From an uncultured Clostridia bacterium (lineage in GTDB: Bacteria; Bacillota; Clostridia; Oscillospirales; Ruminococcaceae), in assembly GCA_947631455.1 (NCBI GenBank), contig CANRLH010000009.1, positions 1 through 61,169 on the forward strand: a stretch of 61,169 nt of DNA, written 5' to 3'. Both the position numbers and the translations under genes were made by a program. Under the pieces are notes generated by a model. It made no database searches and had not been told where the DNA came from. It saw only the letters and a program-made list of their open reading frames with translations. Below, one piece after another: positions 1 through 61,169 of this stretch. Positions within the stretch are counted from its first letter, which is position 1; each line of letters starts with the position of its first letter.

Positions 1-99
1 TTCACAAGATAATTTATAGTTATCCTTTATTTCGACCATATACATAGATAAATATAGGATACACAGAAAAATTTACTAAAATACTCATTTCTTCATCAT

Positions 100-143
100 T
101 CGACAAATCCTTGTTTTTTAAGTATAATATGAATATAATACTT
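100..143 (+). promoter_or_regulatory. promoter with overlapping palindrome upstream of tyrosine recombinase
   Basis: A -35 TCGACA and a -10 TATAAT are separated by 17 bp. The -10 lies in a near-perfect inverted repeat (AAGTATAATAT, GA, ATATAATACTT) with one mismatched pair at 120-143. The arrangement suggests a repressor or recombinase site controlling the downstream gene, but no bound protein is known. Confidence 0.55.
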
Positions 144-161
144 AAATGAAAGGACTTGCCT

Positions 162-1070
162 ATGGAAAGAATAAATGCGTACTATGACTTATTTTTGCGA
201 TACTGCCGTAATAATAAGAACCTAAATAGTAAGACCCTAAAGGCATATAAAATAGATCTGTTTCAATATCAAATCTTTTCCGATGCCGTAATAGATAAAC
301 AGCACATTTTATCGTACATAGAATATCTTAATAAAACTTTTGCACCTAAAACGGTCAAACGTAAAATCGCAACGATAAAAGCCTTTACTAGGTTTTTATT
401 GCTTGAAGATCTGATTGAAGTTAATCCGTTTGATAAGATTCGGCTGAATTTAAAGGAGCCTAAAATTTTACCCAGGACCATACCGCTTAATATAATAAAT
501 GAGATTTTGAAAACAGCGTATGATCAGCTCAATGGCGAGTTGAGCACATATCAATACAAAACAATTCTCAGGGATATTGCTGTTTTAGAATTCCTTTTTG
601 CTACAGGCGTCAGGGTATCTGAATTGTGTTCGCTTTCGCCGTATGATGTTGATTTGATAAATCATACCGTAAAAATATTCGGTAAGGGATCTAAAGAGCG
701 AATTATTCAAATTGAAAATAAAGATGTGCTGAATGCTCTGAGGTCTTATAAATCCGCATTTGAAAGCGATATTGATAATAACGGCTACTTCTTCATAAAT
801 AAGCTGCACAAACGCTTGTCTGAGCAATCAGTGCGTGAAATAGTTAAAAAGTATGCAAAAATGATTCACTATAATAAAAATATCACTCCGCATATGTTCA
901 GACACTCTTTTGCAACTCTTTTGTTAGAAGAGGATGTTGATATCCGTTATATACAAAAGATGCTGGGGCATAGCTCCATTACTACCACACAAATATATAC
1001 TCATGTTGCTTCTGCTAAACAAAAGCAAATTTTAATTGCAAAGCATCCTAGAAATAAGATAAAATTATAA
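162..1070 (+). CDS. tyrosine recombinase, XerC/XerD-like
   Basis: Site-specific recombinase that cuts and rejoins DNA through a tyrosine nucleophile. All catalytic landmarks are visible in the 302-aa product: the first Arg in ATGVRVSEL, the Lys in GKGSKER, HMFRH (His-x-x-Arg), the LGHSS histidine and the IYTH tyrosine. An N-terminal SAM-like core-binding domain covers roughly residues 1-95. The ATG was chosen over an in-frame TTG six bases earlier because AAAGGA sits 7 bases before the ATG. It stands alone, with no recognisable phage or transposon genes next to it in the window, so it may be a chromosome-dimer Xer protein, a remnant integrase or an inversion enzyme. The family is certain, the role is not. 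Confidence 0.9.
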   Translation: MERINAYYDLFLRYCRNNKNLNSKTLKAYKIDLFQYQIFSDAVIDKQHILSYIEYLNKTFAPKTVKRKIATIKAFTRFLLLEDLIEVNPFDKIRLNLKEPKILPRTIPLNIINEILKTAYDQLNGELSTYQYKTILRDIAVLEFLFATGVRVSELCSLSPYDVDLINHTVKIFGKGSKERIIQIENKDVLNALRSYKSAFESDIDNNGYFFINKLHKRLSEQSVREIVKKYAKMIHYNKNITPHMFRHSFATLLLEEDVDIRYIQKMLGHSSITTTQIYTHVASAKQKQILIAKHPRNKIKL

Positions 1071-1259
1071 CAATTAAAGTGATTATTTGTAATAGTTATA
1101 TGGTATATTTCTACAAATACAGTATAGCATTTATTTCTTTGCTTAAATTATGGATGTAAAAAATCGTTGATATTTTGTCAAAATCAGTAATATATTGTTA
1201 TGCAGAGTAAGGTTTAAGCTTATGTTAATATTTTTTGTAAATATCTGTCAGGCTGTGGC

Positions 1260-2003
1260 TTAATACGGACTTTCCATGCTTTCAGCTTTTAAAATCGCTT
1301 CTTCAAGAGTCATATCGTAAAAAAGACCTGCGCTAAAGATTCGTCCCGATCGCTTGTCGTCAATAAACGCTCCGACAACAACTCCGGGAAGCGAACTTTC
1401 AGGAGAGTTTGTTGCGTATGGCCCTCCGAGATCGGTTCTGCACCAGTCCGGGTCGGTGAGATTTATTGTGACGTCACTTCCGTTGAGCTTTGAGCCGAGG
1501 TCAATAGTCACCTTGTCAAGAGCCGCCTTGCTTGCGGAATAGCCCGCCTGCTCTGGCTCAAGGCGTATACCACTTGTGGTGTTTACTATTCTGCCGAAGC
1601 CCTTTTTTTGCATTTTGGGAAGAAAATGATAGCATATCATCATAGGTGCGATGGTGTTTATAAGAAAGCTTTTTTCATAATCCTCGGCGGGAGTTTTTGT
1701 GTATTCGCTGCGGTATGCCACCTGCATACCGGCATTGTTGAGTATGATATCAACATCAACACCCGTGCTGTCGATACTGTCAAGCATTTTGTTGACATCG
1801 CTAACGCAGGTAAATTCCGCAGATACCGCAAGAGTATTTACTCCTAGCGTCCGGAGCTTTCTTGCCTCTTGCTCGGAAGCGGAAAGCGATCTGCTGTGAA
1901 CAATTATATTGCAGCCGCGCTCTGCTAAAAACTGTGCCGCAAGCTTACCTATACCTCTTGTGGCGCCTGTTACAAGCGCCCACTTTCCTTTTACATCAAC
2001 CAT
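1260..2003 (-). CDS. short-chain dehydrogenase/reductase (SDR)
   Basis: NAD(P)-dependent oxidoreductase of the classical SDR family, 247 aa, the usual length. The Rossmann cofactor motif TGATRGIG is near residue 13, the NNAG motif near residue 90 and the catalytic YSASK (Tyr-x-x-x-Lys) near residue 155. AAGGAG lies upstream of the start. There are no pathway neighbours, so the substrate cannot be named. The last third (acidic, with a DPDWCRTDLGG segment) resembles carbonyl-reductase-like SDRs more than FabG, but this is only an impression. It is convergent with the recombinase gene, and no clear terminator was seen between them. Confidence 0.88.
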   Translation of the reverse strand: MVDVKGKWALVTGATRGIGKLAAQFLAERGCNIIVHSRSLSASEQEARKLRTLGVNTLAVSAEFTCVSDVNKMLDSIDSTGVDVDIILNNAGMQVAYRSEYTKTPAEDYEKSFLINTIAPMMICYHFLPKMQKKGFGRIVNTTSGIRLEPEQAGYSASKAALDKVTIDLGSKLNGSDVTINLTDPDWCRTDLGGPYATNSPESSLPGVVVGAFIDDKRSGRIFSAGLFYDMTLEEAILKAESMESPY

Positions 2004-2589
2004 TTGTAAAATCTCCTTTTTGTATTTATATATAAATTCAGTTTTATGTAACTTTATCGCATTATAACAAACTTATAATTTGCTGTCAATAAAATGCTGC
2101 CCTATTTATTAGTGATTTCTGTTTTACTCGACGGCAACAATTGTTAAAAGAGCGTGTTTATTATAGTAAATCGGGTGATTATTTGCGACTAACATATTTC
2201 GGTCAATTCGCACGATCCTTGATTCAATGAGTGCGCGAGGTAAAAATTACAGGGCAGTCAAAGAAAAAGACACCGTGGAATAATAATGTATAGTTCACTT
2301 TCCGATAGCGTTTTTTTATTATGAAAAAGAACAAACCGCCTTGGCTCATTTTTGCCAAAGCGGTTTGCCCTACAGTTTCTTCGGGTAAAGAAAAATCTAC
2401 AAACAGATTATAGCACACGATTTCTTTTATGCGTGTCGAAATTTGGCATTACAGCTTAAAAATTTTTTGTCCGATAAGGTATTTATTTTCTGCGGCTATA
2501 TTAGTTTTAAAAAACAGCCTGTTGCACAAGTTATTGAACCGATAATTTGTGTAAAGTGTAGAATTTTTTGCCGAATATTCATTTATATA
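2004..2589. other. intergenic region, no supported gene
   Basis: AT-rich stretch without a convincing coding region. The only structure I see is the strong hairpin at 2333-2366, listed separately. A 64-codon frame across it on the minus strand lacks a ribosome-binding site and is rejected. Confidence 0.6.
2333..2366 (-). terminator. 13-bp hairpin, possible terminator or small-RNA end
   Basis: AAACCGCCTTGGC pairs with GCCAAAGCGGTTT across an 8-nt loop, with one G-T pair. On the minus strand the stem is followed by GTTCTTTTTC, which would suit a rho-independent terminator. No gene reads into it from that side, so it may close an unannotated small RNA. Confidence 0.4.
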
Positions 2590-2618
2590 TTGCCAAAAAA
2601 GTAAATGTGTGATATACT
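2590..2618 (+). promoter_or_regulatory. promoter of the Yip1-like gene
   Basis: TTGCCA and TATACT are separated by exactly 17 bp, about 50 bp before the start codon of the next gene. Confidence 0.6.
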
Positions 2619-2669
2619 GTTTTGTATAAGTCAGGCAAAATATACGCTTGTAAGAAGGGAAGTTATTTT

Positions 2670-3422
2670 ATGAACGAAAATGAAGAAAAGGTAACCGGCA
2701 CTCAAAATCCTGATCAGAATCAGGTGCAGCAGCCGACAGCATCTATTGATCCTCAGAATCAATACGTATATGCTCAGAGTACGCCGCAAAAGAAAAGCAG
2801 CATTGACATCGGCAAGGAAATGGGAAACACAATGACCGGCATAGTTGAGGTTTTAAAATCTCCGGCAGACGGTATTCCGAAGTTTGTAGGCAAGTCCAAT
2901 ATCGTTACATCGCTTATTATTGCGGTGATTTACGCTCTTGTAAGGATTATCTTCGGAATGATCAATCTAGCTACATACTCGATTGACACATCAAGCTCAA
3001 TTGAAGACATGGTTTACGATTACCTCGGTTCAGGTTCAGTCGGTAACACGTTCGGCACATATGTTGCAAGATTCTTTATGGAACTGTTGATAGCTGTTGC
3101 GACGCTGGCGGTTATTGCCGGAATCGTAATGCTGTGCGCTCAGTTTATCGGAAAGCAGAAAATCACTTTCTTTAAGGGTCTTTCAATTGCAAGCCTTTAT
3201 GCGATCGTGGCTATCCCGACAGTAATTATCGAATTCCTGTTAGGACTTGCAAGCGCAGGCTTTGCTTCTGTTTTCACGTCCTTAGGAACGACCATTGGCA
3301 TAATATTCGTTACAATGGCTCTGGCAAACGAAATAAAGGATAACAACAAGCTGCCTTATGCGGTTGGCGTTACATTTGCTTGTGTTACGCTTGTAACATG
3401 GATTTTAGAGCTTATTTTCTGA
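2670..3422 (+). CDS. polytopic membrane protein, Yip1-domain-like
   Basis: A 250-aa protein with a Gln/Pro-rich soluble N-terminus (about residues 1-65) followed by about five hydrophobic segments (from the IVTSLIIAVIYALV stretch to the C-terminus). This layout and the loop pattern resemble Yip1/DUF1282-type bacterial membrane proteins, whose role is not established. The start was placed at MNENEEK because AAGGGA lies 9 bases before it; an upstream in-frame codon has no such site. It is monocistronic: a promoter precedes it and a strong terminator follows. Confidence 0.6.
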   Translation: MNENEEKVTGTQNPDQNQVQQPTASIDPQNQYVYAQSTPQKKSSIDIGKEMGNTMTGIVEVLKSPADGIPKFVGKSNIVTSLIIAVIYALVRIIFGMINLATYSIDTSSSIEDMVYDYLGSGSVGNTFGTYVARFFMELLIAVATLAVIAGIVMLCAQFIGKQKITFFKGLSIASLYAIVAIPTVIIEFLLGLASAGFASVFTSLGTTIGIIFVTMALANEIKDNNKLPYAVGVTFACVTLVTWILELIF

Positions 3423-3444
3423 TCTGAAAAGCTATAAGTCCACT

Positions 3445-3472
3445 GCCCCGGAGATTTGATCCGGGGCTTTTT
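3445..3472 (+). terminator. rho-independent terminator
   Basis: GCCCCGGA pairs with TCCGGGGC around a 7-nt loop, followed by five T residues. It closes the preceding membrane-protein gene. Confidence 0.9.
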
Positions 3473-3574
3473 GATACCTGTAAAATATATACAAGTCTCA
3501 ATCAAGACGGGTATAAGCTTAAAAAGATAAGCATATACTTAATTACAAAAATCAGTCAGAGAGGGGCTATATAT

Positions 3575-4033
3575 ATGTTGGTAAAGACTATAAAGGTCAA
3601 AAAACTCGGCGTGGTAATTGCTGCGTGTATTGCGGCGGCTTTATTTATTTTTCTGGTAGTTTACGGAGTGGCACACGCATATTCGGATGACTGCGTAACG
3701 CTTGAAACCGAAGAGCAAAGACAAAGCTTTATAAAGGAGATGGGCTGGGAAACAGATCCAAGCTATGCTGAGACATCGGCGGCAAAGATCCCGGTCGAGT
3801 TCGGAGACGTATACGAGCAGTACAACGAGATCCAGAAGCAGCAGGGCTTTAATCTGGAAAAGTACAAGGGAAAAGAGATAGAAATATATTCATATAAGAT
3901 AACAAACTATCCGTCAGGAAGAGAGAATGTATTTATAAATCTTATGGTTTTCGAGGGCAGACTTATAGGAGGAGATGTATCCTGCAATGAGCTGGACGGC
4001 TTTATGCAGGGACTTAAAAAATCGGAGAGTTAA
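3575..4033 (+). CDS. DUF4830-type membrane-anchored protein
   Basis: A 152-aa protein with one N-terminal membrane anchor (about residues 12-32) and a small extracytoplasmic domain. The segment with QRQSFIKEMGWE and the closing VSCNELDGFMQGL match the DUF4830 family as I remember it; the function is unknown. The stop lies 13 bases before the pseudouridine synthase start, so the two are probably co-transcribed. The start has a GAGAGGGG site upstream. Confidence 0.65.
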   Translation: MLVKTIKVKKLGVVIAACIAAALFIFLVVYGVAHAYSDDCVTLETEEQRQSFIKEMGWETDPSYAETSAAKIPVEFGDVYEQYNEIQKQQGFNLEKYKGKEIEIYSYKITNYPSGRENVFINLMVFEGRLIGGDVSCNELDGFMQGLKKSES

Positions 4034-4046
4034 AGGAAGTGCAGGG

Positions 4047-4769
4047 ATGTCAAAGATCATGCGGCTTGACAGGTTCATCGCAGGACAGATAAGCGATATT
4101 TCAAGAAGCGCGGCAAAGCAATATTGCAGGCAGGGGAGAGTACTTGTAAACGGTAAAAAGGCAGCGTTTGATCAGAAGATAGATGCCGAAATAGACGAAA
4201 TATCCGTTGACGGCGAAAAGGTTCGGTACAAGGAGCATATATACATAATGCTCAACAAGCCTCAGGGATATGTCTGCTCGACAAGGAATGGAAACAGCCC
4301 GACAGTTCTTGAGCTTGTGCCGAAAAGGCTTTATCGCTGCGGACTTTTTCCCGCGGGGCGGCTTGACAAGGATACGGAGGGGTTTGTGCTGATAACCGAT
4401 GACGGAGAGCTTTCGCACAAAATGCTATCTCCCAAAAGCCACGTTGATAAGAGATATTATGTTGAGCTTAAGGATGATATAAGGGAAGATACCGCAGATA
4501 TTTTTGCGTCCGGAATGACGATTGATAACAATGAAGTGTGTCTTCCCGCAAAGCTTGAGAGAGTCAAGGACAATGACAAAGCGTGCTTTCTGACACTTCA
4601 CGAGGGCAAGTTTCATCAGGTCAAGCGGATGTTTTCACAGCTTGGAAACGAGGTCGTTTATCTAAAGCGTGTATCTATAGGAAGTATGGAACTTGACCGG
4701 GATCTGCCACTGGGAGAATGTTTAGAGATTTTGCACAAAGATATACAAAAACTTTTGGACAAAACATAA
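4047..4769 (+). CDS. RsuA/RluB/RluF-family pseudouridine synthase
   Basis: Converts a specific uridine in ribosomal RNA to pseudouridine. An N-terminal S4 RNA-binding domain (about residues 5-60) is followed by the catalytic domain. The catalytic aspartate is in GRLDKDTEGF, the family's hallmark, and the C-terminal segment GKFHQVKRMF is typical. The 240-aa length fits. I chose MSKIMRLDRF as start because AAAGGAAG lies 7 bases upstream; the longer open frame overlaps the preceding gene. Whether the target is 16S (RsuA) or 23S (RluB/RluF) cannot be decided from sequence alone. Confidence 0.88.
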   Translation: MSKIMRLDRFIAGQISDISRSAAKQYCRQGRVLVNGKKAAFDQKIDAEIDEISVDGEKVRYKEHIYIMLNKPQGYVCSTRNGNSPTVLELVPKRLYRCGLFPAGRLDKDTEGFVLITDDGELSHKMLSPKSHVDKRYYVELKDDIREDTADIFASGMTIDNNEVCLPAKLERVKDNDKACFLTLHEGKFHQVKRMFSQLGNEVVYLKRVSIGSMELDRDLPLGECLEILHKDIQKLLDKT

Positions 4770-4833
4770 ATTTCCAAGAAAACTTTCGTGATTATGAATA
4801 ATTTATTGTGCTAAAGTTTAGTCAATTCTACAC

Positions 4834-4862
4834 TTGTATTTTGCTAAAACAACTGGTATTAT
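4834..4862 (+). promoter_or_regulatory. putative promoter of the MsmK-like ATPase gene
   Basis: TTGTAT and TATTAT at 17-bp spacing; an alternative -10 TATAAT starts three bases later. The AGGAGG ribosome-binding site at 4910-4915 is very strong. Confidence 0.45.
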
Positions 4863-4923
4863 AATATAGGAACAATTTTTAGTAATTGATTTTCTATTAC
4901 TATATATTTAGGAGGTTGCATAA

Positions 4924-6066
4924 ATGGCAAGTGTATCACTTAGAAACATTTACAAAAAGTATCCGGGAAATGTTGTAGCCGTTACAGACTTCAATATTGA
5001 GATCAAGGATAAGGAATTTATTATCCTGGTTGGTCCTTCCGGATGCGGCAAGTCTACTACATTGAGAATGATTGCAGGACTTGAGGAAATAAGCGACGGA
5101 GAGCTTTATATCGGAGAGAGACTTGTAAACGATATAGCTCCTAAGGACAGAGATATCGCAATGGTTTTCCAGAACTACGCTTTATATCCTCATATGACCG
5201 TATTTGAGAATATGGCATTCGGTCTTAAATTAAGAAAGGTTCCTAAGGATCAGATTGCAAAGAAGGTTGAGGAAGCTGCAAGGATCCTCGACATTGCTCA
5301 TCTCCTCGACAGAAAGCCGAAGGCCTTGTCAGGAGGACAAAGACAGAGAGTTGCGCTGGGCCGTGCTATAGTTCGTGAGCCGCAGGTATTCTTACTTGAC
5401 GAGCCTCTTTCAAACCTTGATGCTAAGCTTCGTGCTCAGATGAGAACGGAGATCTCAAAGCTTCACAAAAAGCTCGGAACTACGTTTATTTATGTAACTC
5501 ATGACCAGACAGAGGCTATGACGATGGGAGACAGAATCGTTGTTATGAAGGACGGCTTCATTCAGCAGATCGACTCCCCGACAAATCTTTACAACAACCC
5601 TGTAAACCAGTTCGTTGCAGGATTTATCGGTTCTCCACAGATGAACTTTATAGATTCAAAGCTGTTAAAGAAAGACGGTAAGTACGTAGTTGAGTTTGGT
5701 TCTGAGGATACAAAGACCACACGCGGTGTTAAATACACTGTTGAGATCCCTGAAGCAAAGGCTGACGCAGAGGTTTTAGAGCCTATGGTTGGAAAAGAAG
5801 TTGTTCTGGGTATCCGTCCTGAGTGTATACACGATGAGGAAATGTTCCTCTCGACTGCTAAAACGGGTGTGATCGATACGACCGTTGAAGTAACCGAAAT
5901 GATGGGTGCTGAGACTTATCTTTACCTCAACTGTGAGGGGATCCCGCTCACAGCAAGAGTTTCGCCCAGATCCACAGCGAGACCGCAGGATAAGATCAAG
6001 GTTGCTATTGATCCTAACAGGATACACATCTTTGATAAGGAAACAGAAAAGTCTCTTATCAATTAA
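4924..6066 (+). CDS. ugpC: sugar ABC transporter ATP-binding protein, MsmK/UgpC-like
   Basis: Cytoplasmic ATPase of carbohydrate ABC importers (CUT1 type). Walker [10 protein letters not shown] is near residue 37, the signature [14 protein letters not shown] near 135, Walker [13 protein letters not shown] near 157 and the H-loop [13 protein letters not shown] near 190. The C-terminal third has the two OB-fold TOBE repeats typical of MalK-like proteins. The 380-aa length is standard. No permease or binding protein is nearby, so this is an orphan ATPase. In other Gram-positives one such protein (MsmK in streptococci) energises several sugar importers encoded elsewhere, and I infer the same here. 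Confidence 0.9.
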
Positions 6067-6078
6067 ACTGATAAAAAT

Positions 6079-6116
6079 AACAGGCGATCGGTGTTTAGCC
6101 GTTCGCCTGTTTGTTT
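6079..6116. terminator. bidirectional terminator between convergent genes
   Basis: AACAGGCGATCGG pairs with CCGTTCGCCTGTT (one T-T mismatch) around a 7-nt loop, followed by a T-rich tract. It can serve the ATPase gene on the plus strand and the transporter gene on the minus strand. Confidence 0.85.
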
Positions 6117-6120
6117 TTGT

Positions 6121-7068
6121 TTATCCTTCAAGTTTTTCTCTCTTAAATCTGCCCCTGCTTACTAGAATTATTCCGACCGACACCAGCACAAGTGAGACAA
6201 GACCTTTTACATTAAGTATATCGTTTTCTTTAAGCACAGCGGTTGAAAACAGCGCGCCGAACACGGGGATCAAAAAGCTGAAAACAGTGATTTTGGAAAC
6301 CGGGTTGTGCTTTAAAAGCTGAGCCCATATAGTATATGCAACCGCAGAGACAAGCGTAAGATAAACAAACACTGTTATTGACCCAAAGCCTAAATGGCCA
6401 AGCCTTCCGCCGAATATTATCCCGCCCAGTGTCATTGCGGCTCCGCCTATAATAAACTGATATCCGCTCAGCATTGTGGGGTCGTCATAGGCGCTGTAAC
6501 GCTTCATAAACACCGAGGAGCAGGCGTATCCTGTTGTGGAAATGAGTATAAAACCTTCTCCGAACAGCGAGAAATCAACAAGCGTTTTCAAACTGTCGGT
6601 TTTTATATTTATAAGGAAAACACCGATAAATCCTATAATGGCGCCGATTATTTTAATCGGGGTGACCTTCTCCATTTTGAAAATAACGCCGGACAGGATC
6701 AGTGCGATAAAAACACTGGTGCCGTCTAATATCGAGGACTTAACACCCGTGGTATTTGCAAGTCCGATGTAGAAAAAGACATATTGTATCATTGTCTGAA
6801 ACACGCTCAGCTTTGCTGTCCTGAAAATAGAAGCGGCTGATTTCGGATAAATAAAGCCTTTTGATATAACACTTCCTATAATTATTGTAAGAACTCCGGA
6901 AAAGAAGAATCTTATTCCCGCAAACAGTATCTGAGACGGAATATCGGCTGAATCTATCTGCAAAAACCTGTAACCGATCTTTATTACAGGTATGGCGGAG
7001 CCCCAAAGCGCACAGCATAGCGTGCAAAGCAAAACTCTGAGCGTTGTGTTATTAAAATTTATCCGCAT
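6121..7068 (-). CDS. EamA/DMT-family transporter
   Basis: Integral membrane protein of the drug/metabolite transporter superfamily, 315 aa with about ten hydrophobic segments arranged as two EamA repeats (roughly residues 10-150 and 165-305). Landmarks are the N-terminal CALWGSAIPVIK, the IGAIIGFIGVFLI stretch ending repeat 1, and SFLIPVFGALFS in repeat 2. Such proteins export amino acids, nucleotides or other metabolites, and the substrate cannot be predicted. It has no co-transcribed partner, and the C-terminus is Lys/Arg-rich and cytoplasmic. Confidence 0.85.
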   Translation of the reverse strand: MRINFNNTTLRVLLCTLCCALWGSAIPVIKIGYRFLQIDSADIPSQILFAGIRFFFSGVLTIIIGSVISKGFIYPKSAASIFRTAKLSVFQTMIQYVFFYIGLANTTGVKSSILDGTSVFIALILSGVIFKMEKVTPIKIIGAIIGFIGVFLINIKTDSLKTLVDFSLFGEGFILISTTGYACSSVFMKRYSAYDDPTMLSGYQFIIGGAAMTLGGIIFGGRLGHLGFGSITVFVYLTLVSAVAYTIWAQLLKHNPVSKITVFSFLIPVFGALFSTAVLKENDILNVKGLVSLVLVSVGIILVSRGRFKREKLEG

Positions 7069-7138
7069 TATAACACCTCCAACAAAGATATATTAGCATA
7101 TTTTATGCTGCTTTGCAAATAATGGAAGGTATCAATTG

Positions 7139-7167
7139 TTGACAAAACAAAGTTTTTGGTATACAAT
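7139..7167 (+). promoter_or_regulatory. promoter of the phosphatidyltransferase gene
   Basis: A consensus TTGACA and TACAAT are separated by 17 bp, about 200 bp upstream of the start codon. It therefore implies a long 5' leader. Confidence 0.7.
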
Positions 7168-7227
7168 AGCTTTGTTGTGAAATTTAAGTCGATCGGATAT
7201 AGCTAATTTAAATTTTTCACCATGACC

Positions 7228-7317
7228 GCGACCTTATGTCCCTCGTCATTCAGGCGTTTAGGATCATATTAGTCTTTCTGTGTAAGGCTTTACTGGCGGG
7301 GCTAACGCCAAGGTCGC
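7228..7317 (+). ncRNA. candidate structured 5' leader
   Basis: GCGACCTT at the left end is the perfect complement of AAGGTCGC at the right end, and would close a 90-nt domain. Inside it lies a second hairpin, TGGCG/CGCCA with a 7-nt loop, directly abutting the closing helix. The preceding promoter would transcribe it. I could not match it to a riboswitch class I know, so it is a structural prediction only. Confidence 0.4.
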
Positions 7318-7368
7318 TTGTTAAATGACAGGGCAAGGCCCTTACTCAGAATTAAGAAGGCAAAAAGT

Positions 7369-7938
7369 ATGTTTAAGAATCTTTTTAAAAATGCTATTAC
7401 AATACCGAATTTTTTAACGCTTTTGCGGTTTGTATTTTTAATACTGTTTATGGTGTTGTATCTTGGTGCGGATAATAAGCGCCAGGAATATACAGCGGTT
7501 GTTTTTCTTGCTATCGGTTTTCTAACCGACTTTTTCGACGGATATATTGCACGGCGCTTTAATATGATATCTGATCTTGGCAAGGCGCTTGACCCGATAG
7601 CTGATAAGCTCTCGCACGGAGTAATAATGCTGTGCCTTTGCGCAAAGCACAAGCTCATGATAATGCTTGTAGTAATTCTGATAGTTAAAGAGGGCTTTAT
7701 GGCGGCTATGGGTATAAGAAACTTCAAGCGTGGAATCGTAAACAGCGCCAAATGGTTCGGGAAAATATGTACTGCAATTTTGTTCGTTGCGCTCATAGCG
7801 CTTCTGATTCTGCCGCTTAGCAATGCGGCGGCAAATACGATAATTGTAATTTGCGGAATTGTTATGCTGTGGTCTCTTGTAATGTATGTGCGTTTCTTTT
7901 ATCTTGAAAACAAAGAGATCAAATGTGCAGATGAATAA
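7369..7938 (+). CDS. CDP-alcohol phosphatidyltransferase (PgsA-like)
   Basis: Membrane enzyme that transfers a phosphatidyl group from CDP-diacylglycerol to an alcohol. The family motif D-G-x2-A-R-x8-G-x3-D-x3-D is complete (DGYIARR, then GKALDPIADK) near residues 55-78. Several hydrophobic helices follow; the length is 189 aa. Glycerol-3-phosphate is the likeliest acceptor (phosphatidylglycerophosphate synthase), but cardiolipin-type or other acceptors are not excluded. The start ATG follows AAGAAGG by 8 bases; an upstream in-frame TTG lies in the structured leader and is rejected. Confidence 0.82.
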   Translation: MFKNLFKNAITIPNFLTLLRFVFLILFMVLYLGADNKRQEYTAVVFLAIGFLTDFFDGYIARRFNMISDLGKALDPIADKLSHGVIMLCLCAKHKLMIMLVVILIVKEGFMAAMGIRNFKRGIVNSAKWFGKICTAILFVALIALLILPLSNAAANTIIVICGIVMLWSLVMYVRFFYLENKEIKCADE

Positions 7939-7948
7939 TTATTTTGTT

Positions 7949-7991
7949 AAAAAGTAACCGACAGCCGTTAAAAGCTGTCGGTTACTTTTTT
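7949..7991. terminator. bidirectional terminator
   Basis: A 17-bp stem formed by AAAAAGTAACCGACAGC and its complement around an 8-nt loop, flanked by A and T tracts on the two strands. It ends the phosphatidyltransferase gene and could act on both strands. Confidence 0.92.
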
Positions 7992-8149
7992 ATATTGCAG
8001 TTAGCAGTGATTTGATTTTATTCTGCCTAGTTGCTGTGATCTGGTAAGGCCATTAAAACAGCCTTAAACTGAAAGCACAAAATTCCGAAAAAAGCGTTTT
8101 TAATGAAAAAATATTTTGCTCACCTAACGGCTAAACCAAAGAAAATAAT

Positions 8150-8659
8150 CTACTTGTCTTTGTTTTCGTCGTTTTTACCGGTTACCGCCAACATAATTTT
8201 TGCAAGCAGTATTATAACGGTAGACCATAAAACGCCTTCAGCGATTCCCGAAAGCAATGAGGTAAACACGCCTGATACGGACGTTGCATATTGGCTTATG
8301 TGTGAGAACATTCCGATAAAACCTGAAAGCACGAAAAGTATGCCGACGATAATTGCGGCGATAACCGAAAGCTTTTCGAGATTAAGCCCCAACACCGTTT
8401 TTTCTATGGGCTTTTTTGGAGCCGCCATATTAGGTTGAGGATAATAATTGGGTTGCGGATATGTGAACTGCTGATTAGTAAACCCTCCCTGAGGTGCCTG
8501 CTGCGGCCGTGGCTGCGGCGGTATCTGAGGCGCCGGGATCGGCTGTGGAGCAGGTGTTTGCTGAGGCTGTTGATTTAAAGGCTGAGCATTGTTTGTTCCG
8601 CACTGAGAGCAGAAGGTCATACCCTCTTTTAACTCTGCTCCGCAATTTTTACAAGTCAT
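8150..8659 (-). CDS. zinc-ribbon membrane protein
   Basis: A 169-aa protein. An N-terminal zinc ribbon (CKNCG ... CSQCG, about residues 3-22) is followed by a Gln/Pro/Ala-rich linker (about 25-80) and a C-terminal hydrophobic region with one or two membrane segments (about 95-160). This domain order is common in Firmicutes proteins of unknown function. GGGAGG precedes the start. The zinc ribbon should be cytoplasmic. No partner is evident; the gene upstream of it on the same strand is also a membrane-anchored unknown. Confidence 0.72.
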   Translation of the reverse strand: MTCKNCGAELKEGMTFCSQCGTNNAQPLNQQPQQTPAPQPIPAPQIPPQPRPQQAPQGGFTNQQFTYPQPNYYPQPNMAAPKKPIEKTVLGLNLEKLSVIAAIIVGILFVLSGFIGMFSHISQYATSVSGVFTSLLSGIAEGVLWSTVIILLAKIMLAVTGKNDENKDK

Positions 8660-8741
8660 TTAAAATTCCTCCCTTGATTATTTAAAATTTATTATACGGG
8701 AACAGTTCCCCGGGGTTACAGTGTTAGCTTTATAAAAAGAC

Positions 8742-9290
8742 TTATTTTACCGCGCCGATAAGCATAAGACCATCGTTACTTATAGACATATATTCCTTGT
8801 CGCTTGAAGTAAAGAAATAAGGCTTTGCGGTTTGAGGATCTGGCGTAATAGACTGGGTATAGCCTATAATTTCGCCTGTGCTTGTGCCGTAAAATGCGAA
8901 TTCGTTATACAACTCGCACAAAACGGACTTATCCGCAGATACATAATGAGGACAAATTATTTTGATTTCACAGTAACCTGACGTGTTTGAAAACGTGACC
9001 GAGGCCCCTTCTCCGTTTATCGTGATCCGGTAATCAAGAGACGGAAGCTTTGAGCGGTCGCTTTCTTTTATAAGGATAAGTCCGCGCTTTTCAAAATCAC
9101 GCATCTGTTTGTCGATATCATCAAAGCGTTTGTCGGTATCTGTTTTTGACTCCTTTGTAAAAACGTCGGTTATAATGCCGTAAGTAAGCTTTTTTGCAGG
9201 AGAAACAAACATTATCACAAAAAGCAGCATAAGGCATATAAAAACTATGATAATTACGGCTGTTTTAGATATCTTCGCTTTCTTCTTCAT
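8742..9290 (-). CDS. hypothetical membrane-anchored protein
   Basis: Not recognised. The 182-aa product begins with a Lys-rich stretch and one strong hydrophobic segment (about residues 11-31), giving an inside-to-outside single-span anchor. A short acidic/basic coiled-coil-like segment follows (KRFDDIDKQMRDFEKRG), then a beta-rich extracytoplasmic domain with two Cys residues. AGGGGA precedes the start. It lies on the same strand as the zinc-ribbon gene with an 82-bp gap, so it may be co-transcribed with it. Confidence 0.6.
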   Translation of the reverse strand: MKKKAKISKTAVIIIVFICLMLLFVIMFVSPAKKLTYGIITDVFTKESKTDTDKRFDDIDKQMRDFEKRGLILIKESDRSKLPSLDYRITINGEGASVTFSNTSGYCEIKIICPHYVSADKSVLCELYNEFAFYGTSTGEIIGYTQSITPDPQTAKPYFFTSSDKEYMSISNDGLMLIGAVK

Positions 9291-9409
9291 ATTTTATCCC
9301 CTGAGAATATCAAGAATAAGCATAGTTTATAAGATTATAACATAATATTTAGAAAAAATCAAATCTATATAATTCATACATCATAAACGGTCAAATCATA
9401 AAATACTAC

Positions 9410-9437
9410 TTGACAAACGGCAAAAAAGTGTTATAAT
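9410..9437 (+). promoter_or_regulatory. promoter of the ilvA T-box leader
   Basis: A consensus TTGACA and a consensus TATAAT are separated by 16 bp. Transcription should start near 9445, at the 5' edge of the leader. Confidence 0.8.
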
Positions 9438-9444
9438 TTTTGAG

Positions 9445-9735
9445 TAGGGGTCAGCCCGAAAAATAAAGTGAAATGCAGTGATGGGTGCATTTTAATGCGT
9501 TTACATGTTTGCAGTGCTTAAGAGAGGCGGCGTTTGGTGAGAGCCGCTGTGCTCAGCTTGTATTCATCCGCCCATAGCAGACGCCCTAAAGGCCCGCGGG
9601 CCAACTAAGGCGGTACGGTATCCCCCGTTATCGGGAAGCGCATTGACTGATGTGCATAAGCGGCTGTTTACGGCAAAAAGAGTGGTACCGCGGAGTTTTA
9701 TGCTTCGTCTCTTTATATAAGAGACGGGGCTTTTA
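9445..9735 (+). ncRNA. T-box leader controlling ilvA-ridA
   Basis: T-box riboswitch that senses uncharged tRNA. The conserved T-box sequence AGAGTGGTACCGCGG is at 9679-9693. It is followed by a terminator hairpin, CGTCTCTT/AAGAGACG, with a T run ending about 35 bases before the ilvA start. The 5' part contains an AGAGAG element and a long stem I. The likely specifier region reads TATTCATCC around 9561-9569. Both readable codons there (ATT and ATC) are isoleucine, which fits control of the first enzyme of isoleucine synthesis, but I have not folded it. Confidence 0.9.
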
Positions 9736-9771
9736 TTATGCTTTCAAAAATATTTATAAAGGAGATTTTAT

Positions 9772-10965
9772 ATGCTTACACTTGACAAGGTTTATCACGC
9801 TTCACTTATTTTAAAGGAAGTTATAAGAGATACCGATATGATATTCGCGCCAAAGCTCAGCAGGGATTGCAATGTCTATCTGAAAACGGAAAATCTTCAG
9901 ACAACAGGTTCTTTCAAGGTTAGGGGAGCTTACTATAAGATTTCTCAGCTTACTGATGAGGAAAAGTCGAAGGGAGTTATAGCCTGTTCGGCGGGTAACC
10001 ACGCACAGGGAGTTGCGCTTGCCGCCACAAAGGCAGGCATCAGATCTATAATCTGCCTGCCTGACTCAGCCCCGATCTCAAAGGTAGAGGCAACAAAGGC
10101 ATACGGAGCGGAGGTTTGCCTTGTCAAGGGCTGCTATGACGACGCATATCAGCGAGCTCTTGAGCTTCAGAAGGAAAAGGGCTTTACGTTCATTCATCCT
10201 TTTAATGATGAAAATGTCATTGCGGGTCAGGGAACGATAGGTCTTGAGATTTTAAATCAGCTTCCGGATCTTGACGCTGTTATTGTGCCGATAGGCGGCG
10301 GCGGACTGATCTCAGGCGTGGCGTTTACAATAAAGCAGTTAAAGCCCAAGGTAAAGGTTTACGGCGTACAGGCAAAGGGCGCTGCAAGTATGTTTAACTC
10401 CGTAAAAAACAAAGAAATACAGTGCCTTAACAGCGTGTCTACAATAGCGGACGGGATTGCCGTAAAGGAGCCGGGCGACAAGACCTATGACCTTGTCAGT
10501 ACATATGTTGACGATATAGTCACCGTCAGCGACGATGAAATTTCATCAGCTATTCTAACGCTTATGGAGCAGCAAAAGCTAGTTGTTGAGGGCGCGGGAG
10601 CGGTTCCGGTCGCTGCGGTTATGTTTGATAAGCTGCCTATCAAGGGTAAAAAGGTTGCGTGCCTGCTATCAGGCGGAAACATTGATGTAACAATACTGTC
10701 AAGGGTGATCAAGCGCGGACTTATTATGACGGGAAGGACCGTTCAGCTTATGATAGAGCTCATCGACAAGCCCGGACAGCTTAAGGGCGTTGCGGATATA
10801 ATCGCCAAAATAGGCGGAAACGTAATATCCATTCACCACGAAAGGGCAAATGAAGGACAGGATGTAAACGGCTGTTTTTTGCGTATGGTGCTTGAGACAA
10901 AGGATCAGGCTCATATAGATGAGATAGTCACGGCGCTTACAGACGCCGGCTATCATCTTTGCTGA
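9772..10965 (+). CDS. ilvA: threonine ammonia-lyase (threonine dehydratase)
   Basis: PLP enzyme deaminating L-threonine to 2-oxobutanoate, the entry to isoleucine synthesis. The cofactor lysine is in TGSFKVRGAY near residue 48 and the phosphate-binding glycine loop IGGGGLISG near residue 178. A C-terminal ACT domain (about residues 325-397, with IELIDKPGQL) provides amino-acid feedback. At 397 aa it has the one-ACT-domain short form, shared by catabolic TdcB-like and many Clostridia enzymes. The isoleucine-type T-box leader and the ridA partner 15 bases downstream both support a biosynthetic or dual role. Confidence 0.94.
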   Translation: MLTLDKVYHASLILKEVIRDTDMIFAPKLSRDCNVYLKTENLQTTGSFKVRGAYYKISQLTDEEKSKGVIACSAGNHAQGVALAATKAGIRSIICLPDSAPISKVEATKAYGAEVCLVKGCYDDAYQRALELQKEKGFTFIHPFNDENVIAGQGTIGLEILNQLPDLDAVIVPIGGGGLISGVAFTIKQLKPKVKVYGVQAKGAASMFNSVKNKEIQCLNSVSTIADGIAVKEPGDKTYDLVSTYVDDIVTVSDDEISSAILTLMEQQKLVVEGAGAVPVAAVMFDKLPIKGKKVACLLSGGNIDVTILSRVIKRGLIMTGRTVQLMIELIDKPGQLKGVADIIAKIGGNVISIHHERANEGQDVNGCFLRMVLETKDQAHIDEIVTALTDAGYHLC

Positions 10966-10980
10966 GAAAGGAAGAAAGAT

Positions 10981-11352
10981 ATGGAAAAGATTTACACAGA
11001 CAAAGCGCCTGAGGCGCTGGGCCCGTATTCACAGGCGATAAAGGCGGGGGATTTTGTTTTCACCTCCGGACAGATCGCCATAAATCCGGCCACCAATACA
11101 ATTGAGGGAAAAACGATCGAGGAGCAGACAACACAGGTTATGAAAAATCTGACGGAGGTTTTATCTGCGGCGGGGACTACTCCGCAAAAGGCGGTAAAGA
11201 CGGTTTGCTTTTTAAAGAATATGTCAGACTTTGCGGCATTTAACGAGATATATGCAAAGACATTTACACAAAAGCCGGCAAGGAGCTGTGTTGCCGTTAA
11301 GGAACTGCCAAAGGACGTTCTGGTTGAGGTAGAGGTTGTCGCTTTGGCGTAA
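10981..11352 (+). CDS. ridA: RidA family enamine/imine deaminase
   Basis: Hydrolyses the reactive enamine/imine intermediates released by threonine dehydratase, protecting PLP enzymes. The 123-aa product has the typical GPYSQAIKAGDFVFTSGQI start and the catalytic arginine in PARSCVAV, with the closing LPKDVLVEVEVVAL. It directly follows ilvA in the same transcript, the functional pairing expected from established RidA biochemistry. Confidence 0.95.
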   Translation: MEKIYTDKAPEALGPYSQAIKAGDFVFTSGQIAINPATNTIEGKTIEEQTTQVMKNLTEVLSAAGTTPQKAVKTVCFLKNMSDFAAFNEIYAKTFTQKPARSCVAVKELPKDVLVEVEVVALA

Positions 11353-11365
11353 ATAACACAAAAAT

Positions 11366-11402
11366 AAAGGAGCTGTTACTTATTTAAGACAGCTCCTTTT
11401 TG
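11366..11402. terminator. terminator after ridA
   Basis: AAAGGAGCTGT pairs with ACAGCTCCTTT around a 12-nt loop and is followed by T residues. The A-rich left flank lets it also end the minus-strand cobalamin operon, which stops at 11404. Confidence 0.9.
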
Positions 11403-11403
11403 C

Positions 11404-11997
11404 TTACAGATATTTTTTTCTTACTCTTTTAAGCATATGCCGGAATGGCAGATAGAGTATCAGTATAAACACGGCGTTAAATATCATATGGGATATGTTA
11501 AATACAAGTCCGGTTAAAATAATCGTCGAGGCATATGAAACAGTCATAGTTTCAAAAAGGCTTGCGACCGTATAAAGGTCTGTTATGACAGAGAAAATTG
11601 CTCCTGCGAATACGGAATATACAGTCATTGCCGCAAGAGAGGAGCCGACTTTTGTTTTTGCGATAACCCCGGCTAAGACGCCTGTAACGCCCCACGCAAG
11701 CATCTGAAAAGGCGTCCACGGGCCGTGCCCGAGAGCAATATTTGATACTGCGGCGCAAAGAACGCCTGTCATAAAGCCATCTGCCGGGCCAAGACACGCT
11801 CCGGTGATGATAACGATAGCTGTTACAGGCTGTACCTGAGGTATAAAGGCAAATATTATGCGTCCCACAGAGCCTATTACCACAAGCATGACTATCGGCA
11901 TAAGCCGTGCGGCAGACGGCTTTTTAAGTTCAAAGCAAGCTAAGAATGCGGCTATGATAATAATGATGCTAATTACAGCCGCAAGATAACCGTTCAC
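11404..11997 (-). CDS. cbrT: ECF transporter S component, CbrT-like (cobalamin)
   Basis: Substrate-binding membrane subunit of an energy-coupling-factor importer, 197 aa with about six hydrophobic helices. The segments VQPVTAIVIITG and HGPWTPFQMLAWG resemble those I associate with CbrT-type S components, which transport cobalamin/cobinamide in Lactobacillus. It is the last gene of the operon and overlaps the ATPase gene by 4 bp. The cobalamin riboswitch at the head of the operon supports the B12 assignment. Substrate specificity is inferred, not shown. Confidence 0.82.
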   Translation of the reverse strand: MNGYLAAVISIIIIIAAFLACFELKKPSAARLMPIVMLVVIGSVGRIIFAFIPQVQPVTAIVIITGACLGPADGFMTGVLCAAVSNIALGHGPWTPFQMLAWGVTGVLAGVIAKTKVGSSLAAMTVYSVFAGAIFSVITDLYTVASLFETMTVSYASTIILTGLVFNISHMIFNAVFILILYLPFRHMLKRVRKKYL

Positions 11998-13550
11998 TCT
12001 GCACCTCCCAGCTGACTGCTCAGGGCAAGTCCGTCGCAGATGCCTCTTGAGGCTCTGGCAAGCGCGGTGGTGAAAAAGCTGTTTTTAAAAACAAATTCAC
12101 AAGCTGCGTTAAAGCATATGATCTCACCGCCGAAAAGCATTGAAATATCATCGCATATTTCAGTAAGAAGCTCAATATCGTGAGAGGATATAACCACTGC
12201 GGTGTTCTTTTTTATTTCGTTAATAAGGCTTATGAAGTCAGCCTTTGCGTAAGGGTCAAAGCCTTTGGCCGGTTCGTCAAGAAATATAATTGACTTGCCG
12301 CAGACGAGCGCTTTAAAAAGTGCCGCAAGCTGAAGCTCTCCGCCGCTTAGGTCATACGGGTGCTTTGAAAAGAGCCTGTCGATTTTATTAAAAATAGCAT
12401 ACCTTTGAGATATTCTGTGTATTTCCGCGGTGTCAATTTCCGACATTTCGCACATAAATTTTATGTCTTCCAAAACGCTGTCCTTTACAAAGGCAAGGCG
12501 CGCGTCCTGGGGAAGATAAACTGACCCGCCGCAGGATTTCACCCTGCCGGCATAAGGCTTTCTAAGTTCTGCCAGAACCTTCATAAGCGTTGTTTTTCCG
12601 CTGCCGTTTGCACCGCAAAGTCCCATGGCTCTGCCTTTTTTTATTTTCAGAGAAATGTCCTTTAAAATGTCGTCGGATTTTTTATCGTAGCGAAAATACA
12701 CATTTTTTGCAAATATCGAAGCCTCTCCGCAGCCGGTTAAAGAAGGTTTCATTGCCGAGTACCGCACGCCGTTTTTTTGTATGTACTCTCTTGCCTGTTT
12801 AACTGTTTTAATCAATTTGTCTTTGCACAGCGGAATAAGCGGGCCTGCGACAAGACAGAGAGGGTCGTTTTTTCTTAAAAGCTTTAAAAACACTTGGTCG
12901 GTTTTTCCAAAATCAGACACCCTGCCGGCATCAAGCACCAGAACCTTGTCGACCAAAGGAAGAACATTCTCAAGCGAATGAGATGATATGACGATGCTTG
13001 TTCCAAGCTCGTCCTTTAGCTTTCTCAAAGCGCCGGTAAGCTTGTCACAGCTTATAGGGTCAAGCTGTGAATAAGGCTCGTCCAGAATGATGACCTCAGG
13101 AGATAATACGCTTACTGCGGCGAGGTTTACAAGCTGGACCTCTCCCCCTGAAAGCTCGCTCATTTTTTTTGTTACCATATCGGTTATGCCGAAAAATTCG
13201 CATACCTCAGCCGTTCGGCGTCGGATATCGTCTGAGCTGATTCCAAGGTTTTGAGGGGCAAAGCATATCTCGTCGTAAACCGTTTCGCAAACAGACTGGT
13301 CAAACGGATTTTGAAAAACAAAGCCTGTTTTTGATATGTCATCAGACGAAAAAATAACCCTGCCTAAAAGCTCTCCTTTTGGGCTGACGCTTTTTTTCAT
13401 AAGTCTTAAAAGGGTGCTTTTTCCGCAGCCTGACCTGCCGATCACAGCCAGCGTTTCTCCCTTGTTCATATCAAACGAAACATCGTGCAAGGCGTAATCC
13501 TTCTCGCCCTCGTATTTAAAGCTTAGATTTTCGATTTTAAACAGTGCCAT
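11994..13550 (-). CDS. ECF transporter ATPase, two ABC domains in one chain
   Basis: A 518-aa fused energising ATPase of the ECF importer. The first ABC unit has Walker A GRSGCGKST (near residue 35), signature LSGGEVQLVNLA and Walker B VIILDEPYSQLD. The second has GANGSGKTT (near residue 315), signature LSGGELQLAAL and SIIFLDEPAKGFD. Most ECF systems use two separate EcfA/EcfA' subunits; here both are one polypeptide, as in the predicted cobalamin module called CbrU. I chose MALFKIENLSF, which has AGGAG 5 bases upstream, rather than the longer frame. It overlaps ecfT by 28 bp. Confidence 0.9.
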   Translation of the reverse strand: MALFKIENLSFKYEGEKDYALHDVSFDMNKGETLAVIGRSGCGKSTLLRLMKKSVSPKGELLGRVIFSSDDISKTGFVFQNPFDQSVCETVYDEICFAPQNLGISSDDIRRRTAEVCEFFGITDMVTKKMSELSGGEVQLVNLAAVSVLSPEVIILDEPYSQLDPISCDKLTGALRKLKDELGTSIVISSHSLENVLPLVDKVLVLDAGRVSDFGKTDQVFLKLLRKNDPLCLVAGPLIPLCKDKLIKTVKQAREYIQKNGVRYSAMKPSLTGCGEASIFAKNVYFRYDKKSDDILKDISLKIKKGRAMGLCGANGSGKTTLMKVLAELRKPYAGRVKSCGGSVYLPQDARLAFVKDSVLEDIKFMCEMSEIDTAEIHRISQRYAIFNKIDRLFSKHPYDLSGGELQLAALFKALVCGKSIIFLDEPAKGFDPYAKADFISLINEIKKNTAVVISSHDIELLTEICDDISMLFGGEIICFNAACEFVFKNSFFTTALARASRGICDGLALSSQLGGAE

Positions 13551-14332
13551 TTTAACTCCTCTTTTGTCTGATACAAAGCAGGCAGCAAAAGCCAGATGCA
13601 AAGTGAGATAACGCCCGCCGCAGCATCAAAAAATAAGTGTATTAAAAGCATGACCGCCGCCGTGCAAAACACTATGCCGTCGTCTTTTTTCAGCTTCATT
13701 TTATAAACGGTGGTTTTACCCTTAAGTTCAAAGCCTCTGCCTTTCATTGAGATACCCTTTATGACCGAGCTTTCAAGTGCGTTTTGAGATACCGCCAAAA
13801 GCTCAGTGCTTAAGAGCCTTATGTTTTTAAAAAATCCCTTTTGCCCTTTAATGAAACTTTTGCGGCAGTCAGAAACATCCTCTGAGCGTCTTTTCAAGTC
13901 ATTAGTGCTTTTGTGTATCATTGAAAGCATAAGAGCAGTTGTGGGTAAGATTTTCGACAACAGGTGAAAAGCTTTGTTTGAATTTATAAGCTTAAAGGAT
14001 ATCTGAAACCACAGTATAAGTGTAAGTACCATCATGCCCGAGCGAATTCCCAGCATCAATGCCTCAAGTGTATAAGGATCATCGTTTACATAAAACAGGG
14101 GAGTGCTGCCCGCGTGATTGAATAGCGGATTTATAAGGATCAGCAGAGTCACTGTCGGTAAACAAAAGAGTGCCGTTTTAAAGCACTCTGAAAAAACACT
14201 GTAAAAAATACATATTACAAAGCAGGGAATAAGATACATAAAATCCTGAGCGCTTATGCAGATAAGCACAAATGAAAGGAAACAGTAGCATACTGCCGCT
14301 AATTCGTTTAAATTTCTGAAATGTAAAGCCAA
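13523..14332 (-). CDS. ECF transporter T component (EcfT/CbrV-like)
   Basis: Transmembrane coupling subunit linking the S component to the ATPase, 269 aa with about five or six hydrophobic segments. The cytoplasmic coupling region contains SSVIKGISMKGRGFELKG, matching the short x-R-G motif of EcfT proteins that contacts the ATPase. The start is probably TTG (MALHFRNLNE), because GGAGGG lies a few bases before it; a second in-frame TTG 12 bases upstream overlaps that site. The stop of the preceding lipoprotein gene is 15 bases away, so translation is likely coupled. Confidence 0.82.
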   Translation of the reverse strand: MALHFRNLNELAAVCYCFLSFVLICISAQDFMYLIPCFVICIFYSVFSECFKTALFCLPTVTLLILINPLFNHAGSTPLFYVNDDPYTLEALMLGIRSGMMVLTLILWFQISFKLINSNKAFHLLSKILPTTALMLSMIHKSTNDLKRRSEDVSDCRKSFIKGQKGFFKNIRLLSTELLAVSQNALESSVIKGISMKGRGFELKGKTTVYKMKLKKDDGIVFCTAAVMLLIHLFFDAAAGVISLCIWLLLPALYQTKEELKWHCLKSKI

Positions 14333-14347
14333 TTCACCCTCCAAAGC

Positions 14348-15265
14348 TTATGAATGCGTAACGTATATCCACTCCACAACGTCGCCTGATTTTAGCACAT
14401 ATTTGTCGCATGAAACTCCCGGCGTTTGTCCATTTACCTTAAATGTCCAGCCGCTTTGCGCTCCGCAGTCTTTTTCAGAAAGACCTGCTATTGAATACAC
14501 GTAGTTTCCGTAGCTTGAGCTTCTATATTCAAATACCGCATTTGAGTTTTTATATGTTTCTCTTTCGGTTTTTAAAGCAAGCTCAAGAGCGTCGAACACA
14601 GTAGAGCCCTCGGTAATGGTTATCTTACTGTAAGCCGGGATAAGCACTCCGTCTTTAGGAAGAGCATTTTTTACGTTCTCTTTAAGGCTTGGGTTCACCA
14701 GTATCGAAGATACGTTGATCTCCTTTTGTGAAACGCTTATCTTCGCCTTAGCCGCACTTTTTGAACTTCCGGGATTTGTGCCGCTTTCTGAAACGATTAC
14801 CTGTGTTTTAGGAGCAGAAGACGCAGCTTTTGAAGTCGAAGTGCCGGGTCTTTTTTGAGCGCCTGCCGCTTCTGATACGTACTTTTGTGAATAAACCTTT
14901 TCATACTCGGTAACGTAATAGCTGTAAACGGATTGGCTGCCGTTTGCGGGAACAGTCGTCACAAGCGGGTCCTGATTGCCGTTTGATTTTGCGTTATTGC
15001 CTTTTTCAGCCGGATCCTTACTGTTGTCGGCAGTATCGTCAGTCTTTTCAGACTTTTTATTTGTTTTGTCTGTATTATCGGTACTGTCCGTTAAGTTCTT
15101 GTCGATCGCCTTGTCAGTTTCTCGCTGCGCTTTTTCACCGCTTTTTTTGTCTGCCGCTTCAGAGCTTGATACCTTGCTTTCGTGCTCCTCAACAGATTCC
15201 ACGCTGCATGCGCAAAACGAAACAGACATAACAAGAATCATAAAAAATATGAGAAATTTTTTCAT
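14348..15265 (-). CDS. DUF4430 (transcobalamin beta-domain-like) lipoprotein
   Basis: Predicted surface lipoprotein of 305 aa. The signal peptide ends in a lipobox, VSFCACS, placing the lipid-modified Cys near residue 20. A long Ser/Lys/Asp-rich spacer (about residues 25-180) leads to a DUF4430 domain (about 190-305) with the characteristic SGWTFKVNGQTPG and LKSGDVVEWIYV motifs. DUF4430 is related to the C-terminal beta domain of animal transcobalamin and intrinsic factor. Together with the riboswitch and the ECF genes this points to cobalamin capture at the outer membrane face. Direct binding is inferred. Confidence 0.85.
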   Translation of the reverse strand: MKKFLIFFMILVMSVSFCACSVESVEEHESKVSSSEAADKKSGEKAQRETDKAIDKNLTDSTDNTDKTNKKSEKTDDTADNSKDPAEKGNNAKSNGNQDPLVTTVPANGSQSVYSYYVTEYEKVYSQKYVSEAAGAQKRPGTSTSKAASSAPKTQVIVSESGTNPGSSKSAAKAKISVSQKEINVSSILVNPSLKENVKNALPKDGVLIPAYSKITITEGSTVFDALELALKTERETYKNSNAVFEYRSSSYGNYVYSIAGLSEKDCGAQSGWTFKVNGQTPGVSCDKYVLKSGDVVEWIYVTHS

Positions 15266-15293
15266 TACCCCTGCTCCTTGAATTGTTTAGAGT

Positions 15294-16487
15294 CTATCTT
15301 TTCTTGCTTGATACAATAATCCCGATAAACATAAGTGCCGCCGCAGAAATTGCAATACTCTTAGATTCTGCTCCCGTATTCGGATTTGAATCTCCTGTCT
15401 GTGCGGTGCTCGGTTTTACGTCGGTGCTGTCAACAGTGATTTCCTGTTTGTTATCAGTTGTGCTTTCAAAAGTCATTTCACCGTTGGAATTTGTCGTATC
15501 GGTTGATTCGGTCGCGGCATCGGTAGAAGCCTCGGTGCTTGTCTTATCGTCGTTTGCCGGAAGATAATCATAATAAGCCACAAGCGCGGCTTGCGCGTCC
15601 TTTGCGGCGTATATGCTTTCGTCTCCTGCGTAAAGATAAGCGCCGTCTGTTTCTGATGATTTAAAGCCCATGAGATAATTGTACGCCTCATCGGCTTTTT
15701 CACTGTCGTTTACAGCGGCAAACGCTCTTAAAGCAAGCGCTGTGGAATCCGGATTTCCGTATTCGGAAGCATAGTCCGCTGATGAATCATAGCCGTCCGC
15801 TCTTTTCATATTTTCGATATATCTAAGAGATTTTTCGACCGCGTTCTTTACTGCTTGGTCGGAATCCATATAAGGAGCAAGAGCTTCAACAAACACTCCG
15901 TTGTTGTCGGTAGAAATTCCCCAATAGTCCATGCCGCCGGTTTCGCCGTTATCCGTATAATAAGCCATAATGGCGTCTTTAAGCCTTGCCTTGACATCGT
16001 CGCTGACACCTGTCAGCCTTGCCGCCTTAAGAGCCTCACAAAGGTGATACGGGTTGCTTACAAGTGAAAGATCGTAATTTGAGATAATATCGGAGAGGTT
16101 ATATCCGCCTATGTCTGATGTGTCTACTCCCATCTTGTAAAGCGCAATTGCAGCGCAGGCTTCATACATGAGAGATTCTCCCGTTTCGCCGGTATATGAG
16201 TCTGTAAAAATAAGCTTTCCGCCGTTTTGCTTAAGCGAGTCCTCAACGCTTAATATGTAGCTCTCCTTAAAGCTTTCATCAGCCGCTCCGGATACAATAG
16301 CCCCCAGAGCATAGTCGTTTTGATAACCTGCCTCTGGGTTTTGAGTCAATAGATACTCAGAGGTTTTTAAAAGTTCGTCAAAAACCTCGTTTTTTTGCGC
16401 CGCAAAAGCTGATGTAACCGATGCTGATACCAAAACCGCCGCAGTCAGCGTCGCTGTCGCTGCTTTTTTTGCAAATGTTGTTTTCAT
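15294..16487 (-). CDS. wall-anchored alpha/alpha-barrel protein (transcobalamin alpha-domain-like)
   Basis: Secreted 397-aa protein with a signal peptide (about residues 1-31, cut after SAFA), a helical-repeat region (about 35-320) resembling the prenyltransferase/squalene-cyclase fold, an acidic Thr/Ser-rich linker, and a C-terminal sorting signal: NPNTG, a hydrophobic stretch, then KKR. Animal transcobalamin combines this helical barrel with a DUF4430-like beta domain; here the two are encoded by adjacent genes. I infer that this protein is the barrel half of a surface cobalamin-binding unit. The start at MKTTFAKK follows AAAGGAAG; the longer frame runs back into the riboswitch and is rejected. 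Confidence 0.82.
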   Translation of the reverse strand: MKTTFAKKAATATLTAAVLVSASVTSAFAAQKNEVFDELLKTSEYLLTQNPEAGYQNDYALGAIVSGAADESFKESYILSVEDSLKQNGGKLIFTDSYTGETGESLMYEACAAIALYKMGVDTSDIGGYNLSDIISNYDLSLVSNPYHLCEALKAARLTGVSDDVKARLKDAIMAYYTDNGETGGMDYWGISTDNNGVFVEALAPYMDSDQAVKNAVEKSLRYIENMKRADGYDSSADYASEYGNPDSTALALRAFAAVNDSEKADEAYNYLMGFKSSETDGAYLYAGDESIYAAKDAQAALVAYYDYLPANDDKTSTEASTDAATESTDTTNSNGEMTFESTTDNKQEITVDSTDVKPSTAQTGDSNPNTGAESKSIAISAAALMFIGIIVSSKKR

Positions 16488-16639
16488 TTTCTTTTTTCTT
16501 CCTTTCGTTTTTTGTTTTGTAAAACCGATCTGCAAAAAACCTGACAGGAAACGAAGAAAGAAAAAGTGTAACACAAATAAGCCGTCTAAAGACAGCTTGT
16601 TTTTGCGCCCGATCCTTGTTCCTATTGCCCAAACAGGTT

Positions 16640-16836
16640 TCAAGCATATGCCCCGGCAGGTCTCCTGACTCATGTATCATTCTAATAAGACGTCCTTCTC
16701 ACACATATAAGCGCAATGGATATACGTCTGTTCGTCCTCATTTACAGTAGTGGCTGCTGTGCGGGATTTTCACCCGCTTCCCTTTTAAAAGCAACGCTTA
16801 AAAAGCTTTCTTCACCGTGACATTTCACGTTATTTT
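16640..16836 (-). promoter_or_regulatory. cobalamin riboswitch
   Basis: On the minus strand I read, in order, a GGGAAGCGGGTGAAAATCCC element, ACAGCAGCCACTACTGT and the B12 box GTCAGGAGACCTGCC (complement of 16655-16669). These are conserved pieces of the AdoCbl/MeCbl riboswitch. A consensus-like promoter lies directly upstream. It heads the alpha-barrel, DUF4430 and ECF operon. The expression platform is not clear: the roughly 150 nt between the B12 box and the first start contain a short AAGCTGTC/GACGGCTT stem without a convincing T run next to it. Confidence 0.93.
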
Positions 16837-16844
16837 ACATTTTT

Positions 16845-16873
16845 ATAATAGCATAAACGGTTTTATTTGTAAA
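16845..16873 (-). promoter_or_regulatory. promoter of the cobalamin operon
   Basis: On the minus strand, TTTACA and TATTAT are separated by 17 bp, placing the RNA start just before the riboswitch. Confidence 0.7.
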
Positions 16874-16958
16874 GTCTTTTTTATAAGCCTGACCAAATGA
16901 TATCTGATTTACATAAAAGCGCCGACAGGATAAAATTCGGTTTGTATAAAAATAACAA

Positions 16959-16988
16959 ACGGCTGTCGGATAGGTTCCGACAACCGCG
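16959..16988 (-). terminator. terminator of the GGDEF gene
   Basis: On the minus strand TGTCGGA pairs with TCCGACA around a 5-nt loop, extended by CGG/CCG pairs around a one-base mismatch and followed by GTTTGTTATTTTT. Confidence 0.75.
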
Positions 16989-16992
16989 TATA

Positions 16993-18894
16993 TCAAAGCC
17001 TTGTGTGTCTGTTCGGTTTTGCAAACTTATTTTTGTACATCATCTTATCCGCCCTGCTGAGAATGTCTTTTAACTTTGTGTTCTGGTCAATATCGCATAT
17101 GACATATCCCACTGAAGCGTCAACCTTGTACTCATTGTTATTCGCATCATTATATCTTTTGAGGTATTTTTCAAATTGATGGATCATGTCCGTTACAGAC
17201 TGCTGAGTGTAATCACCGTAGCCAATAACGACAAATTCGTCTCCGCCTATTCTTGCGCATATTTCGTTGTTAAGGCAGGCATAGCTCAAACCGTTTGCTA
17301 TTATTCTTAGAGAAACGTCTCCTTCAAGATGCCCGAACGTATCGTTGATGTATTTAAGCCCATCCATATCGCAGGATATCAGCATGAATTTTTTGCCCTG
17401 CTGCTTTGCGTTTTGCATAAATTCGTCTGAGTACTTGTCATATCCGCTTCTGTTGTAAATTCCGGTAAGTTTATCCTTTATTGAGTTAAGATATGTTATG
17501 TGGTTAAGGCTTTCAAGGTATATCTTTGTGCGCAGAAATTCAAGACCGTTTGTAAGCGCCTTGTGCCAGTCCCAGAAGGTTTTTCCGCATACAACAGTAT
17601 TAGTGCTCTGCCATACTACCGAAAAGCCAAGGCATCTGTTGTTGAAATGAACTGGAAAAAAGCTGAATGTGTTAGGAACGTCTCGCTCCTCCCATAAAGG
17701 AGGAAAAACCTCGCTCACGTCAAATGTAAAGCGCTTATCGATGTTACGGCACATAGCCAGCATTTGCTTTGAATATCCTGTTTTTATGTAGTTGTGCTGA
17801 GCTTCGAGAGAATCCCAGTCCTTGCAAAGGCAAAGGTCATAAGCGTATTCGGTGTTGCTGTCCCCGGCGCCGAAAATGTAAGGCGTTTTCTGAAGGTGGT
17901 CGATAAAGTCGTTCATCGTAGGGGCGTTGGCAAGGCATTCAAACATATTTGCGGTTCTGAAAAACTCTCTGCATATTTGCTCGCGCCGTGTTCTTCTTCT
18001 CATTTCTCTTACGTTGAGAGAATTGTCCTCAAGACAGCCGCAGCTTTCGCCTCTGATGACAAAGCCTCTGTGCAGATTCAACGTTTCGCATTTTTCTCCC
18101 GTGATGATTTCATAAAGCTTTGCGCAGCCCTCTGCGCCCACCTGAGCGTCCGGTACCTTGTATGTGCATATGGTCGGAACATTGTCTCTTGATTCGGGGA
18201 TCCCGTCATAGCCGACTACCGCAATTTCTTCAGGCACCTTATGACCAAGCTGCGTAAATCTCTCAACAAAAAACATTGCCATTCTGTCGTTTGCGCAAAC
18301 AAGAGCCTGAGGAGCCTTGATTTTTCCGCTGTGGATGTTGTCCGCAAGATTATACGCTGCGTCTGCCCAGTAATCGCCGTAAATGCATCGGTCCTCTCTT
18401 ACATACAAGCCTTTTTCGGTGAGGATGTCCTTATATGCGGCAAGTCTTTCCTCGGCCTGAAAAGTGTCCTTAAGACCTGTCAGGCACATTATATCAGTAA
18501 AGCCGTGAACGTCAATAAGATGAGCGACAATATCTTTAAAGGGAGTCCTCTCGTCCTTTAAAACGCAAGGGAACAGATCGGTCGAATAGTCTACGCTTAC
18601 GACCGGCTTGCCGGTATTTTTGAGCATATCAAACAGTTCGTTTCTCAGACCGGAATCATTAAACAACGCACCGGGAATTAAAAAGCCGTCAAATTTTTCT
18701 GGATTTATGAGGTTGAAAATATTTTTTTCTCCGTCAAAAAATTCACTGACATAGTTGTTTTCGTCAAACATACTAAAGACCGCCACATCACAGTCAAGAG
18801 CATATGCCTGAGAAATTATTCCCTCTAAAACCTCTGTAGGGTAGGATTCATCAATGCTTCTTGCGAGTACCGCAAAGCACATTCTTTTCTTCAT
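16993..18894 (-). CDS. diguanylate cyclase with PBP1/LacI-type sensor domain
   Basis: A 633-aa protein likely to make cyclic di-GMP. Residues about 3-290 resemble a periplasmic-binding-protein/LacI ligand domain (for example KPVVSVDYS and EEIAVVGYDG), usually a sugar or small-ligand sensor. A middle region of unknown fold follows, then a C-terminal GGDEF domain (about 465-633) with an intact RIGGDEFVV catalytic loop and SCDMDGLKYINDTFGH. No signal peptide or membrane segment is evident, so both sensing and catalysis are cytoplasmic. The start at MKKRMCF has AAGGGGG upstream. Its neighbours give no ligand clue. Confidence 0.88.
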   Translation of the reverse strand: MKKRMCFAVLARSIDESYPTEVLEGIISQAYALDCDVAVFSMFDENNYVSEFFDGEKNIFNLINPEKFDGFLIPGALFNDSGLRNELFDMLKNTGKPVVSVDYSTDLFPCVLKDERTPFKDIVAHLIDVHGFTDIMCLTGLKDTFQAEERLAAYKDILTEKGLYVREDRCIYGDYWADAAYNLADNIHSGKIKAPQALVCANDRMAMFFVERFTQLGHKVPEEIAVVGYDGIPESRDNVPTICTYKVPDAQVGAEGCAKLYEIITGEKCETLNLHRGFVIRGESCGCLEDNSLNVREMRRRTRREQICREFFRTANMFECLANAPTMNDFIDHLQKTPYIFGAGDSNTEYAYDLCLCKDWDSLEAQHNYIKTGYSKQMLAMCRNIDKRFTFDVSEVFPPLWEERDVPNTFSFFPVHFNNRCLGFSVVWQSTNTVVCGKTFWDWHKALTNGLEFLRTKIYLESLNHITYLNSIKDKLTGIYNRSGYDKYSDEFMQNAKQQGKKFMLISCDMDGLKYINDTFGHLEGDVSLRIIANGLSYACLNNEICARIGGDEFVVIGYGDYTQQSVTDMIHQFEKYLKRYNDANNNEYKVDASVGYVICDIDQNTKLKDILSRADKMMYKNKFAKPNRHTRL

Positions 18895-19147
18895 TATTAT
18901 CCCCCTTTTGGCGGATAAATAATACACGTCACATTTATCCGTACAATTCATTTTAACACGATTTTAGTTTTTGTTCGTTAACAAAATATTAAAAATTTTA
19001 AATTTTCTGTTAATTGTTAAGAATGATTAACTATATCCGATTTTGATTTTGTATTATGCTCATATACTTAAAAAGCTTATGCTTCCGGCGGCAGTTTTTG
19101 AAAACGTATTACAAAAATCAGAATAGCGAATAAAAAGCCGCCGCCTC

Positions 19148-19176
19148 TTGCATTTTGACAAAATATCGGTTATAAT
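19148..19176 (+). promoter_or_regulatory. promoter of the DUF1858 gene
   Basis: TTGCAT and TATAAT at 17-bp spacing. An overlapping TTGACA is only 10 bp from the same -10 and is unlikely to be used. Confidence 0.6.
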
Positions 19177-19223
19177 AAATAAAGATTACAGGTTATTGCT
19201 ATTAAAAAACAGGAGGTATAATA

Positions 19224-19430
19224 ATGGAAGGCTTTAAGGTTACAAAGGACTCTATAATCGGAGATATTCTTGATTTTGATTCGGACACCGCTCCGTATTT
19301 TCTTGAAATGGGAATGCACTGCCTTGGTTGTCCGTCATCAAGGGGCGAATCTCTTGAGCAGGCGTGCAGTGTTCACGGAGTAGACGTAAACGATCTGGTA
19401 AAAAAGCTTAACGATCACTTCGGGAACTAG
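19224..19430 (+). CDS. DUF1858 domain protein
   Basis: A 68-aa protein made of one DUF1858 domain. It starts with the typical DSIIGDILDFDSDTAPYF segment and carries the paired cysteines in MHCLGCPSSRGESLEQAC. Members are proposed to function in redox or metal-related processes, often beside hybrid-cluster proteins; no such partner is here. It has a strong AGGAGG site and its own terminator, so it is monocistronic. Confidence 0.88.
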   Translation: MEGFKVTKDSIIGDILDFDSDTAPYFLEMGMHCLGCPSSRGESLEQACSVHGVDVNDLVKKLNDHFGN

Positions 19431-19472
19431 GCTTTTTAAAACAGAGATATTATTAAATTGTGCGTTTTAAAT

Positions 19473-19500
19473 AGGGTGGCAGGATTTGTCACCCTGTTTT
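19473..19500 (+). terminator. terminator after DUF1858 gene
   Basis: AGGGTGGCA pairs with TGTCACCCT (one G-T pair) around a 5-nt loop, followed by GTTTTG. It lies about 20 bases before trmK, so it may also attenuate read-through into that operon. Confidence 0.75.
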
Positions 19501-19515
19501 GCTTAAAAGGAAAAC

Positions 19516-20205
19516 ATGATTATGCTTGACAAAAGACTTGCTGTGTGTGCATCATATGTAAATAAAAATTCCATAGCGGCAGATATAGGAACAGATCACG
19601 CTTATCTGCCGGTTTATCTTATAAAAAACGGCATATCCCGTTTTGTTTATGCTTGCGATATAAAGGAAGGCCCTTTAAAGGCCGCATCTCTTACCGTGGT
19701 TCAAAGCGGATACGCGGATAAAATATCAGTGGTAAGATCAGACGGACTTGACAGCGTTCCCTTAAGCGGAGTTACAGACGTTATAGTTGCAGGAATGGGA
19801 GGAGAGACTATTGCCGAGATAATAGGCCGCTGTGATTACTTAAAGGAAAACAAAGTAAACCTGATCTTACAGCCGATGACCAGGGCGCATACTTTGCGAA
19901 GATTTATGTGCATAAGCGGCTTTTCGATTAAAGCTGAAGCGGCAGTGAGATCGGGAGAGTTTTGCTACACCGTGATAAACGCTGAGTATTCACCTGAAAA
20001 AACAAATAGTGACGAATACTATTTTTATACAGGAGAGCTATCTAACTTAAAGCCGGATGATATAGAGTATTTATCAAGACTTAAAAACAAACTCACTGTT
20101 TCCGGTGAGGGCATGAAAAACTCTTCGGATAAAAAAGCCAAAGGGGAAAAAAATATTGAGATCGCAAACAAAATATCGGAGTTTTTAAAGGAGGGAATCA
20201 AATGA
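19516..20205 (+). CDS. trmK: tRNA (adenine(22)-N(1))-methyltransferase
   Basis: SAM-dependent enzyme methylating A22 of tRNA in Gram-positive bacteria. The product (229 aa) has the family's DKRLAVCASYV start, the SAM-binding AADIGTDHAYLPVYL segment near residue 23, and the VIVAGMGGETI motif near residue 93. The stop overlaps the next start by 4 bp (ATGA). The trmK-nif3 order is common in Firmicutes. A second ATG two codons in is an equally possible start given the AAAGGA position. Confidence 0.92.
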   Translation: MIMLDKRLAVCASYVNKNSIAADIGTDHAYLPVYLIKNGISRFVYACDIKEGPLKAASLTVVQSGYADKISVVRSDGLDSVPLSGVTDVIVAGMGGETIAEIIGRCDYLKENKVNLILQPMTRAHTLRRFMCISGFSIKAEAAVRSGEFCYTVINAEYSPEKTNSDEYYFYTGELSNLKPDDIEYLSRLKNKLTVSGEGMKNSSDKKAKGEKNIEIANKISEFLKEGIK

Positions 20206-20957
20206 CCGTGTCGGAAATTTATGAGCTTATAAACTCTTTTGCGCCGTTTGACAGGCAGGAAAGCTGGGATAACAGCGGATTATTGACGGGGGATAAGAAT
20301 TCAGAGGCAGCAAGCATTATGCTATGTCTTGATATTACAAAGGCGGTGGCGCTTGAAGCGGTCAAAAAAGAAGTATCTCTTGTAATATCTCATCACCCGG
20401 TAATATTTTCACCACTTAAAAGCCTTGATAATAATGATCCTGCGGTCATTCTTGCATCACACGGAATAGCGTCTATCTGTATGCACACAAGCTTTGATCT
20501 AGCACGGGGCGGGCTTAACGACCTTCTTATAAAAAAGCTTGACCTTGACGCTGTGCCAGACCTTGCTATTGACCGTGAAACGGGACTTGGCAGAGTTGCG
20601 GTTTTAGATAAGCCGTGCACAGTAAAAGAGCTGTCTCAATTTGTAAAGGAAAGACTTAAGTGTTCCTTTATAAGATTTAACTTTGCTGATAAAACGGTAA
20701 AAAAAGTGGGGGTCATATCAGGCTCCGGTTCAGGGTATTTTAAAGAGGCTCAGGATATCGGCTGTGACGCTCTTATAACCGGAGACGTTAAACACAGCGC
20801 TTTTATCGAAGCTGAGAACAGCGGCTTTGCTCTTATCGACGCGGGCCATTTTTATACCGAAAACATTATAACTGAGTTTTTGTATGAAAGACTTAAGGAT
20901 TGTGCAAAAAGCGTTTTTATAGCTTTTCAAAACTCTGATAAAACTCAGATCATCTGA
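20202..20957 (+). CDS. Nif3-like dinuclear metal-centre protein
   Basis: Member of the NIF3/YqfO/GTP cyclohydrolase I type 2 family, 251 aa, forming metal-binding hexamers. Metal-ligand motifs are visible as ISHHPVIFSPL (near residue 62), MHTSFD (near 93) and LIDAGHFYTEN near the C-terminus. This is the short form without the middle PII-like insert. The biochemical role is not settled. It is translationally coupled to trmK. Confidence 0.92.
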   Translation: MTVSEIYELINSFAPFDRQESWDNSGLLTGDKNSEAASIMLCLDITKAVALEAVKKEVSLVISHHPVIFSPLKSLDNNDPAVILASHGIASICMHTSFDLARGGLNDLLIKKLDLDAVPDLAIDRETGLGRVAVLDKPCTVKELSQFVKERLKCSFIRFNFADKTVKKVGVISGSGSGYFKEAQDIGCDALITGDVKHSAFIEAENSGFALIDAGHFYTENIITEFLYERLKDCAKSVFIAFQNSDKTQII

Positions 20958-20973
20958 CAAAGGAGGTGCTTAG

Positions 20974-22731
20974 GTGGCACTTGACGGAATATTTCTTGGA
21001 CTTGTAAGAAAGCAGCTCAAAAGCGCATTGATCGACGCCAGAGTTGATAAAATACATCAGCCGTCAAAGGACGAGATAGTTATAAGCTTTCGAACAAGAA
21101 CAAGCCCGCACAGGGTTCTTTTTAACGTAAACGCGTCCCAGGCGAGAGTTCATGAAACCTTTTGTGAAATAGACAATCCTCAGACACCGCCCATGTTCTG
21201 TATGCTTTTAAGAAAGCGTCTGTCCTCGGCAAGGCTTGCTGACATTCGTCAGGATGGCTGTGAAAGAATACTTTACTTTGATTTTGACACCGTAAACGAA
21301 ATGGGTGACTCGATAAGGCTTATTCTTATAACCGAAATCATGGGAAGGCATTCAAACCTTATCCTCACGGAAGGATCCGGCAAAATAATAGACAGCATAA
21401 AACGTGTAGGGCAGGATATGTCAAGTGTTCGTCCCGTGCTTCCGGGAATGACCTATTCGGCAGTTGCGCGCGAAAAAAGACTGTCTCTTTTTGATTTTAC
21501 AAAAGAGGAGCTTTTCTCTCATCTTGAAGAAAACAAGCAGAAGGATCTGTCAAAGGTTTTGCTTCACACCTTTGAGGGGATATCCGCCGTAATGGCGAGA
21601 GAAGCGGTGTTTTACTGTGCAAAAACTGATACCGCCGTTTTTGAACAGCTTAACGAAAATCAAAAGGATAAGCTGTGCTTTTTCTTTCAAAACGCGGCGG
21701 ATGCTGTGAGAGATGGAAAAAACAAGCTTGTCGTTTTAAAGAACAGAGAAAATCAGCTTAAGGACTTTTGCTTTATAGATATTTTGCAATACGGCTCTCT
21801 TATGGTTAGAAAAGAGTTTGACGATGTTTGCGAGCTGCTGGATTATTTCTACTCCGAACGTGACAGGCTCGCAAGGACAAGACAGCGTGCGGATGACCTT
21901 TTTCGACTTCTTATAAGAACAAGTGAGAGGATAAACCGAAGGATCTCAAATCAGCTGACAGAGCTTGAGGAATGCGGCAGGCAGGACGAGTATAAAAGAA
22001 TCGGAGACCTTATAATTTCAAACATATATATGATAAATAAGGGCGACGGAGAGGTCATGCTGACCGACTATACGCTTGAGGATATGCCTAAGGTGAATGT
22101 AAAGCTTGACAAGCGGCTTACTCCTCAGCAGAATGCCCAGAAGTATTATTCAGACTACAAAAAGTGCGATACTGCCAGAAAAATGCTTACCCGTCTTATC
22201 AAAGAGGGGAAAGAGGAGCTTTTGTATATAGACAGCGTGTTTGACGCTCTTACCCGTGCGGTGTCGGAATCGGATATTGCTGTATTAAGAGATGAATTAT
22301 GCGAGCAGGGGTATCTTCGCCGACCGAGAGGCAAGACCAAGCCAGTTAAGGCTTCTGCACCGATGAGATTTAAGTCAAGCGGCGGTTTTGATATTCTGGT
22401 GGGCCGAAACAACCGTCAAAACGACAAGCTTACGCTGAAGGACAGCGAGAAAACCGATATATGGTTTCATACAAAGGATATTCCCGGATCTCACGTTATT
22501 TTAAAAACGGGAGATAAACACCCGTCAGACAAGGATATGTTTGAAGCTGCCTGCATTGCGGCATTTCACTCAAAGGCAAAGGGCTCATCGACCGTTCCGG
22601 TAGACTGCACCGAGGTGAAAAACGTTAAAAAGCCGAGCGGCGCAAAGCCGGGAATGGTGATATTCTCAAACAACAAAACCATTTATGTTACTCCCGACGA
22701 GGAGATGATCGAAAGGCTGGCGGTAAAGTGA
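20974..22731 (+). CDS. rqcH: Rqc2-like ribosome quality-control factor
   Basis: NFACT-family protein that binds obstructed 50S subunits and directs alanine tailing of stalled chains. The 585-aa product has the N-terminal NFACT-N domain (DGIFLGLVRKQLK onward), a helix-hairpin-helix and coiled-coil middle (about 280-440), and the C-terminal NFACT-R domain with DIWFHTKDIPGSHVIL (near residue 495). Older annotations call it fibronectin-binding protein. The start is GTG with AGGAGGTG upstream. Its stop overlaps the next gene. Confidence 0.93.
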   Translation: MALDGIFLGLVRKQLKSALIDARVDKIHQPSKDEIVISFRTRTSPHRVLFNVNASQARVHETFCEIDNPQTPPMFCMLLRKRLSSARLADIRQDGCERILYFDFDTVNEMGDSIRLILITEIMGRHSNLILTEGSGKIIDSIKRVGQDMSSVRPVLPGMTYSAVAREKRLSLFDFTKEELFSHLEENKQKDLSKVLLHTFEGISAVMAREAVFYCAKTDTAVFEQLNENQKDKLCFFFQNAADAVRDGKNKLVVLKNRENQLKDFCFIDILQYGSLMVRKEFDDVCELLDYFYSERDRLARTRQRADDLFRLLIRTSERINRRISNQLTELEECGRQDEYKRIGDLIISNIYMINKGDGEVMLTDYTLEDMPKVNVKLDKRLTPQQNAQKYYSDYKKCDTARKMLTRLIKEGKEELLYIDSVFDALTRAVSESDIAVLRDELCEQGYLRRPRGKTKPVKASAPMRFKSSGGFDILVGRNNRQNDKLTLKDSEKTDIWFHTKDIPGSHVILKTGDKHPSDKDMFEAACIAAFHSKAKGSSTVPVDCTEVKNVKKPSGAKPGMVIFSNNKTIYVTPDEEMIERLAVK

Positions 22732-23234
22732 TTCTCAGTGAAAGCTTTTTTGACAGAGACGTGCTTGAGGTCGCGCCCGATCTTGTCGGGAAGACTCTCG
22801 TTACAAATATTGACGGGGTCGTGCGAAGGCTTAAAATAACCGAGACCGAAGCATATCGGGGTGAGGAGGACACCGCCTGTCACGCATCAAAGGGCAGAAC
22901 CGGCCGCACGGAGATATTGTACCGTGAGGCAGGAACAATATATGTCTATCTGTGCTATGGAATACACTGGCTTGTAAACATTGTTACCGGCAGGAAGGAG
23001 GAGCCTCAGGCAGTTTTAATAAGAGCGTGCGAGGGAAAGTTCAACGGTCCCGCAAAGCTTACAAAACACCTCAAAATCACAGGTGAGCTTAACGGTATGA
23101 GCATTGTCGGAAATCCTTTGATTTATATTGAGGACACCGGCGAAAAGGTAAAGATATATAGAGATAAACGCGTGGGGATAGATTACGCTACGCCAAAATA
23201 CAGAAATATTAAATGGCGATTTATTTTAAAATAG
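22728..23234 (+). CDS. 3-methyladenine DNA glycosylase (AAG/MPG type)
   Basis: Base-excision enzyme removing alkylated purines. The catalytic Glu is in ITETEAYRGEEDTACHASKG, a close match to the family, followed by AGTIYVYLCYGIHWLVNIV. The 168-aa length is slightly short compared with the usual 190-200. The GTG start overlaps the rqcH stop (GTGA), so it is the last gene of the trmK-nif3-rqcH operon. The C-terminus closes with TPKYRNIKWRF, as expected, so it is not truncated. Confidence 0.92.
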   Translation: MILSESFFDRDVLEVAPDLVGKTLVTNIDGVVRRLKITETEAYRGEEDTACHASKGRTGRTEILYREAGTIYVYLCYGIHWLVNIVTGRKEEPQAVLIRACEGKFNGPAKLTKHLKITGELNGMSIVGNPLIYIEDTGEKVKIYRDKRVGIDYATPKYRNIKWRFILK

Positions 23235-23641
23235 GATATTCCTTTTAGAATAAAATCAGTTTGTAACTTGCTTTTTACTTTTTGTGTTTTTGCTTTCATG
23301 GTTTTGGCCCTCTACTAATAGGGGCTTTTAGCGCCATATTTGCACGCAAACGTACATTATTAACAAAACTATTATGATTTATTCATAAAATATTTACAAT
23401 ATTCATTTGCCGTTTACAAATCAATTGACTTCAGCCTTGTTTAAAACAGAAGAGATTTTTTAGCGCTTTTATTGTCTTTTAAGCATTAAAACTGAAGCTA
23501 AAAATACGAAAGATAAAGTCAGGTTAAATTGCAATCCATAAATTTATAACGATCGTTTTATTACTAAGATTGAAAATGTAAGTGCGTATATGGCCGGCTC
23601 ATATATTTTGCGGCAAATCAACGGCTTAAATTTTTTTTAAA
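23235..23641. other. AT-rich intergenic region
   Basis: No coding region. A weak hairpin (GCCCT/AGGGGC followed by TTTT, near 23307-23329) may terminate the upstream operon. I see nothing else. Confidence 0.5.
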
Positions 23642-23680
23642 ACAAAATGAAGATCCGCAGATAAAATTCTCTGCGGATCT
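23642..23680 (-). terminator. terminator of the CotH gene
   Basis: AGATCCGCAGA and its perfect complement form an 11-bp stem around an 8-nt loop. On the minus strand it is followed by TCATTTTGTTTT. Confidence 0.85.
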
Positions 23681-23700
23681 GTTGTTTATTACGGAGGTTT

Positions 23701-25590
23701 TTATCCTCTTATGCTTTCTATAAAATCGATCATTGTATCGATATTATCGGCTCTGTATTCAAGGAAATCCTTTATGCATCGGTAGCTTCCATAGCCGCCG
23801 TTTATGGAATTATCTTTTGAGCCGGATTCAGGGTACCTTTCAAAAAATTGATCGAACAGCGGTGAGTATGTGTCGTTAAACCTGTCAAGCACTTCATTAG
23901 CCGAGGTTTTTTCAAAGTTTTGCTCGGTAAGTTTATTCAGCTTTTGTTCAAATGACTCTCTTGAGGATTTATTTGTCATAAGATACGCATAACACAGTAC
24001 GGCAGGATTGTTGGTGTTAAAATCAAGAAGTCCGTCGGGCTTGTAGTTATCCTCTGCGACGGTGTTAGCGTATGCGTCCTCTTCTCCGGAAACTCCTGCG
24101 AAATCAAGGTCGTACAGGCACATTCTCCATCTGCCGTCGTTGTATATGTTTGAACTGTTTTTCGTGACAGTCTTCCACATCGACCAGTTTTTTCCGGGCC
24201 AGTCCCACTTGTTGTTAAGCCATATCTCAACCGCAAAATAGTCAAGCACACTTTCGGTATCTACAAGCTTTTCAAATTCCTTGAGGTCGCTTTGATCGGA
24301 TAAGTCTTCGTGATTTTTAAAGAAATCATTTAGATCTGATAAGTAGTAGCCTTCATTTGACGCCCCGTCGGGAACGTCACCGATATCGAGCTTGTAGCCG
24401 GAAGCGTACTGCTCGGCATCTCCTTTATATAAAACTACGTCGGTATCCTGAACGTCGTATTTATTTGAGAAGAAGTTGTCGGAGTAGTTTTCCTGCAAGA
24501 TATAAAGCCCCATATATTCTCCGTTTAAGTAAACCACGCATGGCCTTGACGCCTGTGTAGCCATATCAAGCTCGGTCACGAGCGACTGCCAGTACGCATC
24601 GTTGTACTTTGCGATAAACGCTGTGTTTCCGCCTGCGCGAAGATTGAGGGTCTTGAACTTCTCAACGGTTTTTCCGTTTGAGTCCTTGGCGTCGTCTCCA
24701 AAAACGGGATAGTAAAAATTCTTTATTCCGTATTCTTCTCTTGCATAAAGGCGAAGTCCTTTCTGAAGGTCTGATCTGGAATAATTTCCCTGTACCCTTA
24801 TTCCGCAGTCCTGACTTATCGCAAGAGTTGTATCCTCTCCGTCAGACTCAAAGAAATCAATGTGGACGGGGCGTTCCCACTCTCTGCCCTTTTGCTTATA
24901 GTTTGCATCAAGTCCGCGTGAGGTCTCAGTATCCTTGACTTTGCCCTCTTCTTCAAGATACTTCGCAAGAGCATCGTCATATTTATCGCCCTTTACGTAT
25001 ATTCCGGTTTCCGGCGAAAAGAAATCTTCGTAATTTGCGCTAATCGAAATCACTGCCAGATCCTGACCGCTTGCTTCGCAGCTTTCTTTGATGCCTTTAA
25101 CGTGGTCGGACATATCGTTTATAAAATATGTAGCGGTGGCTGCCTTTGAAAAGCTGCCGCTTTTGTCCTTAACGCTTGCCCTTATAACGGTGCATTTATC
25201 AACCGCAGAATCATCGGGCGCTTTCATTGAGTTTGAAAAGCTTTCTCTGCCCTTTTCAGGACTGTCGTGCGCGGCGTCAAAAAGCGCAGGCTCAACAGCG
25301 GCGATCATGTTTTTATCGCTCTTTCTGTCGGTGATTTTTATTGCGCCGCTGTATTCCTTTGCGGCGTCGCTGACCGAAGGATCGCTTCCGTCAGTGGTGT
25401 AGTAAATCGTTCCCTCTATATCACTTTCAAGCTCTAAGGAGAACTCCTCTGAATATGTGCCGCTCTCTTTTGAAAAGCTTACCGCAAGGTCGCTTTCAAT
25501 GCTCCTTGTTGACTTACATCCCGAAAATGCAGTTAATGCAAGGCATAATGCCATAGCGGCGGACACAGATCTTTTTAATACAGCCTTCAT
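23701..25590 (-). CDS. CotH-kinase-family lipoprotein with chitobiase-like domain
   Basis: A 629-aa surface lipoprotein. The signal peptide ends in AFSGCKS. Residues about 35-150 contain a chitobiase C-terminal-like module (GTIYYTTDGSDPS). The remainder is a CotH domain with the family's GIRVQGNYSRSDLQKG and LNLRAGGN, and a catalytic-site-like CLYDLDFAGV. Spore-coat CotH is a protein kinase; the extracellular clostridial versions, often tied to cellulosomes, have unclear roles. The start MKAVLKRS has GGGAGGG upstream. It is monocistronic. Confidence 0.85.
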   Translation of the reverse strand: MKAVLKRSVSAAMALCLALTAFSGCKSTRSIESDLAVSFSKESGTYSEEFSLELESDIEGTIYYTTDGSDPSVSDAAKEYSGAIKITDRKSDKNMIAAVEPALFDAAHDSPEKGRESFSNSMKAPDDSAVDKCTVIRASVKDKSGSFSKAATATYFINDMSDHVKGIKESCEASGQDLAVISISANYEDFFSPETGIYVKGDKYDDALAKYLEEEGKVKDTETSRGLDANYKQKGREWERPVHIDFFESDGEDTTLAISQDCGIRVQGNYSRSDLQKGLRLYAREEYGIKNFYYPVFGDDAKDSNGKTVEKFKTLNLRAGGNTAFIAKYNDAYWQSLVTELDMATQASRPCVVYLNGEYMGLYILQENYSDNFFSNKYDVQDTDVVLYKGDAEQYASGYKLDIGDVPDGASNEGYYLSDLNDFFKNHEDLSDQSDLKEFEKLVDTESVLDYFAVEIWLNNKWDWPGKNWSMWKTVTKNSSNIYNDGRWRMCLYDLDFAGVSGEEDAYANTVAEDNYKPDGLLDFNTNNPAVLCYAYLMTNKSSRESFEQKLNKLTEQNFEKTSANEVLDRFNDTYSPLFDQFFERYPESGSKDNSINGGYGSYRCIKDFLEYRADNIDTMIDFIESIRG

Positions 25591-25673
25591 ATTCCCTCCC
25601 GAATAATACAAAATAGTGAAAATTATTTTATGCTTACGCCATTTATCTGACGGCTTTTGCCGAGCGGCTTATG

Positions 25674-26633
25674 TTATTCCTTTTCGTCAGGCAGCGCGGC
25701 GGGCGACTGAGTTTCAGGAAGCTTTGGCGTAACTATAGTAATTGCCTGCATATGGTTTTTTATTTCTACTTCTTTATATTCTCCGCCGTTTTCACCGTCA
25801 ACCGTCCACGAGATCGCTTTTTCACAGGTGATTTTTATTCTGCTGGCTTTGAATGTGGCAAAGTATTTTTCCTTAAGCTCTGAAAACTTCAGCATATTCG
25901 AGCTTACAAAGTTATTGAGCATATTTGTGAATTTTATTATGTTCGCAGGCTGGCGCACAAGCATTACCTCAAACATTCCGTCGTCGTAAATGACCGAGTT
26001 TTTATCAAGCTTTACAATACCGCCGACCGAGACGGAGTTTGTTATCATTCCCAGAATGAAATTACCTTCACATACCATGCCGTCGTCATATTCAAAGCGC
26101 ATTTGATAACCCTCGATCTTGGGAAGACTTTTTAGCGCTTCTATAACATATGCCATATGCCCAAGCTTGTTTTTCAGTGACTGGTCCGTCTGATAGGTGA
26201 CGTTTGTAAACGCTCCGAATGCCGCAACATAACAAAAATAATTATCCCCAAGCGTTCCCACATCGCATTTGAAGGGAATTCCCTCTATCGCGTTTTCTGC
26301 GGCAAGAACAAAGTTTTTCGGTATGTCAAGCGAGTTTGCAAAGTCGTTCGTGGAGCCGGCCGGTATATAACCCAGCGTCGGGCGGTTATCCGGCTCAAAC
26401 TGCATAAGCGCAGATATGGTTTCGGACAGCGTTCCGTCGCCTCCGGAACAGACTATCATATCGTAATCCTTTCCGTAGCTTATCAGCTTTTCAAAGCCGT
26501 CCCCCTTTGCCTGAGTAGGATACGCGGTGGTCAGATAGCCGTGTTTTGCAAATGCATCGATTATCTCGCATATATTTTTTTTCAAAAGCCCTTTTCCGGC
26601 GTTTGGGTTAAAAACCAACATCAGCTTTTTCAT
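25674..26633 (-). CDS. diacylglycerol/lipid kinase family protein
   Basis: DagK/YegS-type lipid kinase, 319 aa. NPNAGKG near residue 9 and the nucleotide-binding VCSGGDGTLSETI near residue 62 define the DAGK catalytic domain; the C-terminal beta-sandwich carries WTVDGENGG. It recycles diacylglycerol to phosphatidic acid or phosphorylates a related lipid. The start overlaps the hisA stop by 4 bp (ATGA), so it is downstream of hisA in one transcript although the two are metabolically unrelated. Confidence 0.9.
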   Translation of the reverse strand: MKKLMLVFNPNAGKGLLKKNICEIIDAFAKHGYLTTAYPTQAKGDGFEKLISYGKDYDMIVCSGGDGTLSETISALMQFEPDNRPTLGYIPAGSTNDFANSLDIPKNFVLAAENAIEGIPFKCDVGTLGDNYFCYVAAFGAFTNVTYQTDQSLKNKLGHMAYVIEALKSLPKIEGYQMRFEYDDGMVCEGNFILGMITNSVSVGGIVKLDKNSVIYDDGMFEVMLVRQPANIIKFTNMLNNFVSSNMLKFSELKEKYFATFKASRIKITCEKAISWTVDGENGGEYKEVEIKNHMQAITIVTPKLPETQSPAALPDEKE

Positions 26634-27409
26634 AATATTTCCCCCTGTATATTGTAAGCCGATACCGTTTCAAACGGGATCTCTCCGCCGAACAGATCAA
26701 GCGCAGAGCCTATTGTAAAATCCACATTGTTTTTTCCGTGCTTTTTAATAAGCTCAATATCTTCAAGCGATGATATGCCGCCGGCATATGTAGACACAAC
26801 CGGCGAAGACGCGAGAATATCAACTAAGTTTAAGTCGATTCCGCTTTTCTTGCCCTCGATATCCACTGCGTGTACCAGAAGCTCACAGCAGAAGTCCTTT
26901 AAAATGTTTATAGTGCTTTCGTCAAATACAACGTCTGTGTATTTTTGCCAGCGGTCCGTGACGATGTAATATCTGCCGTCCCTTTTACGGCAGGACAGGT
27001 CAAGAACTGTTTTTTCTTTTCCAACGGCGTCCGCAAGCTTATTAAGATTGTTAAAATCGATTTTTCCGTCTTTAAACACAAAGCTTGTCACTATTACGTG
27101 AGACGCCCCGAGAGACAAAAACTCCGGTGCGTTTTTGTCGTTTATTCCTCCGCCTATCTGAAGCCCCCCCGGGAAAGCCGACAGCGCCTTTGCGGCCTCT
27201 TGTTTATCAGCTTCATACTCGGCGGAGCCTGTAGGATTTAAAAGGATAATGTGTCCGCCGAAAAGATCGTTTTGTTTGTATAGGTAGGCATAGTAGGCGG
27301 CGTTTTTTTTGCTCTTGTAATTTTCAGCGGCTTTGTTTCCTTCTAATGTTGAGCCTACTATCTGTTTTACGCATCCGTTGTGTATATCGATGCAGGGGCG
27401 AAATCGCAC
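26630..27409 (-). CDS. hisA: HisA isomerase, eukaryotic-type subgroup
   Basis: Phosphoribosylformimino-AICAR ribotide isomerase of histidine synthesis, 259 aa (beta/alpha)8 barrel. It begins RFRPCIDIHNGCVKQIVG and has LQIGGGIND and VSTYAGGISS, motifs of the HIS6-like subgroup that differs from the usual bacterial HisA. The start is GTG with AGAAGG 9 bases upstream; the longer frame includes non-homologous residues. No other his gene is next to it. Pairing with a lipid kinase gene is odd. Confidence 0.88.
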   Translation of the reverse strand: MRFRPCIDIHNGCVKQIVGSTLEGNKAAENYKSKKNAAYYAYLYKQNDLFGGHIILLNPTGSAEYEADKQEAAKALSAFPGGLQIGGGINDKNAPEFLSLGASHVIVTSFVFKDGKIDFNNLNKLADAVGKEKTVLDLSCRKRDGRYYIVTDRWQKYTDVVFDESTINILKDFCCELLVHAVDIEGKKSGIDLNLVDILASSPVVSTYAGGISSLEDIELIKKHGKNNVDFTIGSALDLFGGEIPFETVSAYNIQGEIL

Positions 27410-27467
27410 CGGGACACACCTTCTTTCTGTAAAGTATGAGGTTTTAGTCTGATATGGAAAATAAGCT

Positions 27468-28586
27468 TTACAAAGTAATAAACGGCTTTGAGTACTCGCT
27501 TTGTCCAGAGGGGCGATCCGTTGACATATCAAAAAGTCTGTTTGACGCTTCTGAAAGCTCGCATAGCCGGGAATATTTTTTTGAAAGCTCCTTTAAAGAC
27601 GGGGACATTTCGCATCCTGCTGCCGACATGATCTCTTTTCCCTTTTCATTTGCGGCAAGAGGTCTTATATATGGAGTAAGTGAAATATCACTTGGCGTTA
27701 TTCCAAGATATGCGTTTAATAAGCACCTTTTTATTCTAGCCATTGTATACGCTTTTGTCTTTATACCGATCAAAAGGTCATCGTAGCTTTTTGCAGTGCA
27801 AAGGGAATTGTAAATTCTGTGCGCAAGGTCGTCGTTTATGTCGTGATACTTTAAAAGCTCTTTTACGTCCTTCCTGTAAAGGGAAAGCAAAATTGCCCGC
27901 TGTATGTTTTGTATATCGGAAAACGCAATGCCGTCTGCTTTATAAGGCAGAAACCTATAAGCCTCATTGCTGCCGCTTAGGATACCTTTTCTTATAAACG
28001 ACGCCGAGGCATAGTTGTCACCCTGTTCGCCGTCGTGCGGAAAAGTTCTTGATACGGGGAAAAAAGGCGTGCTGCCAAGGGCGTTTATATACTCTATCGC
28101 AAGGGTGGAATTAGGGCTTTTAAAAACATTTGCCGATTCACTGTCAAGCAGTTTTTCAGCCGCTTTTGATACGGCGCCGGGATAGCTTTCACCCGATCTC
28201 AGCAAATCCTTTACAGTATCGCTGTCTTTAAGCTCATTTGTTGCTGCCGCAGCTTTTGACAGAGCTTTTTTATCTTCTGTCTCACTTCCGAAAAAAAGCG
28301 CGTCAATACCGATCCTTTTTAATATCCAGATCGCTTTTTTTGCGTATATTTCAGCGCTGGACATCGAAAACGGAACAGGCAGCTCAACCACAAGGTCTGC
28401 ACCGCAGCTTACAGCACACGCGGCTCTTGTATGCCTGTCAAAAACTGCTATATCCCCGCGCTGAGTTATGTCGCTTGACAGGCAGACGAGAATGTGCGAA
28501 TAGCCGTTTTCCCGCACCTTTTTTAACAGATATTCGTGCCCCGTGTGAAAGGGATTAAATTCCGCAACAATTCCCGCCGTTTTCAC
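27468..28586 (-). CDS. tmcAL: tRNA(Met) cytidine acetate ligase
   Basis: YlbM/TmcAL family enzyme that acetylates the wobble cytidine of elongator tRNA(Met) using acetate and ATP. The nucleotidyltransferase motif GIVAEFNPFHTGHEYLL is at the N-terminus, followed by LSSDITQRGDIAVFDRHTRA and ADLVVELPVPF. The 372-aa length is slightly short for the family (about 400). It is divergent from ackA, which makes or uses acetyl phosphate and acetate; the adjacency is suggestive but may be coincidence. Confidence 0.92.
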   Translation of the reverse strand: MKTAGIVAEFNPFHTGHEYLLKKVRENGYSHILVCLSSDITQRGDIAVFDRHTRAACAVSCGADLVVELPVPFSMSSAEIYAKKAIWILKRIGIDALFFGSETEDKKALSKAAAATNELKDSDTVKDLLRSGESYPGAVSKAAEKLLDSESANVFKSPNSTLAIEYINALGSTPFFPVSRTFPHDGEQGDNYASASFIRKGILSGSNEAYRFLPYKADGIAFSDIQNIQRAILLSLYRKDVKELLKYHDINDDLAHRIYNSLCTAKSYDDLLIGIKTKAYTMARIKRCLLNAYLGITPSDISLTPYIRPLAANEKGKEIMSAAGCEMSPSLKELSKKYSRLCELSEASNRLFDMSTDRPSGQSEYSKPFITL

Positions 28587-28656
28587 TGTATTTCCTCTCT
28601 ATGACAAGCCAATAGTAAAAAAATGTCTGTATGTCTATTTTTTTTATAAAATCCAC

Positions 28657-28683
28657 TTGAAATTTTTCCGTTAATGTTATAAT
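28657..28683 (+). promoter_or_regulatory. promoter of ackA
   Basis: An extended -10 element (TGTTATAAT) with TTGAAA 15 bp upstream of the hexamer. An extended -10 tolerates the short spacer. Confidence 0.5.
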
Positions 28684-28731
28684 ATAAAAATATACTCAAA
28701 ATGTCAAGTGAAACTGAAAAGGAGTTTTAAA

Positions 28732-29928
28732 ATGAAGATTTTAGTTGTAAACGCAGGAAGCTCTTCCTTAAAGTATCAGCTTCTAAATATGGACGATGAG
28801 AGCGTAATCGCAAAGGGCAACTGTGACAGAATAGGAATAGACGGACATATTTCTCACAAGACCTTTGACGGCAGAGAGTATTCGGCAGACTGCGATTTTC
28901 CTACCCACACGGAGGCGTTTGAAAAGCTTGTTGAGGTTTTGACAACCGGAGACGCCGCAGTGATCTCATCAATGTCAGACATATCAGCAGTCGGACACAG
29001 AATAGTTCAGGGAGCAGAGGTCTTTGACAAGCCGTGTCTTGTTACAGAAGAAATAATCGATAAGATCGATGAACTGAGAGATTTAGCTCCGGTACATAAC
29101 CACGCTCATGCTCTTGCATTAAGAGCCTGCACTAAGGTTATTCCCGCTTCCACTCCGCAGGTTGTCGTTTTTGATACCGCATTTCACCAGACGATGCCGA
29201 AAAAGGCGTTTATGTACGGTCTGCCTTATGAGGATTATGAGCAGTATGCCGTAAGAAAGTACGGCTTTCACGGAACAAGCCACAGGTTCGTTACCGCTAA
29301 ATACGCAAAGGAAACGGGTAAAAGCCTTGAGGGAACAAAGATAGTTACCTGCCATCTGGGAAACGGTTCGTCCATAACGGCGGTAAAGGATGGCAAGAGC
29401 GTTGATACTTCAATGGGATTTACTCCTCTCGACGGCCTTCTGATGGGAACGAGAACAGGAGCAATCGATCCTTCTGCGGTAACATTTGTTGCTCAAAAAC
29501 ATGGCTTTTCCGCAAGCGAGATGAGCGACTATATGAATAAAAAATCGGGATTTCTGGGCGTTTCAGGTGTGTCAAGCGATAACAGAGACGTTTCTGCGGC
29601 AGCTGACGAGGGAAATGAAAGAGCGCTTTTGGCAAAGGAAATGCTGGTTTACGACATTAAAAAGTATATTGGCTCTTATGCTGCTGTAATGAACGGTCTT
29701 GACGTTATCATCTTCACGGGCGGCATCGGCGAGAATGCTCCGGACGTGAGAGAGGACGTTTGTGCGGATATGGAATACTTCGGAATCAAAATAGACTCCG
29801 GCGTAAATAACTGTAAGGGCAAGCTTGTAAAAATCTCCGCACCGGATTCAAAAACAGAGGTCTGGGTCATTCCGACAAACGAGGAGCTTCTTATCGCAAG
29901 GGATACGCTTGAGCTTATTTCAAAGTGA
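28732..29928 (+). CDS. ackA: acetate kinase
   Basis: Converts acetyl phosphate and ADP to acetate and ATP. The 398-aa product has the ASKHA-fold signatures ILVVNAGSSSLKYQLL at the start, VFDTAFHQTMP (near 150), KYGFHGTSH (near 180), HLGNGSS and FTGGIGENA (near 325). The start was placed at MKILVV, 12 bases after AAAGGAG, not at an upstream in-frame codon. There is no pta gene next to it, and a terminator follows. Confidence 0.96.
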   Translation: MKILVVNAGSSSLKYQLLNMDDESVIAKGNCDRIGIDGHISHKTFDGREYSADCDFPTHTEAFEKLVEVLTTGDAAVISSMSDISAVGHRIVQGAEVFDKPCLVTEEIIDKIDELRDLAPVHNHAHALALRACTKVIPASTPQVVVFDTAFHQTMPKKAFMYGLPYEDYEQYAVRKYGFHGTSHRFVTAKYAKETGKSLEGTKIVTCHLGNGSSITAVKDGKSVDTSMGFTPLDGLLMGTRTGAIDPSAVTFVAQKHGFSASEMSDYMNKKSGFLGVSGVSSDNRDVSAAADEGNERALLAKEMLVYDIKKYIGSYAAVMNGLDVIIFTGGIGENAPDVREDVCADMEYFGIKIDSGVNNCKGKLVKISAPDSKTEVWVIPTNEELLIARDTLELISK

Positions 29929-29968
29929 TTTGCTTTAAGAGATAGATATAATTTAATATGGTTAAAAG

Positions 29969-30008
29969 GACATAGAGGTCATAATGTGAAAGCCTCTGTG
30001 TCTTTTTT
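29969..30008 (+). terminator. terminator after ackA
   Basis: GACATAGAGG pairs with CCTCTGTGTC (one G-T pair), 14-nt loop, then six T residues. Confidence 0.88.
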
Positions 30009-30029
30009 CGTTTTGACGGCGCTTTTTGC

Positions 30030-30058
30030 TTGCAAAAATAACTTGATTGTGGTACAAT
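30030..30058 (+). promoter_or_regulatory. promoter of the gatCAB-aspS operon
   Basis: TTGCAA and TACAAT at 17-bp spacing, about 55 bp before gatC. Confidence 0.65.
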
Positions 30059-30115
30059 ATATACTTAGTATTGGGAAATATACCCTTTGAGACTTAAGGA
30101 AAGGTGAAATAATAT

Positions 30116-30394
30116 ATGGATCTTGAAATGGTAAAGTATTTAGCTGAGCTCGGAAAGCTTGAATTTACCGACGAGGAGCTTGTAAAAGCAAGCGAGGATA
30201 TGACAAGCATAATCGAGCTTATGGATACGGTGAAGGAAATCGATGTAACCTATGACCCTATCCTTGACAATAAAAACGTTTATCTGAACGACCTGCGCGC
30301 CGACGAGACCGCCGAGAGCCTTGAAACCGCAAAGATTTTGCAGAATGCCAAAAATCAGCAGAACTGCTTTGTGGTTCCAAAGGTCGTAGAATAG
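30116..30394 (+). CDS. gatC: Asp/Glu-tRNA amidotransferase subunit C
   Basis: Small 92-aa subunit that belts GatA to GatB in the amidotransferase. It has the family's VKYLAELGKLEFTDEEL start and the Asp-rich LDNKNVYLNDLRADE segment. It is first in the operon gatC-gatA-gatB/aspS, spaced 13 bases from gatA. Confidence 0.93.
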   Translation: MDLEMVKYLAELGKLEFTDEELVKASEDMTSIIELMDTVKEIDVTYDPILDNKNVYLNDLRADETAESLETAKILQNAKNQQNCFVVPKVVE

Positions 30395-30407
30395 GAGGCA
30401 TAGGCGT

Positions 30408-31859
30408 ATGGAGATAAAAGGATTAAAGCTCAGAGAATTAAGACAGGCGCTTGATAAAAAGCAGGTGTCTGTTAAAGAAGTAACAGAGAAGTATCTCAAA
30501 AGGATAAAGGAGCTTGACGAAGACCTTGAGTGCTATATCACCGTAACGGAGGATAAGGCGCTTAAACAGGCTGATGCGGCACAGAAAAAAATCGACAGCG
30601 GAAACGCCGGTGCGCTCACCGGAATCCCTATGGCTATAAAGGACAATATCTGTACCGAGGGCGTGCTCACTACCTGCTCCTCTAAGATGCTTGAGGATTT
30701 TGTTCCGCCATATAACGCAACGGTTATGGATAAGCTTGAGAACGAGGGAATAGTTATGCTCGGCAAGGTGTCTCTTGACGAGTTTGCCATGGGCGGCTCG
30801 ACTCAGACATCTGCTTTTAAAAAGACCAAAAATCCCTACGACAAAAGCCGTGTTCCGGGAGGTTCTTCCGGAGGCTCGGCAAGTGCGGTCGCAGCGGATC
30901 TGTGCCTTGCGGCGCTCGGCTCAGATACGGGCGGATCAATAAGACAGCCTTCAAGCTTTTGCGGAGTGACGGGATTAAAGCCAACATATTCGAGAGTTTC
31001 TAGGTACGGACTCGTGGCGTTTGCTTCATCACTTGACCAGATAGGACCTATCGCAAGAGACAGTCACGACTGTGCTTTGATTTTAAATCATATCTGCGGA
31101 TTTGACCCGCACGACGGCACAAGCTCAAAGAAAGAGGTAGTGGACTTTACCGCAAAAATAGGCAAAGATATAAAAGGTGTAAAAATTGCGCTGCCTAAGG
31201 AATTTTACGATAAGGGCATCGACGATGAGGTGAGAGACAGCGTTTTGAAAGCGGCTGAGGTTTATAAGAGCATGGGCGCTATACTTGTAGAATGCTCCAT
31301 GCCGTCGCTTAAATATGCCACAGCGGCGTATTATCTTATTTCCTCCGCAGAGGCTTGCTCTAATCTTTCAAGGTATGACGGTATAAAGTATGGCCACAGA
31401 TCAAATATAGGTTCAAGCTATGAGGAGCTTATCAAAAACTCGCGGCGCGAGGGCTTCGGCGATGAGGTAAAGAGAAGAATACTTTTAGGTAACTATGCTC
31501 TTTCAAGCGGATATTACGACGCTTATTACGGAAAGGCTATGGCGCTAAAGCAGCTTATAAGGAAAGAGTATAACGATATTTTTGCGGTATGTGACGCGGT
31601 TCTTACCCCAACCGCTCCGACGACGGCATACAGGTGCGACGAAAATATAAGCGATCCTGTCAAGATGTATCAGGCCGATATATGTACGGTAACAGTAAAT
31701 ATCGCAGGACTGCCGGCGGTTTCTACGCCGTGTGGGTACGACGGCAAGGGGTTGCCTATTGGTATGTCAGTGATAGGAAAGCCGTTTGACGAGCAGACAG
31801 TCGTGCAGATAGCAGACGTTTTCGAGCAGGGCTTTAAAAGAATACCGCCGGTGCTTTAA
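30408..31859 (+). CDS. gatA: Asp/Glu-tRNA amidotransferase subunit A
   Basis: Amidase subunit (483 aa) producing ammonia from glutamine for transamidation of Asp-tRNA(Asn) or Glu-tRNA(Gln). The Ser-cisSer-Lys triad is visible: Lys in PMAIKDNI (near residue 76), Ser in GSDTGGSIRQPSS (near residues 170-180), with the preceding VPGGSSGGSASAVAA glycine-serine motif. AGGAGG lies upstream. It is intact and of normal length. Confidence 0.96.
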   Translation: MEIKGLKLRELRQALDKKQVSVKEVTEKYLKRIKELDEDLECYITVTEDKALKQADAAQKKIDSGNAGALTGIPMAIKDNICTEGVLTTCSSKMLEDFVPPYNATVMDKLENEGIVMLGKVSLDEFAMGGSTQTSAFKKTKNPYDKSRVPGGSSGGSASAVAADLCLAALGSDTGGSIRQPSSFCGVTGLKPTYSRVSRYGLVAFASSLDQIGPIARDSHDCALILNHICGFDPHDGTSSKKEVVDFTAKIGKDIKGVKIALPKEFYDKGIDDEVRDSVLKAAEVYKSMGAILVECSMPSLKYATAAYYLISSAEACSNLSRYDGIKYGHRSNIGSSYEELIKNSRREGFGDEVKRRILLGNYALSSGYYDAYYGKAMALKQLIRKEYNDIFAVCDAVLTPTAPTTAYRCDENISDPVKMYQADICTVTVNIAGLPAVSTPCGYDGKGLPIGMSVIGKPFDEQTVVQIADVFEQGFKRIPPVL

Positions 31860-31885
31860 CTTAATTGTTGAAAGGTTTGAAAGTT

Positions 31886-34756
31886 ATGAAAAATTCCAAG
31901 TATATAACCGTAATAGGTCTTGAAATACACGCGGAGCTTCTGACAAACTCAAAGGTTTTCTGCACGTGCAGCGCAGAGTTCGGCGGAGATCAGAACACAA
32001 GATGCTGTCCTGTGTGCTCCGGAATGCCGGGAACTCTTCCCGTTATCAACCAGACTGCCGTTGAATATGCGGTAAAAGCCGGGTTTGCACTTAACTGTGA
32101 CATAAATAAATTTTCGGTGTTTGACAGAAAAAACTATTTTTATCCCGATCTTCCAAAGGCTTATCAGATATCGCAGCTTAATCTGCCCCTTTGCATAAAC
32201 GGACTTGTGCCCATTGAGGTCGACGGAAAGAAGAAAAACATCAGAATAAACAGAATTCACTTGGAGGAGGACGCGGGAAAGCTCGTTCACGATGACTTTA
32301 ACGGCGTGTCGCTTGCCGACTACAACCGCTGCGGAATACCGCTCATCGAGATCGTGACCGAGCCTGACATTTCTTCCGCCGAGGAGGCCAAGGCATTTGT
32401 CGAGCAGATATCTCTCTTGCTTCAGTACGCAGGAGTATGCGACTGTAAGATGGAGCAGGGCTCATTGAGGTGTGATGTAAACATCTCCCTTATGAAGCCG
32501 GAGGACAAGGAGTTCGGAACACGTGCGGAGATTAAGAACCTAAACTCAATAAAGGCGGTAGGCAGAGCTATTGAGTATGAGGAAAGACGTCAGGCCTTGC
32601 TGCTTGACGCGGGAAAGAGAGTTATCCAGGAGACCAGAAGATATAACGACAACCGCGATGAGACGAAATCAATGAGAAACAAGGAAAATGCTCATGACTA
32701 TCGCTATTTTCCCGAGCCTGATATTTTGCAGGTAAACTTTACCGATGAGATGCTCAATGATATTAAATCAAGGCTTCCTGAGCTTCCAAACAAGAGGATC
32801 AAGAGATATACCAATGAGTACGGACTGTCTCAGACGGACGCTAAAATCCTTATCGGCAACAAGATCATCTCTGACTTTTTTGACAACGCACTTAAAACTT
32901 ATGATAATCCAAAGAGCGTTTGCGCTTTTATCCTGACGGAGTTTATGAGACGAATAAACCTCGGCGAGATAGACGTTAACAGCTTAAGCTTTACACCCGC
33001 CGATTTTGCAGAGCTTGTTAAAATGGCGGACGAGGAAAAGGTATCCAAAAACGATGCAAAGTCTATTTTCAGAAAAATGGTTGATACTTCGCAAAAACCG
33101 CTGGATATTGCGCAAAAAGAGGGGTATCTTATCGCTGTTGACGACAAAAAGGTGGATGAGGCAATTGACAGTCTTTTAAGTGAATGCAAGGCGCAGGTAG
33201 CGCAGTATCAAAACGGAGAGAAGAAGGTTTTTGGCTTCTTTATGGGAAGTCTGACAAAGGCTCTTAAAGGTGTCGCTACGCCAAAGGTCATAAAGGAGCG
33301 CCTTGAAAGCAAGCTTAACAGCGCGGTGTCAGATAAAGCCAATGTAAAGACGGAAACCGATATAAACGAGGAAAAAAGCACCGATAAGCTTACTGTTTAT
33401 AAAAACGAAAATAAGTATGAACCTACCCCCGGCGATGAGTATTTTAAAATGGTGGGCGGAAAGGACCTTCTATCTGAATTTAAGCTTACCGACGCGACCG
33501 GGCATATTGGTGAAAGCATATCGCTTTCTGCCTGCGTTCACAGGATAAAAAATATGGGAAAGGTGTCGTTTATTGCGCTCAGGACGGGAGAGTATGTCGT
33601 TCAGGCGGTGTACTCCGACAAATGCAGAGACTCTATCGAAGGACTGAGAGAGGGTCAGTATGTAAGGGCGAGCGGAGTTGTAAACGAAAACCCGAAGGAT
33701 CCAAACGGCGTTGAGATCGTGCTTGACAGCATAAGTCTTATCTCAAAGCCCAAGGAGGAGTATCCGCTTAAAATTTCTCAGAGGCGGCTTGACTGCTCTA
33801 TTGAGGTCAATCTTGATAACAGAAGCGTTTCTTTGAGAAACCCGTATGAGAGAGCGGTGTTTAAGCTTCAGGAAGGCATCGTACACGGTATGCACGAGTT
33901 TATGAGGGCGAACGGCTTTACAGAGATCCACACGCCGAAAATCGTTGCACAGGGCGCCGAGGGCGGAGCGAATATCTTTAAGATAGACTACTTCCAGAAG
34001 CCTGCGTTTCTGAATCAGTCGCCGCAGTTTTATAAGCAGACGGCGGTTGCGTTTTTTGACAGAGTGTACGAGATCGCACCCGTTTACAGAGCGGAAAAAC
34101 ACGCCACAAGCCGACATATAAACGAATATATCGGGCTTGATTTTGAAATGGGATATATCGACAGTATGTACGACGTAATGAATATGGAGACGGCAATGCT
34201 TCGCCATATCATGGAGTATATAAAGAAAAACTACGAATATGAGATAAAGCTTATAGGAGTTGATGTTCCCACTGTCGGGGAGATTCCGACGATAAAGTTT
34301 GCTGATGCCTTGACTCTGTTAAGAGGAAAAAGCGTAAGCACTAAGTTTGATCTCGACCCTGAGGACGAGGTTAAGCTGGGCGAATATGCAAAGGAAAAGT
34401 TTGACAGCGACTTTATCTTTATCACGCATTTTCCAAGCTCAAAACCGCCGTTTTATGCAATGGACAGCAGAGAGGATAAGAGAGTTGCTTATAAGTTCGA
34501 CCTTTTGTTCAGAGGACTTGAGATAACCTCAGGAGGACAGAGGATACACGACTACGACGAGCAGGTCGAAAAGATGATAAGGCAGGGCCTTGACCCGAAG
34601 GATTTTGAAAACTATCTTGAAGCACACAAGTACGGACTTCCTCCGCACGGGGGATTGGGAATAGGACTGGAACGGCTTCTGATGAAGCTTATAAAAGCGC
34701 AGAATATCCGAACGGCATCAATGTTCCCGAGAGATATAAACAGGCTTTTGCCATAA
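31886..34756 (+). CDS. GatB fused to archaeal-type aspartyl-tRNA synthetase
   Basis: A single 956-aa frame. Residues about 1-470 are a complete GatB: IGLEIHAELLTNSKVFC, the zinc-type CPVCSGMPG, LEEDAGK, and the C-terminal YqeY-like tail ending GVATPKVIKERLESKL. A charged linker of about 40 residues leads to an AspRS (about 520-956) with an OB-fold, the motif 2 region RAEKHATSRHINEY, and motif 3 GLGIGLERLL. It lacks the bacterial insertion domain, so it is the archaeal/AspRS2 type. A His in ACVHRIKNMG sits where discriminating archaeal enzymes have Trp, as I recall, suggesting that it also aspartylates tRNA(Asn). Joined to GatB, it would pass Asp-tRNA(Asn) directly to amidation. No stop or overlap artefact is visible at the junction. 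Confidence 0.9.
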   Translation: MKNSKYITVIGLEIHAELLTNSKVFCTCSAEFGGDQNTRCCPVCSGMPGTLPVINQTAVEYAVKAGFALNCDINKFSVFDRKNYFYPDLPKAYQISQLNLPLCINGLVPIEVDGKKKNIRINRIHLEEDAGKLVHDDFNGVSLADYNRCGIPLIEIVTEPDISSAEEAKAFVEQISLLLQYAGVCDCKMEQGSLRCDVNISLMKPEDKEFGTRAEIKNLNSIKAVGRAIEYEERRQALLLDAGKRVIQETRRYNDNRDETKSMRNKENAHDYRYFPEPDILQVNFTDEMLNDIKSRLPELPNKRIKRYTNEYGLSQTDAKILIGNKIISDFFDNALKTYDNPKSVCAFILTEFMRRINLGEIDVNSLSFTPADFAELVKMADEEKVSKNDAKSIFRKMVDTSQKPLDIAQKEGYLIAVDDKKVDEAIDSLLSECKAQVAQYQNGEKKVFGFFMGSLTKALKGVATPKVIKERLESKLNSAVSDKANVKTETDINEEKSTDKLTVYKNENKYEPTPGDEYFKMVGGKDLLSEFKLTDATGHIGESISLSACVHRIKNMGKVSFIALRTGEYVVQAVYSDKCRDSIEGLREGQYVRASGVVNENPKDPNGVEIVLDSISLISKPKEEYPLKISQRRLDCSIEVNLDNRSVSLRNPYERAVFKLQEGIVHGMHEFMRANGFTEIHTPKIVAQGAEGGANIFKIDYFQKPAFLNQSPQFYKQTAVAFFDRVYEIAPVYRAEKHATSRHINEYIGLDFEMGYIDSMYDVMNMETAMLRHIMEYIKKNYEYEIKLIGVDVPTVGEIPTIKFADALTLLRGKSVSTKFDLDPEDEVKLGEYAKEKFDSDFIFITHFPSSKPPFYAMDSREDKRVAYKFDLLFRGLEITSGGQRIHDYDEQVEKMIRQGLDPKDFENYLEAHKYGLPPHGGLGIGLERLLMKLIKAQNIRTASMFPRDINRLLP

Positions 34757-34780
34757 GTCTTCTACATGGCTTTCACAATG

Positions 34781-34804
34781 GCGTATTAAGGTATACGCGG
34801 TTTT
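34781..34804 (+). terminator. weak hairpin after gatB-aspS
   Basis: GCGTAT pairs with ATACGC around a 6-nt loop, then GGTTTT. The stem is short, so partial read-through into the parvulin gene is possible. Confidence 0.4.
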
Positions 34805-34821
34805 ACGAAAGGAAAAGTACA

Positions 34822-36063
34822 ATGATGAAAAAAATACTGGCAGTTTGCATATCCATAGTATTATCATTAGGCTCGCTATGTGCGTGTTCAGACGATGATT
34901 CCTCATCTAAGAACTCTTCTGAAAGCTCGGTGACAAGCTCCACTGACACTACATCAGAGGCAGCCGAGCAAGCCACTACGGAGGTTCCTGACCCCGGCCT
35001 TACAGAAAACGGAGAGGCAATAGATACAAAAAACCTTGTGATGTGCACAATCGACGGAAATGATGTAAGCTTTGATGAATACCGCTACAACTATTATTAT
35101 TTCATAGAAAGCTATGGGTCAAGCTTCGGTGTTACTGCCGACGAAATGAAAGACCTTGATGATGCTGAAAAGCAGAAGCGTTTTGATACACTCAAAGAAA
35201 ACATTATGACCTTTATGAAGGGCACGTATGTGTATATGAAATATGCCGCCGAAAACGGTATCTCCCTTACCGACGAGGAAATAAAGGAGTGCGAGCAGCA
35301 GATCGCCAAGGTCAAGGAAGAGGAGAAAGACGGATATTCTGATTACCTAAAGCAGAGATATCTGACCGAGGACTATTTTAAAAAGGTAGTTGAACAGACA
35401 AAGCTTGCAGAGAAGGTACAAAGGAGTTTTGATTTATCTGACGACGAGTTTTTGAATGTGGCTGAGGACAAACTGATTCTTGTAAAGCACATTTTGATAC
35501 CGTTTGGTTATGATGTCACGCCAAGTGAAGAAACACTTAATAGTTTGGGAGTTACCAACTTTTCCTCTATGACAAACGCTCAGAAGATGAGTGTTCTGCC
35601 GACAGCTTTTAAAAATTTATCTGAAGACGAACAGAAAAAGCAAAAGGAGAAGGCAAAAAATCACGCCGAAGAGATACTTGAAAAAGCAAAGAACGGCGAG
35701 GATTTCGACAGCCTTATAAAGGAATACGGCTATGATGGCGGAATGGACGCATACAGCGGAGGTTATCTGCTGGGCGATTTTTATACAACCTATGACGAGA
35801 GCTTTACCAAAGCGTCAGCTGCTCTTAAGATAGGTGAGTTAAGCGATCCGGTTGAATCAAGTTACGGCTATCACATCATAAAAAGAGTGCCGGTTGATAC
35901 AGAGTATATAAAGTCGAACATCGAAAACGAGGAGTCTGACGACACCTTTAAGGACGAGTATGTATCTGCGGTGGAATATGACACATTAAATAAGCTTATT
36001 AAATCAATTGATGTAAAAGAGTCAGATGTTTTGAAAAATTTAAAGTACGGTGACTTAAAGTAA
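34822..36063 (+). CDS. parvulin-type peptidyl-prolyl isomerase lipoprotein (PrsA-like)
   Basis: Extracytoplasmic foldase of 413 aa. A lipobox SLCACS follows the signal peptide (Cys near residue 22), then a Ser/Thr-rich spacer, a SurA/PrsA-type N-terminal helical region (about 70-215) and a PPIC rotamase domain (about 215-350) with GGYLLGDF and PVESSYGYHIIKRV. The family aids folding of secreted proteins at the membrane-wall interface. RBS AAAGGA. It is probably the last chromosomal gene before the accessory island. Confidence 0.88.
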   Translation: MMKKILAVCISIVLSLGSLCACSDDDSSSKNSSESSVTSSTDTTSEAAEQATTEVPDPGLTENGEAIDTKNLVMCTIDGNDVSFDEYRYNYYYFIESYGSSFGVTADEMKDLDDAEKQKRFDTLKENIMTFMKGTYVYMKYAAENGISLTDEEIKECEQQIAKVKEEEKDGYSDYLKQRYLTEDYFKKVVEQTKLAEKVQRSFDLSDDEFLNVAEDKLILVKHILIPFGYDVTPSEETLNSLGVTNFSSMTNAQKMSVLPTAFKNLSEDEQKKQKEKAKNHAEEILEKAKNGEDFDSLIKEYGYDGGMDAYSGGYLLGDFYTTYDESFTKASAALKIGELSDPVESSYGYHIIKRVPVDTEYIKSNIENEESDDTFKDEYVSAVEYDTLNKLIKSIDVKESDVLKNLKYGDLK

Positions 36064-36150
36064 TAGCATAGAAAAAGCGCCCCGGCTAATGCTGAGTGTT
36101 GATAAGGATGTAATTCAAAACACATAGTGAAACCGGCATTGCAAGACACG

Positions 36151-36187
36151 AAGCGGGCATCGACCTAATCAGTCGATGCCCGCTTTT
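36151..36187 (+). terminator. strong terminator at island edge
   Basis: AAGCGGGCATCGAC pairs perfectly with GTCGATGCCCGCTT around a 7-nt loop, followed by TT. It separates the parvulin gene from the TnpV region. Confidence 0.85.
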
Positions 36188-36265
36188 CTGCAATCGGTAC
36201 ATTAGTAAAAGTAAAAATCCTTCTGTAAAATGATGTTACCATCAAAACACAGGAGGATTTTTTCA

Positions 36266-36637
36266 ATGAAAACTATTTTTGAAAACGCAGGTTTGCAATA
36301 CGGGAGACAAGGTGATTACAGTTTACCTCAACTAAAAGTTGGAAATGCAAATGAGCATTACATTGGAGTTTGGGGGCAACGTTATCGCCGCTATTTGAAA
36401 GAACATCATCGTATCATCTACTATAACTATCTGACGGCGGGAACACTCTATCGGCATCTTGCGGAAGCGGATGAGCAAGCAAATGAGATGTTTGAACGGC
36501 TCGTGAAAGAACTGTCCGCAAAGGAAGGTGTTACAGCGAAGCTGAAAGCAAGTAATCCAATGGAATGGGTAAGGCAAACGAACAATATCCGTTCCCGCGC
36601 ATCAGAAATCGTCTGTGACGAGCTTTTTCGGCTGTAA
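36266..36637 (+). CDS. tnpV: TnpV family transposon-encoded protein
   Basis: A 123-aa protein matching the TnpV family found in clostridial Tn4451-like and related mobile elements (LKVGNANEHYIGVWGQRYRRYLKEHH is characteristic; function unknown). AGGAGG precedes the ATG. It marks the start of the accessory island. The following lipoprotein gene is 13 bases downstream and probably co-transcribed. Confidence 0.88.
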   Translation: MKTIFENAGLQYGRQGDYSLPQLKVGNANEHYIGVWGQRYRRYLKEHHRIIYYNYLTAGTLYRHLAEADEQANEMFERLVKELSAKEGVTAKLKASNPMEWVRQTNNIRSRASEIVCDELFRL

Positions 36638-36650
36638 GGAGGCAATTGTG

Positions 36651-37349
36651 ATGAAAAGAATTTTGGCGTTTATCGCAGTCGTTTTGTTGCTCAGTGGATG
36701 TAGCACACCAAAAGATTTACCTGTCAAAAGCAGCAACAATTTGCCTGAGCAGGAATCATCGGAGGTGTCCTCGTCTTTCAAAGAAGCAAATACAGAATCG
36801 TCTGTTTTGGAGAACGAAAAAGGCGATACTGATGAAGAAGTCTCTGTTGATTTACATTCCGAAAAGTCAATAGAAACCGAAAGCGAAAGTCCGCCGGAGA
36901 GTAACATACCGGAGCCAACAACGCCTATGAAAATCGATAAGCCGCAGGAAGAGGCATCGCAACCCACGACCTCACAAGTAGAAAATATACCCGATGAACC
37001 GGCTGAAAATCGTGAAGAGGCAAAGATTGACGAACCAAAGATCGAAGCGGCGAAATCCATCTATGATTATGAATTTGATGTGACTGCTATACAGCAAGAA
37101 TTGGTTTCCGTTGGCACAGGAATGGGTTTTGAAGTTGATGACAGCCTCACTCCGTCCGACTCATCGTGGGGTAATCCGATAACAGCTTCAAAAGATTTTC
37201 AGGAAGAAAATCTTGAACGAGCCTTGAAAGATTATGTCCGTTCAATGCCGGAACTAATCACAGCATACGGTGGAGAATCGATACAATATTTCAAAATTTA
37301 CATCGAGCCGATTGGCGATGGCTGTTACTGTTTCTACTTTCAGTACTAA
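36651..37349 (+). CDS. putative lipoprotein carried with tnpV
   Basis: A 232-aa predicted lipoprotein: signal peptide with lipobox LLSGCST (Cys near residue 17), a Glu/Ser/Pro-rich disordered spacer (about 20-130), and a C-terminal domain of about 95 residues ending DGCYCFYFQY. I do not recognise the domain. The function is unknown, but its position after tnpV and before a terminator suggests mobile-element cargo. AAGGAGG precedes the start. Confidence 0.7.
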   Translation: MKRILAFIAVVLLLSGCSTPKDLPVKSSNNLPEQESSEVSSSFKEANTESSVLENEKGDTDEEVSVDLHSEKSIETESESPPESNIPEPTTPMKIDKPQEEASQPTTSQVENIPDEPAENREEAKIDEPKIEAAKSIYDYEFDVTAIQQELVSVGTGMGFEVDDSLTPSDSSWGNPITASKDFQEENLERALKDYVRSMPELITAYGGESIQYFKIYIEPIGDGCYCFYFQY

Positions 37350-37372
37350 AAAACGAGTGACAAAATGATGAT

Positions 37373-37402
37373 GGTGGGAGCAAAAAAGCTCCCGCCTTTT
37401 TT
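37373..37402 (+). terminator. terminator after tnpV-lipoprotein pair
   Basis: GGTGGGAGC pairs with GCTCCCGCC around six A residues, then six T residues. Confidence 0.92.
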
Positions 37403-37594
37403 CGTTGTACAATTTTAGCGAACAGACCATTTGGATACCCAAACGGTAAAAACTGCCCACCGAATGGGCATTCTTAGCGAGCAGTGTATTTGTGCTGGCA
37501 TACAAATACCTCGTTACGCTGCCTTCGGTAGCTCTTCAGAAAGGAGTTCAAGCAGAAACATCTGTCCAGCGCAATCTTCAGTAACAAACTCCGA
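37403..37594. other. non-coding segment with two hairpins
   Basis: TGCCCA/TGGGCA at 37454-37470 and GTATTTGT/ACAAATAC (8-bp stem, 8-nt loop) at 37486-37509. No gene is present. It may be the element's end or a recombination remnant. Confidence 0.4.
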
Positions 37595-37894
37595 CTAATC
37601 AGAAATAAGCGTGTCAGGATCGGGTAATCCGTATTTATTTACCAGATCATCTTTTGCGAGTTCAATCGCTCGTTCAACTTTACTGATATCTCCAAGGTGT
37701 TCTGGCAGAGCGTATCTAATGTCATCCTCTGAGTAAATATACCCATTTCTATATGGGGCATCTTTGGCAATCAGTTCTTCCAACCGATCTTGCAGATCAT
37801 CAAGCCGCTAAAGAAGCTGTGCCTCCGGCGCCGGATAACTCCAATCATAATCATCGTCAATGATGTATGGCAAGTATGTATCATAATACTTCAC
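37595..37894 (-). pseudogene. small acidic protein gene interrupted by an amber codon
   Basis: Starting from a GTG with AAAGGTGG upstream, the frame reads MKYYDTYLPYIIDDDYDW and so on for 28 codons, meets one TAG at 37808-37810, and continues in the same frame as RLDDLQDRLEEL for another 70 codons. The predicted helical heptads run across the stop (EAQLL stop RLDDL), so the two parts were one gene of about 98 aa. I do not recognise the family. The lesion could be a real nonsense mutation or a sequence error. It lies just downstream of a frameshifted gene. Confidence 0.6.
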
Positions 37895-37913
37895 GGTGCT
37901 TATTCCACCTTTC

Positions 37914-38679
37914 TTATTTATAATCTTTCTCTTTTTCTTTATTAACAGGCAACACGACTATTACTTGTCTGTCTGTATCTATTGCCCGGTCAAATAGTGT
38001 GTTCATTTCATTCGGATCTTCTAAATGTTCCGCATAATCTTTCACGATAAAAGGCTTTCGCACATAATGAAGATTGCGAATATCTTCAAATCCATCCCAA
38101 AACTCTATTGCTTTCAAATGACACAAAAACCGAAATTGCACTTCATTGTTCAAGACTTCCTGAGGTTCATCCTTAATAAATCTGCGTAGCCATAATCTGA
38201 ACGAATTGGTGTCGGAACAGCCGTCGGTCAGTTTAGATAGGCCTTTATGCGGATAGAATGTTTCTTCGTCCATGTAGTGATACAATCTTTCCGTAATTTC
38301 AGGATCACACCCGGTAAAAACCGTTAAATCATCCTCCTCAATGCAATTCATCAAATTTAAGCAATAATTTGAGGTTTTGTCTTTCCCTTCAGAATCAAAT
38401 ACCTTTAAAGCTATTTCGCTCATTTTTTCATTTGCATCAATTCTCACTGTGTACTGTTTGTCTGAAAGAAATACCGTTGCTGTAATCCGAGTATCATCTC
38501 TTATCCACGAGGCAAAAACAGGAAGTTGCGGTTCAACACTCAAAAGTCTGGTCAATATTATGGTCATTTCTTCGATATAGGTTGTCTCAATGAAGTGGAT
38601 ATGCTCATCCAATGTAATGTTTAGATGAGCAATCCCCCCCAAAGTTTTCAATAGTAATCTGGTTGATAGTCATTGCCAT
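37914..38679 (-). pseudogene. ATPase-like N-terminal fold gene with poly-G frameshift
   Basis: From ATG the frame reads MAMTINQITIENFGG, then meets a run of seven G (38634-38640, C on the plus strand). With six G it would join IAHLNITLDEHIHF and run 240 more codons to the stop. The joined start resembles RecF/SMC/AAA_23-type ATPases (IENFGG followed by a short beta hairpin), yet no Walker A follows, so it may be a non-catalytic relative. Translation from a TTG inside the second frame would give 245 aa. The rest is unrecognised. Phase variation, decay and assembly error are all possible. Confidence 0.6.
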
Positions 38680-38706
38680 TGCAGTTACCGGTAAGTATTA
38701 TTCCTG

Positions 38707-40044
38707 TTACAGAGCAACAGGAACAATCTTACATTCACTCTTAATCTGCTTAATATCAACCGCTGACAGGAGTCTCTTCTTCGCCAGAGCAGTGGCAACC
38801 TTCTCGAAGAAATCCATATTGAGAGAAATGATTTCTTTGGCTTTCCGGTAATACTTCTCAACTTCAGCGGATACTGCCTGCTCCTGCTCCGACCAAAGGC
38901 GCTGTGAGTCCTCGTACATATTCTTATGGAGATGCAAACCACAGACGCAGTTATTTACAACAAGATCTCTGGTTCTGTCAAATGCAAAGTCGAGATCACG
39001 ATCACATCCTGCGTCGAAAATCCCGTATTTCTGTTCAATAGCTGCGGCTCCACCCAACGCGCCTATGATACGGCTCTTACTCCAGTATAAAGGTGCAAAG
39101 CTGTGGTCGTTGTAGTAGTCTGTAAAACCACCACTTTCGCCTCCACGATTATGGGCCGAAACAAGCGTAATGCTTTCGGGACAAAGAATCTCTGATACGA
39201 CCGCATGACCGGCTTCATGATAAACGATTTGTGACAGAAATTTAGTGGAGTCCGCCAGCGAATTATTCTGCTGGGCATTCTCACATTCTTCATCGCAATC
39301 GTCATCGTAGTCGTCATTATTTCCGACAGGAACATCAAAAATTGTTCTCAGGCAAGCTTCCATGAAATGATTCATGGTGATTGCTTCTGCACGTTCAAAT
39401 CCGGCATACAGTCCTGCTTCGTTAATGACAGTCTCAAGTTCGGCGCAAGATTTTCCGTCCATAATTCTGGCGATAGTCCTTGCATCCACACCGTCGACAA
39501 ACTTCTTGTCTTTCAGATAATGCGCGATGATCTTCTCTGCATCTTCTCCTCGCGGAGCACTAACTTCGATCTTATGGTCAAATCTGCCGGCACGTCGCAG
39601 AGAACGAGGTAGGCATCTAATGTTGTTAGCCGTTGCAAGAACAAACACCTGTTTGCCTTTAACCTCATCAATGCAGGACTGAACAGTTACATATTCCTCG
39701 GCATCAGGATGACGCTCGTCGCCGTTTGTGAACTTATCCATGTCGTCAAGATAGACGATCGACGGAGCATTCTCGGCAGCCTTGTCAAAGGTTGCTTTGA
39801 TTTCTTTAACGAAGTCACCATTGGGCTTGTCTTTACGGCAAGTAAACACCTTTCTTCCGCTTTCCTCAATGATGGCACTTGCCATCAGCGATTTTCCTAC
39901 GCCGGGTTCGCCGTAGAGTAGCAGCCCCTTCGGAGCAGAAACTCCGAGGCTCGCGTACACATCTTTGTTCTTCAGTGTATCACTGATTTGTCTGAGTTCT
40001 TTCTTGATTGCCGAATAGCCGATAATCTCATCAAATGCGTTCAT
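38707..40044 (-). CDS. soluble FtsH-like AAA protease
   Basis: A 445-aa ATP-dependent zinc protease without the membrane segments of true FtsH. The AAA domain (about residues 1-225) has Walker A GEPGVGKSLM, Walker B SIVYLDDMD and an SRH-like segment ending RRAGRFDHKIEV. After an acidic linker (about 240-265) comes an M41-type peptidase domain with HEAGH and a later acidic GCDRDLDFAFD, the expected third zinc ligand. It starts with NAFDEIIGYSAIKKEL, a typical AAA substrate-entry region. It is surrounded by decayed genes yet intact, and probably acted with the CbxX-like ATPase encoded upstream. Confidence 0.82.
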   Translation of the reverse strand: MNAFDEIIGYSAIKKELRQISDTLKNKDVYASLGVSAPKGLLLYGEPGVGKSLMASAIIEESGRKVFTCRKDKPNGDFVKEIKATFDKAAENAPSIVYLDDMDKFTNGDERHPDAEEYVTVQSCIDEVKGKQVFVLATANNIRCLPRSLRRAGRFDHKIEVSAPRGEDAEKIIAHYLKDKKFVDGVDARTIARIMDGKSCAELETVINEAGLYAGFERAEAITMNHFMEACLRTIFDVPVGNNDDYDDDCDEECENAQQNNSLADSTKFLSQIVYHEAGHAVVSEILCPESITLVSAHNRGGESGGFTDYYNDHSFAPLYWSKSRIIGALGGAAAIEQKYGIFDAGCDRDLDFAFDRTRDLVVNNCVCGLHLHKNMYEDSQRLWSEQEQAVSAEVEKYYRKAKEIISLNMDFFEKVATALAKKRLLSAVDIKQIKSECKIVPVAL

Positions 40045-40109
40045 ATTAGTAACCTCTCTTCTTTATTTCTGAGAATAGTGTAACAAATGTAATGCACCGT
40101 TTGTTGTGC

Positions 40110-41105
40110 TTAAACAACGAATCCGATACGACGCTTTTCTTTAGGTTTTGCTGTGGGCTCTGCAATGTCTTCAGCCTTAATGGTAAGTACGTCTTCGGTG
40201 GTAATTGAATCAAAGTCTTCTTCCACCAAACGGGTTGCTTGAGACATTATTGCCTGTTCCAGAATATTTCTCACGTATCTTCCGTTGCCGAAGTCACTCT
40301 GCTGACGTGCTACCTCGAATATGGTTTCAAGTTTTACAACCGCATCCTCGGAAAAACTTAATCCTTTGTTCTTCCCAATAAGCTTGGCAAATACTACACA
40401 GATGCTTTCAATCGTTTCACTATCGCAAAGAGCACGATTGTCTTCCTCTGAATCGTCATCAGCGAGATAACGCACAACAACAGCTCCGCCCGAACTAACC
40501 TTGTATAAGGTGTCGTAAGCCATTTCTGAGAATCTTTCTCCCGGTCTGAATCATGTAATTAACCGGATGTCCATACGTCTTTGAAATTGGCTTTGCTGAA
40601 TAAATGCGATTAAGCTCCGGGATGAAAGTTTCATTTAACAGATACTTGCTCGCCGATTGTAAATCTTTTCCTTGGTGCAATCTTGGATAATATTATCTCC
40701 AAAAACAATTCCACGTCTCCGTCTACCGTTGATTTTGTCAAGGCCGAAGCATTCCATGATGTCATCGTCATCTTCAATGTAATCCATTCTGTCTGCCGAC
40801 CCGAGGAGGTTTTCTATTCCATTGAAAGTGATTTCGTTTACCGTTACATCTTTCATAGATAAATCAAGACATTTGAAAAAATCCGCGAGATTTGATTCAA
40901 CCTTATTTTTATCATCGGCAATTACTCCTGCCGTGACCACGGTGTTGTCAATCTTGGAAATAAAGTAAAATGAATTGCTGGAACTGTTGCGGTTGAACTC
41001 TTCGCTCTTCATTTCAATTTTTCTCTGATTTTCTCTTCTTACTCGTCTATCTTCTTCCGGGGCTTCGTTGGCTTCCATTATTCCTGTGACCTTATAGAAC
41101 AGCAT
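40110..41105 (-). pseudogene. decayed CbxX/SpoVK-type AAA ATPase gene
   Basis: Three overlapping frames carry consecutive pieces of one protein. Piece 1 (41105 down to 40635) is an N-terminal domain with ADRMDYIEDDDDIMECFGL. Piece 2 (40680-40495) has FIPELNRIYSAKPISKTYGHP. Piece 3 (40523-40110) has GGAVVVRYLADDDSEEDN and then jumps to a C-terminal AAA lid, FGNGRYVRNILEQAI. In relatives I remember, the Walker A/B core lies between the last two segments; here it is absent. So two frameshifts plus an internal deletion have removed ATPase function. Confidence 0.75.
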
Positions 41106-41240
41106 TGCAAGTCCTCCATCTTTAATTTCTCTCAGCTTGTTTTACTATACTATTTATACCACAAGTAATGTACCAAAAGTGGGAGGTAACGATTGGGGCT
41201 TAGCTTAATGCACAGTGCATGATCATTTGATTTCAAGCAG

Positions 41241-41552
41241 TTAGGTGTCAAAACAAGCATCCTGATTGAATGCATTTTCCCAATCGAGCGGAAGATCCAT
41301 GCTTGTAACTTCTCTGATATGTGCTTCCTTGCGTTCCTTCGCTTTACGAGCTTCTCTTTCACGTCTCTCACGCTCTTCCTGATGCCTATTCTTTACTTCA
41401 ATCGATTCCTTTTTTCGTTTTGCACAAGATAATTTATCAATAATCTTTGATATATCTTCGGAACTGAATGTGTTTTCTTGATCATCCAGCAGGTTTATTA
41501 TCTGGAATATGGACATCTGCTCGAAAATATCAGGGTCGTTCTTTTTGCTCAT
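41241..41552 (-). CDS. small highly charged protein
   Basis: A 103-aa product with AGGAGG upstream. The central part is almost entirely Arg/Glu/Lys (NRHQEERERREREARKAKER), predicted to be a long charged helix or coiled coil. The C-terminus is acidic (MDLPLDWENAFNQDACFDT). I do not recognise a family. It lies 13 bases downstream of the NADAR gene and is likely co-transcribed with it, suggesting a partner or adaptor role. Confidence 0.6.
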   Translation of the reverse strand: MSKKNDPDIFEQMSIFQIINLLDDQENTFSSEDISKIIDKLSCAKRKKESIEVKNRHQEERERREREARKAKERKEAHIREVTSMDLPLDWENAFNQDACFDT

Positions 41553-41565
41553 TATTAGCTGCCTC

Positions 41566-42084
41566 CTAAAGTTCAGTGTTTTGATCTTGTGTTGAATTTT
41601 CCTTGGATAAGGATCCATCAAGTTTTTTATCAGCATCATGTGCAATTTTAAGTTCAGCCCTGACTTGCATGAGAATATTCCCCAATAGATTCTGTGCCGT
41701 TTTGTTTTTGCACTTGTCACAGGTACAATGTCCCCAGCGATTATCATGCCAATGGTTGCTTTCTTTCAGATATGCATCACCGGTAGAAAGAAGCATTTCT
41801 CCAAGTTTAGGAATTGCATATTTGGCTCTTTCAATTTCCAGCATAATGTCACTGGAAATCATATCCCAATCTTTTCTCAAACCAGGTTCTTTTTTCCCCA
41901 TTTGTTTGGCTCTCACAGGATTTTTGATCTGAATATACTTGATTATGTCCTCATCATTGATACACTTCTGGGCTTGGAAAGCAGCCTCAGCGTTAGGATA
42001 TTGCAGCCCGTTGAATGCAAAAGGATACTGATAGAAATTTGAAAGGAACCGATATTCGTCTCTAAAACTTGTGATCTTCTCCAT
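41566..42084 (-). CDS. NADAR domain protein (YbiA-like)
   Basis: A 172-aa protein of the NADAR superfamily. It shows FLSNFYQYPFAFNGLQYPNAEAAFQAQK at the start, a second block with YAIPKLGEMLLSTGDAYLKE, and NHWHDNRWGHC near residue 125, with an added CDKCKNK. Related proteins cleave N-glycosidic bonds in riboflavin intermediates or remove ADP-ribose from guanine in DNA, and occur in defence settings. GGGAG precedes the start. Its neighbours (DUF262 pair, WYL) support a defence context. The precise substrate is unknown. Confidence 0.88.
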   Translation of the reverse strand: MEKITSFRDEYRFLSNFYQYPFAFNGLQYPNAEAAFQAQKCINDEDIIKYIQIKNPVRAKQMGKKEPGLRKDWDMISSDIMLEIERAKYAIPKLGEMLLSTGDAYLKESNHWHDNRWGHCTCDKCKNKTAQNLLGNILMQVRAELKIAHDADKKLDGSLSKENSTQDQNTEL

Positions 42085-42204
42085 AATAATCTCCCTTTTC
42101 GCGATGTTTTCTTTGCTTAAAGTATAGCCATACCTATGTCCTATATTTGGTGCATAATAAAATAGAGCCATGACTTTCATCACAGCTCTATTCATTGACA
42201 TTAT

Positions 42205-42345
42205 TCAGTTAAGCAAATCGCCTACGCATTTTTTACAGTGGTAATGGTCATCGTATTCTATTACATACTCCACGATATTAAACGCGGTAATAATCTGCGA
42301 TAGAACATCCTCACGATTAATACATGGGTCAATGTAAATTATCGA
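42205..42345 (-). pseudogene. possible coding remnant after the DUF262 gene
   Basis: The second frame past the DUF262 stop reads coherently as REDVLSQIITAFNIVEYVIE and ends DHYHCKKCVGDLLN with a stop, including a CxxC pair. There is no start codon or ribosome-binding site. It overlaps the end of the DUF262 frame, so it may be the tail of a lost gene or of the DUF262 protein before a frameshift. Confidence 0.3.
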
Positions 42346-44770
42346 GTTTTTCGCTGAACATTTTCTCTATGTCATCAACGAAACTTTTTACACAACTTTC
42401 AGTAGTAACAAGTGCGTTATATTTCAATGCCTCGATTACTGTATCATCAATCATAAGAGTAATCTCTTCACTTCCAACACTGCATCTCAGTACAACAGTA
42501 TTGTCATTATAACAGACGCTCTTAGACACATCAATTTCTCGACCTGCTGCCGACCAGTAGTAAGGAATTTCTTTTTTATTGGGCTCTTCTCCGATATCAC
42601 ATCTGTTCTCGCAACTCCAGCCTCTCATTATAAGTTCTGTGATTATCTCATTGCTATAACCATAAACATAGATCCAATCATAAGAGCTACTCGGCCTTGA
42701 AATATAGTTGTCTTTGTAACGAATTGCTCCGGATTGCTGCATCCAATCGATAAGATCAGTAGTTTTGTAAAGTGATTGATGCAGCTTCCTATCGAAGTCG
42801 TTTTCTCCTGCCGGAATAGGTGATTCCTTTTCAATCTCTTCAAATAGTTTATTATAGATATCTGATTCAGTAGGCAGGGAAAGCCATTCAGCAAACGCAG
42901 AACGAACTACAGGATCCGATGCCAGCATATTTTTTAATGAATTTTCTTTTTCCTTCTTGTCCGTAATATGATACTTAATGTCTGTTAAGGCATTGTATTT
43001 GCTTAATAAAGCCCTCAGCAAAATATGGCTGTTACTTTGATATTTGGACGACACTCCATTCGCATCAAATAATGATTTTGCCATTTCAAGGTTATGTATA
43101 AATTCATTTATACTGTTGTTTTCCGGAATAAGAAAACTAACACTGCCTTTGAAAAATGGGTGCGATTCTGCTTGAAGCAGAATATCTTCCCACTCCGGAT
43201 TACTTCTTATTAATTTTGCCTTTTCCCTTTCCTCTGCAACAGTGTCTTTTGCCTGAGAAGAATTGATTGTTGAAGAATCATCGGCAAGAAATGCGTAGAT
43301 GTCATCGGAATACTCCACCAATTCCATTATCAGCTGAATAACGCCTGCAGCGACTCTCCAGCTATCAATATTCGCGTTTTCAACAATATTCCAAACAACA
43401 TGCAGCCAGGTCTTCAGTGCGGCCTTTTCGAAATTCTTCTTTATCAAATACATAATTAGAGCGCAAAAAACCGTGCGTTCCTGCAAAGTCAGTTTACTTT
43501 TAAAAACATCAAACCTTGTCGACAGATCCGCCCAGCAAGGCTGACTCACTTCGATAATATCGTCATAATGCGCTGAGATCTGATTGAGGAGGATCAGCAA
43601 ATTTTCCAACGATTCTTTAGATAGATTTCTTTCGAACAGTGAAAATCCGGAATATTCTTCTTCATCACTAAGGGAAATGAAATCCGATTCCTTGTCAAGT
43701 TTTTTGTTTGTTCCCGAATAATTAAGTATATATTCGTTGAGAAGATATTTATAGATGAAGCTCAGGAATAAAGGATCAAAGTTTTTGTCCTCGCTGTCTT
43801 TTTGCGCATTCCAAAAGCATTGTGACCACTCATTATCGATTTTGTTTATAAAAAACATATCATACGGCATTCTTCTCCCGTCATATTCCTGTTCTTCAAG
43901 CTGAAGTGACTCAATGTTATCTTTGATCCAATGTTGAAAGTCGGCTTTGAAGTTTTCAAAATTAGTCAACTGTTTGCCCCTTGCGTTCATCTTAACATAC
44001 AAATCTTCTGTCAGATCAAAATTGCTGAGCGGCAAAATGTAAAATTTCAATTGCTCTAATCGTGCAAATACTTCCTTACATCCGTAACTCAAATATTGCC
44101 TTTGGATTTCGTCAAGCATATTGAGCATAGCCTGAACAGTCGGATCCAATTTATAAGCACCGTGAAACCATGAAAGGTCTTCAATTTGTGTAATAAGATC
44201 CTCCCTGGGAGCGATTTCAATATTGTCTTCGTGGACCGCATCTGCTCTCTTTAAGTAATTAATATTTGTTGCGGTCAACTCGTTCACCAGTTTACTGCAG
44301 AAAACATTTGAACTGGTTCTTGTCTTATAAGAGAAATTTATAAGAATACTCGCCAAGTTTTTTCTTTCTTCTTCGCTTAACTCGGCGCCTCCGACAAACC
44401 AATACATTAAAAAGAGTGTGGTCAGTCTTTGCTGCCCGTCAAGAGGATTGAAATATGTTACGTCAGCGGTAATGCCGTTTTTTTCTTCTTTCTCCGTAAT
44501 AATTGAACCGTAGACGAAATCCAGTTCAAGCTGCTTATCCGGTATGTCGTGAACGATCGTTGAAAAGACTTCATTGATAAACTTTTGACCTGCTGAATTG
44601 AGAATCGGTTGTCCGCTTTTACCCGAATGAGTTTTTCTTCCTTGCGCATAATCCCGCTGAATCATAGGAATAGTAATTCTGTCAATTTTTGCTCTTGATG
44701 TCGTATCATCACTATTTATCAACTCAACTTCTTCGGTTAAAAATTCCTTAAAGCTATACTTTTTTACCAT
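42329..44770 (-). CDS. DUF262 protein (GmrS-like), large
   Basis: An 813-aa protein. The N-terminal ParB-like DUF262 domain has IPMIQRDYAQGR (near residue 35) and FNPLDGQQRLTTLF (near 112), the invariant nucleotide-hydrolysis motif of GmrSD-type modification-dependent enzymes, then MNARGKQLTNFENFKADF (near 260). The following 500 residues are mainly helical and unrecognised. No HNH motif is seen, so it may depend on the adjacent DUF1524-bearing protein for cutting. It lies 20 bases downstream of that gene. Confidence 0.82.
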   Translation of the reverse strand: MVKKYSFKEFLTEEVELINSDDTTSRAKIDRITIPMIQRDYAQGRKTHSGKSGQPILNSAGQKFINEVFSTIVHDIPDKQLELDFVYGSIITEKEEKNGITADVTYFNPLDGQQRLTTLFLMYWFVGGAELSEEERKNLASILINFSYKTRTSSNVFCSKLVNELTATNINYLKRADAVHEDNIEIAPREDLITQIEDLSWFHGAYKLDPTVQAMLNMLDEIQRQYLSYGCKEVFARLEQLKFYILPLSNFDLTEDLYVKMNARGKQLTNFENFKADFQHWIKDNIESLQLEEQEYDGRRMPYDMFFINKIDNEWSQCFWNAQKDSEDKNFDPLFLSFIYKYLLNEYILNYSGTNKKLDKESDFISLSDEEEYSGFSLFERNLSKESLENLLILLNQISAHYDDIIEVSQPCWADLSTRFDVFKSKLTLQERTVFCALIMYLIKKNFEKAALKTWLHVVWNIVENANIDSWRVAAGVIQLIMELVEYSDDIYAFLADDSSTINSSQAKDTVAEEREKAKLIRSNPEWEDILLQAESHPFFKGSVSFLIPENNSINEFIHNLEMAKSLFDANGVSSKYQSNSHILLRALLSKYNALTDIKYHITDKKEKENSLKNMLASDPVVRSAFAEWLSLPTESDIYNKLFEEIEKESPIPAGENDFDRKLHQSLYKTTDLIDWMQQSGAIRYKDNYISRPSSSYDWIYVYGYSNEIITELIMRGWSCENRCDIGEEPNKKEIPYYWSAAGREIDVSKSVCYNDNTVVLRCSVGSEEITLMIDDTVIEALKYNALVTTESCVKSFVDDIEKMFSEKLDNLH

Positions 44771-44790
44771 CTTTGACTCCCTCCTTAACC

Positions 44791-46776
44791 TTATTTATTT
44801 AGAAACTTGTCAAGCACATCGACAATGTTTTTTCTGTACTGCTTCATATCGGTTTCACCCCATGAAATCGAAGTGTTATTTACACCAATAAAGTTTTTCA
44901 AAAAAACGTTCTTTGTGCAAATCGGAATGAAGCGGCCTTCAGCGTCTTTTTGGGTGATTTGCTTTTTCTTTGACGGAAAAATTGAGTTTCCGTAACCTCT
45001 GTTGATATCGGCATTTAACAGCGTAAGATTCCCGATAGTGTTTTTTATATCCTTCTTAACTTCTTCCGTTGGTAAGTACTCCCCGGAAAGCTTTGATACT
45101 ATCAATTTGATTTCATTGAACGTAACAGTGCTGTCCGGATCCTCTAAAAAACTGTCAATTTTGGTAGCCTCACCGTCTGATATTTTTTCTGTTTCAGAGT
45201 AAACGATTCCATATTCTTTCAAATCATCAAGGGCAGTCCTGAGCCATTCTTTTTGTTGTCCTGCTTCTGTCAGAGGATTTGTTGTAAAAGAATCAACATG
45301 CTCGATATCCCATTTCTCCGATTTGAACAAATCAAATGGAAACAGAATATATCCGCTTTCGGCATCTTTGTTTTTTTGAATAATATATTCGATATTGTAC
45401 AGAACTAAAAGCTGTTTTAGCTTGTCCTTGGTTTTGCTTGCATAAATAATAGGATCTCCTTTCTCGGATTCAATGTCCTTGCTTTCCCCATCGCCGGATA
45501 CTATAAGATAAACTCCTAATTCCTTTTTTATTGCATCAATAAGACCAGCGGCAAATTCTGCTTTCGTCTTGTCTTTATAAAGTTTATAGATTTCGGTTAT
45601 GGGTTTTCCGCAATAAATAAGAAAACCGATGTAATGATACCAAAGAGGATTATTATACCACTCTGCAAATGTTTCATAATATTCTCGAACCGTATCCCAT
45701 TCGGCTTCCATTACTGCCCGATCAATGTTTTCAAATCGCGCACTGAAAAAACGGAATGATGCGTATTCGTCCGTTCCATACTTATCGGCAAATTTTCGTT
45801 CTCCAAGTTCTGTCTTCTCCTTGCGTTGCTTTGGTATATTTTCATTAGGTTGTAGGCCGTGTATTTTGAAATACTCCTCTTCTCCAAGCCGGTCTTTTTC
45901 AATAGAAACAATAACATCAAAAATAAACTCAATATGAGCAGGCGTATCCGGAAGATCCTTGTTCAAAAATGCCCATATGCGTTTATTTTGTAAAGCTGCC
46001 TCAATTTGATCCCATTCCTTTGCAATTTGGATTTGCTGAATATTTGAAATTTCGCTGTTATCCCTTTTCTGCAAAAAAAGCGCTTTTATTAATTCAGCAT
46101 TTTTTAGAGGAATTTTGCCAATATTCAAGCGCGTAAACGTCTTTATGGGATCAGGATCGCCGGTTTCATACCAGATAACTTGAACATAACCGATCTTGTC
46201 AGACTGATCCCTGGTATTTGTGAGCAGTTCTATAAATCTGCTTCGGATTGTTTTTACTTGAGGAATGTTCTTTGTTTCCGGAATGGCGGAAAACCATTCG
46301 GAAATGTTCTTATACCCTTCAGTCATATAGTAAGCGTTAGGCGATGAGTTGCTGGGGACAGAAGGATTCGCAATATAGTTAGTATCGGCGCAATGAGTTT
46401 GATACGACAGTCTGAACAGATGTTTCCCATAATCATTATAAAGGTCGTGGTTATCGGTATCGATCAGATACTTTAAGATAAGATAAATGGAGGTAAGCCT
46501 TTGCTGCCCGTCTATTACCTCATACCATTCATTATTGTCAAGTTCACTTTGTAGACCATTCGCAGTTTTGGTATCATAATCGCATTTCCTTACAACGATC
46601 GGTTGAAGACAATAAAATGAGCCATCCTTTTTACTTTTATCAAATGCAAAACTATAGAGGTCCTCCAACAAATCCCAGATCTGCCGTTTCCCCCACCGAT
46701 AACCTCTTTGATAACTGGGTATAAAGTAATTTTTATCTAAAAGGTCATAAACGCTTTTTAACATTATTTCACTCAT
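44791..46776 (-). CDS. DUF262-DUF1524 protein, GmrSD-like type IV restriction enzyme
   Basis: A 661-aa protein with both halves of a GmrSD-type enzyme. The N-terminal DUF262 domain has FIPSYQRGYRWG (near residue 17) and EVIDGQQRLTSIYLIL (near 88). The C-terminal DUF1524 HNH nuclease has WDIEHVDSF (near 485) and NTIGNLTLLNADINRGYGN (near 590), ending FPSKKK. Known relatives cut DNA carrying modified bases, as on phages. GAAGGAAG precedes the ATG. It starts 19 bases after the WYL gene stop, so regulation by that WYL protein was probably intended. Confidence 0.87.
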   Translation of the reverse strand: MSEIMLKSVYDLLDKNYFIPSYQRGYRWGKRQIWDLLEDLYSFAFDKSKKDGSFYCLQPIVVRKCDYDTKTANGLQSELDNNEWYEVIDGQQRLTSIYLILKYLIDTDNHDLYNDYGKHLFRLSYQTHCADTNYIANPSVPSNSSPNAYYMTEGYKNISEWFSAIPETKNIPQVKTIRSRFIELLTNTRDQSDKIGYVQVIWYETGDPDPIKTFTRLNIGKIPLKNAELIKALFLQKRDNSEISNIQQIQIAKEWDQIEAALQNKRIWAFLNKDLPDTPAHIEFIFDVIVSIEKDRLGEEEYFKIHGLQPNENIPKQRKEKTELGERKFADKYGTDEYASFRFFSARFENIDRAVMEAEWDTVREYYETFAEWYNNPLWYHYIGFLIYCGKPITEIYKLYKDKTKAEFAAGLIDAIKKELGVYLIVSGDGESKDIESEKGDPIIYASKTKDKLKQLLVLYNIEYIIQKNKDAESGYILFPFDLFKSEKWDIEHVDSFTTNPLTEAGQQKEWLRTALDDLKEYGIVYSETEKISDGEATKIDSFLEDPDSTVTFNEIKLIVSKLSGEYLPTEEVKKDIKNTIGNLTLLNADINRGYGNSIFPSKKKQITQKDAEGRFIPICTKNVFLKNFIGVNNTSISWGETDMKQYRKNIVDVLDKFLNK

Positions 46777-46795
46777 GATATGCTCTTCCTTCCAG

Positions 46796-47416
46796 TTACA
46801 TATGATACTTTTTCATACCGTTTTTCAAAGACTTGCAAATTCGATCTCTTACGTGTTTCGGTGTGGTGACTTCCACAAAATCGATATACTGCATCGCCCA
46901 ATGCACCATCGCGTTGGGGCTGGCAGTGACGGTCGCCTCCACTTTTCCTTCGTCCGAGCATTTAGCAAACCGAACGTCATTGCCAAACCAGTCTACGATC
47001 TGATCCACTATTCCGGCATCAGCCACAAAGTCGATTCGTTCTGGCTCATCTGAATACATGTACGGCATTGCCGATGAAAGCTTTTTGTAGTCAATTCCGT
47101 TTTTGTATCCGGGTATCGTCTGCAATTCAGTGGCCTTTTCTTCCGTCAGTTTCATGTTTGTTATTCGATCAAGCCGATGGAATACCATATTGCCCCAATA
47201 CTCACTGTATGCCATGAGATAATACCGCTGATTGTGAAGAATCAGCTGATATGGGCTTACAACCTGATAAGACGATTTATGGAGTTTCTTATCAATTCCA
47301 ATCTTATTATAATCGTATGCAATGCGGAACTTCTGCTCAATAGCAGTATCAACCAATTCAATGTTATAGAACAATGCTTGGTTGTCTGTTGCTCCTCTGT
47401 CAAGATTCCGGACAAC
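46796..47416 (-). pseudogene. WYL-domain regulator missing its DNA-binding part
   Basis: The open frame carries WYL and WCX domains: FRIAYDYNKIGI, HKSSYQVVSPYQLILHNQRYYLMAYS, and the C-terminal MVHWAMQYIDFVEVTTP. WYL regulators normally start with about 80 residues of winged helix; here the frame opens at VVRNLDRGATDNQ right after a TAA, so that part is gone. An IS3-family fragment lies just beyond, a plausible cause. A TTG-initiated 192-aa ligand-binding stub could still be made. Such regulators often repress adjacent defence genes. Confidence 0.75.
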
Positions 47417-47539
47417 TTAAAGTGAAAAAACGTGAAACTGAACAAAATTGACATTGCATTTATTCCACAGTCTGTTTACAATGAGCCTATGAAAAATGTG
47501 GTAGGCTGTCTGACACGGCAAAAACGCTGGTTTGTAATC

Positions 47540-47914
47540 TTACGATACACGACGCTGCGCGTAACTGCGTTCAAATTCTTCCGGAGAGAAATAGTCGCAG
47601 GCACTGTGTATTCTTGTGGTGTTGTAGAATGTGTCTATGTATTCAAATATGAGCCTGCGGGCATGATCCATATTGCGGATTATAAATCTGTTGAGCCATT
47701 CGCGCTTTATCAGCGAATGAAATGATTCTATGCAGGCGTTGTCCCACGGATAGTGCTTCTTTGAATAGCTGCGTTCAAAGCCCTCGCAAGCCTTGCACCA
47801 GTCCATTGATGTGAACTGGCCGCCTCTGTCGGTATGAATGACTTTTGGCCTACAACCGCGCCTTTTGATCGCTTTTTCAAGTGCGCTCTGTTTTTTCGTT
47901 TTATATAGATTTGT
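47540..47914 (-). mobile_element. IS3-family transposase (OrfB) C-terminal fragment
   Basis: The frame reads KAIKRRGCRPKVIHTDRGGQ, then YPWDNACIESFHSLIKREWL and the terminal NTTRIHSACDYFSPEEF: the second Asp and the catalytic Glu region of a DDE integrase-core transposase. The N-terminal part with the helix-turn-helix and the first Asp is missing, so it is inactive. A TGTCTGACA sequence near 47507 may be its terminal repeat. It abuts the DUF4097 gene stop on the other side. Confidence 0.82.
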
Positions 47915-48967
47915 TCACGAAAATTTAATGTCTATATCTCCGCTTGAAGTGGACGCGGTGAACACATTATTTCCCTTTGACGGATGGGGAACCGAGATGT
48001 TTCCACTGTGTGAATTAGTAAAAAATGTAACAGTATCTTCGCTTTCATTAACAGTACCCGTTATGTCTCCGCTTGTGGAATTAAGAGTATATTCTTCTGC
48101 GGTTAGCTTTGAAAAATCAATGTCGCCGCTTAATGATCCGGCAGTAAGTGATTTCGCGGAGAGCTTGATAAACACTGTGTCTCCGCTTGTACAATCGGAA
48201 ACAAATTTGTTTTTACATACGGTGTTGGTAAAGCTTATATCACCGCTTGTGGATTTCACATTTAAGTCGTTTCCGACCGATAATTCTGTCGCTTCAATAT
48301 CGCCGCTTGTGCATTTAAGTGAAACTTTATTAGATGTCGTAACTTTTTCTGTTGATAGGTCGCCACTGGTAGATTGTAAAATGACATCCTTTGCGGTACA
48401 ATTTTCTACAAGGACATCTCCGCTGGTAGATGTAAGACTAAGCTTTCTGCTTGCAGAGGTGTTTTCGGCTTTTATGTTTCCGCTTGAGGTGTCAAAAATA
48501 ACCGAGTCGAAATTTAATCCGTCAACATTTGCATCTCCGCTTGAGGTTGTGACTTTAATATCCTTCCAGTCTTTTTCGGGTATTATGACGGTTAGTTCAT
48601 TTTTTTCAAAGTTAAGGTTGAAAATTCTGTTGTACCATTTTCTCGTATCTCTTTCGTATATCCTCAGACAGTTGTCATTATTTCCTATTTCATACATAAA
48701 GTTTTCGTTTTCATAACAGGTTATCTTTATAGCTTCTTGATCGTTGTCTTTTGATTTTATTATTCTGACATCGCTGTCCGAGGTTTCAATCGAAATATCT
48801 TCAGCGCCGTTTCGGGAAATAGAGTAATCTGTTCTCTTGAGGTCCTTTTGAGTATTAAACCTAGTTATATCAAAGCCGCTTGTTAAAAATGCTGTAAAAC
48901 AAATTATAAGTCCTGAAAAGGTTAAAACAACAGCGGCGATAAGCCATTTTTTTGTCGAGCTTTTCAT
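47915..48967 (-). CDS. DUF4097 repeat protein, membrane-anchored
   Basis: A 350-aa protein with an N-terminal membrane anchor (about residues 8-30) and a beta-rich extracytoplasmic domain in which the STSGD/TSSGD motif recurs about ten times (roughly residues 135-345), as in DUF4097/LiaG proteins that probably form a beta-solenoid. The third gene of a PadR-DUF1700-DUF4097 operon, overlapping the second by 4 bp. The repeats in the protein create a look-alike repeat pattern in the DNA. It is probably part of envelope-stress control; the ligand is unknown. Confidence 0.88.
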   Translation of the reverse strand: MKSSTKKWLIAAVVLTFSGLIICFTAFLTSGFDITRFNTQKDLKRTDYSISRNGAEDISIETSDSDVRIIKSKDNDQEAIKITCYENENFMYEIGNNDNCLRIYERDTRKWYNRIFNLNFEKNELTVIIPEKDWKDIKVTTSSGDANVDGLNFDSVIFDTSSGNIKAENTSASRKLSLTSTSGDVLVENCTAKDVILQSTSGDLSTEKVTTSNKVSLKCTSGDIEATELSVGNDLNVKSTSGDISFTNTVCKNKFVSDCTSGDTVFIKLSAKSLTAGSLSGDIDFSKLTAEEYTLNSTSGDITGTVNESEDTVTFFTNSHSGNISVPHPSKGNNVFTASTSSGDIDIKFS

Positions 48968-49563
48968 TGTGCGAACTTCTCCTTCCCCGAAGTTATGTAA
49001 GCTATTTTGCGTATAAAGAATTTTGTTGCTTTAATAATGAGCCTGATAAAAAGTACAGAACCGAATACAGCTAAAATTCCAAGCCCGACAAGTGTAAGGC
49101 CTGAGCCTAAGGTGAATATGCCCGCCAATAAGTTTTGAAACATTATTACGGGCGATGCCACAACAGCGAAGATCCCGCCTAGAATAAACGAAATAACTAT
49201 GGAAACAAGCGCGACAGCTATTCCGAATGCGGCAGAGTATATGGAGATAATTACAGAAATTATTGTAAGTAAAATGGACAGCCAGATCGGAGAGCCAATT
49301 ATAAGGAGAATTATTGTTACCGTATTCAGATTAAATCGCTTTTTTATAGATTGCTTTTTATTTACATCTGGGTATTGCGACATTATATTTTCCGATATCT
49401 CCTCAATACCTCCTAAGGCGCCTATCGCCTCATCCTCACTTGCGCCTTCTTCGATTCTGTCATCTATCATTTCAATATAGTAGTTTATCGACTTGTTTTT
49501 TTCATTTTCAGGCAGTTTGTCAAGGCGTTCAGAAAGAGCTTTTAAGAATTCCTGTTTGTTCAT
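48964..49563 (-). CDS. DUF1700 membrane protein
   Basis: A 199-aa protein of the DUF1700 (HAAS-signalling) family. The cytoplasmic N-terminal motif MNKQEFLKALSERLDKLP, with a conserved IEMIDDRIEEGASEDEAI helix, precedes three or four hydrophobic segments. Such proteins accompany PadR regulators and are thought to sense membrane state. It overlaps PadR and DUF4097 by 4 bp on either side, so translation is coupled. Confidence 0.9.
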   Translation of the reverse strand: MNKQEFLKALSERLDKLPENEKNKSINYYIEMIDDRIEEGASEDEAIGALGGIEEISENIMSQYPDVNKKQSIKKRFNLNTVTIILLIIGSPIWLSILLTIISVIISIYSAAFGIAVALVSIVISFILGGIFAVVASPVIMFQNLLAGIFTLGSGLTLVGLGILAVFGSVLFIRLIIKATKFFIRKIAYITSGKEKFAQ

Positions 49564-49880
49564 TTTTTATCCCCCGTTTCATAAGTAATGTATTTGTAAA
49601 CATTCATCACATCATCCCAGCCGGATAAAAAATCACTTATCTTGTCTCTTCCCGACTTGGTTATTTTATAGTATTTACGAAGCCTTCCGTTGTGTTCGAC
49701 CGAATATACGCTTAAGTAGTTTCCTGCCTCAAGACGCCTTAAAATAGGATAAAGCGTTGATTCGGATATTTTTATATAGGGACTTATGTCCTTTATAATT
49801 CTATATCCGTATGAGTCCTCTTTATAAAGCGCTGTCAGAACGCAAACCTCCAACAGCCCGTGTCTTATCTGAGCATCCAT
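49560..49880 (-). CDS. PadR family transcriptional regulator
   Basis: A 106-aa winged-helix repressor: LEVCVLTALYKEDSYGYRI, SESTLYPILRRLEAGNYL and RKYYKITKSGR are PadR landmarks. It is short-form, without an extended effector domain. First gene of a three-gene operon whose promoter is overlapped by a perfect inverted repeat, so it probably represses its own operon. Confidence 0.92.
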   Translation of the reverse strand: MDAQIRHGLLEVCVLTALYKEDSYGYRIIKDISPYIKISESTLYPILRRLEAGNYLSVYSVEHNGRLRKYYKITKSGRDKISDFLSGWDDVMNVYKYITYETGDKK

Positions 49881-49900
49881 TTTAACACCTCTTCTTGCAT

Positions 49901-49932
49901 AATACTATATCACGCATAGTATTATTTGTCAA
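49901..49932 (-). promoter_or_regulatory. PadR operon promoter with palindromic operator
   Basis: On the minus strand TTGACA and TATAGT have 17-bp spacing. The perfect inverted repeat AATACTAT, 7 bp, ATAGTATT lies across the -10 and spacer, matching the ATAC-rich dyads bound by PadR proteins. Confidence 0.8.
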
Positions 49933-50069
49933 GAGGTATTTTTAATTTTTGCTATTTTTCCTTAAATGTATGTGTTAAAATGATGTGAACCAAAAAAGAA
50001 GAGAAGTAACTTCAAAATATGGTATAATGAAAATGCTAAAAACCATTAACCAAGAAAGAAGTACTTCTC

Positions 50070-50561
50070 ATGAATATTGTAACACAAGAAGCAAAGAAAA
50101 AGCAAGCAATAGTTAAATACGCAGAAAAGAATGGAAAAAGTAAAGCAAGTAGGAAATATGGAGTAAGCCTATCAAGCGTCAAACGGTGGTGCAAAAAATA
50201 TGACGGAACATGGCAATCGCTTTTAGATAAATCACATCGACCGCATAGTCATCCAAATAGACACACTTCCAAAGAAGAACGGCAGATAAAGAACTCATTT
50301 CAAAAGGAGTTTGAGAGATATGGATGGTACGGAGTGTACAGTGACTTGCTTGGTAAAGGTTATACCCGAAGCTTTTCCGGAATGGTATATGCAGCGAAAA
50401 GAATGGGACTTAGTAAGAAAAAGAAGCCGCAGAAGAGAAGTCGAGTACACAGACGTTATCCGGAACTGCTTGAGCCTGGAGAAAAGGTACAGATAGATGT
50501 AAAAGAAGTTCCATACAACTGCTTGAGAGGAAATGTATTAAGGGACGGAAAGCATATATGA
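50070..50561 (+). pseudogene. truncated IS481-like transposase
   Basis: A 163-aa N-terminal part of a DDE transposase: an HTH region (KASRKYGVSLSSVKRWCKKY), a second helix region, and the first catalytic stretch PGEKVQIDVKEVPYNCL, then an abrupt end at LRDGKHI. Relatives continue for about 180 more residues with the rest of the DDE triad. The cut point joins directly to the tail of a serine recombinase gene, indicating an insertion or deletion. It is therefore not functional. Confidence 0.8.
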
Positions 50562-50926
50562 ACAGCCTGAAACGGCGGCTGATACGCAACGGTCTTCCCT
50601 CAGACGAGCTTTATGAAACAGGTGAGAAGTTTAAGGAGGAAAAGGAACTAAGTGAAGCGAGCAAAGAGACCGTCGATTACAAGCTGCTGTATCAAGGGCT
50701 TACAGAGTTTTTGGAAATAAAAGAACTGATGCCTGAAATTGTGAATAAAATCATCAAGCGAATTGAGGTTCACAGTCCGGAGAAAAAGCATTCCCACAAC
50801 TGCGTTAAAATCGACATAACCTTCACCGCTATCGGGTTCTTTCGCAAAGAGGAAGAGCAGGAGCTTTTACATCTCGCAAAGAAGGCGCAGGAAAACCCGC
50901 AAATCTTGCGGCAGCTTTCCGCATAA
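50558..50926 (+). pseudogene. C-terminal fragment of a large serine recombinase
   Basis: A 122-aa frame with ELMPEIVNKIIKRIEVHSPE and KIDITFTAIGFF, the DUF4368 tail found at the end of TnpX-like serine recombinases. The catalytic N-terminus and the recombinase domain are missing. It differs in sequence from the tail of the complete recombinase encoded opposite it ([13 protein letters not shown]), so it comes from a different element. It shows that at least two recombinase-type elements have used this locus. Confidence 0.78.
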
Positions 50927-51039
50927 AACAAGCGGCGCAGCACCTATCTTTGGGACTGCGCCACCATCTACATTCTTTACTGCCTTATAAACACCCGGCT
51001 AAAGGTGGTGCAACTAAGGGATTTTATTTCCGGGAAGAA

Positions 51040-52971
<1,932 letters not shown>

Positions 52972-53206
52972 GTGAACTCCTTTCCGACCGGGTAGGGGCG
53001 GTCTGATCTCTACGGCTTTTGCAGCGGGTAACGGCGCGTGGGTCTCGCGCATAAAAAAGCGATTTCAAACGGGGTATTAACCCCCTAACCGGGTATAATC
53101 GGCTGAAATGTTCATAAAGGCAGTACTTTTTCGTTTGAAACCGCATATATTTTTGCAGAAAACAGGCGCGGCAGACGCATATCCGCCGCACCTGTCCGCA
53201 GATGTA

Positions 53207-54127
53207 TTACTCGCCAATTTTAATTGCTTTGATCGCCTCCCTGCGGATGAGCTTGCCGTCCAAGAACTCAAACGCCAGATAGCCCGTCTGGTCAAGCGTG
53301 ACGAACTTCTCTCTCAGTGTACGCACACTGACCGGGCTGCGGAGGACGATCCAGTAATAACTGAAATCCCCGAACAGGATGGGAGCCTTGCCGCTCTCCG
53401 CACCTGGCATATACTCGGAAATCTCTACACGCTTGCCGAGGATGGTGTCGCTGCTGTGGTTCCACAGGTAATTCCCGTTCCCGTCCTTCATTGCGCGAAG
53501 TGCAAGTGCAGTCTCATCATTCATGAGCCACACGCCGTTCCTGCGGTACTCCGGCTTGACGGAGAAGTACAGTTTCACCACATCATCGTAGGTCAGAGCG
53601 GAGGTGGTGACGCTTGTTTCCGCACCCTTCTCCGTGTCAAAGAGGCCCGTAGGCTTGTCCACCCCATCCCCGGTGAGAAATCCGCTGTCCTCCATGCGAG
53701 CGAAGCACTTCGCCATGCGCCCGGTCAGATAATCCTCAAAGTCGAACGTGGTGTCATGGATGAAGTCATTGTCCAGCTTCACGAACGCCGCCAGCTTGTG
53801 GCTGTCCACTGCGTATTTTGTAAAGTCCTCCATGCCGTCAGCCAGAGAAATTTCACCGCCCTCCGGCACCCATGCGGCACTGTCATCACAGTCTCTGGCA
53901 AAGATGCGGCTGGAGCCGCCGTAGGCTTTCACTACGGTTGCGATATTGCGGAACAGGCCCTCTTTGCGGATTGCCTTATCGTAGCTGCCCTCACTGGCTG
54001 TGGGCAGAGTATAACTTCCGGTCGAGCGGTTCCTGCCAGCCTCAAAGACCGCCTCGCTGTGGATCCTCCCTCGCAGGGCGTTCCAGAAATGGTTCTTGTA
54101 ATCAACGGTGCTTATGATGTTTTCCAT
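53207..54127 (-). CDS. HK97-fold phage major capsid protein
   Basis: A 306-aa product with the hallmarks of the tailed-phage major capsid family: SRIFARDCDDSAAWVPEGGE (the N-arm to P-domain transition), KLAAFVKLDNDFIHDT (spine), FARMEDSGFLTGDG, VWLMNDETALALR, and the C-terminal ILFGDFSYYWIVLRSP. There is no N-terminal scaffolding (delta) domain and no maturation protease gene in view. AGGAGG lies upstream. No portal, terminase or tail gene is in the window, so capsid assembly would require phage help or serve another purpose. Confidence 0.88.
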   Translation of the reverse strand: MENIISTVDYKNHFWNALRGRIHSEAVFEAGRNRSTGSYTLPTASEGSYDKAIRKEGLFRNIATVVKAYGGSSRIFARDCDDSAAWVPEGGEISLADGMEDFTKYAVDSHKLAAFVKLDNDFIHDTTFDFEDYLTGRMAKCFARMEDSGFLTGDGVDKPTGLFDTEKGAETSVTTSALTYDDVVKLYFSVKPEYRRNGVWLMNDETALALRAMKDGNGNYLWNHSSDTILGKRVEISEYMPGAESGKAPILFGDFSYYWIVLRSPVSVRTLREKFVTLDQTGYLAFEFLDGKLIRREAIKAIKIGE

Positions 54128-54142
54128 AATCGTAATTCCTCC

Positions 54143-54454
54143 TTATTGTCTATCACATACCGGGCACTCGTACAGTCCCAGCGTGTGGAAATCCTTGCAT
54201 CTGCCGACCTGCTTCAGCACATGGCTGCCGCAGCAGGGACATTTGATATCGTAGGCGAGCGCCATCTCGATATTATGCGGCTGGCTGGCATGGAGACGGT
54301 AATATCTGTGGGTGCAGTTATGCTCGTCCGTGATATGTTCCGTAGTAAGGTACAAATCATAGTGGTCTGCAATATAATCCTCGGAATAGAAAGTATTCCT
54401 CTGCGGCTCCAGTGAGCGCCAGTTGCACTTATTCGCTTTCAGTGGATAGTTCAT
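54143..54454 (-). CDS. small zinc-ribbon protein, paralog 1
   Basis: A 103-aa protein. The C-terminal part has CPCCG and CPVCD, two CxxC pairs that should bind zinc. The N-terminal part has FYSEDYIADHYDLYLTTEHI. Its neighbour encodes a clear paralog with the same order of motifs (FYTED...DLYL, YRL, PH, CPLCG, LYCCSEC). Function unknown; it is located between the capsid gene and the replication module. Confidence 0.65.
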   Translation of the reverse strand: MNYPLKANKCNWRSLEPQRNTFYSEDYIADHYDLYLTTEHITDEHNCTHRYYRLHASQPHNIEMALAYDIKCPCCGSHVLKQVGRCKDFHTLGLYECPVCDRQ

Positions 54455-54455
54455 G

Positions 54456-54755
54456 TTATTGCTCCTTTCCGCTGCATTCGCTGCAGCAATACAATGACAG
54501 CCTGTGATGGTCTGTCGGTCTTGATATGGTTTTCATGGTCCTGCCGCACAGTGGACAGCGGACACGGTATTTCGCCGCAACATCCTCCGTGTGCGGATAT
54601 TTGGCGCAGAGCCTGTAATAGTGCGGCACAGCCTCTTCCAAATAAAGGTCGTGCCGTTCGCTGACCGTCTGCCTGTCCTCTGTGTAGAACAGGGGTACTC
54701 GCTCGGTTCCCTCATCGTCGTTGCTGACGAGAGGATGGTAACGGATGCTTTCCAT
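54456..54755 (-). CDS. small zinc-ribbon protein, paralog 2
   Basis: A 99-aa protein with FYTEDRQTVSERHDLYLEEA, then CPLCG and CSEC zinc pairs. It shares the motif order with the next gene downstream, so the two arose by duplication. The ATG follows GGGAGG by 10 bases. A GTG nine bases upstream overlaps the ribosome-binding site. Function unknown. Confidence 0.65.
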   Translation of the reverse strand: MESIRYHPLVSNDDEGTERVPLFYTEDRQTVSERHDLYLEEAVPHYYRLCAKYPHTEDVAAKYRVRCPLCGRTMKTISRPTDHHRLSLYCCSECSGKEQ

Positions 54756-54760
54756 GGGCC

Positions 54761-55015
54761 TCACCTCCCGCCCACAGGCGAGAAGCGTCTATTGCAGTAC
54801 GCCATCGCCTCCTCATAGGTGGCGAACACGACAGTTGAAAAATCGTGTTCCACTTTCCAGACAGGGAAATCCAAGTTGGTGCTTTGGGAAATGACCACGG
54901 GCGCACCCTTGGCGTTTTTCATGAGCGCCTTGCACTCATACTTCCCGCGTGAGAAGTTACTCCTATCCGCATTCGTAAATGTGGGCTGTGTTCCGTAGAA
55001 CAGTTTGTGCTTCAT
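54761..55015 (-). CDS. hypothetical small protein
   Basis: An 84-aa product, not recognised. It looks soluble and has a central WKVEHDFSTVVFATYEEAMAYC segment suggesting a small alpha/beta fold. It abuts the zinc-ribbon paralog pair and is probably co-transcribed with it. GCGAGG precedes the start, a moderate ribosome-binding site. Confidence 0.55.
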   Translation of the reverse strand: MKHKLFYGTQPTFTNADRSNFSRGKYECKALMKNAKGAPVVISQSTNLDFPVWKVEHDFSTVVFATYEEAMAYCNRRFSPVGGR

Positions 55016-55033
55016 AGCATGATCCTCGCTTTC

Positions 55034-55378
55034 TTAAATGGTGTTTTTGAGATCGTACAGCTTGTCCCGGCTGTCATAGCCGTGGGCAATCAGCCACTGG
55101 GAATACGCATACAGGTTTTCCACAGCGGCGTGAATCTCATCGGCGCTCCTCCCAATGTCCCGGACAGTCTTCACAATGATGCTGGCGGGACCGTCATCTC
55201 CGTACCAGAGATAGAGCGTGGCGGGGCCTTTGCGGTTTGACCGACTGCATCCGCTAACCTCGACATTAAAGCCGTTGCCGAAATCCCGGTACAGACATTT
55301 CTCCCAGTCGATAACGCGGATGGTGTAATTCCTGCCGATGGACTTTTTCAATTCCGGCAGGGATGGGTAATGGACCAT
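55034..55378 (-). CDS. hypothetical protein of the mobile element
   Basis: A 114-aa product, not recognised. The N-terminal half is basic (KKSIGRNYTIRVIDWEK), followed by a beta-rich block (NRKGPATLYLWYGDDGPAS) and a helical end. The start has GGAGGTG 8 bases upstream. It is the first gene after the iterated-repeat region, transcribed away from it, so it may be an accessory replication or copy-control gene; this is a position-based guess only. Confidence 0.55.
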   Translation of the reverse strand: MVHYPSLPELKKSIGRNYTIRVIDWEKCLYRDFGNGFNVEVSGCSRSNRKGPATLYLWYGDDGPASIIVKTVRDIGRSADEIHAAVENLYAYSQWLIAHGYDSRDKLYDLKNTI

Positions 55379-55406
55379 GATGTTCACCTCCCTCCTTTGA
55401 GATTTT

Positions 55407-55712
55407 GGGGTAGCAGCGGGTAGCAGTACGGGTAGCAGCGTTTTTCGGTACTGCTACCCCAAAAAGTCCAGTGTTTTCAAGGCTTTGCGGCTTGTAGGTA
55501 GCAGTGGGTAGCAGAAGTTTTAACTTCATATCCACAGAAAACTATCTTTATCCCCATTTCCGCTTTTTGTACTCCACTTTCTTTTTTCGGCTGAGAAGTG
55601 TGGAGTACTGCTACCTCTGCTACCCAGAGCCGTGAAACCCTTGATATTACTGCGTTTTCTTGGGTAGCAGTTGCAATTTTCACTGCTACCCGTACTGCTA
55701 CCCCTGCTACCC
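55407..55712. repeat. 12-copy GGGTAGCAG array (candidate iterons/origin)
   Basis: The 8- to 9-bp unit G(G)GTAGCAG occurs in both orientations: forward at 55407, 55418, 55430, 55496, 55506 and 55662 (nearest G), reverse complement CTGCTACC(C) at 55451, 55608, 55617, 55683, 55695 and 55704. The last overlaps the primase stop. Two dense blocks flank an AT-rich middle with TATCCACAGAAA, similar to part of a DnaA box. This layout is typical of a replication origin with iterons bound by a replication initiator, here likely the adjacent primase-helicase. Confidence 0.75.
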
Positions 55713-58001
55713 GGATGACAAAAATTCGATGCCGTCATAGCCGTATTCCCTCGCATATTGCTCCTTGGCTTCGGTTGTCAGTGAATATTCCTTATAGTAG
55801 GTGTTGCCTTTCTGGCGCGTGGTCATATTCTGGAACGTGGTACCAAGATAATCGGCAAGCTCTTCCCGGAACTCTTTGGCGTTTTTGGCATAGCCGCTAT
55901 TGTTCTCCCGGCACCATGCCTGATAGACGCGGTAGATGCGACCCGTGGTGCAGTAGCGGTTGATTTTGCCGTCCTGCCATGGACACATACATTCCTCAAA
56001 GAAGCTGATGACGGTGCTGTTTTCCGACATATACGTCTCCCTTGCCGCCGTGACGCTTTCCGGCTCTGAGAAGCGGTAGCCATTTCGGATGACCGTCTGC
56101 AATGCCTGCACCGCCTTATACACAATGCCGTCACGCTCGGCGTACATCTTGTCCAGCAGTTGCTTGTCCTGTTTTTCTTTTGGGATAATATTTGGGCAGC
56201 GGACTACCATAATGCGGTCATAAACCCACTGGCCGTTATCCCCGCCGAACTTCGGCAGACGGTTCATGCAGAACCAGAGCAGGCCGCTGTAGGTAAACTC
56301 AAACGCCTGCTGGCCTTTGAACTCGGCATAGAGGCTGTCCCCGCCTGTGATCTTCTTGAAGGTCTTCAGTTCATCTACGGTCAGGAAGCTCATATCCGAG
56401 GAGCCTGCCAGCCGTGTGCCGTAGATGGCTCCCGTGCCGAACCGCGCCTCAATTTCCTTAAGGTCGATGCCGATGAAGTTTCCCTTGCCGAGTAACCGCT
56501 CCACAAGGCTTTTTAGCTGGGATTTCCCGGTATCTCCATCGCCTACGAGGAATAGGGACTTTTTCAGTCGCCATCCCTTGACATTGGAGATGCATACGCC
56601 GATGAATTCCAGCAACAGCCGTTCGATAGCCTTATCGCCGTTTGTGAGCGTATGCATATACGCATCGAATACGGGAGTTGGCTCTTGGCTTCCTTTCCAT
56701 TTGCAGGGAATCTGTATCGTGGAATATACGGTCGGCGTGTGTGGTATCAGGTCAATGTCATTTTCCGTTATGTGGAGCAGACCGTTTCTGAAATTGATCA
56801 GGCTCTCATCGGCATCCAGTTCATCCTGTCCGACATAATTCAGATCGGTCGTGATGTGCTGTAACGCCTCCGATACCTTGCTCATCTTCACCAGTTCCTC
56901 ATCGTAATCGGCGATATACCGTTTGATAACACCCATCAGCATATCGTTGGAATACAGGCGATAACAGCCGCCGTCATACACATATTTCAAAAGTCCCTGT
57001 TTGCCGTTATCCCGAACAAGGATGTAATCCAGATGCTCACGGACGTGCTTTGCCAGCAATGCGGTCACGATGTACGGCTCCCCAGTCTGGAGATTGAAAC
57101 GGACGAAATCAGGATGTTCCATTTTGGATTTATGGAATGTGCCATGGCAGGCTTCAATGCCCGCCGCTATGGTGGATTCCCGGTAATCGTCCCGGTTCCA
57201 TTTATCCCGCATGAGGGCGGAGGATCGGTATACCCTGTCGATCAACTCCGGATCAGGTCCTGTGCGGAACGCTGTCATGGCGCATAAAGCACAGTCAGCC
57301 TCGGATTGGGAATCGTAATCACTCCAATCGCCATCACAATACAATTTACGGAACTTTTCGTTGTTTTTCTGCTTCAGCAGACTGGCTACGGTATCGAACA
57401 CTTCCTTATCGCCGCCATCGCGTTTTTCGCTGAATTTCCGCTTTTCCTTTTTCCGCATATTCTTGTCAAGCGTGACGAGGAGCGCGTCCGTACATTCCTT
57501 CAACGGCACGTCCCGTATCACATTGCCCGTATATACGGCAAAACGGTTTGTGATGCCGCCGCAGTACAGTTCCGTCTGGTTGTGCGGATTTTTCATATAG
57601 AAAGCCTTGTCAAGCCGCCGCCTTCCTTTTCCGTCCATGTAGGTCGGTATCCTGCTGATATCGCATTTTCCGTAGATATGCACGCCGCCTCCGCTGACGG
57701 AGTATTCCGTATAGGAACCGAACCTCTCAAGGAGCAGTTGCACATATGGGTCGGATAGGTCTCTGTGGTCAATATCGAGAAAGAAGTATCCCTCCGGGAT
57801 TTTGAATCCAACGCCGTCATACCCATGCTCCTTTACGGATTCCACGGCATCGCTGTGCGTTACCCATGTGTGCGCATACGGCGCATTGGTGCCTGTCGGT
57901 GTGCCGTATGCGGATATGGGAACCTTCGTCCGTTTGCCGTTGCGGGTCTCATAGCACCAGCAGAACCATATTTTTTGCGCTTTCAGTTCGTCCATGTGCA
58001 T
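55707..58001 (-). CDS. P4-like primase-helicase (D5/SF3)
   Basis: A 764-aa replication protein. The N-terminal primase-polymerase-like domain has FFLDIDHRDLSD (near residue 75) and SVSGGGVHIY (near 105). A D5_N-type middle domain (about 300-430) leads to an SF3 helicase with Walker A LVGDGDTGKSQ (near 490), a B-type MNRLPKFGGDNGQW and VYDRIMVVRCPN. The C-terminal region is winged-helix-like. Phage P4 alpha and satellite replication proteins have this order. The ATG follows AAGGAGG; a GTG 12 bases upstream overlaps that site. Confidence 0.9.
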   Translation of the reverse strand: MHMDELKAQKIWFCWCYETRNGKRTKVPISAYGTPTGTNAPYAHTWVTHSDAVESVKEHGYDGVGFKIPEGYFFLDIDHRDLSDPYVQLLLERFGSYTEYSVSGGGVHIYGKCDISRIPTYMDGKGRRRLDKAFYMKNPHNQTELYCGGITNRFAVYTGNVIRDVPLKECTDALLVTLDKNMRKKEKRKFSEKRDGGDKEVFDTVASLLKQKNNEKFRKLYCDGDWSDYDSQSEADCALCAMTAFRTGPDPELIDRVYRSSALMRDKWNRDDYRESTIAAGIEACHGTFHKSKMEHPDFVRFNLQTGEPYIVTALLAKHVREHLDYILVRDNGKQGLLKYVYDGGCYRLYSNDMLMGVIKRYIADYDEELVKMSKVSEALQHITTDLNYVGQDELDADESLINFRNGLLHITENDIDLIPHTPTVYSTIQIPCKWKGSQEPTPVFDAYMHTLTNGDKAIERLLLEFIGVCISNVKGWRLKKSLFLVGDGDTGKSQLKSLVERLLGKGNFIGIDLKEIEARFGTGAIYGTRLAGSSDMSFLTVDELKTFKKITGGDSLYAEFKGQQAFEFTYSGLLWFCMNRLPKFGGDNGQWVYDRIMVVRCPNIIPKEKQDKQLLDKMYAERDGIVYKAVQALQTVIRNGYRFSEPESVTAARETYMSENSTVISFFEECMCPWQDGKINRYCTTGRIYRVYQAWCRENNSGYAKNAKEFREELADYLGTTFQNMTTRQKGNTYYKEYSLTTEAKEQYAREYGYDGIEFLSSG

Positions 58002-58040
58002 CTCCGGCGTCACCTCCTTCCAACAATATTGTTGCCGCCG

Positions 58041-58220
58041 TCATTTCTGCCTGTTTGAAGTGATAACCAGCCACTCCCGAAAAGCATCGATCGGGATGAG
58101 GATTCTCGTTCCGATACGGATGGACGGGAATCCCGGTGTTTTGACAAGTTCATACGCTTTGGGCAGGGAAATGCCCATCTGCGAGGACAATTCCTGCACG
58201 CTCATAGTGGTCTTTTCCAT
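58041..58220 (-). CDS. excisionase-like HTH protein
   Basis: A 59-aa DNA-binding protein: TTMSVQELSSQMGISLPKAY is a MerR/excisionase-type helix-turn-helix, followed by the wing segment PSIRIGTRILIPIDAFREWL. Such small proteins bind element ends and direct excision by the recombinase. It lies just upstream of the primase gene in the same transcript. GGAGG is 10 bases before the ATG. Confidence 0.85.
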   Translation of the reverse strand: MEKTTMSVQELSSQMGISLPKAYELVKTPGFPSIRIGTRILIPIDAFREWLVITSNRQK

Positions 58221-58431
58221 GAATGCCTTACCTCCGTTTCTGTAGATTTTACTGTTTACATCCGTCCGCTACGTTTCCTGCGGCAGCCCCTTGTTTGAGG
58301 TCTCCGCGTTTTCTCCGCCGGGTGGGACAGGCTCTCTTTCGGTCATCGCGCTGTACTCCGGCAGGTACCCCTTACGGATCGGACTTTTCGGTTGTCAAGG
58401 TGCATTTCAAAAGCGGTTATACAATTTGCTC

Positions 58432-58460
58432 TTGACTTTAACCATATTGTACAGTATAAT
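58432..58460 (+). promoter_or_regulatory. promoter with overlapping palindrome for the zinc-ribbon gene
   Basis: TTGACT and TATAAT at 17-bp spacing. ATATTGTACAGTAT (58444-58457), a 14-bp palindrome with one mismatched pair, covers spacer and -10, the usual place of a repressor site. The divergent xis-primase transcript starts nearby, so one repressor could control both. Confidence 0.65.
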
Positions 58461-58525
58461 GTAATCATAAGCAAAAAACTGGCGGTTACGCTTATGGTTA
58501 CGATTTTCTGATAGGGGGTACAGCA

Positions 58526-59632
58526 ATGCCATACACTTGGGACGATAAATACATCGAGTCGAAAGCGGATAAAGGTACAGACATCCTCGGCTTCGGTGAG
58601 ATCGGCGGCGTTGGGCAGCTGGTGTACCACACATTTCGGTTTAAAGCCTACGACTTTGACATTGATAAGGACGGGCGCTATTATGCCAAAGGCATCTGCA
58701 AACCGGGATGCGAGCCGGAATTTGCCCCCGATGGTGAACTGACCGGGAAGGACATTCTCACGGGCTTGTGTAATCTGGCGAAAAAAATAGACGATTTCTC
58801 CGAAGAGAAACCGTTTACGGAACTGATTATGGAGTGGTGCGGCACATACGCACACCCGTATTCTGTTGATTTTATCTATGCGGGATTGAAAGATAAGCAG
58901 TTTGACATCCAGACGGACGGATTTTTGATTGAAAAGGACAGTATATTCTATATTGATGATTTCATGAAAGACTTGGAGCGGTTGTATAATGCCGCACGGT
59001 TTTATATCGCTCTGGAGGGCGTGTGCGTGGCTGATGAGGACGCCGCATACGATATGTACGCCGAGGGCAGGCATTTTGAAGCCCTGCCCGTGTTTGAGCG
59101 TTTCAAGCATGACAAGCCACCCGTGCCGGATTCCGTCCTTGCTCCCGCGCAGGGGGATCTGCTGAAAGAAATGCGGCTTGCCAGCGAGTACGAAAAAGCG
59201 CACCCGGAAATATATGATGCGGAGCCGGACGGCCTGTTTGCCGTTGAGCCTTACGACTACTACGAGGAACTGCGCGACCGTCTGGTGGAATGCATCCCGG
59301 ATTTCAGGATGCGGCTCAAGCTGAATCCCAGAACAAACCGTTTGGTATTCTCCGCTGACGTCAACTCCGTGTTCGATATTGCATGGTATACGCTGGCACG
59401 GCTTTTATCTGAGGACCCGGCCCCGGAGGACAAGGGTAAAAAAGAAAAGCCGGAGGAAGGGATCATGATTTGCTGCCGCCACTGCGGAGATTTTCTGGTA
59501 CGGCGCAGCAACAGGCAGGAATACTGCGATAAGCCGGAGTGCCAGAAAGCCCGGAACGCGAAAAACCAGCGGGATTTCCGAAGACGAAAACGGGAAGAAA
59601 AAGCACAAAAGGAACATAAAAAAGAGGGCTGA
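58526..59632 (+). CDS. zinc-ribbon protein upstream of the methyltransferase
   Basis: A 368-aa protein. Residues about 1-310 are a mixed alpha/beta region I do not recognise. The C-terminus has a zinc-binding pattern, CCRHCGDFLVRRSNRQEYCD followed by KPECQKARNAKNQRDFRRRK, similar to the CGNR-type zinc finger and strongly basic, suggesting nucleic-acid binding. It is the first gene on the plus strand after the divergent promoter, followed 197 bases later by the type III methyltransferase gene. Its role is unknown; a regulator or element-specific accessory protein is possible. Confidence 0.6.
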   Translation: MPYTWDDKYIESKADKGTDILGFGEIGGVGQLVYHTFRFKAYDFDIDKDGRYYAKGICKPGCEPEFAPDGELTGKDILTGLCNLAKKIDDFSEEKPFTELIMEWCGTYAHPYSVDFIYAGLKDKQFDIQTDGFLIEKDSIFYIDDFMKDLERLYNAARFYIALEGVCVADEDAAYDMYAEGRHFEALPVFERFKHDKPPVPDSVLAPAQGDLLKEMRLASEYEKAHPEIYDAEPDGLFAVEPYDYYEELRDRLVECIPDFRMRLKLNPRTNRLVFSADVNSVFDIAWYTLARLLSEDPAPEDKGKKEKPEEGIMICCRHCGDFLVRRSNRQEYCDKPECQKARNAKNQRDFRRRKREEKAQKEHKKEG

Positions 59633-59829
59633 AACCAAAGGATTTGGCGTTTTGATAGCGTAACTATACTGCAAATACGGCATTTTTTGCCCGTGCGGGG
59701 TATCCCCCCTCTTTAATTCCGCGAAAATTTGCGTTTGAGGGGGCGCCGGTCTTTGGAAAGAAAAGCTGTGGAGATATTACCGCCCCCTGCGGTGGAGACA
59801 GCCTACCTATATAAAAGGAGAATCACATC

Positions 59830-61169
59830 ATGCCAACATTGGAATGGATTGGAAAGAGCAAGGTCGTGAATCATCATCTGGATGTGCCTTATCATGTTCT
59901 CGACCGTAAATATAGCTTTGATGAAAGCGGACAGCATGAGGAGGATGATGGCAGCGAGAACATGATCATCCATGGGGATAATCTCTTGGCACTGAAAAGC
60001 CTCCTACCGCAGTACGAAGGCAGAATTAAGTGCATTTACATAGATCCCCCGTACAATACGGGAAAAGAAGGATGGATATATAGTGATAGCGTAAACGATC
60101 CCCAAATCAGGAAATGGCTTGGCGCTGTTGTAGGCGCTGAAGGAGAAGACCTGTCCCGGCACGACAAATGGCTGTGTATGATGTATCCAAGGCTGAAACT
60201 TTTACAAAGGCTGTTGGCAGATGATGGAGCGATTTTTATAAGTATAGGCGATAATGAGTTTGCTTCATTAAAGTTAATCTGTGATGAAATTTTTGGGATT
60301 CAAAATCTTATTTCCATTTTTGTGTGGAAGAGCAGGGCAAAACCTTCAAATACAGGAGTAGCCAAAGTAAATCCTCAGAACGATGCGGAGTATGTATTAT
60401 GCTACGGAAAAAGTTCTGCCCCATTATTTCAACTTGTGACCTCAGGAAAGGGTCGTAGTTATCCTCATCACGATAAAGATGGCGATTACAGGTTGCAAAC
60501 TATTCTCAAATCAAATCGTGGTGAGAGCAAGCGGGAAACCATGACTTTTGAGTTAGACGGCTATATACCACCGGCTACAAAAAGATGGCAGGCTGGAGAG
60601 GAAACCATCAAAGAATTGTATGCTCGGAACAGGATAACATTTGAAACTGGGGAACCAATGCTAAAATATTATTCACATGAAGAAAATGAAGAAACATCTC
60701 CGTTTTATTGCTATGTAAGTCGTGATGATAGTAGCACCGCTGAAAATGGGAAAAAATTACTCAATGACATTCTTGGAAATCAACACGGTTTTGACACTGT
60801 TAAGCCGATTGAAATCATCACCTACCTACTAACGCACACTGCAGAAAGAGACAGTATCATCCTCGATTCCTTCGCCGGCTCCGGCACTACTGCCCATGCC
60901 ATCCTTAATATGAACAAGGCGAGCGGCGGCAATCGGAAGTTTATCCTGATTGAGATGATGGACTATGCCGATACCATTACCGCAGAACGTGTGAAGCGCG
61001 TGATTTCCGGCTACGGCGAGGGCAAGAATGCTGTGGAAGGTACAGGCGGCAGTTTCAGCTATTACGAACTCGGAGAACCTCTGCTGAAAGATGGCCTGCT
61101 CAATGAAACGGTCGGAGTGGATAAAATCCGTGAATATGTGTTTTTCACGGAGACAAAGCAGAAAATAGC
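59830..61169 (+). CDS. type III site-specific DNA adenine methyltransferase (Mod), partial
   Basis: The frame stays open to the end of the window (446 codons seen). Motif IV IDPPYNTGKEGW is near residue 77 and the SAM-binding motif I LDSFAGSGTTAHA near 345, the IV-before-I order of beta-class methyltransferases such as Mod subunits. The region between them is the target-recognition part. AAAGGAG precedes the ATG. The Res helicase-nuclease would be expected after the window. The plus-strand orientation and position after the zinc-ribbon gene make it cargo of the mobile element. Confidence 0.88.
   Translation, partial: MPTLEWIGKSKVVNHHLDVPYHVLDRKYSFDESGQHEEDDGSENMIIHGDNLLALKSLLPQYEGRIKCIYIDPPYNTGKEGWIYSDSVNDPQIRKWLGAVVGAEGEDLSRHDKWLCMMYPRLKLLQRLLADDGAIFISIGDNEFASLKLICDEIFGIQNLISIFVWKSRAKPSNTGVAKVNPQNDAEYVLCYGKSSAPLFQLVTSGKGRSYPHHDKDGDYRLQTILKSNRGESKRETMTFELDGYIPPATKRWQAGEETIKELYARNRITFETGEPMLKYYSHEENEETSPFYCYVSRDDSSTAENGKKLLNDILGNQHGFDTVKPIEIITYLLTHTAERDSIILDSFAGSGTTAHAILNMNKASGGNRKFILIEMMDYADTITAERVKRVISGYGEGKNAVEGTGGSFSYYELGEPLLKDGLLNETVGVDKIREYVFFTETKQKI

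Follow-up and report, generated by a model that had tools for sequence, protein, structure and literature searches.

Known cobalamin carriers and importers

The capture of vitamin B12 ahead of an ECF importer in non-producing Gram-positive bacteria is, to our knowledge, poorly known; its Bacteroides counterparts, BtuG and BtuH, are well studied. The Bacteroides BtuG/BtuH/BtuB system resembles the one proposed here in that B12-binding surface lipoproteins have been proposed to load a transporter and the loci carry riboswitches, and differs in its Gram-negative outer membrane and TonB-dependent transporter (PMC10404256, in the parts drawn on here). Among animals, transcobalamin, intrinsic factor and haptocorrin each combine an alpha/alpha toroid with a transcobalamin-type beta-grasp domain, as do, taken together, two proteins of the present locus. 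Cleaved intrinsic factor speaks for the sandwich proposed below: according to the sections of PMC6257451 used here, its fragments IF30 and IF20 keep tight cyanocobalamin binding and form the complex IF30.Cbl.IF20.

In 2007, Burroughs et al. described bacterial surface proteins carrying SLBB and toroid domains and proposed them as B12 scavengers (PMC1796856). Some of these proteins have Gram-positive anchors, and their genes generally lie alongside those for CbiO and CbiQ in predicted operons. The passages of that paper used here also mention SLBB domains that stand alone, some operons with a second SLBB protein, and a single fusion to a beta-propeller, propeller and similar domains being read as possible polysaccharide tethers; a toroid on a separate chain is not described in them, and the main text uses none of the words riboswitch, CbrT and lipoprotein. 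The importer closest to ours is ECF-CbrT (PMC5997447; 6fnp): EcfT and EcfA are in common, and the homology of the S component covers most of the chain. In our case the two ATPase domains form a single chain and the operon itself encodes the motor; the main text of PMC5997447 contains neither riboswitch nor lipoprotein. A literature search on SCO2321-type or sortase-anchored B12 proteins found nothing on this system.

Operon layout and the predicted importer

The window is the whole stretch of 61,169 nucleotides analysed, from an uncultured clostridial bacterium. All the parts which the first-pass annotation had named (riboswitch, barrel protein, DUF4430 protein, EcfT, double EcfA and CbrT-like S component) were located on the minus strand at 11404-16873:

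16845..16873, minus: promoter-like TTTACA-17-TATTAT with TG before the second hexamer (consensus scan only)
16638..16834, minus: cobalamin riboswitch aptamer RF00174 (98.5 bits, cut-off 31.5, E 2.2e-23; matched 16834-16638 over the full model, 1-189)
16488..16637, minus: leader, aptamer to start codon (fold -45.1 kcal/mol, z -1.85)
15294..16487, minus: alpha/alpha-toroid protein starting at ATG 16487, predicted to be secreted, its C-terminal tail containing NPNTG (ORF, sequence, predicted fold)
15483..16397, minus: toroid stretch folded, 305 aa (pLDDT 89.7, pTM 0.86)
15372..15386, minus: NPNTG motif of the sorting-type tail (sequence)
14348..15265, minus: DUF4430 (transcobalamin C-terminal-like) protein (ORF, Pfam)
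14360..14608, minus: DUF4430 domain PF14478 (62.1 and 65 bits in two scans, cut-off 23.8)
13523..14344, minus: predicted EcfT, CbiQ-type transmembrane coupling subunit (via relatives matching PF02361, and BLASTP)
11994..13550, minus: predicted double EcfA ATPase, two ABC domains on one chain (Pfam, NCBIfam, solved structures)
11404..11997, minus: predicted CbrT-type S component (6fnp_A matches)

The riboswitch does lead the operon, as had been proposed, and is the one cobalamin riboswitch found in a search of this genome. The promoter-like site is weak evidence by itself, two such hexamer pairs being found in the region versus 1.4 expected from shuffles. The leader carries a hairpin at 16598-16579, and in its minimum-energy fold a pyrimidine-rich stretch pairs with the Shine-Dalgarno region; on this model, hairpin and stretch together possibly constitute the expression platform. 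An Rfam scan of 35 family regions revealed cobalamin-type riboswitches in 19 and a single other regulatory RNA, a T-box which in locus L050 lies about 6 kb away from the toroid gene; the operon was thus not seen under unrelated riboswitches, an occurrence which the first-pass annotation had named as telling against it. For a wider view, CbrT loci were ranked by likeness to the window CbrT and the best 80 of at least 591 candidates named, a non-random sample. In these, riboswitch-model matches counted at E up to 0.1 occur in 42 of the 80 loci, and all 44 matches share their strand with CbrT. Four lie downstream of it (L101, L118, L122 and L147), those of L118 and L147 preceding a second DUF4430-containing gene. 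A genome-wide association between riboswitch and CbrT was tested in the family survey and none was found.

The window EcfT alone gives no Pfam match. Among six relatives from the same operon place, five match CbiQ (PF02361) at E<0.01, four of them above cut-off; the sixth, which CbiQ does not match, can be aligned with the window protein at 29%, and BLASTP of the window protein against one relative from this place gave a pair E of 1e-27. The EcfA ORF opens at 13601, with the ATG at 13550 its likely start. In NCBIfam it scores highest with ECF ATPase models (269.6 and 267.6 bits, below cut-offs of 330 and 315), and against solved structures at E 1e-30 EcfA accounts for 7 of 12 rows, the first two being Rv1281c. 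The S component matches the solved CbrT 6fnp_A at E 1.2e-9 with the single sequence and 2.2e-22 with a profile, the next S components after CbrT appearing only at 0.003; its Pfam name is ECF-ribofla_trS (40.2 bits). Judged by the homology of its parts, the operon encodes a CbrT-type ECF transporter, with cobalamin as the predicted cargo.

The toroid and DUF4430 proteins and their relatives

The toroid protein has a signal-peptide-like start and ends in an NPNTG/hydrophobic/KKR tail. The model for the NPXTG sorting signal, NF033846, scores 16.7 bits in one scan and 21.8 bits in another, the latter match lying at 15297-15386, both below its cut-off of 23.5; judged by eye, a sorting signal is still likely because the genome encodes three proteins above this cut-off and two sortases. 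The protein was folded as an alpha/alpha toroid, and the model resembles known toroids including transcobalamin 2v3n (E 5.6e-4); in the VIA-align list the 50 rows shown include no transcobalamin, which is not evidence of absence. Pfam gives no match above cut-off, and Cobalamin_bind (PF01122) does not match the window toroid and matches one of 50 toroids (E 0.0014). Within these 50 it is the most divergent, retaining 18 of the 55 columns conserved among the bacterial toroids. Sequence profiles built from the toroids and from natural toroid-DUF4430 fusions, searched against the sequences of solved structures, retrieved terpene cyclases and other toroids, and transcobalamin was not found. That the toroid is an enzyme of terpene cyclase-, epimerase- or glycosidase-like type sharing the operon by chance seems highly improbable: it is predicted to be secreted with a sorting-type tail, it is tied to CbrT across genomes, and relatives carry it with DUF4430 on one chain.

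The DUF4430 protein is the only one with this domain found in the genome. Its start contains a lipobox-like FCAC, read by eye (our own lipobox pattern does not accept the second C), followed by a low-complexity linker of about 180 residues. The DUF4430 profile gave no matches among solved-structure sequences; the animal carriers came up in fold comparison only. When a natural fusion was folded and submitted to Foldseek, the top 15 rows, at E 2.5e-11 to 3.4e-8, were chains of transcobalamin, intrinsic factor and haptocorrin. The beta domain of this fusion fits that of human transcobalamin, 5no0, with TMt 0.80 and rmsd 2.2. On these models the toroid is the counterpart of the alpha domain, and DUF4430 that of the beta domain, in transcobalamin and intrinsic factor. 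The first-pass reading of two separate surface proteins as counterparts of the two transcobalamin domains is borne out by relatives, in which fusions hold the same operon place. Unlike the animal carriers, the window has two chains, one with a sorting-type tail and one with a lipoprotein-like start, and the pair is linked, as known here from genes and models, both with a riboswitch and with an ECF importer. Membership of the transcobalamin family requires toroid and beta-grasp in one polypeptide; here they occupy two ORFs (16487-15294 and 15265-14348), and we therefore do not file the pair in that family, though it may work like a transcobalamin. As an architecture, a split transcobalamin on the capture side and ECF-CbrT on the import side is well supported, given the split and fused forms of relatives and the Foldseek matches of the fusion to animal carriers.

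Both proteins accompany CbrT. Of 148 family genomes, 42 have a strong CbrT; DUF4430 was found in 41 of these versus 32 of the other 106 (p 2.6e-15), and the toroid in 35 of 42 versus 15 of 106 (p 2.0e-15). Strong here means E 8e-31 or better, 42 of the 56 genomes with CbrT at E up to 0.001; the 14 weaker ones, at E 7e-10 or weaker and with many frames of about 170-190 aa, were not counted as having CbrT. Of the best 80 of at least 591 candidate loci, 63 contain DUF4430, and 16 contain neither toroid, DUF4430 nor propeller, 11 of these counting as cut. The toroid and DUF4430 are either separate or joined in a single chain; 39 proteins (40 in the tree) are of the latter kind, and 24 of the 39 contain a membrane hairpin. 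The tree excludes stretches of <190 or >420 residues and the toroids of L088, L142 and L175 (near-duplicates or cut copies). A split or fused label refers to domains within one called ORF; ORF calling was by a simple greedy script, and in some loci (e.g., L054, L092 and L119) genes were missed or misread. L043 is labelled fused although a separate DUF4430 protein is also present. Anchors and hydrophobic segments were assigned by simple patterns and hydropathy.

The first-pass annotation was sound as to a riboswitch-led ECF-CbrT with separate toroid and DUF4430 proteins, and overstated the rarity of a split wall-plus-membrane pair: 39 of 92 toroid rows in the tree are split, and 13 of 45 split toroid ORFs end in an LPXTG-like motif. 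Nor is scavenging by toroid and transcobalamin-type domains encoded with CbiO/CbiQ a new idea, having been published in 2007 (PMC1796856, in the parts cited above); the split form and the interchangeable partners are little described. What is new here is the link to CbrT and the riboswitch, the apparent repeated change between split and fused forms, the several predicted anchoring modes, the membrane hairpin and the propeller stand-ins. A CbrT-DUF4430 fusion in L047, considered as a clue to hand-over, was set aside; its CbrT part is truncated, and it is therefore likely a deletion or assembly artefact.

Proposed working and B12 economy

We consider it probable that the operon encodes a corrinoid capture-and-import apparatus in which a toroid-DUF4430 sandwich feeds ECF-CbrT. 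The DUF4430 protein would first take hold of the corrinoid, and the toroid would close over the opposite face, giving a tight sandwich at the wall-membrane boundary. Reopening beside CbrT would pass the vitamin to the S component, from which the EcfT-EcfAA motor would drive it inward to supply MetH and shut the riboswitch. Two chains would allow one half to be placed in the wall and the other at the membrane.

A relay could take the place of the sandwich, with DUF4430 alone as the B12 receptor of CbrT and the wall-held toroid an independent outer collector or helper, binding corrinoid by itself or something else, much as BtuH and BtuG share out the work in Bacteroides (PMC10404256, as cited in part above). 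DUF4430 is indeed the part that stays constant: among 53 uncut operons (the best 80 of at least 591 loci, minus 19 cut at the start and 8 lacking a called CbrT ORF), 10 have it with no recognised toroid or propeller. In L169 and L171, moreover, a cobalamin riboswitch precedes a gene for a short DUF4430 protein, which in L169 has a small S component as its neighbour. The strong divergence of the window toroid and the occupation of its place by a beta-propeller in some relatives point the same way. The 39 single-chain proteins, and a folded fusion best matched by the two-domain animal carriers, speak against a relay, which we regard as unlikely. Even less probable is the same apparatus with another main cargo, cobinamide or another cobamide such as pseudocobalamin. 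Salvage among gut B12 users extends to several vitamers, and both known B12 transporter families accept alternatives (PMC6593275, in the parts used here); the lower ligand is not fixed by any observation here, and no specific evidence speaks against this reading.

Returning to the sandwich, we tentatively suggest, at somewhat below even chances, a modular clamp, in which DUF4430 is the constant membrane-side jaw docking on CbrT and the outer jaw is interchangeable, either an alpha/alpha toroid or a PQQ-type beta-propeller. The outer jaw could be supplied on its own, as a protein of the wall, S-layer or membrane, or be joined to DUF4430 via the membrane hairpin; in animals, transcobalamin would represent a single version of this clamp, secreted and frozen. 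BtuG is likewise a beta-propeller, a likeness of fold class (PMC10404256, in part). If the capture role is right, a transcobalamin-like capture system is present in many Bacillota and Coriobacteriia, and purified domains would allow direct tests concerning B12 competition, the origin of the animal B12 carriers and the loading of ECF S components. A split pair is convenient for this in that its halves can be expressed and titrated separately.

The host bacterium seems unable to make vitamin B12: CbiD, the sole biosynthesis gene searched for, was not found in the genome. A FecCD/BtuC-type permease was likewise not found there, in a search whose control was positive in 13 of 14 genomes. One protein of the genome scores above cut-off for B12 binding, and by its Pfam domains it is MetH.

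Operon, host genome and proposed mechanism

The capture-import operon is real, well-formed and widespread. Every part of it in the window is found on the minus strand, beginning with a promoter-like site and a cobalamin riboswitch and continuing with genes for a secreted α/α-toroid protein (toroid), a protein with the transcobalamin-type β-grasp domain DUF4430 (PF14478), and an ECF transporter with CbrT as its S component.

Features of the operon (window coordinates)
16873-16845, minus: promoter-like site upstream of the riboswitch
16834-16638, minus: full-length cobalamin riboswitch (98.5 bits)
16487-15294, minus: toroid protein, gene 1 of 5
15265-14348, minus: DUF4430 protein, gene 2 of 5
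14344-13523, minus: EcfT, gene 3 of 5
13550-11994, minus: double EcfA, gene 4 of 5
11997-11404, minus: CbrT, gene 5 of 5

The leader 3′ of the riboswitch possesses a hairpin and a pyrimidine-rich stretch, the latter base-paired to the Shine-Dalgarno region when the leader is folded at minimum energy (z -1.85), which makes control at the level of translation or termination plausible. The same strand carries, just 5′ of the operon (16993-18951, minus), a gene whose product has a LacI-type periplasmic-binding-protein domain and, after it, GGDEF. On the plus strand (9772-11352) a PALP-family PLP enzyme (weak ACT match), presumably threonine dehydratase-like, is followed by a RidA-type Ribonuc_L-PSP protein; both converge on the operon.

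The host genome measures 1.92 Mb and, by the tool's estimate, is 99.99% complete; its gene content suggests a B12-dependent scavenger whose only recognised importer is this operon. Searches of this genome returned one match each for the cobalamin riboswitch model RF00174 and DUF4430, none for CbiD, and no FecCD permease (e.g. BtuC), for which the control was positive in 13 of 14 genomes. The B12-binding domain is matched twice, once above cut-off, in a protein identified as MetH because it also carries homocysteine methyltransferase and pterin-binding domains. There are two sortases and, at E up to 0.01, five NPXTG-type ends, three of them above cut-off; that of the toroid is the fourth.

In the proposed mechanism the riboswitch would open at low cobalamin, a corrinoid would be caught between the toroid held in the wall and the DUF4430 domain with its long linker, and this clamp would open at CbrT, with import driven by ATP; the sequence of steps, the affinity and the docking on CbrT are what we infer. 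A precedent for two separate halves sufficing is human intrinsic factor, for which the excerpted text of PMC6257451 states that the cleaved fragments IF30 and IF20 retain tight cyanocobalamin binding and that cubilin recognises their complex with it. ECF-CbrT has already been characterised (PMC5997447, in excerpt). The transcobalamin-like β-grasp clade was defined by Burroughs et al. 2007 (PMC1796856), which, in the portions consulted, notes bacterial toroid fusions, Gram-positive anchors and operons with CbiO and CbiQ genes, key B12 synthesis enzymes being missing, and proposes B12 scavenging and gene transfer to animals. Within the open-licence literature, outside which subscription journals mostly fall, we recognised no experimental work on DUF4430 proteins as bacterial B12 binders or on the split toroid/DUF4430 pair.

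Distribution of the operon

A strong CbrT is present in 42 of 148 same-family genomes that were sampled evenly from a larger set. DUF4430 was found in 41/42 of these versus 32/106 of the others, and the toroid in 35/42 versus 15/106; RF00174 showed no clear difference (31/42 versus 70/106). Of 35 regions fetched around strong DUF4430 or toroid matches, 18 contain RF00174 and one more an AdoCbl-II riboswitch. The sole genome listed as belonging to the same genus (G074) gave no toroid, DUF4430, CbrT or RF00174 match.

The best 80 of at least 591 candidate CbrT loci in named genomes, chosen by likeness to the window's CbrT, belong by their titles mostly to Bacillota, with some Coriobacteriia and one from Propionibacteriaceae; two are titled just "bacterium." Grouped by the domains encoded on the CbrT strand, 20 have toroid and DUF4430 as separate chains (split), 11 a single fused chain, eight a fusion plus an additional DUF4430, six fused and split forms together, nine DUF4430 with a β-propeller, nine DUF4430 alone and one a toroid alone; in 16, of which 11 are cut at the start, none was recognised. 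A covariance model made from 17 of the riboswitches gave 44 matches in 42 of these 80 loci, every one on the CbrT strand and four downstream of CbrT. In 32 of the 53 operons uncut at the start, no more than 3 kb separates the riboswitch from the first recognised gene; a few of the misses are due to large unrecognised genes that intervene (loci L119 and L137).

Split and fused toroids and their anchors

A quick tree was built from 92 toroids, of which 39 are split, 40 are fused and 13 lack a CbrT link. In it, split and fused forms cluster yet interconvert repeatedly, with a minimum of 14 changes, seven of them forced by well-supported branches. The window's toroid pairs with that of L064 (support 94) inside a six-member group (85) in which every member is split; since the program flags the pairing as two long branches meeting and the group is weakly supported, we are unsure of its exact place. 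The protein is divergent, keeping 18 of 55 conserved columns, which is a main doubt on the clamp and, together with the operons that have DUF4430 and no recognised partner, favours the chief rival, a relay in which DUF4430 alone would serve as the receptor for CbrT.

The 45 split toroid ORFs comprise 13 that combine an LPXTG-like motif with a hydrophobic segment at the C-terminus, 17 with that segment but not the motif, three with an SLH-like end, eight in which no anchor was found and four short matches. A lipobox is present in 37 of the 74 separate DUF4430 proteins of under 400 aa; 33 have a hydrophobic segment at the N-terminus, and four have neither. In 24 of 39 fusions the order is toroid, two hydrophobic segments, DUF4430, an order in which a membrane hairpin would hold both domains outside. 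Of 14 fusions, 8 show a weak match to the NCBIfam SCO2321 membrane protein family; the single match displayed falls far short of the cut-off. In bacterial proteins at L091, L101, L134 and L147 DUF4430 and the toroid are direct neighbours joined by a short linker, the arrangement of animal transcobalamin; by eye, their C-terminal ends resemble SLH repeats.

Candidate propeller partners and variant loci

At L040, L046, L052 and L065 the toroid's position, between cobalamin riboswitch and DUF4430 protein, is occupied by a surface protein with a PQQ_2-type β-propeller (Pfam match above cut-off in all except L040, where it is weaker). By eye, LPXTG-like tails are clear in L046 and L065 and looser in L040 and L052. 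Several of the propellers in the nine loci counted among the best 80 lie within larger proteins that also contain DUF4430. Bacteroides BtuG, whose B12 affinity is sub-picomolar according to the excerpted PMC10404256, is likewise a β-propeller. Alternatively, the propeller may be a polysaccharide tether rather than a B12 partner, as Burroughs et al., in the portions consulted, took such extra domains possibly to be. With DUF4430 as the constant element, it is these swaps, split for fused and toroid for propeller, that deserve tests. CbrT-type operons at L075, L095 and L097 also have a PQQ_2-like propeller surface protein next to DUF4430, in the position of the toroid.

Toroid proteins, two of them with a DUF4430 domain as well, occur at L158-L168, L173 and L174, where the 11-13 kb fetched gave no match to CbrT or the riboswitch model. 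At L169 (3714-5225) and L171 (3774-4506) a cobalamin riboswitch is followed by a short DUF4430 protein, which at L169 adjoins a 171-aa S component with distant likeness to CbrT; neither EcfT nor EcfA was recognised in the 9 kb fetched there, and L169 is possibly a minimal version drawing on a shared ECF module. A single ORF at L047 (3374-5254), in which a truncated CbrT runs directly into a DUF4430 protein, is probably a deletion or assembly artefact. At L039 (9579-12149), L070 and L147 the double EcfA carries CbrT fused to its C-terminus, giving ATPase and S component in one chain.
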